Positions 1 through 32,336 of a DNA stretch of 32,336 bases are shown in pieces. Each line of letters begins with the position of its first letter. Within the stretch, counting starts at the first letter, position 1. The position numbers and the translations under genes are program-made. A model generated the notes under the pieces. The model did not search any database and was not told the origin of the DNA. It worked only from the letters and a program-made list of their open reading frames with translations. Source of the DNA: an uncultured Pseudomonadota bacterium (lineage in GTDB: Bacteria > Myxococcota_A > Bradymonadia > Bradymonadales > Bradymonadaceae); the NCBI GenBank assembly GCA_950059285.1, contig CATLTV010000042.1, positions 1 through 32,336 of the forward strand. The letters are read 5' to 3'.

Positions 1-237
1 GCCCGCATCGTGAGCTTCCTTCAGAAGCTCACGATGCGCTGGCATCTCGGTGTCCTGGCCAATCACAAAGAGTGTGGCAGGAATATCGTGCTCGGCGAAG
101 AGGTCTAACAAACGTCGCACGCCAACAGAGTACGTGCCATCACACTCGCTGCGACCACGGTCGGGTAGACCATGAATCGCCCTGTAATGGTGTGATGTAT
201 CAAGATCAACTGTGATAGAAGCTACTGGTTTGCTCAA
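1..237 (-). CDS. Polysaccharide deacetylase (NodB-like), C-terminally truncated by window edge
   Basis: The visible 79 residues begin with SKPVASITVDLDT and run into ATLFVIGQD. This is the first beta strand with the metal-binding Asp region, followed by the 'T-F-x-x-G' strand typical of the NodB/polysaccharide deacetylase fold, which removes N- or O-acyl groups from cell-wall or capsular sugars. The rest, including the His-x-x-x-His motif, lies beyond position 1. I chose the TTG at 237 because AAGG sits seven bases upstream; an in-frame GTG at 246 is possible but overlaps that site. The gene follows the glycosyltransferase gene on the same strand after about 50 bases, so the two are probably cotranscribed and act on the same glycan. 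Family assignment is good, substrate unknown. Confidence 0.7.
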   Translation of the reverse strand, partial: MSKPVASITVDLDTSHHYRAIHGLPDRGRSECDGTYSVGVRRLLDLFAEHDIPATLFVIGQDTEMPAHRELLKEAHDAG

Positions 238-288
238 ACCCAACACCTTAAAATAAAGCTAATATTCGATAAATAACAATCACTTGCA

Positions 289-1068
289 TTATCTATCGAT
301 CACGCGAATCACCCACACAAGACGACCAAGGTTCTTGAGCACATTGGGCACGCGACGCACAAGGTTAATGGAAGGAGGACGCTTCTCAATCACTTCCACA
401 GGAATCTCGGTCATGCGGAATCGCATGCGCTCTGCGCGAATGACAAACTCGCTGGCAAAGAGATCCTTATCCACAAGACAACGGTTCACAACCTCAAGAA
501 GACGATCCTTCTTGAACGCCTTGAGGCCATGTGTATCCGTACCACGGAAATCGAGGAACACTCTGAACAGGAAGTTCAACACAAAGGTCGCAAACTTCCT
601 GAAGGGAGGGCGCTTGTCATAGGACTTGTTCAACGCCTTTGAACCCACCACGAGGTCATACCCCTCACCATCAAGCTTCTGAAGCGCGCGACGGTAAAAG
701 TCAGTGTCACACAGGTCAATCTCATCGCAGATCACGATACGACCACGTGCAGCCAGGATGCCACGGCGCATCGCAAGACCGTAGTTTGGCTCGGAGGAGT
801 GCAAGAGACGAAGCTCGGGGTGTGTCTCCTTGAGCTTACGTGCAACCTCAACAGTGGAATCTGTTGAACCGTTCTCACTCAAAATAAGCTCGTAAGAGTA
901 ATTAAACTCTTCATCGTTCTTGAGCTTTTCTGTCAGGTCTGCCACAGACGCCGAGAGAATACCTTCCTCATTGTAAATAGGAATCACAATGGAGATATCC
1001 ACGCTCTCCTCTTCTGAAGCCTTCTTTGCTTCCTTGTTTTCCACGGACTTTTTTGCCTTGCTACTCAT
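289..1068 (-). CDS. Family 2 glycosyltransferase (dolichyl-phosphate-sugar synthase-like)
   Basis: This is a 259-residue GT-A glycosyltransferase. Residues 24-35 give the opening strand and nucleotide-binding segment (SIVIPIYNEEG), SENGSTDST near residue 65 is the conserved second motif, and the acidic DEIDLCD region near 115-120 occupies the DxD position that binds metal and sugar nucleotide. A charged Lys/Glu-rich stretch of about 20 residues precedes the domain. No C-terminal membrane segments are present, so it resembles the soluble DPM1-type enzymes, which transfer a sugar from a nucleotide to a lipid phosphate. A polysaccharide deacetylase follows in the same direction, suggesting a small surface-glycan operon. 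The ATG at 1068 is preceded by a purine-rich GAGAAG. Donor and acceptor cannot be read from the sequence. Confidence 0.85.
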   Translation of the reverse strand: MSSKAKKSVENKEAKKASEEESVDISIVIPIYNEEGILSASVADLTEKLKNDEEFNYSYELILSENGSTDSTVEVARKLKETHPELRLLHSSEPNYGLAMRRGILAARGRIVICDEIDLCDTDFYRRALQKLDGEGYDLVVGSKALNKSYDKRPPFRKFATFVLNFLFRVFLDFRGTDTHGLKAFKKDRLLEVVNRCLVDKDLFASEFVIRAERMRFRMTEIPVEVIEKRPPSINLVRRVPNVLKNLGRLVWVIRVIDR

Positions 1069-1200
1069 GATCTTCTCACACAGAAGGGTGAATCTTTATA
1101 TCAAAACGGAACGCTGTATAACAAAGTGTCTCACAAAAGTCAGGTGATTTAAGACGATTCCTCAAAACATCAACCTAACACATTGATTAAACTCAATTAT

Positions 1201-1437
1201 TCAGTCCTGTTTCATACGCTTAAACCAACGCACCAACGCAACGATCAACACCACGTTCAGCAACGCCACGCACACAGTAGTCCCCACGAGCACCATCTTG
1301 TTGGTACTACCATCTGCCTGGCCCAGAAAAAACAGCGGCACCGCAGCGGGCAATATCAACAGGATTACAGCGGGGATGAGCGCGCTCTTATTTAACCCTG
1401 AACCATTATTTTGATCGTTTGACGATTGATTATCCAT
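1201..1437 (-). CDS. Small two-helix membrane protein, unknown function
   Basis: This short protein of about 78 residues has a hydrophilic Asn/Ser/Gln-rich N-terminus followed by two hydrophobic stretches: the first begins at SALIPAVILLILP and the second at MVLVGTTVCVALL. It ends with a basic RWFKRMKQD tail. Two transmembrane helices with the positively charged tail in the cytoplasm is the natural reading. The start is one of two adjacent ATGs (1440 or 1437). I prefer 1437 because AAGGAG then lies six bases upstream; a longer in-frame reading to 1473 has no such site. It is divergent from recX and about 130 bases from the glycosyltransferase. I do not recognise the family. Confidence 0.6.
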   Translation of the reverse strand: MDNQSSNDQNNGSGLNKSALIPAVILLILPAAVPLFFLGQADGSTNKMVLVGTTVCVALLNVVLIVALVRWFKRMKQD

Positions 1438-1615
1438 CATGTTCTCCTTGAAGCGATGGCACCTTGTCCCCATAATTCAACAGGGAGTAAATGATCGCTG
1501 CCAACTACAACAAATCTCAACGAAATTGCAAGAGAAGACCGAGATTCACACCAGAGAGCGCACAAAGCACGCGCTCACTTCAACGCAGCACACACCACAG
1601 CACAAGGAAGTCACC

Positions 1616-2128
1616 ATGGCATGGGGCCGTAAAGGAAAAGACAGTAAAGCAGCAGAAAAAGCACGCAAGGCATCCGTCAATGATGTCGAAGCTCGCGCCA
1701 TGATGCTACTCGCCATGCGCGACCATGGCACCGAAGAGCTGCGCAAAAAACTGCTCGATAAATACTTCCCCAAGGAACACGTCGAGACCGTCATCGAACG
1801 TTTCAAGAGCTACAACTATCTTGATGACGAACGTGTCGCAGAACGTTACGTGGAGTACCTCGCCCGACAATGTTGGGGTCCCTCACAAATTCGCATGAAA
1901 ATGATCAAGCGCGCCTACACCAGCAAACAAATCGACATCGCCATGGATGAAGCCATTGAAGATGACTCCATATGGGTTGAATACGCACGCGACAGGTTAC
2001 GATCAAAGTTCCGCAAGGAACCTGACACGCTTGATCAAGAAGAGCGCCAAAAAGCCTGGAGACACCTTGCCTACCGAGGCTATCAGGGAAATATCATCAG
2101 TGCGTCCATGGACAAGCAGGATGACTGA
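1616..2128 (+). CDS. recX: RecX family regulatory protein
   Basis: RecX proteins bind RecA filaments and limit recombination activity. The 170-residue product has the family's helical repeats: EARAMMLLAMRDHGTEELRKKL, then the hallmark YLDDERVAERYVEY segment, then WGPSQIRMKMIKRAY in the central repeat, with a third repeat reaching the C-terminus. The length is typical. An open frame extends upstream to 1439, but the ATG at 1616 is preceded by AAGGAAG at the right distance and begins with a normal basic N-terminal leader. No recA gene is next to it, unlike in many bacteria. It is divergent from the small membrane protein gene. Confidence 0.85.
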   Translation: MAWGRKGKDSKAAEKARKASVNDVEARAMMLLAMRDHGTEELRKKLLDKYFPKEHVETVIERFKSYNYLDDERVAERYVEYLARQCWGPSQIRMKMIKRAYTSKQIDIAMDEAIEDDSIWVEYARDRLRSKFRKEPDTLDQEERQKAWRHLAYRGYQGNIISASMDKQDD

Positions 2129-2200
2129 GCGCTGCACGTACATAAATTTCAAACATGAAAGAGTTCTGTTACGATGATTGTTACAGAGTGTGAACCTCTC

Positions 2201-2236
2201 GTGTGAGATTATATCTCGCACGCTACACCTTATAAT
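2201..2236 (+). promoter_or_regulatory. Inverted repeat overlapping a TATAAT promoter element
   Basis: GTGTGAGAT and ATCTCGCAC form a nine-base inverted repeat (one G-T type mismatch) around TAT at 2201-2221. Ten bases further on is a perfect TATAAT at 2231-2236, about 30 bases before the ATG of the next gene. There is no good -35 box at the expected position; the repeat occupies it. This suggests either an activator-dependent promoter or an operator covering the -35 region. Inference from sequence pattern only. Confidence 0.45.
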
Positions 2237-2266
2237 ACTGGAATACTTAAAACAGGAGCCAACACA

Positions 2267-2683
2267 ATGCTCAACACAATCCTGGAAGAGTCTGCTCAAT
2301 CCTTCTGGAGCACCTTGGGCAAGGACCTGGTAAAAAAGGCCGCTGCCACTGTGGTCACAGAAGTTGTCCGCTCACGTATTGATTTGTGGAAACAAATGAA
2401 GCTCAAACGCATGCGACGCGAACTTGACGTGGTCTGGAGAGAAGAGGACCGAATTTACAAGGAGCGTCTGGCCGAGAACAAAAAAGAGAAAGAAAAAGAA
2501 GAGGAGTTAAAACCTCGTCCACCTACACCAGAAGGGCACCACAACAGCGTCAAGCCCAAGGACGACCCCACAAAAGAACAAGAAGACACTGTCGTCGATG
2601 ACACAACCCCGCCCGAGCCCGAGAAAGATACTCGCCCAGGCGAGGACACCGATGGCACGTTGGATAGCAGCTGCTACCCATAA
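2267..2683 (+). CDS. Charged, low-complexity hypothetical protein
   Basis: This 138-residue protein is not recognised. Residues 1-38 could form an amphipathic helix (LEESAQSFWSTLGKDLVKK, then a Val/Ala-rich stretch). Residues 40-80 are a strongly charged helix rich in Lys, Arg and Glu, likely a coiled coil. Residues 80-138 are Pro/Glu/Asp/Thr-rich and probably disordered. There is no signal peptide or clear membrane segment. The ATG at 2267 has AGGAG nine bases upstream and a TATAAT box further up, so expression as its own unit is likely. Its last ten bases overlap the end of the convergent exonuclease gene, and a candidate terminator for it lies inside that gene at 2963-2998. Confidence 0.6.
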   Translation: MLNTILEESAQSFWSTLGKDLVKKAAATVVTEVVRSRIDLWKQMKLKRMRRELDVVWREEDRIYKERLAENKKEKEKEEELKPRPPTPEGHHNSVKPKDDPTKEQEDTVVDDTTPPEPEKDTRPGEDTDGTLDSSCYP

Positions 2684-4092
2684 GGGTTTTGTGCGTCGTA
2701 ACGTGCCTGTAGAGTCTTCACCAGAGCATGTGCACCAAGCTCCTTGTAACATTGAATGAGCCACTTGAGCCCCTGAGTATGATGAGGATCAAGAGCTACC
2801 AACTCGGTCACAAGAGGCATACACGACGAGCGCAAACAGGATTGATCCTCCTTGAGCTTTGCAGAAATCAGCGCCCTTAACTGAGCAACTCTTGGCCCAA
2901 CCTGTTGGCCAGGGGAGGGCGTATCCGTCGACCGCACATCGTCATGGCTATCGCTTTTATCCAGAGCAACCTCGTGTTGAGGTTGCTCTCTTTTTTTTGG
3001 TTCGGCACGCACAACAGGCTGCTGTGGTTGCTCCTCATTTGATTTTGACTTCAGCTTGTAGGACCTCGCCAATTTACGCTGAAGAGGACTCATCGCCTCC
3101 GCCTGACTTGGTGGGCGATAGGGTTGAGGAGGAGGGGGCGCAACCTTTTTCTTCCGCGCAGGCTTTGACTGGGCAAGCGGAAGGGTCTGCTGTGGTTCAT
3201 CAGACACAAGACCTGCCGAGAATCCAGGACCACCCTGAGCAAAGATTTCAATCAACGCCGCGAGGGAAACCACATCCAACAGGTTGTGGTCACGAATCTC
3301 ATCAAGCATCGTAAGATCTTGCTTCATCAAAAAGTGTTGCCAACGCCGTGGGACTTCGCTCCCTGGCAAATCATGCTCACGTGTAAAGCCGAGCAAGGTC
3401 TGCTCCATCGTGGCGAGGTTCAATTTATGGTTCTGTTTGGGCAACATACGTCGCGATGTATGCACAAGGTCTGCATGCTTCTGGCGTGTAATACCTACAG
3501 GGTCCAGACCAAATTGAGTACACCTGCTCTTCACCCTTGGGACATCAAAGCTCTTTCCATTGTACGTACACAGCACCTCAAACGCACATAAATCAGCAAG
3601 CATGGCCCGAAGCATGTTCGCTTCAGCACGCGGATGAAAGATGAAGTAATGTTTCACGTGAAACATATCGGCAGGATGATGATCCAACCAGTACCCGAGT
3701 GCCGCACAGATAATAGGATCTGTATTGCGTAGACCTGATGTCTCAATATCAAAGAACGCAATCTTGTGACGCTCAACTTGACGGTCAAGCCCCACAATAC
3801 GCTCGGGCGTCTTCCATGGAAGCGCCGAATCAAAAGGAGCAAGCCCATGAATGGAATGATCGGTGGATGGCACAAAAGGGTGCGTCGTGATGATGAAATC
3901 ATCCTCGGGATTTTCAGCTCGTGTAAACGCATTTGGCTGCTGTGGTGGGGCAGGGCGCTCCACGGAAGAATCCGTAAACACGCGGCTCTCATCACTCTCG
4001 TGTGAGGTGTCCTGCCTTGTACGGTGCAGACGCTTGAGCTTACTCTTTATCTTTGATGCCTGATGCCGCTTGCCAGAACCTTCCTCGCTCAT
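2674..4092 (-). CDS. YprB-like DEDDh 3'-5' exonuclease domain protein
   Basis: The 472-residue protein has a disordered basic N-terminus (1-100), then a ribonuclease-H-like exonuclease domain (about 108-285), then a Pro/Lys/Gln-rich linker and a helical tail that looks TPR-like (about 400-465). The four catalytic acids are visible: Asp115 and Glu117 in FFDIETSG, Asp183 in the TYNGKSFD motif, and His269/Asp273 in DHNLLD. This is the arrangement of the YprB ribonuclease-H-like family, predicted to trim RNA or DNA ends. A perfect parS site lies inside the domain and encodes MFHVKH (residues 143-148). The start codon overlaps the stop of the upstream LuxE-like gene by four bases (ATGA), so the two are translationally coupled. 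Confidence 0.8.
   Translation of the reverse strand: MSEEGSGKRHQASKIKSKLKRLHRTRQDTSHESDESRVFTDSSVERPAPPQQPNAFTRAENPEDDFIITTHPFVPSTDHSIHGLAPFDSALPWKTPERIVGLDRQVERHKIAFFDIETSGLRNTDPIICAALGYWLDHHPADMFHVKHYFIFHPRAEANMLRAMLADLCAFEVLCTYNGKSFDVPRVKSRCTQFGLDPVGITRQKHADLVHTSRRMLPKQNHKLNLATMEQTLLGFTREHDLPGSEVPRRWQHFLMKQDLTMLDEIRDHNLLDVVSLAALIEIFAQGGPGFSAGLVSDEPQQTLPLAQSKPARKKKVAPPPPQPYRPPSQAEAMSPLQRKLARSYKLKSKSNEEQPQQPVVRAEPKKREQPQHEVALDKSDSHDDVRSTDTPSPGQQVGPRVAQLRALISAKLKEDQSCLRSSCMPLVTELVALDPHHTQGLKWLIQCYKELGAHALVKTLQARYDAQNPYG
2963..2998 (+). terminator. Intrinsic terminator on the plus strand, inside the opposite-strand gene
   Basis: AGAGCAACCTC and GAGGTTGCTCT form an 11-bp perfect stem with a GTGTT loop, followed at once by C and eight Ts. 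The T-tract is only on the plus strand, so it would stop transcripts coming rightward from the hypothetical gene at 2267-2683, which would otherwise run antisense into the exonuclease gene. Confidence 0.75.
3650..3665. promoter_or_regulatory. parS site 1 (inside exonuclease CDS)
   Basis: TGTTTCACGTGAAACA is an exact match to the widely conserved bacterial parS palindrome bound by ParB (Spo0J). It lies in the coding sequence of the YprB-like gene and is read there as part of Met-Phe-His-Val-Lys-His. It is about 12 kb from the proposed origin. Confidence 0.9.
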
Positions 4093-5243
4093 GCATCCTC
4101 CATGAGCTCTTCAATCGTCAAACTGCATCCACGAAGCTCACTGTCTGGCGCTCTTCCATGTAAAACCAGTCGGCCATCATCATCGATGTGACCACGGTCT
4201 GAAGTTTGAATCATCATGGAACTCTCGGTATTGGCGAGGTCAAACCAGCGCACAAGTCCTACAGTATTAGCCTTGATCAAAGGCTGTAATGAAATGGGGT
4301 CCACCACCTGCAAGCGCACCCATGGAGCAACTTCATAATGAGCTTCTGTTGGAACCTCAACTATGCCACGCACGCTTTGATCATAGAGGTGCGAGGAATA
4401 TGCCTGCGATGATAACTCGGTCATGCTATACTCACTGATGCAATGCGAGGAGGGGATTCCAAGGCGTCGTGTAAATAACGCGTAAAGCTCCTGACGTGAA
4501 ACCTCTCGCGAACGCCCCTTGAATCCACCCGTCTCCATGAGCCTTGAGCCCTCAGGAAGAGACCAACATCGCTCGGGAGCAGAATCAAACAATTGCATCA
4601 ACGCAAACGCTGTGGAGAGAATCATCACTGGCTGCTGTGTGTTCTCCGCTTGATCAAGCATTTCATAGAGTGCCTCAAGATCGTACTTCAGCTCACCCTG
4701 CTTACTTTTGATCAAGAACCTCGAATCAGGTGTACCCAGTGCAGGCACCAGCTCGGAGAGCATAAAAGAAAGACTGCTCTCGGGGAGGTCCTGCGTGGAT
4801 GGCGCAAGAATAATCATACGAATACGCTCCATGTCGGGGAGAGCGTAACGTTTGAACGTCTTTTGCAGTGACGCTTTATAAGGAGCAAGCGAAGCAAAAT
4901 GATGCTGACCTCGCGCACCTTGTGTTGTCCCACTTGTCAGAAATGTACGCACAGTCTCCTGCTCACTGGCGCAGCTCATGCGTGTGTATTTAAATGCATC
5001 GGTAGGAATGGCAGGAATTTGCTCCCACGAGGTCAACGTCTCGGGGGTGATGTGACGTCGATCACACAAACCGCGCAGAGCTTCGTTGCCGTGATATTGG
5101 CGAGCAAAGAGGGGTAGGGCGAAACGATTGAGCATCTCGTCTGACCAGGGAGTGACCACAGGGGTCAGAGGGTCAAAGCGGTTGAACTCATCACAAAGAG
5201 ATGCGAGCAAGGTCGCATCAGCATCAGACAAAAGAGAGGTCAT
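4089..5243 (-). CDS. LuxE-like acyl-protein synthetase (adenylate-forming)
   Basis: The 384-residue product resembles LuxE/acyl-protein synthetases of the ANL adenylating superfamily, which activate a carboxylic acid with ATP and pass it to an enzyme thiol or a partner protein. The phosphate-binding loop TSGTTQG is clear near residue 95; upstream IPAIPTDAFKY is typical of LuxE-like proteins. METGGFKGRSRE and SEYSMTELSSQAY match the adenine-binding and acyl-adenylate motifs, and HGRAPDSELRGCSLTIEE matches the C-terminal hinge. An open frame extends to a GTG at 5309; I use the ATG at 5243, though no strong ribosome site is visible. No luxC or luxD partner is adjacent; instead it overlaps an exonuclease gene, so bioluminescence is not implied. 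Confidence 0.75.
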   Translation of the reverse strand: MTSLLSDADATLLASLCDEFNRFDPLTPVVTPWSDEMLNRFALPLFARQYHGNEALRGLCDRRHITPETLTSWEQIPAIPTDAFKYTRMSCASEQETVRTFLTSGTTQGARGQHHFASLAPYKASLQKTFKRYALPDMERIRMIILAPSTQDLPESSLSFMLSELVPALGTPDSRFLIKSKQGELKYDLEALYEMLDQAENTQQPVMILSTAFALMQLFDSAPERCWSLPEGSRLMETGGFKGRSREVSRQELYALFTRRLGIPSSHCISEYSMTELSSQAYSSHLYDQSVRGIVEVPTEAHYEVAPWVRLQVVDPISLQPLIKANTVGLVRWFDLANTESSMMIQTSDRGHIDDDGRLVLHGRAPDSELRGCSLTIEELMEDA

Positions 5244-5378
5244 GATCAGCAGCTCGAATGAGGGAAATTTAAACCATGGCGTGCGCAAAAACACGGTCAA
5301 GCAGGTCACTTGACGTCCATCATGGAGTCACTCATAGCTTGCATGATCTGATGATGCAAGAGCAGGTGTATCAGGGGG

Positions 5379-6293
5379 TTAATTGAGCTCAACAGAAGGG
5401 TCAAAGCCCACATTAAACTCGACGGTAAACGCTCTGTCGTAGCGAGGCAACCGCACGCGATGCAAACTTTTTGTCAAACAATTCAAAAGCTTGGCACCCT
5501 TCACCGATGAGGATGCTGTATCCACATGAGCGATCAGACTTCGATCCGCGTGCGGCTCCACATCAAGCTCAAAGAAGATGTGCATGTTCTCCTTTGTGGT
5601 GGAGGAGAAGCAGTTACGATAATCGCTTGAACGCGACTGAAGCAAACGCTGCACCTCACGCTCTTCCCAGGACAACGGATCAACCTCCTTGTAAGAGATT
5701 GAGTAAGGCGTCTTATTTGTTTGCGCAGAAGCACCCACCATCGCAGAAGAACGTGTAGTCGCAGATGCCTGTGGTGTAAGCGAAGACATCGGCTCCACAG
5801 AGCGCGTCACCATGACGCTCCAGACAAGGGAACACAGGAGCAGGGAACCAAGCGCGATATAAGGAGCACGTCGCGAGGATGAATCAGGCGAAAACGTGGG
5901 CACATCAAGGTGCGTGGCATCAAATGTTTTGGTGAAGAAATCCTGACGCTCAATATGCAAAAGCGCACCATCAAGGTCGAGCGTGAAACACTGACCAGGA
6001 CGCAGCGGAGTAGGGATGTAACGTTGTGACGGATGGGAGTGCGGCGAGATTGATATCTGCTGCGTGTTCTTCTGGGTGAGCCATCGTGGAGAGATGCGCA
6101 CCACAGGTTGACCATGTTCGTATGTAAAGAGCTGCACTGATTTGGGCAGTCGTCCCCAACACAATAAATTGGAGCGTTGTTCATGACCGATGTGAACAAT
6201 CTCATTTGGCTCGACGAAGCGCTCTTCGATCACAAAACCATCAAGCTCCAAAGCGAGCCGAATGACATAGGGTGGTGGGAGTAGGGGAGTCAT
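5379..6293 (-). CDS. Membrane-anchored protein with AgmX/PglI-like C-terminal domain
   Basis: The 304-residue protein has a beta-rich N-terminal domain (about 10-120) that could be FHA-like, although I cannot confirm this. One transmembrane segment follows near 144-163 (YIALGSLLLCSLVWSVMV), then a Ser/Thr/Ala-rich linker, and a C-terminal domain (about 215-304). That last domain has a Cys-rich core (RNCFSS, LLNCLTKSL) and a final RLPRYDRAFTVEFNVGF strand, resembling the TonB-like AgmX/PglI C-terminal domain found in deltaproteobacterial gliding-motility and envelope proteins. The layout implies a cytoplasmic sensor joined to a periplasmic domain. The ATG at 6293 is chosen; the upstream frame up to 6371 lacks a good start. 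Function is not known. Confidence 0.6.
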   Translation of the reverse strand: MTPLLPPPYVIRLALELDGFVIEERFVEPNEIVHIGHEQRSNLLCWGRLPKSVQLFTYEHGQPVVRISPRWLTQKNTQQISISPHSHPSQRYIPTPLRPGQCFTLDLDGALLHIERQDFFTKTFDATHLDVPTFSPDSSSRRAPYIALGSLLLCSLVWSVMVTRSVEPMSSLTPQASATTRSSAMVGASAQTNKTPYSISYKEVDPLSWEEREVQRLLQSRSSDYRNCFSSTTKENMHIFFELDVEPHADRSLIAHVDTASSSVKGAKLLNCLTKSLHRVRLPRYDRAFTVEFNVGFDPSVELN

Positions 6294-6415
6294 GGCAACA
6301 TACAAAACAAGCGTGATGATAGTGAGTCGCGACACTTTTGAGCATGTTATGCAAACGCACAACAGGCGCAAAAGCTCAACAGAGTGAGCCTGAAGAACTA
6401 GACACCACAGAAAGG

Positions 6416-6462
6416 AAAAAGTTCCTGGTGTGTTGTAAAAAACGTCACACCAGGAACTTTTT
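6416..6462. terminator. Bidirectional intrinsic terminator
   Basis: GTTCCTGGTGTG (6421-6432) pairs perfectly with CACACCAGGAAC (6446-6457), flanked by A-tract on the left and T-tract on the right, extending the stem to 17 bp. Ends the lipoprotein transcript coming from the right; symmetrical, so it would also work on the plus strand. Confidence 0.85.
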
Positions 6463-6498
6463 TTAGATCAATACAGCTGTTTTGTAGGAAAGAAGGGC

Positions 6499-7170
6499 CT
6501 AGCTCTTCTTCTTATCAATCTGGACAGCAGAAGCCATGAACATCCAGGTATCTACAGGGCCTGTAATCTTCTCGGCAGGCTTTCCTGTGTGTGCGGCTTC
6601 ATCATCAGCATAGTGCTGTGCTTCTTTCTGAGTCATTGTGGTCTTCTTGAATGTACCTTCAAGAACCACAGGAAGGTCACCCGAGTTTTTGGGGACAAAG
6701 AACTTGTAGTCCTTCATCTTGACGCGGATAGGCATCTTGATGCCATCCCCCTTGAGCGTAAACCAACATCCTTTGGCCTGACACACTTTCTCAATGGTAG
6801 CCTCCACCTTATAAGGGCCCACTCCTTCCTTGTCTGCCTTTTCAATCGCGCTCGCCAGCGTGATAGGTGGCTCAATGATGGTGAAGTTTGCACCATACAC
6901 ATTGGACTCACCAGGCTTGATATCCTCGGGAGTCTTTCCAATGCCAAGAATAAGGGAGCCTTGCTCGGAGGTAGGCTCAGCAGCGGCTGCTTGAGATTCA
7001 GGCGCATCATCCTTCTTGACGTCTTCTGTTTTGGTCTCCTCTTTAGCAGGCGCATCAGCAGCAGGAGCTTCTGTTGTAGCCTCTTCCTTTGCAGCAGGTT
7101 CAGCAGGCTTATCGCAAGCGAACATCAGGAGGGAGAAGAGTGGGATGAGAATCAGGGCACGGTTCATCAT
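6499..7170 (-). CDS. Lipoprotein with DUF4920-like domain
   Basis: The 223-residue protein begins with a lipoprotein signal (MMNRALILIPLF, lipobox LMFAC, acylated Cys at about residue 19). An Ala/Glu/Lys/Thr-rich disordered linker covers about 22-75. The folded domain (about 85-220) contains the motif KVCQAKGCWFTL followed by IRVKMKDYKFFVPK, which matches the DUF4920 pattern: two cysteines in a CxxxGCW motif and a strand that suggests a metal- or nucleotide-binding OB-like fold. It is probably anchored in the outer or inner membrane facing the periplasm. The ATG at 7170 has AAGGA six bases upstream; a frame to 7197 has not. It is a single-gene unit ending in the terminator at 6416-6462. The biochemical role is unknown. 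Confidence 0.75.
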   Translation of the reverse strand: MMNRALILIPLFSLLMFACDKPAEPAAKEEATTEAPAADAPAKEETKTEDVKKDDAPESQAAAAEPTSEQGSLILGIGKTPEDIKPGESNVYGANFTIIEPPITLASAIEKADKEGVGPYKVEATIEKVCQAKGCWFTLKGDGIKMPIRVKMKDYKFFVPKNSGDLPVVLEGTFKKTTMTQKEAQHYADDEAAHTGKPAEKITGPVDTWMFMASAVQIDKKKS

Positions 7171-7585
7171 GGTATATCCTTTTTTGAGACTTAACATGGG
7201 TTAAGATACGAAAATCTAGAGTTCAGTAAGTGTTTCACGTGAAACACTTACTTTCTCTTACAATATTTAAAAACACATCAAAAGTATCAATCAAGAGAAA
7301 GCTCACCAAAACAAAAAACAACAGGCATCAAAAAAGCGACATTTTTACCACAAAAAAACTAGACGTATCAATGCATTGAACAAGATAGTATAGTGCGACA
7401 GGACATACCCCAATGCCTTCCTGCTTGAGAAAGTGTACAATAGCAGGTATTGCGATCTTGAGAGACCTGTCTCTGCCCTATGAATAAGCAATACAAGACC
7501 CTCACTAGCAGCGCATGGACGCGCTCATCTTGTATGGCAAACCTGGTAGGATTGGACTGCATCCTTCACAACAGAGAGTAGACCC
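7171..7585. other. Intergenic region between divergent genes, with parS
   Basis: About 415 bases separate the lipoprotein and GAF/HEAT genes. The left part holds parS 2 at 7231-7246. The middle (7260-7370) is A/T-rich. The right part includes possible promoter elements such as TTGAGA, 17 bases before TGAATA, at about 7457-7485. I find no convincing gene here. Confidence 0.5.
7231..7246. promoter_or_regulatory. parS site 2 (intergenic)
   Basis: Perfect TGTTTCACGTGAAACA. The symmetry extends outward for six further bases on each side (AGTAAG / CTTACT), giving a 28-bp perfect palindrome at 7225-7252. It sits in the divergent intergenic region upstream of the lipoprotein gene, so ParB spreading from it could affect both neighbours. 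Confidence 0.92.
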
Positions 7586-10000
7586 TTGCTTGATTATGGT
7601 CACAACTGGACACAAGATGAAACCCTTCACTTTGTCGAACACTGTTACGATCGTGACACGCTCCTCATCACACTCTTGAACTATGCAGAAGCATGGCTCG
7701 CTGGCCGCATGATTTGTGTGGTCGCACATGAACACTTGCAGCCGTTTAAAACACAAGGCTGGTCAGGGTGGGGGACCGATGAAGAAATCTCTGCATCAAT
7801 GGTCAAGCAACGTGTCACCCTTGATGATAGCCCCCTCCTTGAAGCCATTATCGAGCAGGGGAGCTACACTGTCAGCTCAACCTCCGAGCTGGGCTTTGAC
7901 ACCATCTTCTCTGCAGCGAGTGTGCTCCCTCCTGATGATCTTATTATCGTTCCCTTGCAGCTTGCGCGCCGCACCAAGATGCTCCTCATCGGTGAATCCA
8001 AACAGGCCACGCTCGACTTGATGGAGTTCTCCAAGAACCTCCGTCCTCTGGTGGATGTCTCGGATGCTGTCGCAGTTCAACTTGAACGTATCATCAAACT
8101 CTCCAAGACCAAGCAACTCCCACCTGTCGAGGAGAGAATTCCCGACCTCCCCGAACGTATCAGCACTGCATTCTCAACCCCCTCCGCAGCAAGCATCGTC
8201 GAAGAGGAGGCCACACCTCCACAACTTCAAGTGTCCACCACACAACAAAACATGGGCATTGAGGTTCCTCGAAAGACACAACCTATTCGTATCCAACAAC
8301 ACACCTCCGAGCTGAGCGCGCTCTTTGATAACAGCCTCAACGCTGGCAGGGAACATATCGAGGAGCACTCGAAAGAAAGTTCCACACATATGGGAACACC
8401 TCTGCAAATGATCAAGGAAGGGATGAGCATCGACATCATGGGGATTAACACTCCTCCAGTGCTCGACAAGAGCACTCTCGAAAAGCTCCCCGACTCTCCT
8501 TATGAAGAGGCACGCGAAGACATCGCAGTCGCCACACCTCAACTTGAAAAGCGACACACCGAAACCAAGGAACTTGAAGGCGTCTCGATTATCGAGCCCA
8601 TTGGGCTCCATGATCAACGCCGCGCGAAACGCACTCTGATGGGTGGATTCTCCATTGAGGACATCAAACGCGCCCAGGCTCGTTTTGAAGAGGAAGAATC
8701 TCAACCAATTATCAATCGCAACAAGAAGGCATCCAAAACCATCCCAGGTATCTCCATCCCCAAAGCGCAGGTCCTTAAAAGGCGTAAACGCTCCGATGAC
8801 ATGGAGCCCGAAGATGAGACAACCTCAACACATGTCGCCAATGAGAGCGATGATTACTCCAATAACCCCACGCTCAAAGTACAGGCAGTCTCAGCACAAC
8901 AAGCTGCCCAGGACAGGTTTACACGTGATCAACAACGCACCACAGTAAAGAGGCGTGCCCAGAATGAAGTGATCATCACTCCCGTGGTAGAACCACTGCA
9001 AAGCGTGGACCCTGAACAATTGAGCTCCTCGCACAGCACCAAGAAGATGCAAGCTGTGATTCCTCCGCCCATTCCAGGCTCTCAATCACAGGCCGACGAT
9101 ACACGCGAAATGCAGCGTGCTGATTTCCCCATGGAAGTCAGCCAATCTAGCAAAAACTGGGCAATCCTCTTCACCAAGCTCGAAAGCAAAGACAAACAAA
9201 TCGCCTACAGTGTGGTCAAGGAGTTTGAACCTGACCCCATCGTCCTGATTCGTCTTGAAGAGATCTTTCCGGGGCGCCTTTATGTGGACCGTTATCAATG
9301 GACTGTGGATACACTCCCTCCCATTGATAAACATGGTCCTGTCCTCGCTGCGCTCAATCATCTTGGCGAACAAGCATCTCCTGTGCTCGTCGAAATGATG
9401 CGCGCTGAGAGCATTGAGCTTCGCTTCTATGCGACATACATCCTCTCACTTCACCCCGTCTATGAAGCGCGCGACGCGTTCCTTGAGCGCATCTTTGACC
9501 GCGATCTTCAAACACGACAACTGGCAGGGCAGGGGCTCGTCAAGCTTTCACAAATGCACGCCAAGCTCGCCCCTGAACTTGTACCTTACCTCGCCAAGGT
9601 CGTCGCAGAGCACAACGACGACTTCCAGGTTGAAATTGCCGCCCATATCCTCGGCGAGCTGCGCTCACCACTGGCGCTTACACCCTTGATGAATGTCCTT
9701 GATTTGAATAAGGGCCGCGTCAAACAAACGATTCATACTGCGCTCACCAAAATTGCTCTTCAACCTCTCCCTGCGGCGACTGTAGCGTGGCGCACCTGGT
9801 ATCAAAACTCTCACAAGGAAGAACGCAGACAGTGGATTCTCAACGCCATGGTCAGCAACTCGGAACTTGTCCGTAAGACCGTCGCCCATGAACTCTCCTT
9901 GCTCCCAAATCTCTCCACCAGCTACTCACCCAACGCACCCATGCACGTGCGTTCACGAGCACAACAAGAGGTCGATCACTGGTTCCAACACCGCACGTGA
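7586..10000 (+). CDS. GAF-like domain plus HEAT-repeat protein
   Basis: The 804-residue protein is in three parts. Residues 1-185 form an alpha/beta domain (LDDSPLLEAIIEQGSYTV, DLIIVPLQLARRTKMLLIG) with the pattern of GAF-like sensor domains seen in myxobacterial signalling proteins. Residues 190-515 are polar, rich in Ser, Gln, Glu and Lys, and probably disordered. Residues 520-800 form an alpha-helical array of HEAT-type repeats (ALNHLGEQASPVLVEMM; HILGELRSPLALTPLMNVL), likely a protein-binding scaffold. No membrane segments or enzyme motifs are seen. TTG at 7586 is the first possible start after the in-frame TAG at 7547 and has a GAGAG upstream; the start is therefore tentative. The gene ends 8 bases before the parS-centred palindrome. 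Confidence 0.65.
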   Translation: MLDYGHNWTQDETLHFVEHCYDRDTLLITLLNYAEAWLAGRMICVVAHEHLQPFKTQGWSGWGTDEEISASMVKQRVTLDDSPLLEAIIEQGSYTVSSTSELGFDTIFSAASVLPPDDLIIVPLQLARRTKMLLIGESKQATLDLMEFSKNLRPLVDVSDAVAVQLERIIKLSKTKQLPPVEERIPDLPERISTAFSTPSAASIVEEEATPPQLQVSTTQQNMGIEVPRKTQPIRIQQHTSELSALFDNSLNAGREHIEEHSKESSTHMGTPLQMIKEGMSIDIMGINTPPVLDKSTLEKLPDSPYEEAREDIAVATPQLEKRHTETKELEGVSIIEPIGLHDQRRAKRTLMGGFSIEDIKRAQARFEEEESQPIINRNKKASKTIPGISIPKAQVLKRRKRSDDMEPEDETTSTHVANESDDYSNNPTLKVQAVSAQQAAQDRFTRDQQRTTVKRRAQNEVIITPVVEPLQSVDPEQLSSSHSTKKMQAVIPPPIPGSQSQADDTREMQRADFPMEVSQSSKNWAILFTKLESKDKQIAYSVVKEFEPDPIVLIRLEEIFPGRLYVDRYQWTVDTLPPIDKHGPVLAALNHLGEQASPVLVEMMRAESIELRFYATYILSLHPVYEARDAFLERIFDRDLQTRQLAGQGLVKLSQMHAKLAPELVPYLAKVVAEHNDDFQVEIAAHILGELRSPLALTPLMNVLDLNKGRVKQTIHTALTKIALQPLPAATVAWRTWYQNSHKEERRQWILNAMVSNSELVRKTVAHELSLLPNLSTSYSPNAPMHVRSRAQQEVDHWFQHRT

Positions 10001-10007
10001 AACACCA

Positions 10008-10079
10008 TCATGAAACACAAAAAGAAGAGGGCCAATGTTTCACGTGAAACATTGGCCCTCTTCTTTTTGTGTTTCATGA
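10008..10079. terminator. 72-bp perfect palindrome: bidirectional terminator centred on parS
   Basis: The 36 bases at 10008-10043 are the exact reverse complement of 10044-10079, with no spacer. The outer arms carry AAAAAGAAGAGGGCC and GGCCCTCTTCTTTTT, which act as a GC-rich stem with U-tract on either strand, between two convergent genes. The innermost 16 bp are parS 3. Confidence 0.85.
10036..10051. promoter_or_regulatory. parS site 3 (centre of terminator palindrome)
   Basis: Perfect TGTTTCACGTGAAACA located at the dyad of the 72-bp palindrome. In duplex DNA it is a ParB site; in RNA or extruded DNA it would be the tip of the hairpin. Confidence 0.92.
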
Positions 10080-10091
10080 CATAACAAAAAC

Positions 10092-12713
10092 CTACACTGT
10101 CATGCGCTCCACAGTGATAATTCCTGTCTCTCCATCGACCGTTAACCAGTCACCATCCTCAATCACATCCAACGCCTGAGAGACATTGGCGACCACAGGA
10201 ATGCCATACTCACGTGCAACCACACAGGCATGACTTAATGGCCCTCCAAGGCTCATTACGACACCTCCAGCAGACAAAAACAGAGGAGTCCAGCCCACAT
10301 CCGCATAAGGCACCACCAGAATATCACCATGACCCAGCTTTGCGCGCTGTGATGGATCAGTCAAAAGACGCGCCACTCCAGAGACGTGGCCCTTGCTCCC
10401 CGCAAGTCCATACAATGTCCAGCGCTTGAGCTCTGATGATGCTGAACGCTCAACATCCTGCTCAGGAACCCTGTCCAGGGCAATAATCCTCCCATTCTGG
10501 CTTAAAAACGATCCTGGAGGGTCAGGAAGATCACGCTGATGCTCGTAAATTACCTTCCTCACCAGCGTGAGCATGCGAAAACGCTCCGCAAATGAGGCGT
10601 CATCTGGCTTCTCTAACCACTCCCATAGCTCCTCCATCTGCAAGAAAAAGACGTCCTCCTTGCTCGCCAGAGCCCCCTGACGCACCAACCGCGCACCACA
10701 CTCCAACACCAACACACGGTACATATCAAGCGCATCCACCACCAGTGCCCTCAGAGACTCTCGACGTTGTGCGCTCCTCCTTACAAGCGTGAGAAACTTC
10801 CTGAATACAGGCCTCATCGCCCCCGAAAACATCCCGCGAATCACGGCATCTTTCTCGTCTCGACGCGCCTGTTTCTCACGCTCAAGCTCTCGTTGTGTCA
10901 CCAAAGAAGGGGCGTTCACAAAGCTCTTGAGCACATCAAAGATAAATGTGGTGTCCTCTCTCCATCGAGGTGTTGAAAGCTCCGCCTCACGTGGTGCTCG
11001 ATGCCCGTACAACGCACGAAACTTCTCAAGCTCAACCATAAACTGCGCCACATCTGCACGATCACGCTCGTGTTTCAGGTGCTCATACAACGCGCCAGAA
11101 GCATGCTCTGCAATCGTCTCACGTAAGTACAGGGAACGCCTCACCAGACGGCCCAATCTCAAAAGCTCCAACCCAGGCTCGGCGCTCTTGACCTCCAACC
11201 CTCCCATTAAATTCTGCTCGAGACTGGTCAGCTCATCATCCCCACTCCAGAAACGTATCACCTCCCTCATCACAATATAGAGAAGCAAGAAGTTACTACT
11301 CGCAGAGAGCATCACCAAACCATTACGATCAAAGAGTTGCTCTGTCTTTTGAAAGGTTGCCTTTAACTCTCTTGCGCTCAAACGGCTGTAATCATTTAGA
11401 AAAAAGTCATCTCTTTGACGGGCAAAATAACGCTCCCACAACATCGACAGGGCAGGGCTACCCAGCTGAGAAGACGCTATCTTGAGCGCAGTCCAGGGAA
11501 GCTTGACCATAAACTTCACCCTGCTTCCACCTCCCTGATTCGTCCCCTTGACCTCGTCTACACCGCCTCCTCCTGCAAGCTCGAACAGGACTTCGGGACG
11601 CAGCAAGGGCACCGCGCTGGCAATCTCCATGAATTGCGTCAGGTTCAGATAAACCCTCCCATGAAAACCTCGTACAAGCTCCACATCCTCGGGAACAACA
11701 AGCCCAAGGCTCTTGAATGCTTGCTCAAATCCCTTCTTGCTGAAACGGTGAATCACACTCCAGGTCAAGGGCGTCCCCACACCTGGTAGAGCCTCTCCTA
11801 CATTGGCGTTGGTATACACCTCTGCGCGACCCTCAACCGCTTCAATTCCCTCATGGACAAGCTTCAGTGGGCGCAACTGCAACACATAAAGCGTTCCCTC
11901 CACGGCATTGACTCCTCCCTGCACAAATGCCCACTCAATATCGTGCCCCCAACCCTCAAGAGAAGGGGAGTTGGCCTCAACGTGGTCCGCAAGATCAAGC
12001 AATTGCGTCAGCCAATGCTCCTGAAGCTCACCATCTTCCCCTCCTTTTTTACTGCGTGTGTAACGCGACTTCGCCTCAATAAAGTATGTCGTCGCATCCT
12101 GAGAACCATCCACCACAGCGGTGCCAAGGCCCTCAGCGCTACTAATCACCCTGATTTTATCGTGGGAAAGTTGCTCTGGATCACGTGAAAACATCACGCC
12201 TGCTCTGCTTGGCGTGAGCATCGGTTGAATCACAACTCCCATCCCGGAAGGAACCAACGATGCCCCGGATTTGTCGCGGTAAAGCAACACATGGTCCTCA
12301 AAAGCACTGACCCAGACGTCTCGAATCGCCTGACAGAGCCCCTCCAGGCCTGTGATTTGGTGCAGACTTAAATGCTGACCAGCAAAGCTGAAGTCATGCC
12401 CATCCTCATCCTTGCCCGAACTACGCACGCACCAGAACACATTGTCATGGCGCTGCAACCACTCGGAGAGCTCCTGAACCAGAGGCTCTGCTAACTTTGC
12501 CTTGTGAATGCAATCCCTTAATACATTGATATTGCTTGATTTTCCAAGCGCATCACGAACCACATCCTCAAAGCATGATATCTTCACACACAGGGTAGGG
12601 GGGATGTTTACGCCCATGTGCTGTAATGCATATAACCCTCTGGCCTTCCCCCCTAACTGAGCCACATCCGATTCAGGGAGCCTTCCTGTAAGCTCCACAG
12701 TCCACACGCCCAT
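10092..12713 (-). CDS. PEP-synthase / rifampin-phosphotransferase-like enzyme
   Basis: The 873-residue protein has an N-terminal ATP-grasp domain of the PPDK/PEP-synthase type (about 1-300; GGKARGLYAL, CVRSSGKDEDG, VMFSRDPE, SSAEGLGTAVVDG), a long divergent helical middle (about 310-760), and a C-terminal swivelling phosphohistidine domain. In the last domain GGPLSHACVVAREYGIP carries the catalytic His at about residue 828. It lacks the TIM-barrel PEP/pyruvate domain of true PpsA. Order and length match rifampin phosphotransferases (about 865 residues, His near 825), which move a phosphate from ATP to a small molecule. The substrate here cannot be told from the sequence. The ATG at 12713 has AGGAGG seven bases upstream and shares one base with the cutA stop (TGATG), so it is coupled to cutA and the upstream tetR. 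Confidence 0.75.
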   Translation of the reverse strand: MGVWTVELTGRLPESDVAQLGGKARGLYALQHMGVNIPPTLCVKISCFEDVVRDALGKSSNINVLRDCIHKAKLAEPLVQELSEWLQRHDNVFWCVRSSGKDEDGHDFSFAGQHLSLHQITGLEGLCQAIRDVWVSAFEDHVLLYRDKSGASLVPSGMGVVIQPMLTPSRAGVMFSRDPEQLSHDKIRVISSAEGLGTAVVDGSQDATTYFIEAKSRYTRSKKGGEDGELQEHWLTQLLDLADHVEANSPSLEGWGHDIEWAFVQGGVNAVEGTLYVLQLRPLKLVHEGIEAVEGRAEVYTNANVGEALPGVGTPLTWSVIHRFSKKGFEQAFKSLGLVVPEDVELVRGFHGRVYLNLTQFMEIASAVPLLRPEVLFELAGGGGVDEVKGTNQGGGSRVKFMVKLPWTALKIASSQLGSPALSMLWERYFARQRDDFFLNDYSRLSARELKATFQKTEQLFDRNGLVMLSASSNFLLLYIVMREVIRFWSGDDELTSLEQNLMGGLEVKSAEPGLELLRLGRLVRRSLYLRETIAEHASGALYEHLKHERDRADVAQFMVELEKFRALYGHRAPREAELSTPRWREDTTFIFDVLKSFVNAPSLVTQRELEREKQARRDEKDAVIRGMFSGAMRPVFRKFLTLVRRSAQRRESLRALVVDALDMYRVLVLECGARLVRQGALASKEDVFFLQMEELWEWLEKPDDASFAERFRMLTLVRKVIYEHQRDLPDPPGSFLSQNGRIIALDRVPEQDVERSASSELKRWTLYGLAGSKGHVSGVARLLTDPSQRAKLGHGDILVVPYADVGWTPLFLSAGGVVMSLGGPLSHACVVAREYGIPVVANVSQALDVIEDGDWLTVDGETGIITVERMTV

Positions 12714-13087
12714 CAGGTCTCCTCCTGCTGTGTCACATCGTGTACCCAGGAGACATAACTGCTGGAAGCAATATCAGGGCGAAACACAAGGATTTCAGGC
12801 ACATCATAAGGATGTAGCTCATGAAGTCTGTCCAGACACCTGGAGAGAGAAGACGAAGAGGTCTTGATGTACATCAAGACCTCTTCGTCTTTTACGACCT
12901 TGCCCTCCCAGTAATAAATGCTCTGTACCTTGGGTAATTTACTCACACAGGCCGCCAACTTTTCAGCAATCAGGCGGTGTGCAAGTGACGTCGAGGCGGT
13001 CTCTGGAGCGCTGGTCAAAATAAGAAAGAGACCTGCATCTGGAGAGTCGGACTGCTGTTCAAAAAGAGATGAGAAGAGGGGGTTCAT
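12713..13087 (-). CDS. cutA: CutA1 divalent-ion tolerance protein
   Basis: CutA1 proteins are small ferredoxin-like trimers linked to copper and other divalent-ion tolerance. The 124-residue product contains the family hallmarks in order: LAHRLIAEKLAACVSKLP, SIYYWEGKV, DEEVLMYIKT, and LHPYDVPEILVF. The length is typical. The ATG at 13087 has AGGA eight bases upstream and is preferred over the TTG at 13090. It lies between a tetR gene and the phosphotransferase-like gene on the same strand. An oddity: a 42-bp perfect palindrome (12850-12891) is embedded in the coding sequence at the EEVLMYIKT segment; that protein segment aligns to CutA without a gap, so it does not look like an insertion. Confidence 0.9.
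   Translation of the reverse strand: MNPLFSSLFEQQSDSPDAGLFLILTSAPETASTSLAHRLIAEKLAACVSKLPKVQSIYYWEGKVVKDEEVLMYIKTSSSSLSRCLDRLHELHPYDVPEILVFRPDIASSSYVSWVHDVTQQEET
12850..12891. repeat. 42-bp perfect palindrome inside cutA
   Basis: The 21 bases at 12850-12870 are the exact reverse complement of 12871-12891 with no spacer (dyad at TGT|ACA). It is followed by TTTTA on the plus strand and by a pyrimidine-rich TCTTCTCTCTCC run on the minus (coding) strand, so it could act as a pause or attenuator inside the operon. Confidence 0.85.
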
Positions 13088-13121
13088 CAATCACATCCTG
13101 AGACAAATATAGTTTTTTTGC

Positions 13122-13790
13122 TTATTCTTTGGGCAGAGAAGCCGACGCAATAGGCTGTTCTGTACCTGACAAAAACAGCTCCACAAGGTGCTCCACAAGC
13201 TCAAGAGGCTCAATATCTGCGCCAAAACTCTGGTGCACCACATGCTCCGAGATGATGCGCTCGACCTGGCCAATCGTGCCAAACGCAAGAATCTTGAAGT
13301 TCATCGCCTGAATCAGGCCACGTTCACACAAGATACGGTTAAATGTGGTGAGCATCAGGCCCAGCGTATCGTAGAAATCGCGCAGTTTTTCATCAAACTC
13401 GCGGGTAGAACTGAGCGCTTCCTTGAAGAAAATCGTGGTCATGGCAGGGTTCTGAATCAAGACCTCGGTAAGCATCAAACCCACGCGGGTGAGCTCCTCG
13501 CGCAAGTGCTGGCGAGTCTCCAGAGAGGCAGGCTCCCAGTTCGCAACTGTCTCCACGACGAGTTGCATGAAATCATCCAGAAGCTCGCCAAAAATCTGAT
13601 CTTTTCCCTTGAAGTAGAGATAAAACGTGCCCTGAGCAACGCCCACGCTCTTCACAATATCGGACACCTTTGCGCCATGGTATCCCTTGTCCGCAAAGAC
13701 GCTAATCGCCGCCTCTTTCAAAGCATCTCGACGCTCATCTCGACGCTCCTGACGACTCTTCTTACGGCTGCTTTTCTCGGATTCAGCCAC
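13122..13790 (-). CDS. TetR-family transcriptional regulator
   Basis: The 222-residue protein has a basic N-terminal tail (SSRKKSRQERRDERRDAL), a TetR helix-turn-helix (about 20-65; FADKGYHGAKVSDIVKSVGVAQGTFYLYFKGKDQIF), and a helical ligand-binding domain for the rest. The start is the GTG at 13790, with GGAGG five bases upstream; a TTG at 13802 overlaps that site. Only 34 bases separate its stop from cutA, so it is the first gene of a tetR-cutA-phosphotransferase unit and probably controls it. The ligand is unknown. A second tetR lies divergent across about 290 bases. Confidence 0.85.
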   Translation of the reverse strand: MAESEKSSRKKSRQERRDERRDALKEAAISVFADKGYHGAKVSDIVKSVGVAQGTFYLYFKGKDQIFGELLDDFMQLVVETVANWEPASLETRQHLREELTRVGLMLTEVLIQNPAMTTIFFKEALSSTREFDEKLRDFYDTLGLMLTTFNRILCERGLIQAMNFKILAFGTIGQVERIISEHVVHQSFGADIEPLELVEHLVELFLSGTEQPIASASLPKE

Positions 13791-14084
13791 GTGCACCTCC
13801 AAACTTGCAAAAACTCGTTAAAACACTTTGATTCCCCCACAACATAGGCAACCTGGCTGTACACAATACACACCAGAGAGCCCATACATCAAAGGGATCT
13901 GATCAGTGTTACCATGCTCGCGATCGTGTGTCCATGAAGGGGTCATAAGGACCATGGTCGATGAACATAAACACGAAAAAGAAAGGGGATACAAGGCTTC
14001 ACGTGAGCTGTAGAAATCTGCTATCAAGGAGGCGTTCTTACCAGGAACGTCCACCCCGATATTGCAGCAGAGGAACCAGGCATC

Positions 14085-14699
14085 ATGGCCACAACGACCA
14101 CCAAGAGACTCCCTGCACACGAGCGCAGAATTCAAATCCTGAAGAGCGCCATTCATGTCTTTGCAGAACACACCTACCATGGCGCGACGACCAAAAAGAT
14201 CGCCGAAGAAGCAGGCGTCACCGAGGCGCTCATTTACCGTTATTTTGGCTCAAAACGCCTCCTGTTTACCGAGGCTATTGATGTCACCTCAGCACGTATT
14301 GTGAGAGGTCTTCAACGTGTCATCTCTGCACATCCCTCCGATCCAGAGGTAGGATTACGCGCATGTCTGGCCTACTACATCCACCTCCTTGAGAGCAGTA
14401 CAGACTCGGCCAAAATGCTTTTTCTGGTGCTCGCCGAGCTCGATCATCAGGACGTTCGAGACGCCTTTTTACCCCACCAGGATGAGGTCCTGAGGACGCT
14501 TAGCGACACCATTCAAAGCTGGCAAGAACAGAACTTACTTAGCCACGACTTTCACACACAAAGCGCCGCATGGTTGGCCTTCGGAAGTTACATCATTCTG
14601 GCGCTCGTCAAACACTCCCATGGCACGATTAAACTCGACGTGGACCAGGCCATGGGGCTTGTCTCTCCATACATAAAAAAGAGCCCAGATAGGTCTTGA
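14085..14699 (+). CDS. TetR-family transcriptional regulator
   Basis: The 204-residue protein has an N-terminal helix-turn-helix (about 15-60; HVFAEHTYHGATTKKIAEEAGVTEALIYRYFGSK) and a TetR C-terminal helical domain with an acidic and hydrophobic pocket region. The ATG at 14085 has AGGAACC upstream. It is divergent from the other tetR and ends just before a symmetric terminator at 14733-14770, so it seems to be a single-gene unit. It is not a close copy of its neighbour. It is the last gene before the proposed origin. Target and ligand are unknown. Confidence 0.85.
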   Translation: MATTTTKRLPAHERRIQILKSAIHVFAEHTYHGATTKKIAEEAGVTEALIYRYFGSKRLLFTEAIDVTSARIVRGLQRVISAHPSDPEVGLRACLAYYIHLLESSTDSAKMLFLVLAELDHQDVRDAFLPHQDEVLRTLSDTIQSWQEQNLLSHDFHTQSAAWLAFGSYIILALVKHSHGTIKLDVDQAMGLVSPYIKKSPDRS

Positions 14700-14732
14700 T
14701 CATAGCGTCTACCAACGCATCAATCGTCCTCA

Positions 14733-14770
14733 AAAAGAGCCCCCATATCGTACGATATGGGGGCTCTTTT
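14733..14770. terminator. 38-bp perfect palindromic terminator, no loop
   Basis: AAAAGAGCCCCCATATCGT (14733-14751) is the exact reverse complement of 14752-14770; the arms end in A-tract and T-tract. Strong bidirectional terminator marking the left border of the gene-free origin region. Confidence 0.88.
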
Positions 14771-15391
14771 ACATTTTATTTTTGGCACGTATTTCACGAT
14801 CCGAGAGCACATCACAGGTCAGAGATCACCTATTTTTTGCGCCATACGGGACCAAAAACCCTCAAAAAACACCACATTTCATATTATAATTCAAAACCTT
14901 AGACCACTAATTTTAAATCTCATATCTACCCCTCAAGAAAGAGATCTGATCAAAGCGTAAAAAAGATCTCAAAAAACTTTCAAGACAGGCGCCAATATGT
15001 CACCCTCAAGAGGCGTTCAAGGGGAGCATTCTCCAAGTGGTTTCATATAAATACGCACTCCCCCTCTTTTTCAAAATGGGGACACACGAACGTCCATGCG
15101 TCCGACGCATACATTCCTCGATGCGTTATTCATATAAAACATACCGCATGCACCAGACGCATAACCCAATCAAGAAACAGGGGTCAGGAGAACGCCTCCC
15201 ACCCACAATCTTGATCATAATGGGGGCGCCTCACACATGATCAGGCGCATTCTTTGAAAACCTGGCGATTATCAGTCCTGACGCGCATACGCGGTTTTTC
15301 GTGGCGTTGCTCAAAAACAACCCACAGCCACCAATCTCTAAAATGCGCATAAACACAGGCCGAAACGAGTTAAATACCGATCGGTTTAAAA
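14771..15391. other. Gene-free left flank of the proposed origin
   Basis: No gene is supported here. The left half is A/T-rich (14830-14960). Near 15096-15165 there are several ATGCGT/ACGCAT words in both orientations, including the palindrome ATGCGTCCGACGCAT at 15096-15110, ATGCGTTAT at 15121 and ACGCATAAC at 15157. ORFs of 60-68 codons exist but lack ribosome sites and recognisable sequence. Confidence 0.5.
15096..15165. repeat. Cluster of ATGCGT/ACGCAT words
   Basis: ATGCGT occurs at 15096 and 15121 and ACGCAT at 15105 and 15157, twice in inverted arrangement. They might bind an origin regulator or be chance. Seen in sequence; function inferred weakly. Confidence 0.35.
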
Positions 15392-15660
15392 CTTTCCACA
15401 GGCCCGAGAGAACGAAAAGGCAGCCTGTGGAAAACTTGTGAACAGGATTGTGACTCGTGTGTGGTTCTTGTTGTGTAAATCCTATGAAAAATGATCAAGG
15501 CATTCTTCCACATCTTTGATCACAACACTTTCCACAGCTTCCTGTGGAAAAAATTACCCCTTAAAAATCAGGCTTTTCACAGAGTTTTCCACATTTCCAC
15601 AGCCCCTACTAGTTCTACTAAATCAAAAATAAATTATTCTTCTTTCTATTCTTATTAGCT
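15392..15660. other. Chromosomal replication origin (oriC), core
   Basis: Seven DnaA-box-like 9-mers lie in 210 bases: CTTTCCACA 15392-15400 and 15528-15536, TCTTCCACA 15504-15512, TTTTCCACA 15585-15593, ATTTCCACA 15593-15601 (plus strand), and TGTGGAAAA 15426-15434 and 15543-15551 (minus). TTTTCCACA differs from the classical TTATCCACA by one base and is used as the box in several bacteria. The last two boxes overlap by one base and point into a GC-rich spacer (GCCC), DnaA-trios (15606-15623), and an A/T-rich tract to 15660 that would be the unwinding element. With dnaN 640 bases downstream and four parS sites within 12 kb, an origin is the best explanation. dnaA is not in the window. Confidence 0.8.
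15606..15623 (+). promoter_or_regulatory. DnaA-trio element
   Basis: CTACTAGTTCTACTAAAT directly follows the last DnaA box after four spacer bases (GCCC). Read on the opposite strand 3' to 5' it is GAT-GAT-CAA-GAT-GAT-TTA, the repeated triplet that guides DnaA onto single-stranded DNA at the basal unwinding system described for Bacillus subtilis. The A/T-rich tract follows immediately. Confidence 0.7.
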
Positions 15661-16302
15661 CCTACACGAGCAGACTCCATCGATGAACATGCATCGTCTG
15701 GATGAAGAACAGGGTCAGCAGGAGGGTCTTCAGGTCAGTCCCTTCAAAAACTTACTTGTCACACCCTGGGGTCTATGGCTTGATGATTGACAACCGAGGT
15801 GGGCTTTGGCTGTCCAGGGGGTCGTTCATGGCAGCTTCTACTCACCAGGGCATCTTCGGATACCAGGCCAACTGTGGGTGGTGACTTTTTGTGAGACCGT
15901 CCGAGTTTGTTCAGGATTGACTCTGTTATTTCCTGTCAATCTTGTGTACCGTGTCACGGTTGGACGCTAGCCACAAAAGTTCGCAATTGCTGTGGGTGGT
16001 GTCTGCTCGATGATGTGTAGTTAACCTTGCACGGAAGATATACCCTCAGGCTCCACAGTGTCCTCACCACAGATATCCATAACTTTTGGTGTGAGGGCTC
16101 CCATGACGATGACCAACATCAACGTGAGCTTGCTGTCTGGTGTGCAAGTTGAGGCCAACGAATCAAAGCTGACATAAAGACTGTCCTCCATCACGTATGT
16201 GTCTTCATATGTCTTGGCGGTGTCACCATCATCACCTTGATTCCAAAGTACGTGCCTCGTTGATAAGATTCTTTCACAAGTTTTTGCGGAGATTGAAAAT
16301 CC
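15661..16302. other. Gene-free region between origin core and dnaN
   Basis: About 640 bases with no supported gene. It contains a direct repeat of CTGTGGGTGGTG (15872-15883 and 15990-16001), an inverted repeat GATTGAC/GTCAATC (15915-15921, 15935-15941), the palindrome ACCGTG-T-CACGGT (15948-15960), and possible promoter boxes before dnaN (TTGATT 16237, 17 bases, TTGATA 16260). It probably holds the dnaN promoter and its control sites. Confidence 0.5.
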
Positions 16303-17424
16303 ATGAAGATTCGCATTTCCCGTCAGTCCCTCACAGATGAGCTGTTTAAGCTCCAAGGGGTCGTGAGTCAGCGTAGCACGCTCGCTATCCTTTCTAACGC
16401 ACTCCTGGAAGCTCAGGATGGTAAACTGACCCTCCATGCCACTGACCTCGATACAAGCGTCTCCACCTCCTGTGAGTGTGAAATCCTTGAAGAGGGTCGT
16501 GTGACACTCCAGGCAAAGAGCTTCTACGATATCGTGAAGAACTTGCAAGAGGATGAGCTGGAGCTCGAGACCGAGGAAAATCACTGGGCCAAACTTACCG
16601 CAGGTGATGTCACCTGTCGTATCGTTGGAACACACCCTGAAGACTTCCCTCAAATCCTGGACACCAAGGATGCCAAGCTTTACCCCATCGGTACACCTCA
16701 GCTCCTCTCCATGATTGAGAAGACCCTGTTCAGTGTCTCTACCGATGACATGCGAGCAAACCTTACAGGTGCCTACTTCCGTATCACCGATGAGAACACC
16801 TTCTTGATGGTCTCCACCGATGGTCACAGGCTCTCCAAGATTGAAGTCACCCCCGAAGAGTTCGAGGCTGACAACATTCCTCAGGCGCTCTCCGATGGGA
16901 TTATCATCCCTCGTAAAGGGCTCGCCGAGATCAAACGTATTGTCGATGCCAAGTCCAAGGACCTCAGCTTCGGTCTCGTGGATAACTCCATCGTCTTCCA
17001 GTATGGTCCCATGAGCCTCTCTGTGCGATTGATCGAGGGAACCTTCCCTGACTTCACACAGGTCCTCCCCAAGGACAGCGACAAGCGTGCGGTGGTTCAT
17101 CGCGACACCCTTGTGCAGTCCCTCAAGTTTGTGAGCCTCTTTGCGAGCCCCAAGACACACAACGTACGCATCTCTCTGACTGAAGAAGGTCTTGAGCTGT
17201 ACGCTTCTGATCCTGACAAGGGCGAGGGCAAGAAACTTGTCCCCGCCGAGTATGGTGGTCCTGTGGTCAAAGCGGGTTACAACTACCGCTACATGTTGGA
17301 CGTGCTCAATGTCATCGATGGTGATGAAGTCTCTCTGGAAGTCATCGATACGCTCTCTCCCACACTCCTGCGCGACTCCAACCACGATGAAGCGCTCTTT
17401 GTGGTGATGCCCATGCGTCTCTAG
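16303..17424 (+). CDS. dnaN: DNA polymerase III beta subunit (sliding clamp)
   Basis: The clamp is a ring-shaped dimer that holds the replicative polymerase on DNA. The 373-residue product starts with MKIRISRQSLTDELFKLQGVV and contains the recognised segments ATDLDTSV, AKSFYDIVKNL, GAYFRI, STDGHRLS, GLAEIKRI and the C-terminal LRDSNHDEALFVVMPMRL. The last residues match the conserved end of the clamp that lines the client-binding pocket. Length is normal for three clamp domains. The ATG at 16303 is clear, though its GGAG is about 12 bases upstream. It follows the origin and is not preceded by dnaA. It ends before a structured RNA candidate and a terminator, so recF is not simply cotranscribed with it. 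Confidence 0.97.
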   Translation: MKIRISRQSLTDELFKLQGVVSQRSTLAILSNALLEAQDGKLTLHATDLDTSVSTSCECEILEEGRVTLQAKSFYDIVKNLQEDELELETEENHWAKLTAGDVTCRIVGTHPEDFPQILDTKDAKLYPIGTPQLLSMIEKTLFSVSTDDMRANLTGAYFRITDENTFLMVSTDGHRLSKIEVTPEEFEADNIPQALSDGIIIPRKGLAEIKRIVDAKSKDLSFGLVDNSIVFQYGPMSLSVRLIEGTFPDFTQVLPKDSDKRAVVHRDTLVQSLKFVSLFASPKTHNVRISLTEEGLELYASDPDKGEGKKLVPAEYGGPVVKAGYNYRYMLDVLNVIDGDEVSLEVIDTLSPTLLRDSNHDEALFVVMPMRL

Positions 17425-17427
17425 ATT
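17399..17427 (+). promoter_or_regulatory. Candidate promoter at the end of dnaN
   Basis: TTGTGG (17399-17404), 17 bases, TAGATT (17422-17427) fits a sigma-70 promoter and would start an RNA near 17434-17440, just before the structured element at 17447. Spacing and position are suggestive but box matches are modest. Confidence 0.4.
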
Positions 17428-17446
17428 GAGATAAAAAGACAGTCCC

Positions 17447-17611
17447 CTCCAGGTTCTGTTGACGTAGGCGGACCGAGCAGAGCGACGGCACGGAGGAATG
17501 AGGGGGAGAGAGGCAATGAAGGGCGATCGGGATCGCCTGAAGATGCTTCTCTTCTCCTCTTTTCTTCGGGGCAAGCTCCGCGATGGGAGCTTATGTCAAC
17601 AGAACCTAGGG
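17447..17611 (+). ncRNA. Structured RNA candidate with 6S-like architecture
   Basis: The ends pair: 17451-17463 (AGGTTCTGTTGAC) with 17595-17607, extended by three pairs past one mismatch. Inside lies a large asymmetric bubble: the left strand 17464-17490 is mostly unpaired, and the right strand carries a small hairpin (AAGCTCC 17573-17579 / GGAGCTT 17586-17592). A long helix follows, 17491-17515 with 17544-17568, about 24 pairs with one T-T mismatch and some G-T pairs. It is capped by a purine-rich internal loop and GGCGAT-CGGG-ATCGCC. Closing stem, central bubble with 3'-side hairpin, and long apical stem is the layout of 6S RNA (SsrS), which binds RNA polymerase. The primary sequence does not clearly match, so this is a candidate only. 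It is followed by a terminator. Confidence 0.5.
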
Positions 17612-17623
17612 ATTCGAGCTTGT

Positions 17624-17671
17624 AAAATACTCAAGAGCACATCATGTATCAGAGGTGCTCTTGAGTATTTT
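17624..17671. terminator. Terminator between the structured RNA and recF
   Basis: AAAATACTCAAGAGCAC (17624-17640) pairs perfectly over 17 bp with GTGCTCTTGAGTATTTT (17655-17671), 14-base loop, A-tract and T-tract at the ends. It would separate dnaN and the structured RNA from recF, whose start is only 32 bases later. Confidence 0.85.
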
Positions 17672-17703
17672 GTTATGTGTAACCTACTAAAGTGAGACCT
17701 GTT

Positions 17704-18921
17704 ATGCTCGTCAAAGCGCTGCGCTTGCGACATTTTCGTAACCTATCCAGCATAGATCTGAAACCTCACCCTCGCTTTAATATCTTCAGCGGGGCAAATG
17801 GCCAGGGGAAGACGAACCTTCTTGAGGCTCTGTACCTGTTGAGCGCTGTGAAGAGCTTTCGCCCTCAAACCAACGCCGAACTGATCGAGTTCGACCAGAG
17901 CCAGGCTAGCCTTGAAGCTCATGTCGAACGCGGTGGCCAGGAACGTATCGTCAAGATTGAAATCGGCGAGCGTGGCAAGAAGGTCTACCTTAACAATAAC
18001 AAGGTGAAGCAACTCTCGAGCTTCTTTGGTACGCTGAACGTGGTCATGTTCGGCCCCGAAGATATCTCCCTGATGAAGGGGTCGCCTTCCAATCGACGAC
18101 GCTTTATTGATCGTGCCATCTTTAACGCGCAACCTGCGTATGCCACCGAGTCGATGCACTATGATGAAGTCCTTAAACAACGCAACGCATTGCTCAAAGG
18201 ACCGCATAACTCCGACCGCAAACTGTTGGCTGTGTATGATGAACAACTAATCCAGTATGGCGCATCAATTGTTCAGCGTAGGTACAATTACTTGCAGGAA
18301 TTTAAACCAACGTTTGAGAAGACGTTCCAGGACATCTTTGATGCAAGCTTTGAAGCCGAGCTGACATATGAGCTTGGCTGGCATTCAGGACCACTCAATG
18401 ATCCTGACGCTGTCCTCTCTGACAGGATCAAGATCGAGCAACTTCTTGCCGATGCGCTTGAACGTACTTCAGGTGAGGAGCGTGATCGTGGTCACACACT
18501 GGTCGGACCACATCGTGACGATCTTGGTGCGACCCTCAACGGACGAGAGCTAAAAGCGTTCGCCAGTCAGGGACAACATCGCGCGTTTGTGCTCGCCATG
18601 AAAATTGCCGAGATCTCACACCTTGAAGAGCGCTACAACTTTGCGCCCATTTTGTTGCTTGATGATGTCTCCAGTGAACTTGACCGTGATAGAAACCGCT
18701 ACCTCTTTGACTTCCTCTGCGATCGTATGGAAGGGCAGGTCTTTATTACCACCACCCACCGAGATTATATCTTGCTGGATCATGACCTCGCTGTGTTTCA
18801 CGTGAAACATGGGGAAATTGAGGCTCAGGATCCCGAGACAGATGCGTTTGCTACACCACACTCTCCACAGACTTATTCACAACCTTTGGAAAACTCCTCA
18901 TCCGCCAAACAAGAAGAGTAA
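17704..18921 (+). CDS. recF: DNA replication and repair protein RecF
   Basis: RecF is an ABC/SMC-type ATPase that helps load RecA at gaps. The 405-residue product has VKALRLRHFRNLSS at the start, Walker A GANGQGKTN (about 30-38), the signature region FASQGQHRAFVLAMKIAEI, and Walker B ILLLDDVSSELD. The ATG at 17704 gives the usual RecF N-terminus; the GTG at 17692 would add four residues. A perfect parS lies near the 3' end and encodes VFHVKH, in the position of the common final RecF strand. About 35 residues of polar tail (QDPETDAFATPHSPQ) follow this point. The start lies just past a strong terminator, so recF needs readthrough or its own promoter. The next gene starts six bases after its stop. 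Confidence 0.95.
   Translation: MLVKALRLRHFRNLSSIDLKPHPRFNIFSGANGQGKTNLLEALYLLSAVKSFRPQTNAELIEFDQSQASLEAHVERGGQERIVKIEIGERGKKVYLNNNKVKQLSSFFGTLNVVMFGPEDISLMKGSPSNRRRFIDRAIFNAQPAYATESMHYDEVLKQRNALLKGPHNSDRKLLAVYDEQLIQYGASIVQRRYNYLQEFKPTFEKTFQDIFDASFEAELTYELGWHSGPLNDPDAVLSDRIKIEQLLADALERTSGEERDRGHTLVGPHRDDLGATLNGRELKAFASQGQHRAFVLAMKIAEISHLEERYNFAPILLLDDVSSELDRDRNRYLFDFLCDRMEGQVFITTTHRDYILLDHDLAVFHVKHGEIEAQDPETDAFATPHSPQTYSQPLENSSSAKQEE
18794..18809. promoter_or_regulatory. parS site 4 (inside recF)
   Basis: Perfect TGTTTCACGTGAAACA within the recF coding sequence, about 3.2 kb right of the origin core. With the three sites on the left it brackets the origin. Confidence 0.92.
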
Positions 18922-18927
18922 AAATAT

Positions 18928-20550
18928 ATGAACAGTTCACGCTCAAGGCGTTCAAAGACACCCCTCTCATTTGATCTGACGTTGGAAGGGGTCCCCACAT
19001 TGCAACGAGGTCCAAAACGAGGTGATGAATGCCTCGTGAAAATTAACAAGCTTGACTCCAAGGGATTGGGGGTCGCGCTTGTGGATGCGCTCGTGGGTCC
19101 ACAAAAAGAACTTAAAAGTTATGCGATACGTGTACCTCACACCTTGCCAGACGAAGTCGTGCGCGTGGCTGTCGACAAAACTCGTAAAGGAGAGGTCGCC
19201 ACCAGTCGACTTGAGCTAGTACACACATCTGAAGACAGGATCGTTTCTCAGTGTCCTCACTTTGGTTTGCAAAATCTTGAACAAAATCAAGGGTGTGGAG
19301 GGTGTACGATTCAATCCGTGTCGTATGCAACTCAGCTTGAACTCAAGCAACAAGTCGTCTCTCAGGCGTTTGAAGATTACCCCGAGGTGACGCCGCTCAT
19401 TCAACCTGTGATGGCCTGTGAGTCTCCTCTGTATTATCGCAACAAGATGGAGTTTAGCTTCGGTGACCATCTTCATACCACCTTTGCTGTGGGGCTCCAT
19501 CCTGCGGGTCGACGCTATGATGTGCTTGAACTTCAATCCTGTCATTTGCTCTCTCCATGGGTTGAGGCGCTCTTGCCCGCGCTCTCCTCATGGTGTGTGG
19601 AGCATGATGTAAAGCCTTTTAGTCACGCCAAAAATGGTGGTTTTCTTCGCCAACTTATGATGCGTGAAGGAAAAAACACGGGTGAGCGACTTGTGGAGCT
19701 CATGACCTCTGCTGTGCCCACCGCCGTGTTCGACGGCGAGGAGCGAGAAGCCCAGTTTGTTGCCCATCAAGTGTGTGAACAAATACTCGCCATTTCAAAA
19801 GATGCAGGCTTTGATATTCGTACGGTCTACTGGACTCAGCACTACGCCAAAAAAGGCGAGCGCTCCCGTCAGATCGAGGAAGTTGTGCATGGTGATGGCG
19901 TCTTTCATGAAACGCTGCAAATCGGAACTCAAAAGACACTCGATTTTGCCATTCACCCAAGAGCATTTTTTCAGCCCAACACACGTCAAGCGCAACACCT
20001 TTATGAAGAGGTGCTGCTTGCGGCAAATCTCCTAAAGCGCAATGCACATGGTGAGCTTGTTGCCAGTGAAGAGAGCGATAAAAAACCACAACTTGCGCTC
20101 GATTTATACTGTGGTACAGGCACCATCGCGCTCTGTCTTGCGCCTTTTGTGGATCGTGTCGTGGGCGTAGAGTTGAACGCACAAGCTGTTGAAAATGCGA
20201 ATAAAAATGCAGTTCACAACGCGCTCGGTAATGTCCGCTTTTTTGCAGGTGATGTGGCAGAGGTTCTTGAGCAGGACGACTTTATCAGTGAGGTAGGGGA
20301 GCAGGGCGTGGATCTCGTTGTGGTAGATCCTCCTCGCGCAGGTTTGATGCCTCAAGCCATTGCACATATCAACGCAATCAATGCTCCTGTTCTTGTGTAT
20401 GTGTCATGTAATCCAAGATCTCTTGCTCGCGATCTTGGGCGTCTCCAGGAAAGCTCTGATTATGAGTTAATCTCTGTGCAGCCTGTCGATATGTTCCCAC
20501 AAACCATGCATGTGGAGAACGTGGCGTTGTTTAAGCGTCGTGAGTCATAA
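18928..20550 (+). CDS. RlmD/TrmA-family RNA m5-uridine methyltransferase
   Basis: The enzyme transfers methyl from S-adenosylmethionine to C5 of a uridine in rRNA or tRNA. The 540-residue product has a TRAM-like RNA-binding domain (about 30-105) and four Cys that fit the 4Fe-4S site (C109, C123, C126 in GCGGC, C205 in LQSCHLL). The methyltransferase domain shows ALDLYCGTGTIALCL, VVVDPPRAGL and the catalytic-Cys motif VSCNPRSLARDL. It is longer than E. coli RlmD (about 430), partly through an extended N-terminus and an insertion before the SAM motif. The iron-sulfur Cys set favours the RlmD/RlmCD side over TrmA; the exact uridine cannot be told. It starts six bases after recF and is probably cotranscribed with it. 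Confidence 0.85.
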   Translation: MNSSRSRRSKTPLSFDLTLEGVPTLQRGPKRGDECLVKINKLDSKGLGVALVDALVGPQKELKSYAIRVPHTLPDEVVRVAVDKTRKGEVATSRLELVHTSEDRIVSQCPHFGLQNLEQNQGCGGCTIQSVSYATQLELKQQVVSQAFEDYPEVTPLIQPVMACESPLYYRNKMEFSFGDHLHTTFAVGLHPAGRRYDVLELQSCHLLSPWVEALLPALSSWCVEHDVKPFSHAKNGGFLRQLMMREGKNTGERLVELMTSAVPTAVFDGEEREAQFVAHQVCEQILAISKDAGFDIRTVYWTQHYAKKGERSRQIEEVVHGDGVFHETLQIGTQKTLDFAIHPRAFFQPNTRQAQHLYEEVLLAANLLKRNAHGELVASEESDKKPQLALDLYCGTGTIALCLAPFVDRVVGVELNAQAVENANKNAVHNALGNVRFFAGDVAEVLEQDDFISEVGEQGVDLVVVDPPRAGLMPQAIAHINAINAPVLVYVSCNPRSLARDLGRLQESSDYELISVQPVDMFPQTMHVENVALFKRRES

Positions 20551-20551
20551 A

Positions 20552-20622
20552 GCACAAAAAAGACCGCAATGGGGGCGAGTGTTATTTCATAACACTCGCC
20601 CCCATTGCGGTCTTTTTTGTGC
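20552..20622. terminator. Long bidirectional hairpin terminator
   Basis: 34-bp perfect arms (20552-20585 and 20589-20622) with a three-base loop TTC. Each arm includes an A6/T6 run inside GCACAAAAAAGACC, so it terminates both the methyltransferase transcript and the convergent TerB-like gene. Confidence 0.88.
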
Positions 20623-20647
20623 AGTGTTGGTTTACTTGTGGGAGGTG

Positions 20648-21121
20648 TTATGCCTCTTCACCACCAAGGTAAATCTCTGCGATAATTTCTGCTGTGCGGT
20701 CTGTATCAAAGCCAAAGTGCTCGCCAAGTGTATGACAGAGCTTGATTTCTTCTTCTGCGACACCATCTGCCTGCGAGACTACAGCAACCATTCTAAGCGC
20801 TGCTTCTTGGTGTTGCTCGTCGACCTTGCTGGCGATGTCAGCAAGGAGCTGGCTGAGTTTGGCTTCATCTCCATCAAAGCTCTGGATTTTTTCGCGTGTG
20901 TTAAATCCGTGCTCGCCGATGACGTCCTCAAGAGTGGCGCTGCCTGCAAATGGAAGTTGGCTCCATTGATCTGCCAGGGCGTCAAGCTCGGTATCTGTGA
21001 TCTCACCATCTACGAGGATGGTGAAGATGAGGAGGTCCACAAAGACCTTGCTTTGATCCATGCTCAAAGTGCCGAGGGTGTCCTCATCTTGAAAGCGGTC
21101 CATGACATGATTGATATCCAT
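20648..21121 (-). CDS. TerB-like tellurite-resistance domain protein
   Basis: The 157-residue all-helical acidic protein has two copies of the TerB-type acidic motif: LVDGEITDTELDALAD (about 37-52) and SQADGVAEEEIKLCHTLG (about 116-133). These helix-loop-helix segments bind metal ions in TerB-like proteins. No membrane segment or signal is present, so it is cytoplasmic. TerB-like domains occur in many stress and membrane-linked systems; no other ter genes are nearby, so tellurite resistance is not implied. The ATG at 21121 has AAGGAG about nine bases upstream. It is convergent with the methyltransferase gene across the long hairpin at 20552-20622. Confidence 0.75.
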   Translation of the reverse strand: MDINHVMDRFQDEDTLGTLSMDQSKVFVDLLIFTILVDGEITDTELDALADQWSQLPFAGSATLEDVIGEHGFNTREKIQSFDGDEAKLSQLLADIASKVDEQHQEAALRMVAVVSQADGVAEEEIKLCHTLGEHFGFDTDRTAEIIAEIYLGGEEA

Positions 21122-21432
21122 AAGAAAGGCTCCTTGTATGGGTCCATAAAGTAATATGCACAGGCTTCATGTGCAAGAGTTCAACAGGATGTGTACTTTT
21201 GTCAAAGGAATTTGTAGGAAATTCAAGAAGTATGCTTAGGTTGTTGGTGGGCGGGAAATAAAAACAGCATACATTTTTCATTGTATATCAATGTGTTATG
21301 TATGTAGGTTAGGAGAGCGCTCGAAAGGTGATTCAAGCTTGTTTACAAGAAGGCTCGTTGGTACTCTTTTAAACCCGTGCGATTAGAAATTTAAGACCAC
21401 GCCTGTGTGTCCCCCTACTACTGAGGCTGTTC
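21122..21432. other. Intergenic region between TerB-like gene and response regulator
   Basis: About 310 bases between two divergent genes. It holds an A/T-rich centre (21255-21310) suited to promoters but no box pair I would defend, no gene and no clear repeat. Confidence 0.4.
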
Positions 21433-21876
21433 ATGTCATCTAGTAACCCCAATCCTGTGAAAGTCCTGCTCGTCGATGATGACGAGGCGGATGTGTTGTT
21501 GACCACCAAAATGTTGCAGCGCGGCAAACTCCTGCTCGATGTGAGCGTAGCTCATGATGGTGAGATGGCACTGGAGATGTTGCATGACAATATCAATAAT
21601 GGTGTTGAGCTGCCTGACCTGTTGTTGCTTGATATTAACATGCCTCGCATGACAGGGCTTGAGTTGCTTGAAGCAATTCGTTCCAGTGACGGTTTGCACC
21701 GCCTCCCTGTGGTCATGTTGACCACATCAGATGCACCCCAGGATATTCAGCGTGTGTATGACCTTGGTGCAAATTGCTACATCACCAAACCCGTGACATT
21801 TGATCAGTTTCAGCGTGTGATTTCGGTGCTCAAAGACTTCTGGTTCACAGTAGTTAAGCTTCCGCCACAGCTATAA
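21433..21876 (+). CDS. Single-domain response regulator (Rcp1-like)
   Basis: The 147-residue protein is one receiver domain with no output domain. The acidic pair D15/D16 (VLLVDDDEAD), the phospho-acceptor D67 (LLLLDINMPRMTG), T97/T98 (VMLTTSD) and K119 (YITKP) are all present, so it should be phosphorylated. The sequence around DDDEAD and the NMPRMTG turn resembles the Rcp1 group that pairs with PAS- or phytochrome-type kinases. Its stop is two bases from the stop of a multi-PAS histidine kinase on the other strand, which is the likely partner. The ATG at 21433 has a weak GAGG upstream. Confidence 0.88.
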   Translation: MSSSNPNPVKVLLVDDDEADVLLTTKMLQRGKLLLDVSVAHDGEMALEMLHDNINNGVELPDLLLLDINMPRMTGLELLEAIRSSDGLHRLPVVMLTTSDAPQDIQRVYDLGANCYITKPVTFDQFQRVISVLKDFWFTVVKLPPQL

Positions 21877-21878
21877 AG

Positions 21879-24131
21879 TTATTTGTAATCAATAACATAA
21901 GATGCATTGAGGTCAAAGTCATCAACCGAGTCAGTGGGTTGAGAGCGCCTGAGGGTAAACCAGAAGGTGCTACCTGAATGACCATCTGACTCAACACCAA
22001 ATTGACCATTCTGTTTTTCGATGATCTTCTTACACAGAGCGAGCCCAATTCCCTGGCCCTGAATCTCGCTCTGTCTATGGAGACGCTGGAAGATCTCGAA
22101 GATGCGCTCGTGGTGTTTTGGCGCGATGCCAATACCATTATCCCTGATAGAACACTTGAGGTGGGTACGGTTATGACGCTCAATGGATACATTGATTGTG
22201 AGCTGTCTGTTGGGGTGTGCGTATTTTACGCTATTACTTAACAAGTTAGAGAATATTTGTCCCAAAATAGAGGGGCTTGATAATACATCTGGAGAGACTG
22301 TGATTGGGTCAATTTGGATCGTTGCGTTCGCCTTCTCCAGGATGTCTCGATACTCTTCAATGGTGGAGAGGAGTGTGCGTATTATGTTGCAAGGTTCAAG
22401 CTCGGGCAGTGCGTCGGAGCGAGAATATGCCAGCAAGTCACGGATAAGTTGATTCATGCGTTCGGCACCATCACGCACAATATTGAAGTAGAGCGCACCA
22501 GTTTCATCCAGGTTATCTGCGAGATGATCCTCAAGCACGCTTAGAAACGCGGAGATCTTGCGCAGCGGTTCCTGAAGATCGTGTGAGGCGATGTAAGCAA
22601 AGCGTTCAAGATCTTTGTTGGCCTGCTCCAATTCATTATTTTTATTTTCCAGCTCTTGTTCACGCTGAATGTCATGTGTGATGTCGCGGATGAGTTTAAT
22701 GTAACCATTCACGTCACCTTTGGATGATTTGATCTTGGCACCAATGATCTCCCCTGGAAAATCTATGCCTTCTTTATTTTGGAACATCACCACAACATGC
22801 TGGTCAAGGTTACTTTTGTGTCGAGGAGGTGTTGCTGATTTGGAGTAAAGAACTTTGGTGTTTTGACCCAACACATCATCTTTTGTGTAACCAAATACGG
22901 ATTCAAGATTGTTATTGCATCGTATGATGTTGTGGTTTTTGTCCGTGATGGTCGCTACATAGGGAATGGCCTCAAAGAAGGCTTCAAGCAATGCAAGCTG
23001 TTCTTCGAGCTTCTTTTGTTGCTGTTCCTCAAATGATACATCCTGGATAAGCGTGAGAAAAATCTTGGTCTCAGAATCTGAAGAGCTGTGAACAGGAGCG
23101 CTGATACACTCAATAGGAAATGTAGTGCCATCTTTACGTAAGGCATTAAGGCGGGAGTGTAATTTGGGCTTATCATTAGATGTTGCGTTGAAAAATTCCT
23201 GTCCAAAACGTTGATACTCACTTTTGTCAGCATAAAAAAGTTCGGTGGGAGCATCCTGAATGTCATGCTGTGAGTAACCGAACATTTCTCGAAAATTTGA
23301 GTTTGTGTATACAATGTTTCGTTTGGAGTTGGATATACTTACACCTCCTGGAATCGATTCAAAAAAAGCTTCAAGTAATGCATTCTTTTCACTCAAACTA
23401 CGTATAAGAGAGTTTCTCTCTGTGATTTCATTGATGACTGCAAAACTACGTAGAAACTTACCATTTTCGTCGTACTCACTGGTGGCAGAGAGCTCCACAT
23501 CGAAAATTTCCCCTTCCTTGGTGACCATTTGATAAGGGACATCGTAACAGTAGCCATGTTTAAAGAAGAAGGGGAGGGTGACATTCCGAGCATGTTCTCG
23601 ACTTTCCTCCGTAAGAAAGTCTGTAGAGGGTCTTCCAATGACCTCTTCACGTGTGTAGCCCAAACGAGTTAACCAACGCTGGCTCACCATGAGTAAACAG
23701 CCTTTGTTGTCAATGGCATGAGCTAGCACAGGAGTTTCTTCATAGAGCTTTCGCAGGCGAATTTTGCGTTCGCTAAGCTGTTGGAATGGTCCTCGTAAGT
23801 TCCTGACAATACAAAGAATTGACTCGTTTTTTTGATGTGACAGGCGCCACTCTAATACACCAAGCTCTTCATGATGATAGAGCCTTGCCTGAAAGTCGAC
23901 CCAGCCATCATTGCTTTGTGCGTCATCCCATGCTTTTTGAGCATAAGCTCTATCTTCAGCATCAATGAGTTGAAGCCAATCTTCCACATGGTGCTCATGG
24001 AGGACGGGGATAATGTTCGTGGCCTGATCGTTATACTTTATGATCTCTCGCTGTGGAGAGATAAACAGTAAACCATCTGGTAGCGTCTCCAGAATATGAC
24101 GGAGCTCTTCTTTGTTTTGTGTGCTAAACAT
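21879..24131 (-). CDS. Soluble multi-PAS sensor histidine kinase
   Basis: The 750-residue protein has no membrane segment. Four PAS regions are visible: a divergent one at about 5-115, then about 120-240 (GYTREEVIGRPSTDF), 250-365 (MFGYSQHDI) and 383-485 (VFGYTKDDVLGQN). The second, third and fourth each end in the typical 'DITxx' PAC-type junction. A coiled coil (487-510) leads to the HisKA domain with phospho-accepting H517 in FAYIASHDLQEPLRKI, the motif typical of phytochrome-like kinases. The ATPase domain has the N box NLLSNSVKYA, G1 DNGIGI and G2 GQGIGLAL. It should autophosphorylate and likely signals through the adjoining single-domain regulator. The PAS ligands are unknown. The upstream ribosome site is weak. 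Confidence 0.9.
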   Translation of the reverse strand: MFSTQNKEELRHILETLPDGLLFISPQREIIKYNDQATNIIPVLHEHHVEDWLQLIDAEDRAYAQKAWDDAQSNDGWVDFQARLYHHEELGVLEWRLSHQKNESILCIVRNLRGPFQQLSERKIRLRKLYEETPVLAHAIDNKGCLLMVSQRWLTRLGYTREEVIGRPSTDFLTEESREHARNVTLPFFFKHGYCYDVPYQMVTKEGEIFDVELSATSEYDENGKFLRSFAVINEITERNSLIRSLSEKNALLEAFFESIPGGVSISNSKRNIVYTNSNFREMFGYSQHDIQDAPTELFYADKSEYQRFGQEFFNATSNDKPKLHSRLNALRKDGTTFPIECISAPVHSSSDSETKIFLTLIQDVSFEEQQQKKLEEQLALLEAFFEAIPYVATITDKNHNIIRCNNNLESVFGYTKDDVLGQNTKVLYSKSATPPRHKSNLDQHVVVMFQNKEGIDFPGEIIGAKIKSSKGDVNGYIKLIRDITHDIQREQELENKNNELEQANKDLERFAYIASHDLQEPLRKISAFLSVLEDHLADNLDETGALYFNIVRDGAERMNQLIRDLLAYSRSDALPELEPCNIIRTLLSTIEEYRDILEKANATIQIDPITVSPDVLSSPSILGQIFSNLLSNSVKYAHPNRQLTINVSIERHNRTHLKCSIRDNGIGIAPKHHERIFEIFQRLHRQSEIQGQGIGLALCKKIIEKQNGQFGVESDGHSGSTFWFTLRRSQPTDSVDDFDLNASYVIDYK

Positions 24132-24192
24132 GACGCATCTTTTAAAATGTCTGTATGGCAGTGTCAGCTAGCATGTATGCATGAAGAAGAGG

Positions 24193-24226
24193 GCATAACG
24201 GACCTTGTGCACAAGGTCCGTTATGC
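24193..24226. terminator. 34-bp perfect palindrome after the aminopeptidase gene
   Basis: GCATAACGGACCTTGTG (24193-24209) is the exact reverse complement of 24210-24226, no spacer. It sits six bases past the aminopeptidase stop. On the minus strand it is followed by CCCTCTTCTTC, a weak U-rich tail, so termination is plausible but not ideal. Confidence 0.6.
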
Positions 24227-24231
24227 TTGTA

Positions 24232-26826
24232 TTACTTACTTTCCACCTTCTCCAGTCGTTCAAGCAATTTACGCTGAGCTTTCTTGACCGTTTCTAATTG
24301 AGACTCTAAGTCTGCTATTTTAGCGTGTTTTGTGGATGGCGCAAGTCCTTCTAACGCATGTTTTAAATCTACACGGTCTTGATGGGCTAAACGCTTGGCG
24401 TACATGAGGATGGGTTGACGTGCCTGTGTCGCATGAGCACTGATCAGTGCGTATGCTGCGGCAGTTGCAACCTCTTGATCCTTGTCGCGAAGACTGGAGA
24501 GCAAAAAGTCGATGGCGTATTCGCGTGTGGTGTCGCTGACATAGTTTGCCAGTGTTCCAATGGCGCGCATGGCACTTGCTCTGACGCGGTGATGTTGTGC
24601 GTTGCCTTTGCGTCGTGCCACATCGATAAGTGTGTCCATCGCCTCGGGTTTGTGTGTGTTTGCAAGACCTTTGGCAGCTCCTGTTTGTGGGAAGAACCCA
24701 AAAGTAGGCGTGGTCGCTTTCTGTGTTAACAACTCCAGAGGAGCGCTCTCGCGTTGTGCTCCAAGCGCGATGAATGCTGCCATCTGGGCGCGGTAAGGAA
24801 TACCACGCTCCAGCATGCCAAGCAGCGTGCCTGTGACAATCTCATCATTGAATGCGCCCAGTGATTGTACGAGCGTTTCAAGCAGGAGTCCGTCGGTTTC
24901 CTCGGCGGCAATCTCAACAAGTGCGTCGAGCGCTTGCTGTGCTGTGCACTTTGCAAGTCCTTGAAGAATCTGCTGTTTTACACCCCAGAATGTTTCTTGT
25001 TTGTACTGTGCGAGCACCTTGCTAATTTCTTTGGGCTTGTTGCTTGCGAGCAATGTTTTTGCGGCGTGAATACGCGCGACAACATCGGGGCCATCAGTAA
25101 GCTGTGTGAAGAGCAGGTCCTGACCTGGATCAAAGTCGAGCTTTTTCAAAAGCTTATTATCAGGATCAACCAGGACCATATCAGGTTTTGCGTCTATTTT
25201 GATGGTGTGCTGGTGAACACGCTGTGTGAGCTTGATGGAGGACGTGTGGAGTTTTCCTTTGATTCTCCAACCAAACTCAAGATCCATCACGAAGACAGGG
25301 TCCACATCGGGGCGTTGTGGATCGCCCTCAACGCTTGCGTCAGCCTGCTTTTGCGTGATGGTGAAGGACGCTTCCTTGGTGGACTCGTTCCAGCTGTATT
25401 TGACTTCAAGATGTGGATATCCTGCGGAGTAAATCCATTGCTCAAACCATTGCACGAGGCTCTTGCCAGAGCTCTTTTCGAGCGCTCTTCTGAAGTCATG
25501 GGTCTCGACGTTTTTACCCATGTTTTCCTGCACATAAGAGCGGACGCCTTGCCAGAATGCATCATCACCAAGCTGTCGTCTAAGCATGTGTAGACGCGCA
25601 CCACCGCCTGGGTACAGGTGTCGATCATACATGTGCCATGAGGTGTCGTAGATGTTGGTGACAATGGGGCGCTTGTAACTTGAGTCGGCCTCTGCAAAGT
25701 AACTGTGCATGTTGCGGTACACATCATAAAGCAGCTCGTCTTGACCATAGCGATGTTCAAGCCAGCAGCTCTCCATGTAAGTTGCCCATGACTCCTTGAG
25801 CCAGGCATGTGCAAAGTCACGACACACGAGCGCATCACCAAAGTAACTGTGTGCCATCTCGTGGATATTGACCTGATCAACTAGCCAGGTCCACTCCTGA
25901 GCAAGCGTTTCATCAAGCACAAAGACATCATCCCAGCTCACCAGTGAGATGTTCTCCATGGCACCACCAATGCCAGGTAATGCGAACTGATAATACTTGG
26001 GGTAGGGGAAGGGCGTATCAAGCTTTTTGGTAATGAATTCAAGCATATCGTTGGTGCGCCCAAAGGAGCGCTCCAGGTTCTTTGCGGAGTGATGTTTGGC
26101 TGCAAAGTATGCCACAGGGATGTCTTTGTAGGGCTGATCTTCAAAGCTCTGAAACTCACCAAGCGCAAAGCACGTGATATAACTTGGGCAGGGCCAATCT
26201 AGCTTCCAGTGCGCTGTTTTTGTCTCTCCATCTTCATGCTCTTCTTCGCTCATGAGCTTGCCATTGGCGAGGATGGTGAAGGTCTTGTCAGCGCGAAGGT
26301 GGAAGTCGAGTTTGCAACGCACTTGTGGCAGGTCTACACAAGGGAGCCAGTGGCGAGCACGCTCTGTTTCATGATCGGTACAAGCCCAGCGATCACGATC
26401 TGGGTAGGCCGTGTCAGGTGTGGAGAAGAAGAGGCCAGAGTCAGGGTGATCCACAGCATATTGAATGTGGAGCTTGTGTTCATCTCCCTGCTCAAGAGAG
26501 CCTTCGGGCCATGTGATTTCCAGGACGTTGCCATCATAACGCCAGGTGATTTTGATATCTTTATTGGCATCAAAGACTTCAAAGATATCAAGGTCTACCG
26601 CGTGGAGTTTGAGCGTGCGGGCATCTTTGGAGTTGATATTTAGGGTATGGACAACCTCCCCGGATGCGCTGTGCTTATCGACATCGACATGCAGGTCGAT
26701 CTTCATGTGGACAGGCTCAATGCTCAGATCTGGTGGATAGTGTTTGGGCGCTTGTTTGGTTGCAAAGCCGCTAAGATGATGAGCGTGACGACATCCACAG
26801 AGAGAATGATCATGAAGCAATGGCAT
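24232..26826 (-). CDS. M1-family zinc aminopeptidase with HEAT-like C-terminus
   Basis: The 864-residue enzyme trims N-terminal residues from peptides using zinc. The exopeptidase motif GGAMEN (287-292), the zinc site HEMAH (322-326) and the third zinc ligand E345 (LKESWA) match the HExxH-x18-E signature of clan MA family M1. Residues 35-230 form the N-terminal beta saddle. After about 590 the protein is alpha-helical with HEAT-like repeats (FIALGAQRESAPLEL; ASAMRAIGTLANYV), and the last 30 residues form a charged coiled coil. There is no signal peptide, so it is likely cytoplasmic. An unusual Cys/His-rich start (LLHDHSLCGCRHAHH) could bind metal. The ATG at 26826 has AGGA six bases upstream. 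It follows two ArsA-like ATPase genes by 44 bases. Confidence 0.9.
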   Translation of the reverse strand: MPLLHDHSLCGCRHAHHLSGFATKQAPKHYPPDLSIEPVHMKIDLHVDVDKHSASGEVVHTLNINSKDARTLKLHAVDLDIFEVFDANKDIKITWRYDGNVLEITWPEGSLEQGDEHKLHIQYAVDHPDSGLFFSTPDTAYPDRDRWACTDHETERARHWLPCVDLPQVRCKLDFHLRADKTFTILANGKLMSEEEHEDGETKTAHWKLDWPCPSYITCFALGEFQSFEDQPYKDIPVAYFAAKHHSAKNLERSFGRTNDMLEFITKKLDTPFPYPKYYQFALPGIGGAMENISLVSWDDVFVLDETLAQEWTWLVDQVNIHEMAHSYFGDALVCRDFAHAWLKESWATYMESCWLEHRYGQDELLYDVYRNMHSYFAEADSSYKRPIVTNIYDTSWHMYDRHLYPGGGARLHMLRRQLGDDAFWQGVRSYVQENMGKNVETHDFRRALEKSSGKSLVQWFEQWIYSAGYPHLEVKYSWNESTKEASFTITQKQADASVEGDPQRPDVDPVFVMDLEFGWRIKGKLHTSSIKLTQRVHQHTIKIDAKPDMVLVDPDNKLLKKLDFDPGQDLLFTQLTDGPDVVARIHAAKTLLASNKPKEISKVLAQYKQETFWGVKQQILQGLAKCTAQQALDALVEIAAEETDGLLLETLVQSLGAFNDEIVTGTLLGMLERGIPYRAQMAAFIALGAQRESAPLELLTQKATTPTFGFFPQTGAAKGLANTHKPEAMDTLIDVARRKGNAQHHRVRASAMRAIGTLANYVSDTTREYAIDFLLSSLRDKDQEVATAAAYALISAHATQARQPILMYAKRLAHQDRVDLKHALEGLAPSTKHAKIADLESQLETVKKAQRKLLERLEKVESK

Positions 26827-26870
26827 GATAGTCCTTTTGTAAGTTGTTGATTTTGTTTTGGAACTTTTGT

Positions 26871-28028
26871 CTAATCTTGGAAGATCGCTTTTCGAACATG
26901 ATTCAATCCACGCAGGCTATGGATATCATGACTAAAGTAGGGGACTTGCAAAATAGGGAGCTCCTTGGGGAGCTTGTCCGCAAGGCGTTGAATGCTTTCA
27001 CGATCAAGGTCAGCGAGGACCTGAAAGTCGGAGGCGTTGTTGCGGATATTTTTGGCGAACTGTTTTTGTTCCGAGGCGTCGAGACCTTCCATCAACATGG
27101 TGTCACCAAGAGCAGCGCTAATGCGCATGCTGGGCATCGCCAGCTCTTCATGAGGGACCCATGAGGGGTGGACACGGTTGGTGATAAATGCGCCTACACG
27201 TGTGTGATCGCCGCCCAATTTCTCGTAGAAATAGAGTGCTTCATCGATGTTTCCTGCGTTTGGTGCGGTGACCACGCAGAAGGTTGAGACATCACTGGTG
27301 AGGAGCTCACGGACCTTGGCTGCGCGCTCTTGAAACCCTTTGAATAGGGTTGAAAACGCCTTGAGGAACCCGCTGAGTTCATTGATTAATTCGCTGCCCG
27401 TGAATTTGGAGAGCGTCTTGATGACATATCCTGTACCGACACCAAGCAGACTTGCTCTGCCTGGTTTATAGAGAAATTGCATGGCGCGCGAATTGATGGC
27501 TTCCACGAGGCGGTTGGGTGCTTCAAGGAAATCAAGCGCATGACTTGTGGGAGGAGTATCAAGGACGATGAGGTCGTAATCTCCTTGCATGTAAAGCTCA
27601 TAGAGTTTTTCAGCAGCGGCGTACTCCTGTGTGCCTGCGAGGCTCGTGGAGAAGTACTGATAAAGCTTATTTTGCAAGATGTTACGTTTTGAGTCCTCGT
27701 CGGGTGCATGTTGTTGGACGAGGCTATCAAAGGAGTGCTTCATGTCGAGCATCATGGCGTGCATGGTGCCCTTGGGTGAGAGCCCTATCTCCTCAAAACG
27801 TTCAAGAGGAATGGGGCTTGGGTCACTGCCAATGGCCTGAATTCCGAGGCTATTGGCGAGTCGTTTGGCAGGATCGATGGTGAGCACAAGGACACGTTTT
27901 CCCTCAAGTGCTGCGTGAAGACCAATCACTGCGCTGGTGGTTGTTTTGCCTACACCGCCAGAGCCCACGCAGACGATGACTTGTCGGCTCTTGACGAGGG
28001 CGGCGAAGTCTTGACTACGAGCTTGCAC
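26871..28028 (-). CDS. ArsA/Get3-like ATPase, subunit B (deviant P-loop)
   Basis: The 385-residue protein is a SIMIBI-class ATPase of the ArsA/Get3 family. The P-loop reads VGSGGVGKTTT: the second, catalytic Lys is present, but the first signature Lys of the deviant Walker A (normally GKGG) is Ser here. Other family segments are LVLTIDPAKRLANSLG (switch I region), VLDTPPTSHALDFLEAP (switch II) and VTAPNAGNIDEALYFYEKL. The GTG at 28028 has GGAGG six bases upstream, so it is preferred over longer forms starting at 28097. It overlaps the upstream ATPase gene by 14 bases, implying coupled translation and probably a heterodimer. No arsR or arsenite pump is nearby. Cargo is unknown. Confidence 0.8.
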   Translation of the reverse strand: MQARSQDFAALVKSRQVIVCVGSGGVGKTTTSAVIGLHAALEGKRVLVLTIDPAKRLANSLGIQAIGSDPSPIPLERFEEIGLSPKGTMHAMMLDMKHSFDSLVQQHAPDEDSKRNILQNKLYQYFSTSLAGTQEYAAAEKLYELYMQGDYDLIVLDTPPTSHALDFLEAPNRLVEAINSRAMQFLYKPGRASLLGVGTGYVIKTLSKFTGSELINELSGFLKAFSTLFKGFQERAAKVRELLTSDVSTFCVVTAPNAGNIDEALYFYEKLGGDHTRVGAFITNRVHPSWVPHEELAMPSMRISAALGDTMLMEGLDASEQKQFAKNIRNNASDFQVLADLDRESIQRLADKLPKELPILQVPYFSHDIHSLRGLNHVRKAIFQD

Positions 28029-29037
28029 TGAGTTCCTCCGTGGCGGTGTCATAAAGTGGTGCATCTTCATGCTGAGCTGGCTGGAAGTCAGGATCAAGCT
28101 GTGCGCGTACTTCGATGGCTAGCTTGCGAATGGTCTGAAAATCAAAGCGTTCAGCAAAGTGATAGGATGTCTGGATGAGCTGTGCGTCTTGTTTGTTTGC
28201 ATCAAGGCGCTCGATATATTCTCTCTGCATTTCCACACGTTGTGAGCGGAACCTCGCCGCGCGAACAAACCCTTTCATGTGGTCGTCGCAGTCAAGTTTG
28301 TCGACATCACCAGGGTCAAGTTCAAGGAGACGTTGCATTTGCTCGGGCGCAAAAGCGGGGGAGTACACACAGTTTGCGACGAGCATACCGATGGGCATTT
28401 TAAGCTCATCAAGGATCACCTGTTGGAGTTCTAGCGTCTCGTTGACAGGCATATCCTCGGGGAGTGTCACGAGGTTGATGGCTGTGAGCGACTCGTCGGA
28501 GAGGAACTCTTGAATGCGCTTGGCATCATGGAACATGGGGCCTGCGCTGATAATTGAGGTAATGACAGATGGAATTTTGAGGAAGAAGATGCCATGGCCT
28601 GTGGCGGGGGCATCAATGACAACCATGTCCCAGATGTATCTGCCTGAATCATCAACTTCGGTCGCGTGGTAGTGCGACTTGCCGAGCATGAGAAGTTCGT
28701 TAAGTCCAGGAATAATCTTGAGAAATGAGTGCACAAGGCGGTTCTCAAAGACGGCTCTGTAGACCATCTTGAGCTTGAGTTTCATAATGCCATACTCTTC
28801 CATGGCGGCTTCAGGAGTGATGTTGACGCCATAGAGGTTTTGTTCAAGCTCAACGATCTCGGTGCCGACTTCAACTGCACCAAAGAGTGAGTTGAGTCTG
28901 TCCTTGACATTGAGTTCGATCAGGAGGGTCTTCTTTCCCTGCATTGCGCAACTTAATGCGAAGGCGCTTGCGAGGGTTGTCTTGCCCACTCCTCCTTTTC
29001 CTGAAAAGAGGACCATCCTTCGGTCATAGATGCTCAA
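28015..29037 (-). CDS. ArsA/Get3-like ATPase, subunit A (canonical P-loop)
   Basis: The 340-residue protein has the complete deviant Walker A FSGKGGVGKTTLA with both Lys (about residues 12-19), LLIELNVKDRLNSLFG as switch I, and VVIDAPATGHGIFFL as switch II. A Met/Leu-rich helical region (MKLKLKMVYRAVFENRLVHSFL) could form a hydrophobic groove like that of Get3. It lacks the duplicated halves of E. coli-type ArsA. The start is TTG at 29037 (AAGG nine bases upstream) or possibly ATG at 29016, which would shorten it by seven residues. It is the first gene of a three-gene minus-strand cluster: ATPase A, ATPase B, M1 aminopeptidase. Similar paired Get3-like ATPases are known in mycobacteria (Rv3679/Rv3680). 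Confidence 0.85.
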   Translation of the reverse strand: MSIYDRRMVLFSGKGGVGKTTLASAFALSCAMQGKKTLLIELNVKDRLNSLFGAVEVGTEIVELEQNLYGVNITPEAAMEEYGIMKLKLKMVYRAVFENRLVHSFLKIIPGLNELLMLGKSHYHATEVDDSGRYIWDMVVIDAPATGHGIFFLKIPSVITSIISAGPMFHDAKRIQEFLSDESLTAINLVTLPEDMPVNETLELQQVILDELKMPIGMLVANCVYSPAFAPEQMQRLLELDPGDVDKLDCDDHMKGFVRAARFRSQRVEMQREYIERLDANKQDAQLIQTSYHFAERFDFQTIRKLAIEVRAQLDPDFQPAQHEDAPLYDTATEELSASS

Positions 29038-29271
29038 AATACGGTGCCTTGTGGGTTAGAGAGCGTAGAGTGATGAACTTTAGAGCAGATGTGCTTGATT
29101 CAGCACGAGAATTGAGGGGCAGAGACGTTCCTAGGGGCATTCAAGACGCAGTTTAGCTGCCCATGCAGCGCGAATGTAGTGCGATTGAACCTGTAAGGCA
29201 AGTGGCCAAGGCGTTTCTTCTTGAACAATTCCAACCTGCTCAAAACGATGAATTGAGGTGATTGAGATGAT

Positions 29272-30381
29272 TTAGTGAGACAGGTCCACGAGGTTTGAAG
29301 GTTCAACAACACTGTATTCAACATCTTCAATCGTCACGGTTTTACCTGAATCGTAAGCATTACGTTTGAGGTAAGCCCAGCCAAACTCGACATCATCGCG
29401 CAGAGGTGAGCGTGAGATGCTTACAACATCACCTACTTTTTTGCCCTCAAGCGTACATTTTTGACCTATTGCAAGCGTGTGCGTCGTGGCACTTGAGGCG
29501 GGCACCAGCGCGCGAAGCATCTTTGCAGGCTTGCCGCGCGTATCAAGGCGGTGGATGACCTCCTGGCCAAGGTAACATCCCTTGTCATAGCTGATGGTGT
29601 CGTTGAGGTTGGCCTCAATGGGGATAATTTTATTGTGGTATTCCTCGCCATTGAACGCGACGACACCTGCTTCCATACGCAGCATTTTGAGCGCTTCACT
29701 GCCCACGAGACGCACCTGGTCGGAGCCTTCAAAACATGCGCTCCATACTGTGGCGGCGTCATCTCGACTGCACGAGATGTCGAAGGTTAATTCACCTGTA
29801 AGTTCAATCCTTTGGATGACTACATCGCACCCTGCGATCTGGCCCCATGTCCCATAATACATGGTCTTGATGGATGCTACTTTCCTGTCAAATCGTCCCA
29901 CCTTATCAAGCAACTCGGCGGAGTGCTCGCCTGTGACTGTCAAGCGCGTGGTGTGTGGTGTGCGGTCAAGCACCTTGACGTTTTCCATGATAATATGGCG
30001 TCCAAGGTGATGCATGATGTCGTTGCTCTTGAGGTTTCCAGGCTCGACATCACAGATAAGCATTTCGGGCATATGAAGGATGCGCATATCACAGATGGCT
30101 TTTCCGACCTGATTTACAATACTTGAACGCAGACCGCTGCCTTCCTGTTGTAGTGTCATCAGGTCTGCGGTAATGAGTCCCTGCAACCATGGTATGGTAT
30201 CGTCACCGTGAATGACGATGGTTTCGCGTTCGCTTCGGTCAATGAGTCCAAGGCCGCCATCGCGGACTGCCCAGTACTCGTTAATTGGGTCGCCATAACG
30301 CAAGACGGTGTGGCCGTCTTTTGACCATTGCGCTCGCGCATCTGCCAATCGGTGTTGAAAATCATCCGTTCGTAGCTTCAT
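29272..30381 (-). CDS. ygfZ: YgfZ/GcvT-domain folate-binding protein
   Basis: YgfZ/IBA57-type proteins use folate to help mature certain iron-sulfur enzymes. The 369-residue product has the GcvT-like fold with LIDRSERETIVIHGDDTIPWLQGLIT at about 46-71 and the YgfZ signature KGCYLGQEVIHRLDTRGKPAKMLRAL near 280-305, including the conserved Cys. The C-terminal barrel ends in DVEFGWAYLKRNAY. Length is close to the family. No glycine-cleavage genes are nearby, favouring YgfZ over GcvT. The ATG at 30381 is divergent from uppS with about 110 bases between. About 235 bases without a visible gene separate it from the ATPase cluster. Confidence 0.85.
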   Translation of the reverse strand: MKLRTDDFQHRLADARAQWSKDGHTVLRYGDPINEYWAVRDGGLGLIDRSERETIVIHGDDTIPWLQGLITADLMTLQQEGSGLRSSIVNQVGKAICDMRILHMPEMLICDVEPGNLKSNDIMHHLGRHIIMENVKVLDRTPHTTRLTVTGEHSAELLDKVGRFDRKVASIKTMYYGTWGQIAGCDVVIQRIELTGELTFDISCSRDDAATVWSACFEGSDQVRLVGSEALKMLRMEAGVVAFNGEEYHNKIIPIEANLNDTISYDKGCYLGQEVIHRLDTRGKPAKMLRALVPASSATTHTLAIGQKCTLEGKKVGDVVSISRSPLRDDVEFGWAYLKRNAYDSGKTVTIEDVEYSVVEPSNLVDLSH

Positions 30382-30492
30382 GATTGCCTCATTTGAGAGA
30401 ACATCCTAGGTTGTCTAATCTCGAGATTGGCTCATAGAACAGGTCCATAAAGAGCCAGTTAATACTTTAAACCGCCATAGAGCATAATCACC

Positions 30493-31296
30493 ATGTCAGC
30501 ACTTGCCCAGAATACTCGCCAGGAGCTCACCGACCTTGAGGTGAACGCCGATTTACTCGACGCCTATAAAGGTCATGTTCCCCGACACATCGCCATTATT
30601 ATGGATGGCAATGGTCGCTGGGCTCAGTCCAGAGGAATGAAGCGAATCAAGGGGCACCATCAGGGTGCACACTCTGTGAGGCACGTGGTGGAAGCATGTC
30701 GCTACCTTGGCGTGGAGACGCTGACACTGTATGCGTTCAGCGAGCAGAACTGGGGTAGGCCCCAGGACGAAGTCTCGGGGCTTATGACTCTGTTTGATAT
30801 TTATATCAAGCGCGAGCGCAAGCGTCTTATCAAGAATAATGTGGGATTGAAAGTCATAGGTGATCTTGAGCGCCTGTCTCCAAAGCTTCGCAAGTCGATT
30901 GCCGAGCTTGAAGAGGCCACAGCCAAGGGCGCGAAGATGACGTTGCAGGTTGCTGTAAGTTATGGTGGGCGTGAGGAAATTTTGCTCGTGACGCGTGAGA
31001 TCGCAAAGCTGGTAGAGCAGGGCAAGCTCAAGCCTGACGATATCACCGAGGAGCTGTTTAACTCGATGCTCTTTACCGCAAGTCAGCCCGAGCTTGATTT
31101 GATGATTCGTACCAGCGGCGAGCTTCGCATCTCAAACTTCCTGTTATGGCAGGTTGCTTATGCCGAAATCTTTGTCACCGATACGCTCTGGCCAGACTTC
31201 GACGAGACAAGCTTACTTGAGGCGTTGACTTCGTACTCTCAGCGTGAGCGACGCTTTGGAAAGACGGGTGACCAGCTCAAGTCAGGTGAAAATTAG
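30493..31296 (+). CDS. uppS: Isoprenyl transferase (undecaprenyl diphosphate synthase)
   Basis: This cis-prenyltransferase adds isopentenyl units to farnesyl diphosphate to make the lipid carrier for peptidoglycan and O-antigen. The 267-residue product carries the signature HIAIIMDGNGRWA (catalytic Asp38), TLYAFSEQNW, VSYGGREEI, and ELDLMIRTSGELRISNFLLWQVAYAE with the Arg and Ser that bind diphosphate. The C-terminal RERRFGKTGDQL is standard. An N-terminal extension of about 28 residues precedes the core. The ATG at 30493 has only a weak purine upstream. It ends before a 33-bp hairpin, so thiD may be separately expressed. Confidence 0.95.
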   Translation: MSALAQNTRQELTDLEVNADLLDAYKGHVPRHIAIIMDGNGRWAQSRGMKRIKGHHQGAHSVRHVVEACRYLGVETLTLYAFSEQNWGRPQDEVSGLMTLFDIYIKRERKRLIKNNVGLKVIGDLERLSPKLRKSIAELEEATAKGAKMTLQVAVSYGGREEILLVTREIAKLVEQGKLKPDDITEELFNSMLFTASQPELDLMIRTSGELRISNFLLWQVAYAEIFVTDTLWPDFDETSLLEALTSYSQRERRFGKTGDQLKSGEN

Positions 31297-31320
31297 AGAT
31301 CTTTACAATGATGAGTGGGC

Positions 31321-31390
31321 GCATACGATAAGAGTGAGGGGGCGGCCTGTTGCATTCGCAACAGGCCGCCCCCTCACTCTTATCGTATGC
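31321..31390. terminator. 33-bp hairpin between uppS and thiD
   Basis: The arms 31321-31353 and 31358-31390 pair perfectly with an ATTC loop. The right arm is followed by TCTTTATTT, a weak U-tract. The very stable, GC-rich stem should terminate uppS or stabilise its end. thiD's GGAG lies only ten bases past it. Confidence 0.7.
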
Positions 31391-31410
31391 TCTTTATTTA
31401 GGAGAAAGTG

Positions 31411-32262
31411 ATGAAATCTCAGAGTTTTATGGATACGTTGATGGGGCTTGATAAGGGGCCAAATCCTCCACAAACACCACCTGTTGCGTTGAGTATTGGT
31501 GGTAGTGATAGCGGTGGTGGTGCAGGCATTCAGGCTGATATCAAGACCTTCTCGGCGCTCAAGGTACACGGCACCACAGCAATTACATTGCTCACTGCTC
31601 AGAATACACGCGGTGTGCAGGGGATTCACCCCTTGCCCCCACATGTGGTGCGGGCTCAACTGGAGTCCTTACGTGGAGATCTTCCCGCAGCGGCGACCAA
31701 GACAGGCGCGCTTGGGAACATCAAGATGATGGCGATGCTCGTCGAGTGGTTCGAGGAGAATAAGGTCAAGAACCTTGTGGTTGATCCTGTGATGGTCTCA
31801 AAACATGGAGATCCGTTGATGGATGAGCCTTCGCAAGCGTTCTTACGAGACAGGTTGCTTGAGCACGCCTTGCTTGTGACGCCCAACCATTTTGAAGCAC
31901 AAGCCATGACACATCGTGATGTCGGTGATCTTGCCAGTATGAAAGAGGCCGCCAAGAGGATCTTTGATCGCGGGCCGAAATATGTGCTCATCAAGGGGAG
32001 TCATCTGGACAAAATTGTGCGTGACCTCGTGTACGATGGTAAGGACTTTGTTGAGTTTGGGGCAGACCGTATCAGGACCACTCGCTTGCACGGTTCAGGG
32101 TGTACTTTCTCGGCTGCAATTACCGCACGACTTGCTCACGGGGATAGTCTTCTTCATGCAATTGACGCAGCGAGAACCTTTATTACGAAGGCGATTGATC
32201 GTGCGCCTGCACTTGGGGGCGGTGTCGCTCCTGTGAACCCCATGTTTGATGTGTGGGATTAA
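31411..32262 (+). CDS. thiD: Hydroxymethylpyrimidine (phosphate) kinase
   Basis: ThiD phosphorylates HMP and HMP-P in thiamine biosynthesis. The 283-residue ribokinase-fold product has ALSIGGSDSGGGAGIQADIKTF near 27-48, TAQNTRGVQGI, VVDPVMVSKHG, LVTPNHFEAQAM, VLIKGSH and the anion-hole/catalytic HGSGCTFSAAI near the C-terminus. The start is the ATG at 31411, six bases after GGAG; a GTG three bases upstream is in frame. The first about 25 residues are an extra N-terminal leader. No other thi genes are visible, and no TPP riboswitch is recognised in the short upstream region. It follows the long hairpin after uppS. Confidence 0.93.
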   Translation: MKSQSFMDTLMGLDKGPNPPQTPPVALSIGGSDSGGGAGIQADIKTFSALKVHGTTAITLLTAQNTRGVQGIHPLPPHVVRAQLESLRGDLPAAATKTGALGNIKMMAMLVEWFEENKVKNLVVDPVMVSKHGDPLMDEPSQAFLRDRLLEHALLVTPNHFEAQAMTHRDVGDLASMKEAAKRIFDRGPKYVLIKGSHLDKIVRDLVYDGKDFVEFGADRIRTTRLHGSGCTFSAAITARLAHGDSLLHAIDAARTFITKAIDRAPALGGGVAPVNPMFDVWD

Positions 32263-32269
32263 GAGGGTG

Positions 32270-32314
32270 TTGACAGTTTCGTCGTTTCATTTCAAAATTT
32301 CGGAGAATTTTGAA
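32270..32314 (+). promoter_or_regulatory. Candidate promoter overlapping a hairpin
   Basis: TTGACA (32270-32275), 17 bases, CAAAAT (32293-32298) gives a possible sigma-70 promoter after thiD. A hairpin TTCAAAATT-TCGGAG-AATTTTGAA (32291-32314) overlaps the -10 and ends just before the next ribosome site, so it might control that gene. Confidence 0.4.
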
Positions 32315-32327
32315 GAGAGGTTTTGTG

Positions 32328-32336
32328 ATGGGTCGC
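32328..32336 (+). CDS. Start of a further gene, cut by the window edge
   Basis: ATG at 32328 follows AGAGAGG by seven bases and continues Met-Gly-Arg to the end. The ribosome site and promoter-like elements before it make a start likely; nothing can be said of the product. Confidence 0.4.

Follow-up and report, generated by a model that had tools for sequence, protein, structure and literature searches.

parS is usually regarded as an isolated ParB site. That a recognition motif can also lie inside a transcription signal is established for Neisseria, where DNA uptake sequences occur within terminators (PMC2397512), and this provides an established parallel to the locus presented here. No description of a terminator centred on parS was found among the titles and abstracts listed from the open-access literature, which is weak evidence of novelty. 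The window, i.e. the whole stretch of 32,336 nucleotides that was analysed, contains such an arrangement, a perfect palindrome with parS at its middle (Table 1). The original prediction of 36-bp arms with zero mismatches, zero spacer and a central parS was confirmed on the sequence, the two arms (10008-10043 and 10044-10079, 36 nt each) being 100% complementary with a spacer of 0 nt.

Table 1. Features of the palindrome, its flanking genes and the surrounding window
Feature	Position	Strand	Remarks
Perfect palindrome, 72 bp	10008-10079		bidirectional intrinsic terminator-like hairpin
parS TGTTTCACGTGAAACA	10036-10051		16/16 consensus, 0 mismatches; in the very middle of the palindrome, where it forms the hairpin tip
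Left inner stem GAAGAGGGCCAA	10024-10035		G+C-rich; pairs with 10052-10063
Right inner stem TTGGCCCTCTTC	10052-10063		12 bp, contains GGCCC
T-tract 3' of G+C stem	10064-10068	+	would serve + transcripts of the HEAT gene
T-tract (AAAAA on +)	10019-10023	-	would serve - transcripts of the PPDK_N gene
HEAT-repeat protein ORF, convergent gene 1	7586-10000	+	half-parS at its stop codon
PPDK_N / PEP-utilising enzyme ORF, convergent gene 2	10092-12713	-	stop 12 nt from the palindrome
Second exact parS	7231-7246		centre of 28-bp palindrome 7225-7252 (14-bp arms), divergent intergenic region
Exact parS, armless	3650-3665		within RNase_H_2 gene
Exact parS, armless	18794-18809		within recF
dnaN	16303-17424	+	marker of origin-proximal region
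recF-like ORF	17692-18921	+	RecF/RecN/SMC N-terminal domain
Terminator-like palindrome without parS, comparison	20552-20622		arms 34, loop 3
Terminator-like palindrome without parS, comparison	31321-31390		arms 33, loop 4

Moving out from the centre, one meets in the right arm half of parS, then the 12-bp stem, a T-tract of five bases and finally an outer GTGTTTCATGA; the left arm mirrors this order. The palindrome scored as terminator-like on both the + and - strands, and the predicted fold of each is a long unbroken hairpin (-58 and -59.6 kcal/mol, z -15 and -13). It starts 8 nt past the stop of the + gene and ends 12 nt short of the stop of the - gene; as both stops point at the palindrome, the flanking genes are convergent. 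A half-parS, GTGAAAC, at 9997-10003 overlaps the stop codon of the HEAT-repeat ORF. The presence of dnaN and recF at 16.3-18.9 kb together with a cluster of parS sites, four exact copies in the window where 0.26 would be expected with up to 3 mismatches allowed, identifies an origin-type (oriC-type) region, and a ParB gene is encoded in the genome on contig C420 (TIGR00180 match, 192.7 bits, above cut-off).

We consider it probable, on the sequence evidence, that the element is an origin-proximal parS which doubles as the tip of an ordinary bidirectional intrinsic terminator between convergent genes. The duplex DNA form of the site would load ParB, and the RNA form would fold into a hairpin which, with the U-tract past its G+C-rich stem, would end both transcripts. 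Being itself a palindrome, parS would suit a terminator tip at small cost. The arms would represent the very long perfect terminator stem usual in this genome, probably gained around a parS that already lay close to where the PPDK_N gene ends. This dual use has no need of a new coupling mechanism.

The length and perfection of the stem were assessed in a census of 720 kb of the same genome, taken as 20-kb stretches chosen regardless of parS. It yielded 98 perfect inverted repeats with arms of at least 20, among them 61 with arms of at least 30 and 27 with at least 35, and 35 of the 98 lack a spacer. The density is about 8.5 repeats with arms of at least 30 per 100 kb, and scaling to the genome of 6.65 Mb gives about 900 with arms of at least 20. 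Convergent gaps hold 35 of the sampled repeats, tandem gaps 45, divergent gaps 8 and coding sequence 5, although convergent gaps make up 3% of the sampled positions and coding sequence 83%; the 5' arm is predominantly purine in 94 of the 98. In a second-order Markov control of 420 kb, each run produced a single perfect inverted repeat with arms of at least 12 and none with at least 14, so that chance is no source of 36-nt arms. No repeats with arms of at least 20 were present in 80-205 kb samples of eight relatives (G003, G004, G005, G006, G007, G008, G012 and G021), and like samples of G010 and G013 contained two and three, respectively. With 0-3 per sample in the relatives, it is thus this genome that stands out for its long perfect terminator-like repeats.

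The original prediction took selection to be implied by so long a perfect palindrome. That the palindrome is exceptional, or that it implies selection tied to parS, is not supported: with several hundred like repeats in the genome, the palindrome at 10008-10079 is not exceptional in length or perfection, and has the genome's standard terminator form. That it might be unique in the genome is ruled out by the same 98 repeats in 720 kb. Further long palindromic terminator-like repeats lie in the window at 12850-12891 and 14733-14770, and across the genome the palindrome stems have common motifs, e.g. GGGGCGGC, and tips such as GCTAGC. Loss of SbcCD was considered as a cause of the long palindromes and rejected, as sbcD and sbcC are present and adjacent with open reading frames. 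The genome-wide palindrome habit may outrank the parS case in interest. The abundance of these repeats also bears on the view that the element is an assembly or amplification artefact produced by fold-back joining. The assembly is fragmented (441 contigs) and the compared genomes are all from other genera, but hundreds of like repeats, the terminator composition, the location in intergenic gaps and the intact flanking genes make such an origin barely credible.

What is special here is the parS at the tip, rather than the length or perfection of the palindrome. None of the 98 sampled palindromes with arms of at least 20 (720 kb) has a parS-like tip, so tips in general are not parS. Arms of 33-36 bp flank three of the 12 parS-like sites (at most 1 mismatch) in the genome, and shorter arms are present at two others, C39:6251 and the site at 7231 in the window. 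The arms are perfect at C42:10036 (36 bp, the site in the window) and C5:67171 (33 bp), while at C5:48800, a CATG variant of parS, arms of 36 surround a two-base spacer. Independent placement predicts about 0.002 coincidences (12 x 900 / 6.65 million) against the three observed, and permutation of flanks between the sites of this genome gave no site with at least 6 extra pairs against four observed. On both the permutation and these three of 12 sites the motif occurs in terminator-like hairpins above chance, as dual use would have it. The parS hairpin at C39:6251, with imperfect arms, occupies the gap between two reading frames; the frames, read from the sequence, are presumably GAPDH-like before it and Pgk-like after it, and the hairpin is a possible intra-operon attenuator.

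In G007, which belongs to another genus of the same family, the PPDK_N orthologue is conserved with its CutA and TetR neighbours, and an exact, armless parS lies inside the ORF, within tens of nt of the gene's 3' end. Since a different gene lies on the far side of this parS, its orthology is supported by position only. The original prediction had named, as evidence against itself, relatives that keep parS without the arms together with RNA ends mapping elsewhere; G007 supplies the first of the two. A parS within 3 mismatches at that place is absent from the other PPDK_N orthologues examined. Elsewhere in G007 parS sites carry arms of 18, 18, 13 and 12 bp, and there is no excess of arms at 38 parS of other family members. 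A search of named genomes with the neighbour proteins found no relatives. A class-level relative, G052, has 19 parS-like sites (e.g. L093, L094), several as closely spaced pairs. The simplest history suggested by these sequences is that parS came first and the arms afterwards, or that the arms were lost in G007.

Comparable hairpins are found well beyond this lineage. A scan of bacterial genomes for parS flanked by A5 and T5 tracts returned at least 116 stretches. Among the matches listed, 40 of 109 distinct parS selected by their tracts have at least 6 extra contiguous pairs, against 0.43 expected by permutation. These stretches also contain 135 parS that were not selected by tracts, and 14 of them have such pairs, against 0.40 expected. 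The parS-centred hairpins, again among the matches listed, occur in Clostridia, Bacilli, Actinomycetota, Proteobacteria and Bacteroidota, with bearers that include Clostridia, Selenomonas, Paenibacillus, Rothia, Arthrobacter, Micavibrio, Larsenimonas and a Saprospiraceae genome. The predicted fusion of parS with a bidirectional terminator-like hairpin stands at the level of sequence, and recurs non-randomly both in the genome and in other phyla. Divergent gaps hold no gene ends. Hairpin-bearing parS are scarcer there among the matches listed (2/46 vs 28/109, p = 0.0015), in a comparison that uses a crude ORF caller and ignores kinship between genomes; within the unselected subset alone the depletion is not significant (1/12 vs 17/71, p = 0.45, matches listed). 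In the window itself, the palindrome at 7225-7252 with its central parS occupies a divergent gap, a place where a terminator is unexpected, and as no transcript of a flanking gene ends there, not all arms are terminators.

Conservation of such an element as a unit is seen in Pelosinus, where five genomes (L189, L254, L260, L263 and L291) share an identical AAAAAGTGTCAAATTA-parS-TAATTTGACACTTTTT, invariant over about 48 bp, although the A5/T5 pattern match by which all five were found could have passed over Pelosinus genomes in which the element has changed. The neighbouring genes and flanks vary at many sites across the five genomes. In the family of the window the single comparable site has parS and no arms. 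The terminator-like Pelosinus element lies directly after parB, 24-39 nt past the aligned end of that gene, and from its sequence the likely terminator of parB itself holds parS. Among the matches listed, parS hairpins are likewise found after parB in Rothia, Arthrobacter, Hathewaya and others.

These distributions weigh on an account without selection for termination, in which the palindrome grew by mutation, template switching at the 16-bp parS having copied one flank onto the other. Such growth agrees with the perfect symmetry and zero spacer, with arms that are labile between genera, with the 28-bp parS palindrome in the divergent gap at 7231 and with some parS hairpins elsewhere that have no obvious T-tract. 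We nonetheless regard it as unlikely, since the genome's long palindromes lie mainly in gaps with gene ends and have a nearly always purine-rich 5' arm, parS hairpins elsewhere avoid divergent gaps, and the Pelosinus element does not vary among the five genomes. Template switching could still provide the raw material.

The position of hairpins right after parB in several genera agrees with a functional coupling, in which the terminator would shield the ParB loading site from RNA polymerase, or ParB at parS would alter termination. The geometry allows this, as RNA polymerase arriving from either side reaches the terminator at parS, and coupling is possible because ParB bound to an intergenic parS can repress its neighbours: at parS3 and parS4 of Pseudomonas aeruginosa it represses the adjacent genes (PMC5521831). 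Against it, the parS at 3650 and 18794 sit within genes of the same genome without such protection, and arms are absent from most parS sites, so that we find coupling improbable. That converging transcription affects ParB clamps loaded at the site is speculation. A broader proposal, that parS-tipped terminators form a widespread selected class in which the stop of transcription couples polymerase arrival, ParB loading and sometimes the end of the parB transcript, is put forward tentatively, as an idea that may well prove wrong.

Dual use of parS as site and terminator tip would have implications beyond this locus. If a sizeable share of parS double as terminator tips, parS placement would be set in part by transcription units. 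Mutations in parS may then carry termination side effects, and natural elements, of which the terminator-like one after parB in Pelosinus is the best, would allow a test of how ParB and RNA polymerase interfere with each other.

Set against known systems, the element shares with chromosomal ParABS a parS of 16/16 consensus, several copies by dnaN/recF and a ParB gene in the genome, but whereas a typical parS stands alone, this site tips a 72-bp terminator-like palindrome. With bidirectional Rho-independent terminators it has in common the perfect stem, G+C-rich core, T-tracts on both strands and placement between convergent genes; it differs from them in that the tip is a predicted protein-binding site and the stem extends far beyond the length needed, yet is normal for the genome. 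The resemblance to the uptake-sequence terminators of Neisseria (PMC2397512) lies in the reuse of a functional DNA recognition motif in a terminator-like hairpin, which there is built from two inverted copies, while here one self-palindromic motif forms the tip.

Follow-up and report, generated by a model that had tools for sequence, protein, structure and literature searches.

A very probable chromosomal origin upstream of dnaN, apart from dnaA, in a Bradymonadales genome

The dnaN-upstream region and its DnaA boxes

The window, which is the whole stretch of 32,336 nucleotides analysed here, is an entire contig (C42) of a 6.65-Mb genome (G000) assembled in 441 contigs. It contains a stretch of 1,603 bases without a convincing gene (14700–16302), bordered on one side by a TetR-family gene and on the other by dnaN, the gene for the beta clamp of DNA polymerase III, which is followed by a gene for a RecF/SMC-type ATPase, probably recF (Table 1). 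Among named records, the relatives of the dnaN product, at 70–77% protein identity, are Lujinxingia vulgaris and uncultured ‘Myxococcales’ bins; L. vulgaris, which belongs to Bradymonadales, is the sole named species found among them. In this lineage the origin can be recognised by having dnaN next to it. The dnaA gene is absent from the contig and is located on another contig of the same genome (G000:C152).

A perfect 19-base inverted repeat (14733–14770), with T-rich sequence after it, follows the TetR-family gene and is likely to be a terminator. Promoter and terminator scans returned one match each, not above shuffled sequence, and an Rfam search of the window returned no match.

Table 1 Features of the dnaN-upstream region and its borders (window coordinates; BUS, basal unwinding system).
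Feature	Position	Strand	Remarks
TetR-family gene	14085–14699		Left border of the gene-free stretch
DnaA box CTTTCCACA	15392–15400	+	Distal subregion
DnaA box TTTTCCACA	15426–15434	−	Distal subregion
Weak box ATTTACACA	15472–15480	−	One mismatch to TTWTNCACA; absent from the sequence-only list; may be chance
DnaA box TCTTCCACA	15504–15512	+	
DnaA box CTTTCCACA	15528–15536	+	
DnaA box TTTTCCACA	15543–15551	−	
Weak box CTTTTCACA	15573–15581	+	One mismatch to TTWTNCACA; absent from the sequence-only list; may be chance
BUS upstream DnaA box TTTTCCACA	15585–15593	+	Conserved in relatives
BUS downstream DnaA box ATTTCCACA	15593–15601	+	Shares base 15593 with the preceding box
GC-rich spacer GCCC	15602–15605	+	Tandem boxes to trios; G(G/C)CC in most relatives
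Five DnaA-trios CTA CTA GTT CTA CTA	15606–15620	+	Conserved in relatives
AT-rich stretch past the trios	15621–15660		Sequence composition
dnaN (DNA polymerase III beta clamp)	16303–17424	+	Pfam PF00712, PF02767, PF02768
RecF/SMC-type ATPase gene, probably recF	17692–18921	+	After dnaN; Pfam PF02463

Seven 9-mers of the NNTTCCACA type, with TTCCACA cores and in both orientations, lie within 210 bases (15392–15601). All seven are where an earlier reading of this DNA, made from the sequence only, had listed them, and none is the classical TTATCCACA, whose single copy in the window is at 467. The cluster is far above chance expectation: it holds 7 of the 12 TTCCACA cores of the 32.3-kb window, against a maximum of 2 cores per 210 bases in third-order Markov simulations (n = 300). 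Sites matching TTWTNCACA with at most one mismatch number 10 in 261 bases, or 38 per kb, compared with 1.8 per kb elsewhere, and three of the seven boxes fit the broad consensus TT(A/T)TNCACA. Across the source genome the word TTTTCCACA is not enriched (64 copies, and 66 of the reversed word).

Domain IV of the genome’s own DnaA aligns to the structure of Escherichia coli DnaA domain IV (1j1v) and keeps the RR.R, PRQ and DHTT motifs, which we take to hold the base-contacting residues. No new recognition code is therefore needed, and the altered base-contacting residues expected of a lineage-specific one, as in Thermotoga, were not seen. The sequence-only suggestion that the boxes are a variant peculiar to this lineage is not supported: TTTTCCACA falls within the general TTWTNCACA and is the usual cyanobacterial box (PMC4674748), domain IV is ordinary, and TTATCCACA and TTTTCCACA occur together in the relatives.

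The unwinding module and its conservation

The last two boxes of the cluster are followed, in the direction of dnaN, by a 4-base GC-rich spacer, five DnaA-trios and an AT-rich stretch. These two boxes overlap by one base, as do the tandem boxes of six relatives (G002, G007, G010, G015, G017 and G023) and, likewise, the tandem pair of Bacillus subtilis. The trios, which are the most diagnostic part of the arrangement and were missed in the sequence-only reading, are of the 3′-GAT-5′ type on the opposite strand (four of the five being GAT) and would be the site of duplex opening, with the AT-rich stretch as the presumptive continuation of the unwinding region. A strict search found the combination of boxes, 4-base GC spacer and five trios at one place only in the window.

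The basal unwinding system (BUS) is defined by at least three DnaA-trios (3′-NAN-5′, mostly GAT) within 16 bases of a DnaA box, a definition that 1,755 of 2,070 predicted origins (85%) satisfy; boxes in tandem are its most frequent layout (57%), and the distance separating the trios from the better box has a published peak at 10–13 bases (PMC8287927). The tandem, which had been called unusual, is thus the commonest layout. The trios here begin 12 bases from the upstream box and 4 bases from the downstream box; the upstream box is the better one, and its 12-base spacer agrees with the published peak. The locus has a box within 16 bases of the trios, at least three trios, a box cluster and conservation at the same place, all in keeping with a BUS.

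The proposed mechanism follows the BUS literature. DnaA would bind the tandem boxes (15585–15601), aided by DnaA on the distal boxes (15392–15551), and a DnaA filament would grow from the tandem boxes onto the trios (15606–15620). The duplex would open at the trios and into the AT-rich stretch towards dnaN; helicase loading would come next, and forks would then depart in both directions. In B. subtilis, the trio-adjacent boxes and the distal box subregion are both needed, and a distal box can be shifted hundreds of bases upstream (PMC6669920).

When the gene-free stretch (14700–16302) was compared with the dnaN-upstream regions of relatives, only about 15560–15647, centred on the module, aligned with other genera. 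Upstream of dnaN, most family members have the tandem boxes together with G(G/C)CC and trios of the CTACTA type, as do some of the class’s other families. A BUS pattern search of 57 related genomes, allowing up to 2 mismatches, gave 26 matches in 24 genomes, with 4 matches for the reversed-pattern control; 22 of the 26 lie upstream of dnaN, the others being on G011:C45, G019:C417, G023:C230 and G042:C169. Five genomes (G003, G004, G005, G008 and G012) have altered boxes, and in these the pattern finds no match within 2 mismatches.

Several boxes, pointing both ways, could also belong to a site of the datA or DARS type that titrates or reactivates DnaA close to the true origin. Neither trios nor an unwinding stretch is known from such sites, however, and the module, nearly unique in each genome, keeps to dnaN across many genera, which leaves this explanation extremely improbable.

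Several variations accompany the module in the relatives. In G008, about 200 bases before dnaN, the boxes preceding the trios are TTGATCACA and ATGATCACA in place of TTTTCCACA and ATTTCCACA; GATCACA words recur in the G008 and G010 origins, possibly reflecting a switch of box word inside one family. GATCACA is enriched in some origins of the family, in only half of the genera, and for that reason was not counted as part of the window’s origin. On G011:C45 a 22-base unit, TTATCCACGGTACACAAACCGG, is repeated six times in tandem downstream of the BUS, before the contig end; every repeat includes a near-consensus DnaA box. A conserved word of the GCTATGGTGGATTG type, some 50–100 bases before dnaN in many relatives (G004, G005, G006, G008, G009 and G011), is perhaps part of the dnaN promoter; a word of this type is not evident in the window.

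The gap between BUS and dnaN is about 700 bases here (15621–16302), compared with mostly 180–375 in the relatives. A search of the source genome for a second copy of 15610–16302 found this segment alone, so the long gap is not a repeat of the genome. DnaA regulates several promoters in other bacteria, and a cluster placed upstream of dnaN could accordingly be read as a DnaA-controlled dnaN promoter region instead of an origin. This reading is very unlikely: the boxes are 700–900 bases from the dnaN start, trios and a GC spacer are not known to take part in controlling transcription, and the GC skew of G008 switches at dnaN, as described below.

Position of dnaA and GC skew

In family members with both genes on the same contig, dnaA and dnaN are separated by approximately 92 kb (G005), 103 kb (G010), 110 kb (G013), 124 kb (G004), 192 kb (G012) and, around the circle, 513 kb (G008). 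In three genomes of the same order (G021, G024 and G025) the two genes are adjacent. In genomes with the genes apart, the BUS accompanies dnaN, and this extends to G051 and G052, which belong to another family. The 1.2 kb upstream of the source genome’s dnaA contain no boxes, and the pattern search found no BUS at dnaA in the window’s family, except in G011, in which a match lies on the dnaA-bearing contig. A 107-base sequence at the end of that contig recurs where the contig with dnaN starts; the two contigs therefore probably join, a shared repeat being the alternative, and this probable join accounts for the exception. If the join is right, dnaA and dnaN of G011 are about 10 kb apart. It comes as a mild surprise that in the window’s lineage the probable oriC stayed beside dnaN and dnaA moved elsewhere on the chromosome.

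The GC skew was sampled in 20-kb blocks in G008, a single contig of 5.05 Mb that is 99% complete. Its sign goes from negative to positive within the dnaN-containing block, with the opposite switch near 2.1–2.3 Mb, and dnaA, 513 kb from dnaN, is inside the positive arm. G010 has a noisy profile with a local sign change in the dnaN block and not at dnaA; the skew of G005 is scrambled and singles out neither gene. The cumulative skew minimum of the window, computed for this 32.3-kb contig alone out of the 441 contigs of the genome, is at 18968, 3.4 kb from the boxes.

The presence of dnaA on another contig and the unclear skew of G005 would suit a relic origin, the working one having moved with dnaA or elsewhere. 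Against this, the source genome’s dnaA lacks upstream boxes, the skew of G008 switches at dnaN and not at dnaA, and the module has been kept in different genera, as a relic would not be; such a history is highly improbable. From the anatomy of the locus, its conservation, the skew of a relative and the published behaviour of BUS elements, we infer that positions 15392–15660 are the chromosomal origin, oriC, with a probability of about 0.94. Points that speak against it are the scrambled skew of G005 and the noise in that of G010, the altered boxes of five relatives, the long gap before dnaN and the in-frame stop in dnaA described below. The sequence-only proposal of an origin upstream of dnaN and away from dnaA is supported by the BUS module, its conservation and the G008 skew.

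In the only full dnaA of the assembly (G000:C152), an in-frame TAG (L001:2191–2193) separates domain III from domain IV; the frame continues past it into an intact domain IV, for which a TTG at 2197 is a possible start. Relatives have no stop at this position and read through it. TAG also terminates the window’s dnaN and so acts as a stop in this genome; its occurrence within dnaA probably reflects a strain variant or an error of assembly. Were it real, DnaA would consist of two polypeptides, domains I–III (436 amino acids) and a separately started domain IV (approximately 105 amino acids), and the box-binding and filament-forming parts would act on oriC as separate proteins; we regard this as very unlikely. 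Another protein of the genome (G000:C317, L002; a 317-amino-acid open frame) also has a DnaA-type ATPase domain (60 bits) and is possibly an Hda-like regulator.

Comparison with known origins

A search of a literature collection found no paper joining words that begin with ‘Bradymonad’ with ‘replication origin’, and the present reading would place oriC for this little-studied order. It also points to a practical trap: the single-contig assembly of G008 has dnaA at its start, and the probable origin lies 513 kb away. The genomes whose dnaA has left the origin, with the unwinding module remaining at dnaN, form a natural series in which to ask what the nearness of dnaA and oriC serves.

The oriC described here is ordinary in build, like most bacterial origins, and of the BUS kind. 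With incC of B. subtilis and the BUS of bacteria at large (PMC6669920, PMC8287927) it shares tandem boxes, a short GC-rich spacer, 3′-GAT-5′ trios, an AT-rich region, further boxes upstream and dnaN downstream. It differs from the B. subtilis type in that its boxes are TTTTCCACA and ATTTCCACA and not TTATCCACA first, dnaA is not the upstream neighbour, and about 700 bases separate the trios from dnaN. Three genomes of the same class (G021, G038 and G053) have the same BUS upstream of dnaN but, unlike the window, have dnaA directly upstream, with the BUS between the two genes. TTTTCCACA is the standard cyanobacterial box, and cyanobacterial origins usually adjoin dnaN (PMC4674748, PMC6323995); the box word and an origin at dnaN with dnaA elsewhere are thus shared with cyanobacterial oriC, although the lineage of the window is unrelated. 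Membership among cyanobacterial origins was rejected because the window’s relatives are Bradymonadales (Lujinxingia vulgaris being the one named species among the dnaN relatives found), and the likeness is convergent or ancestral.
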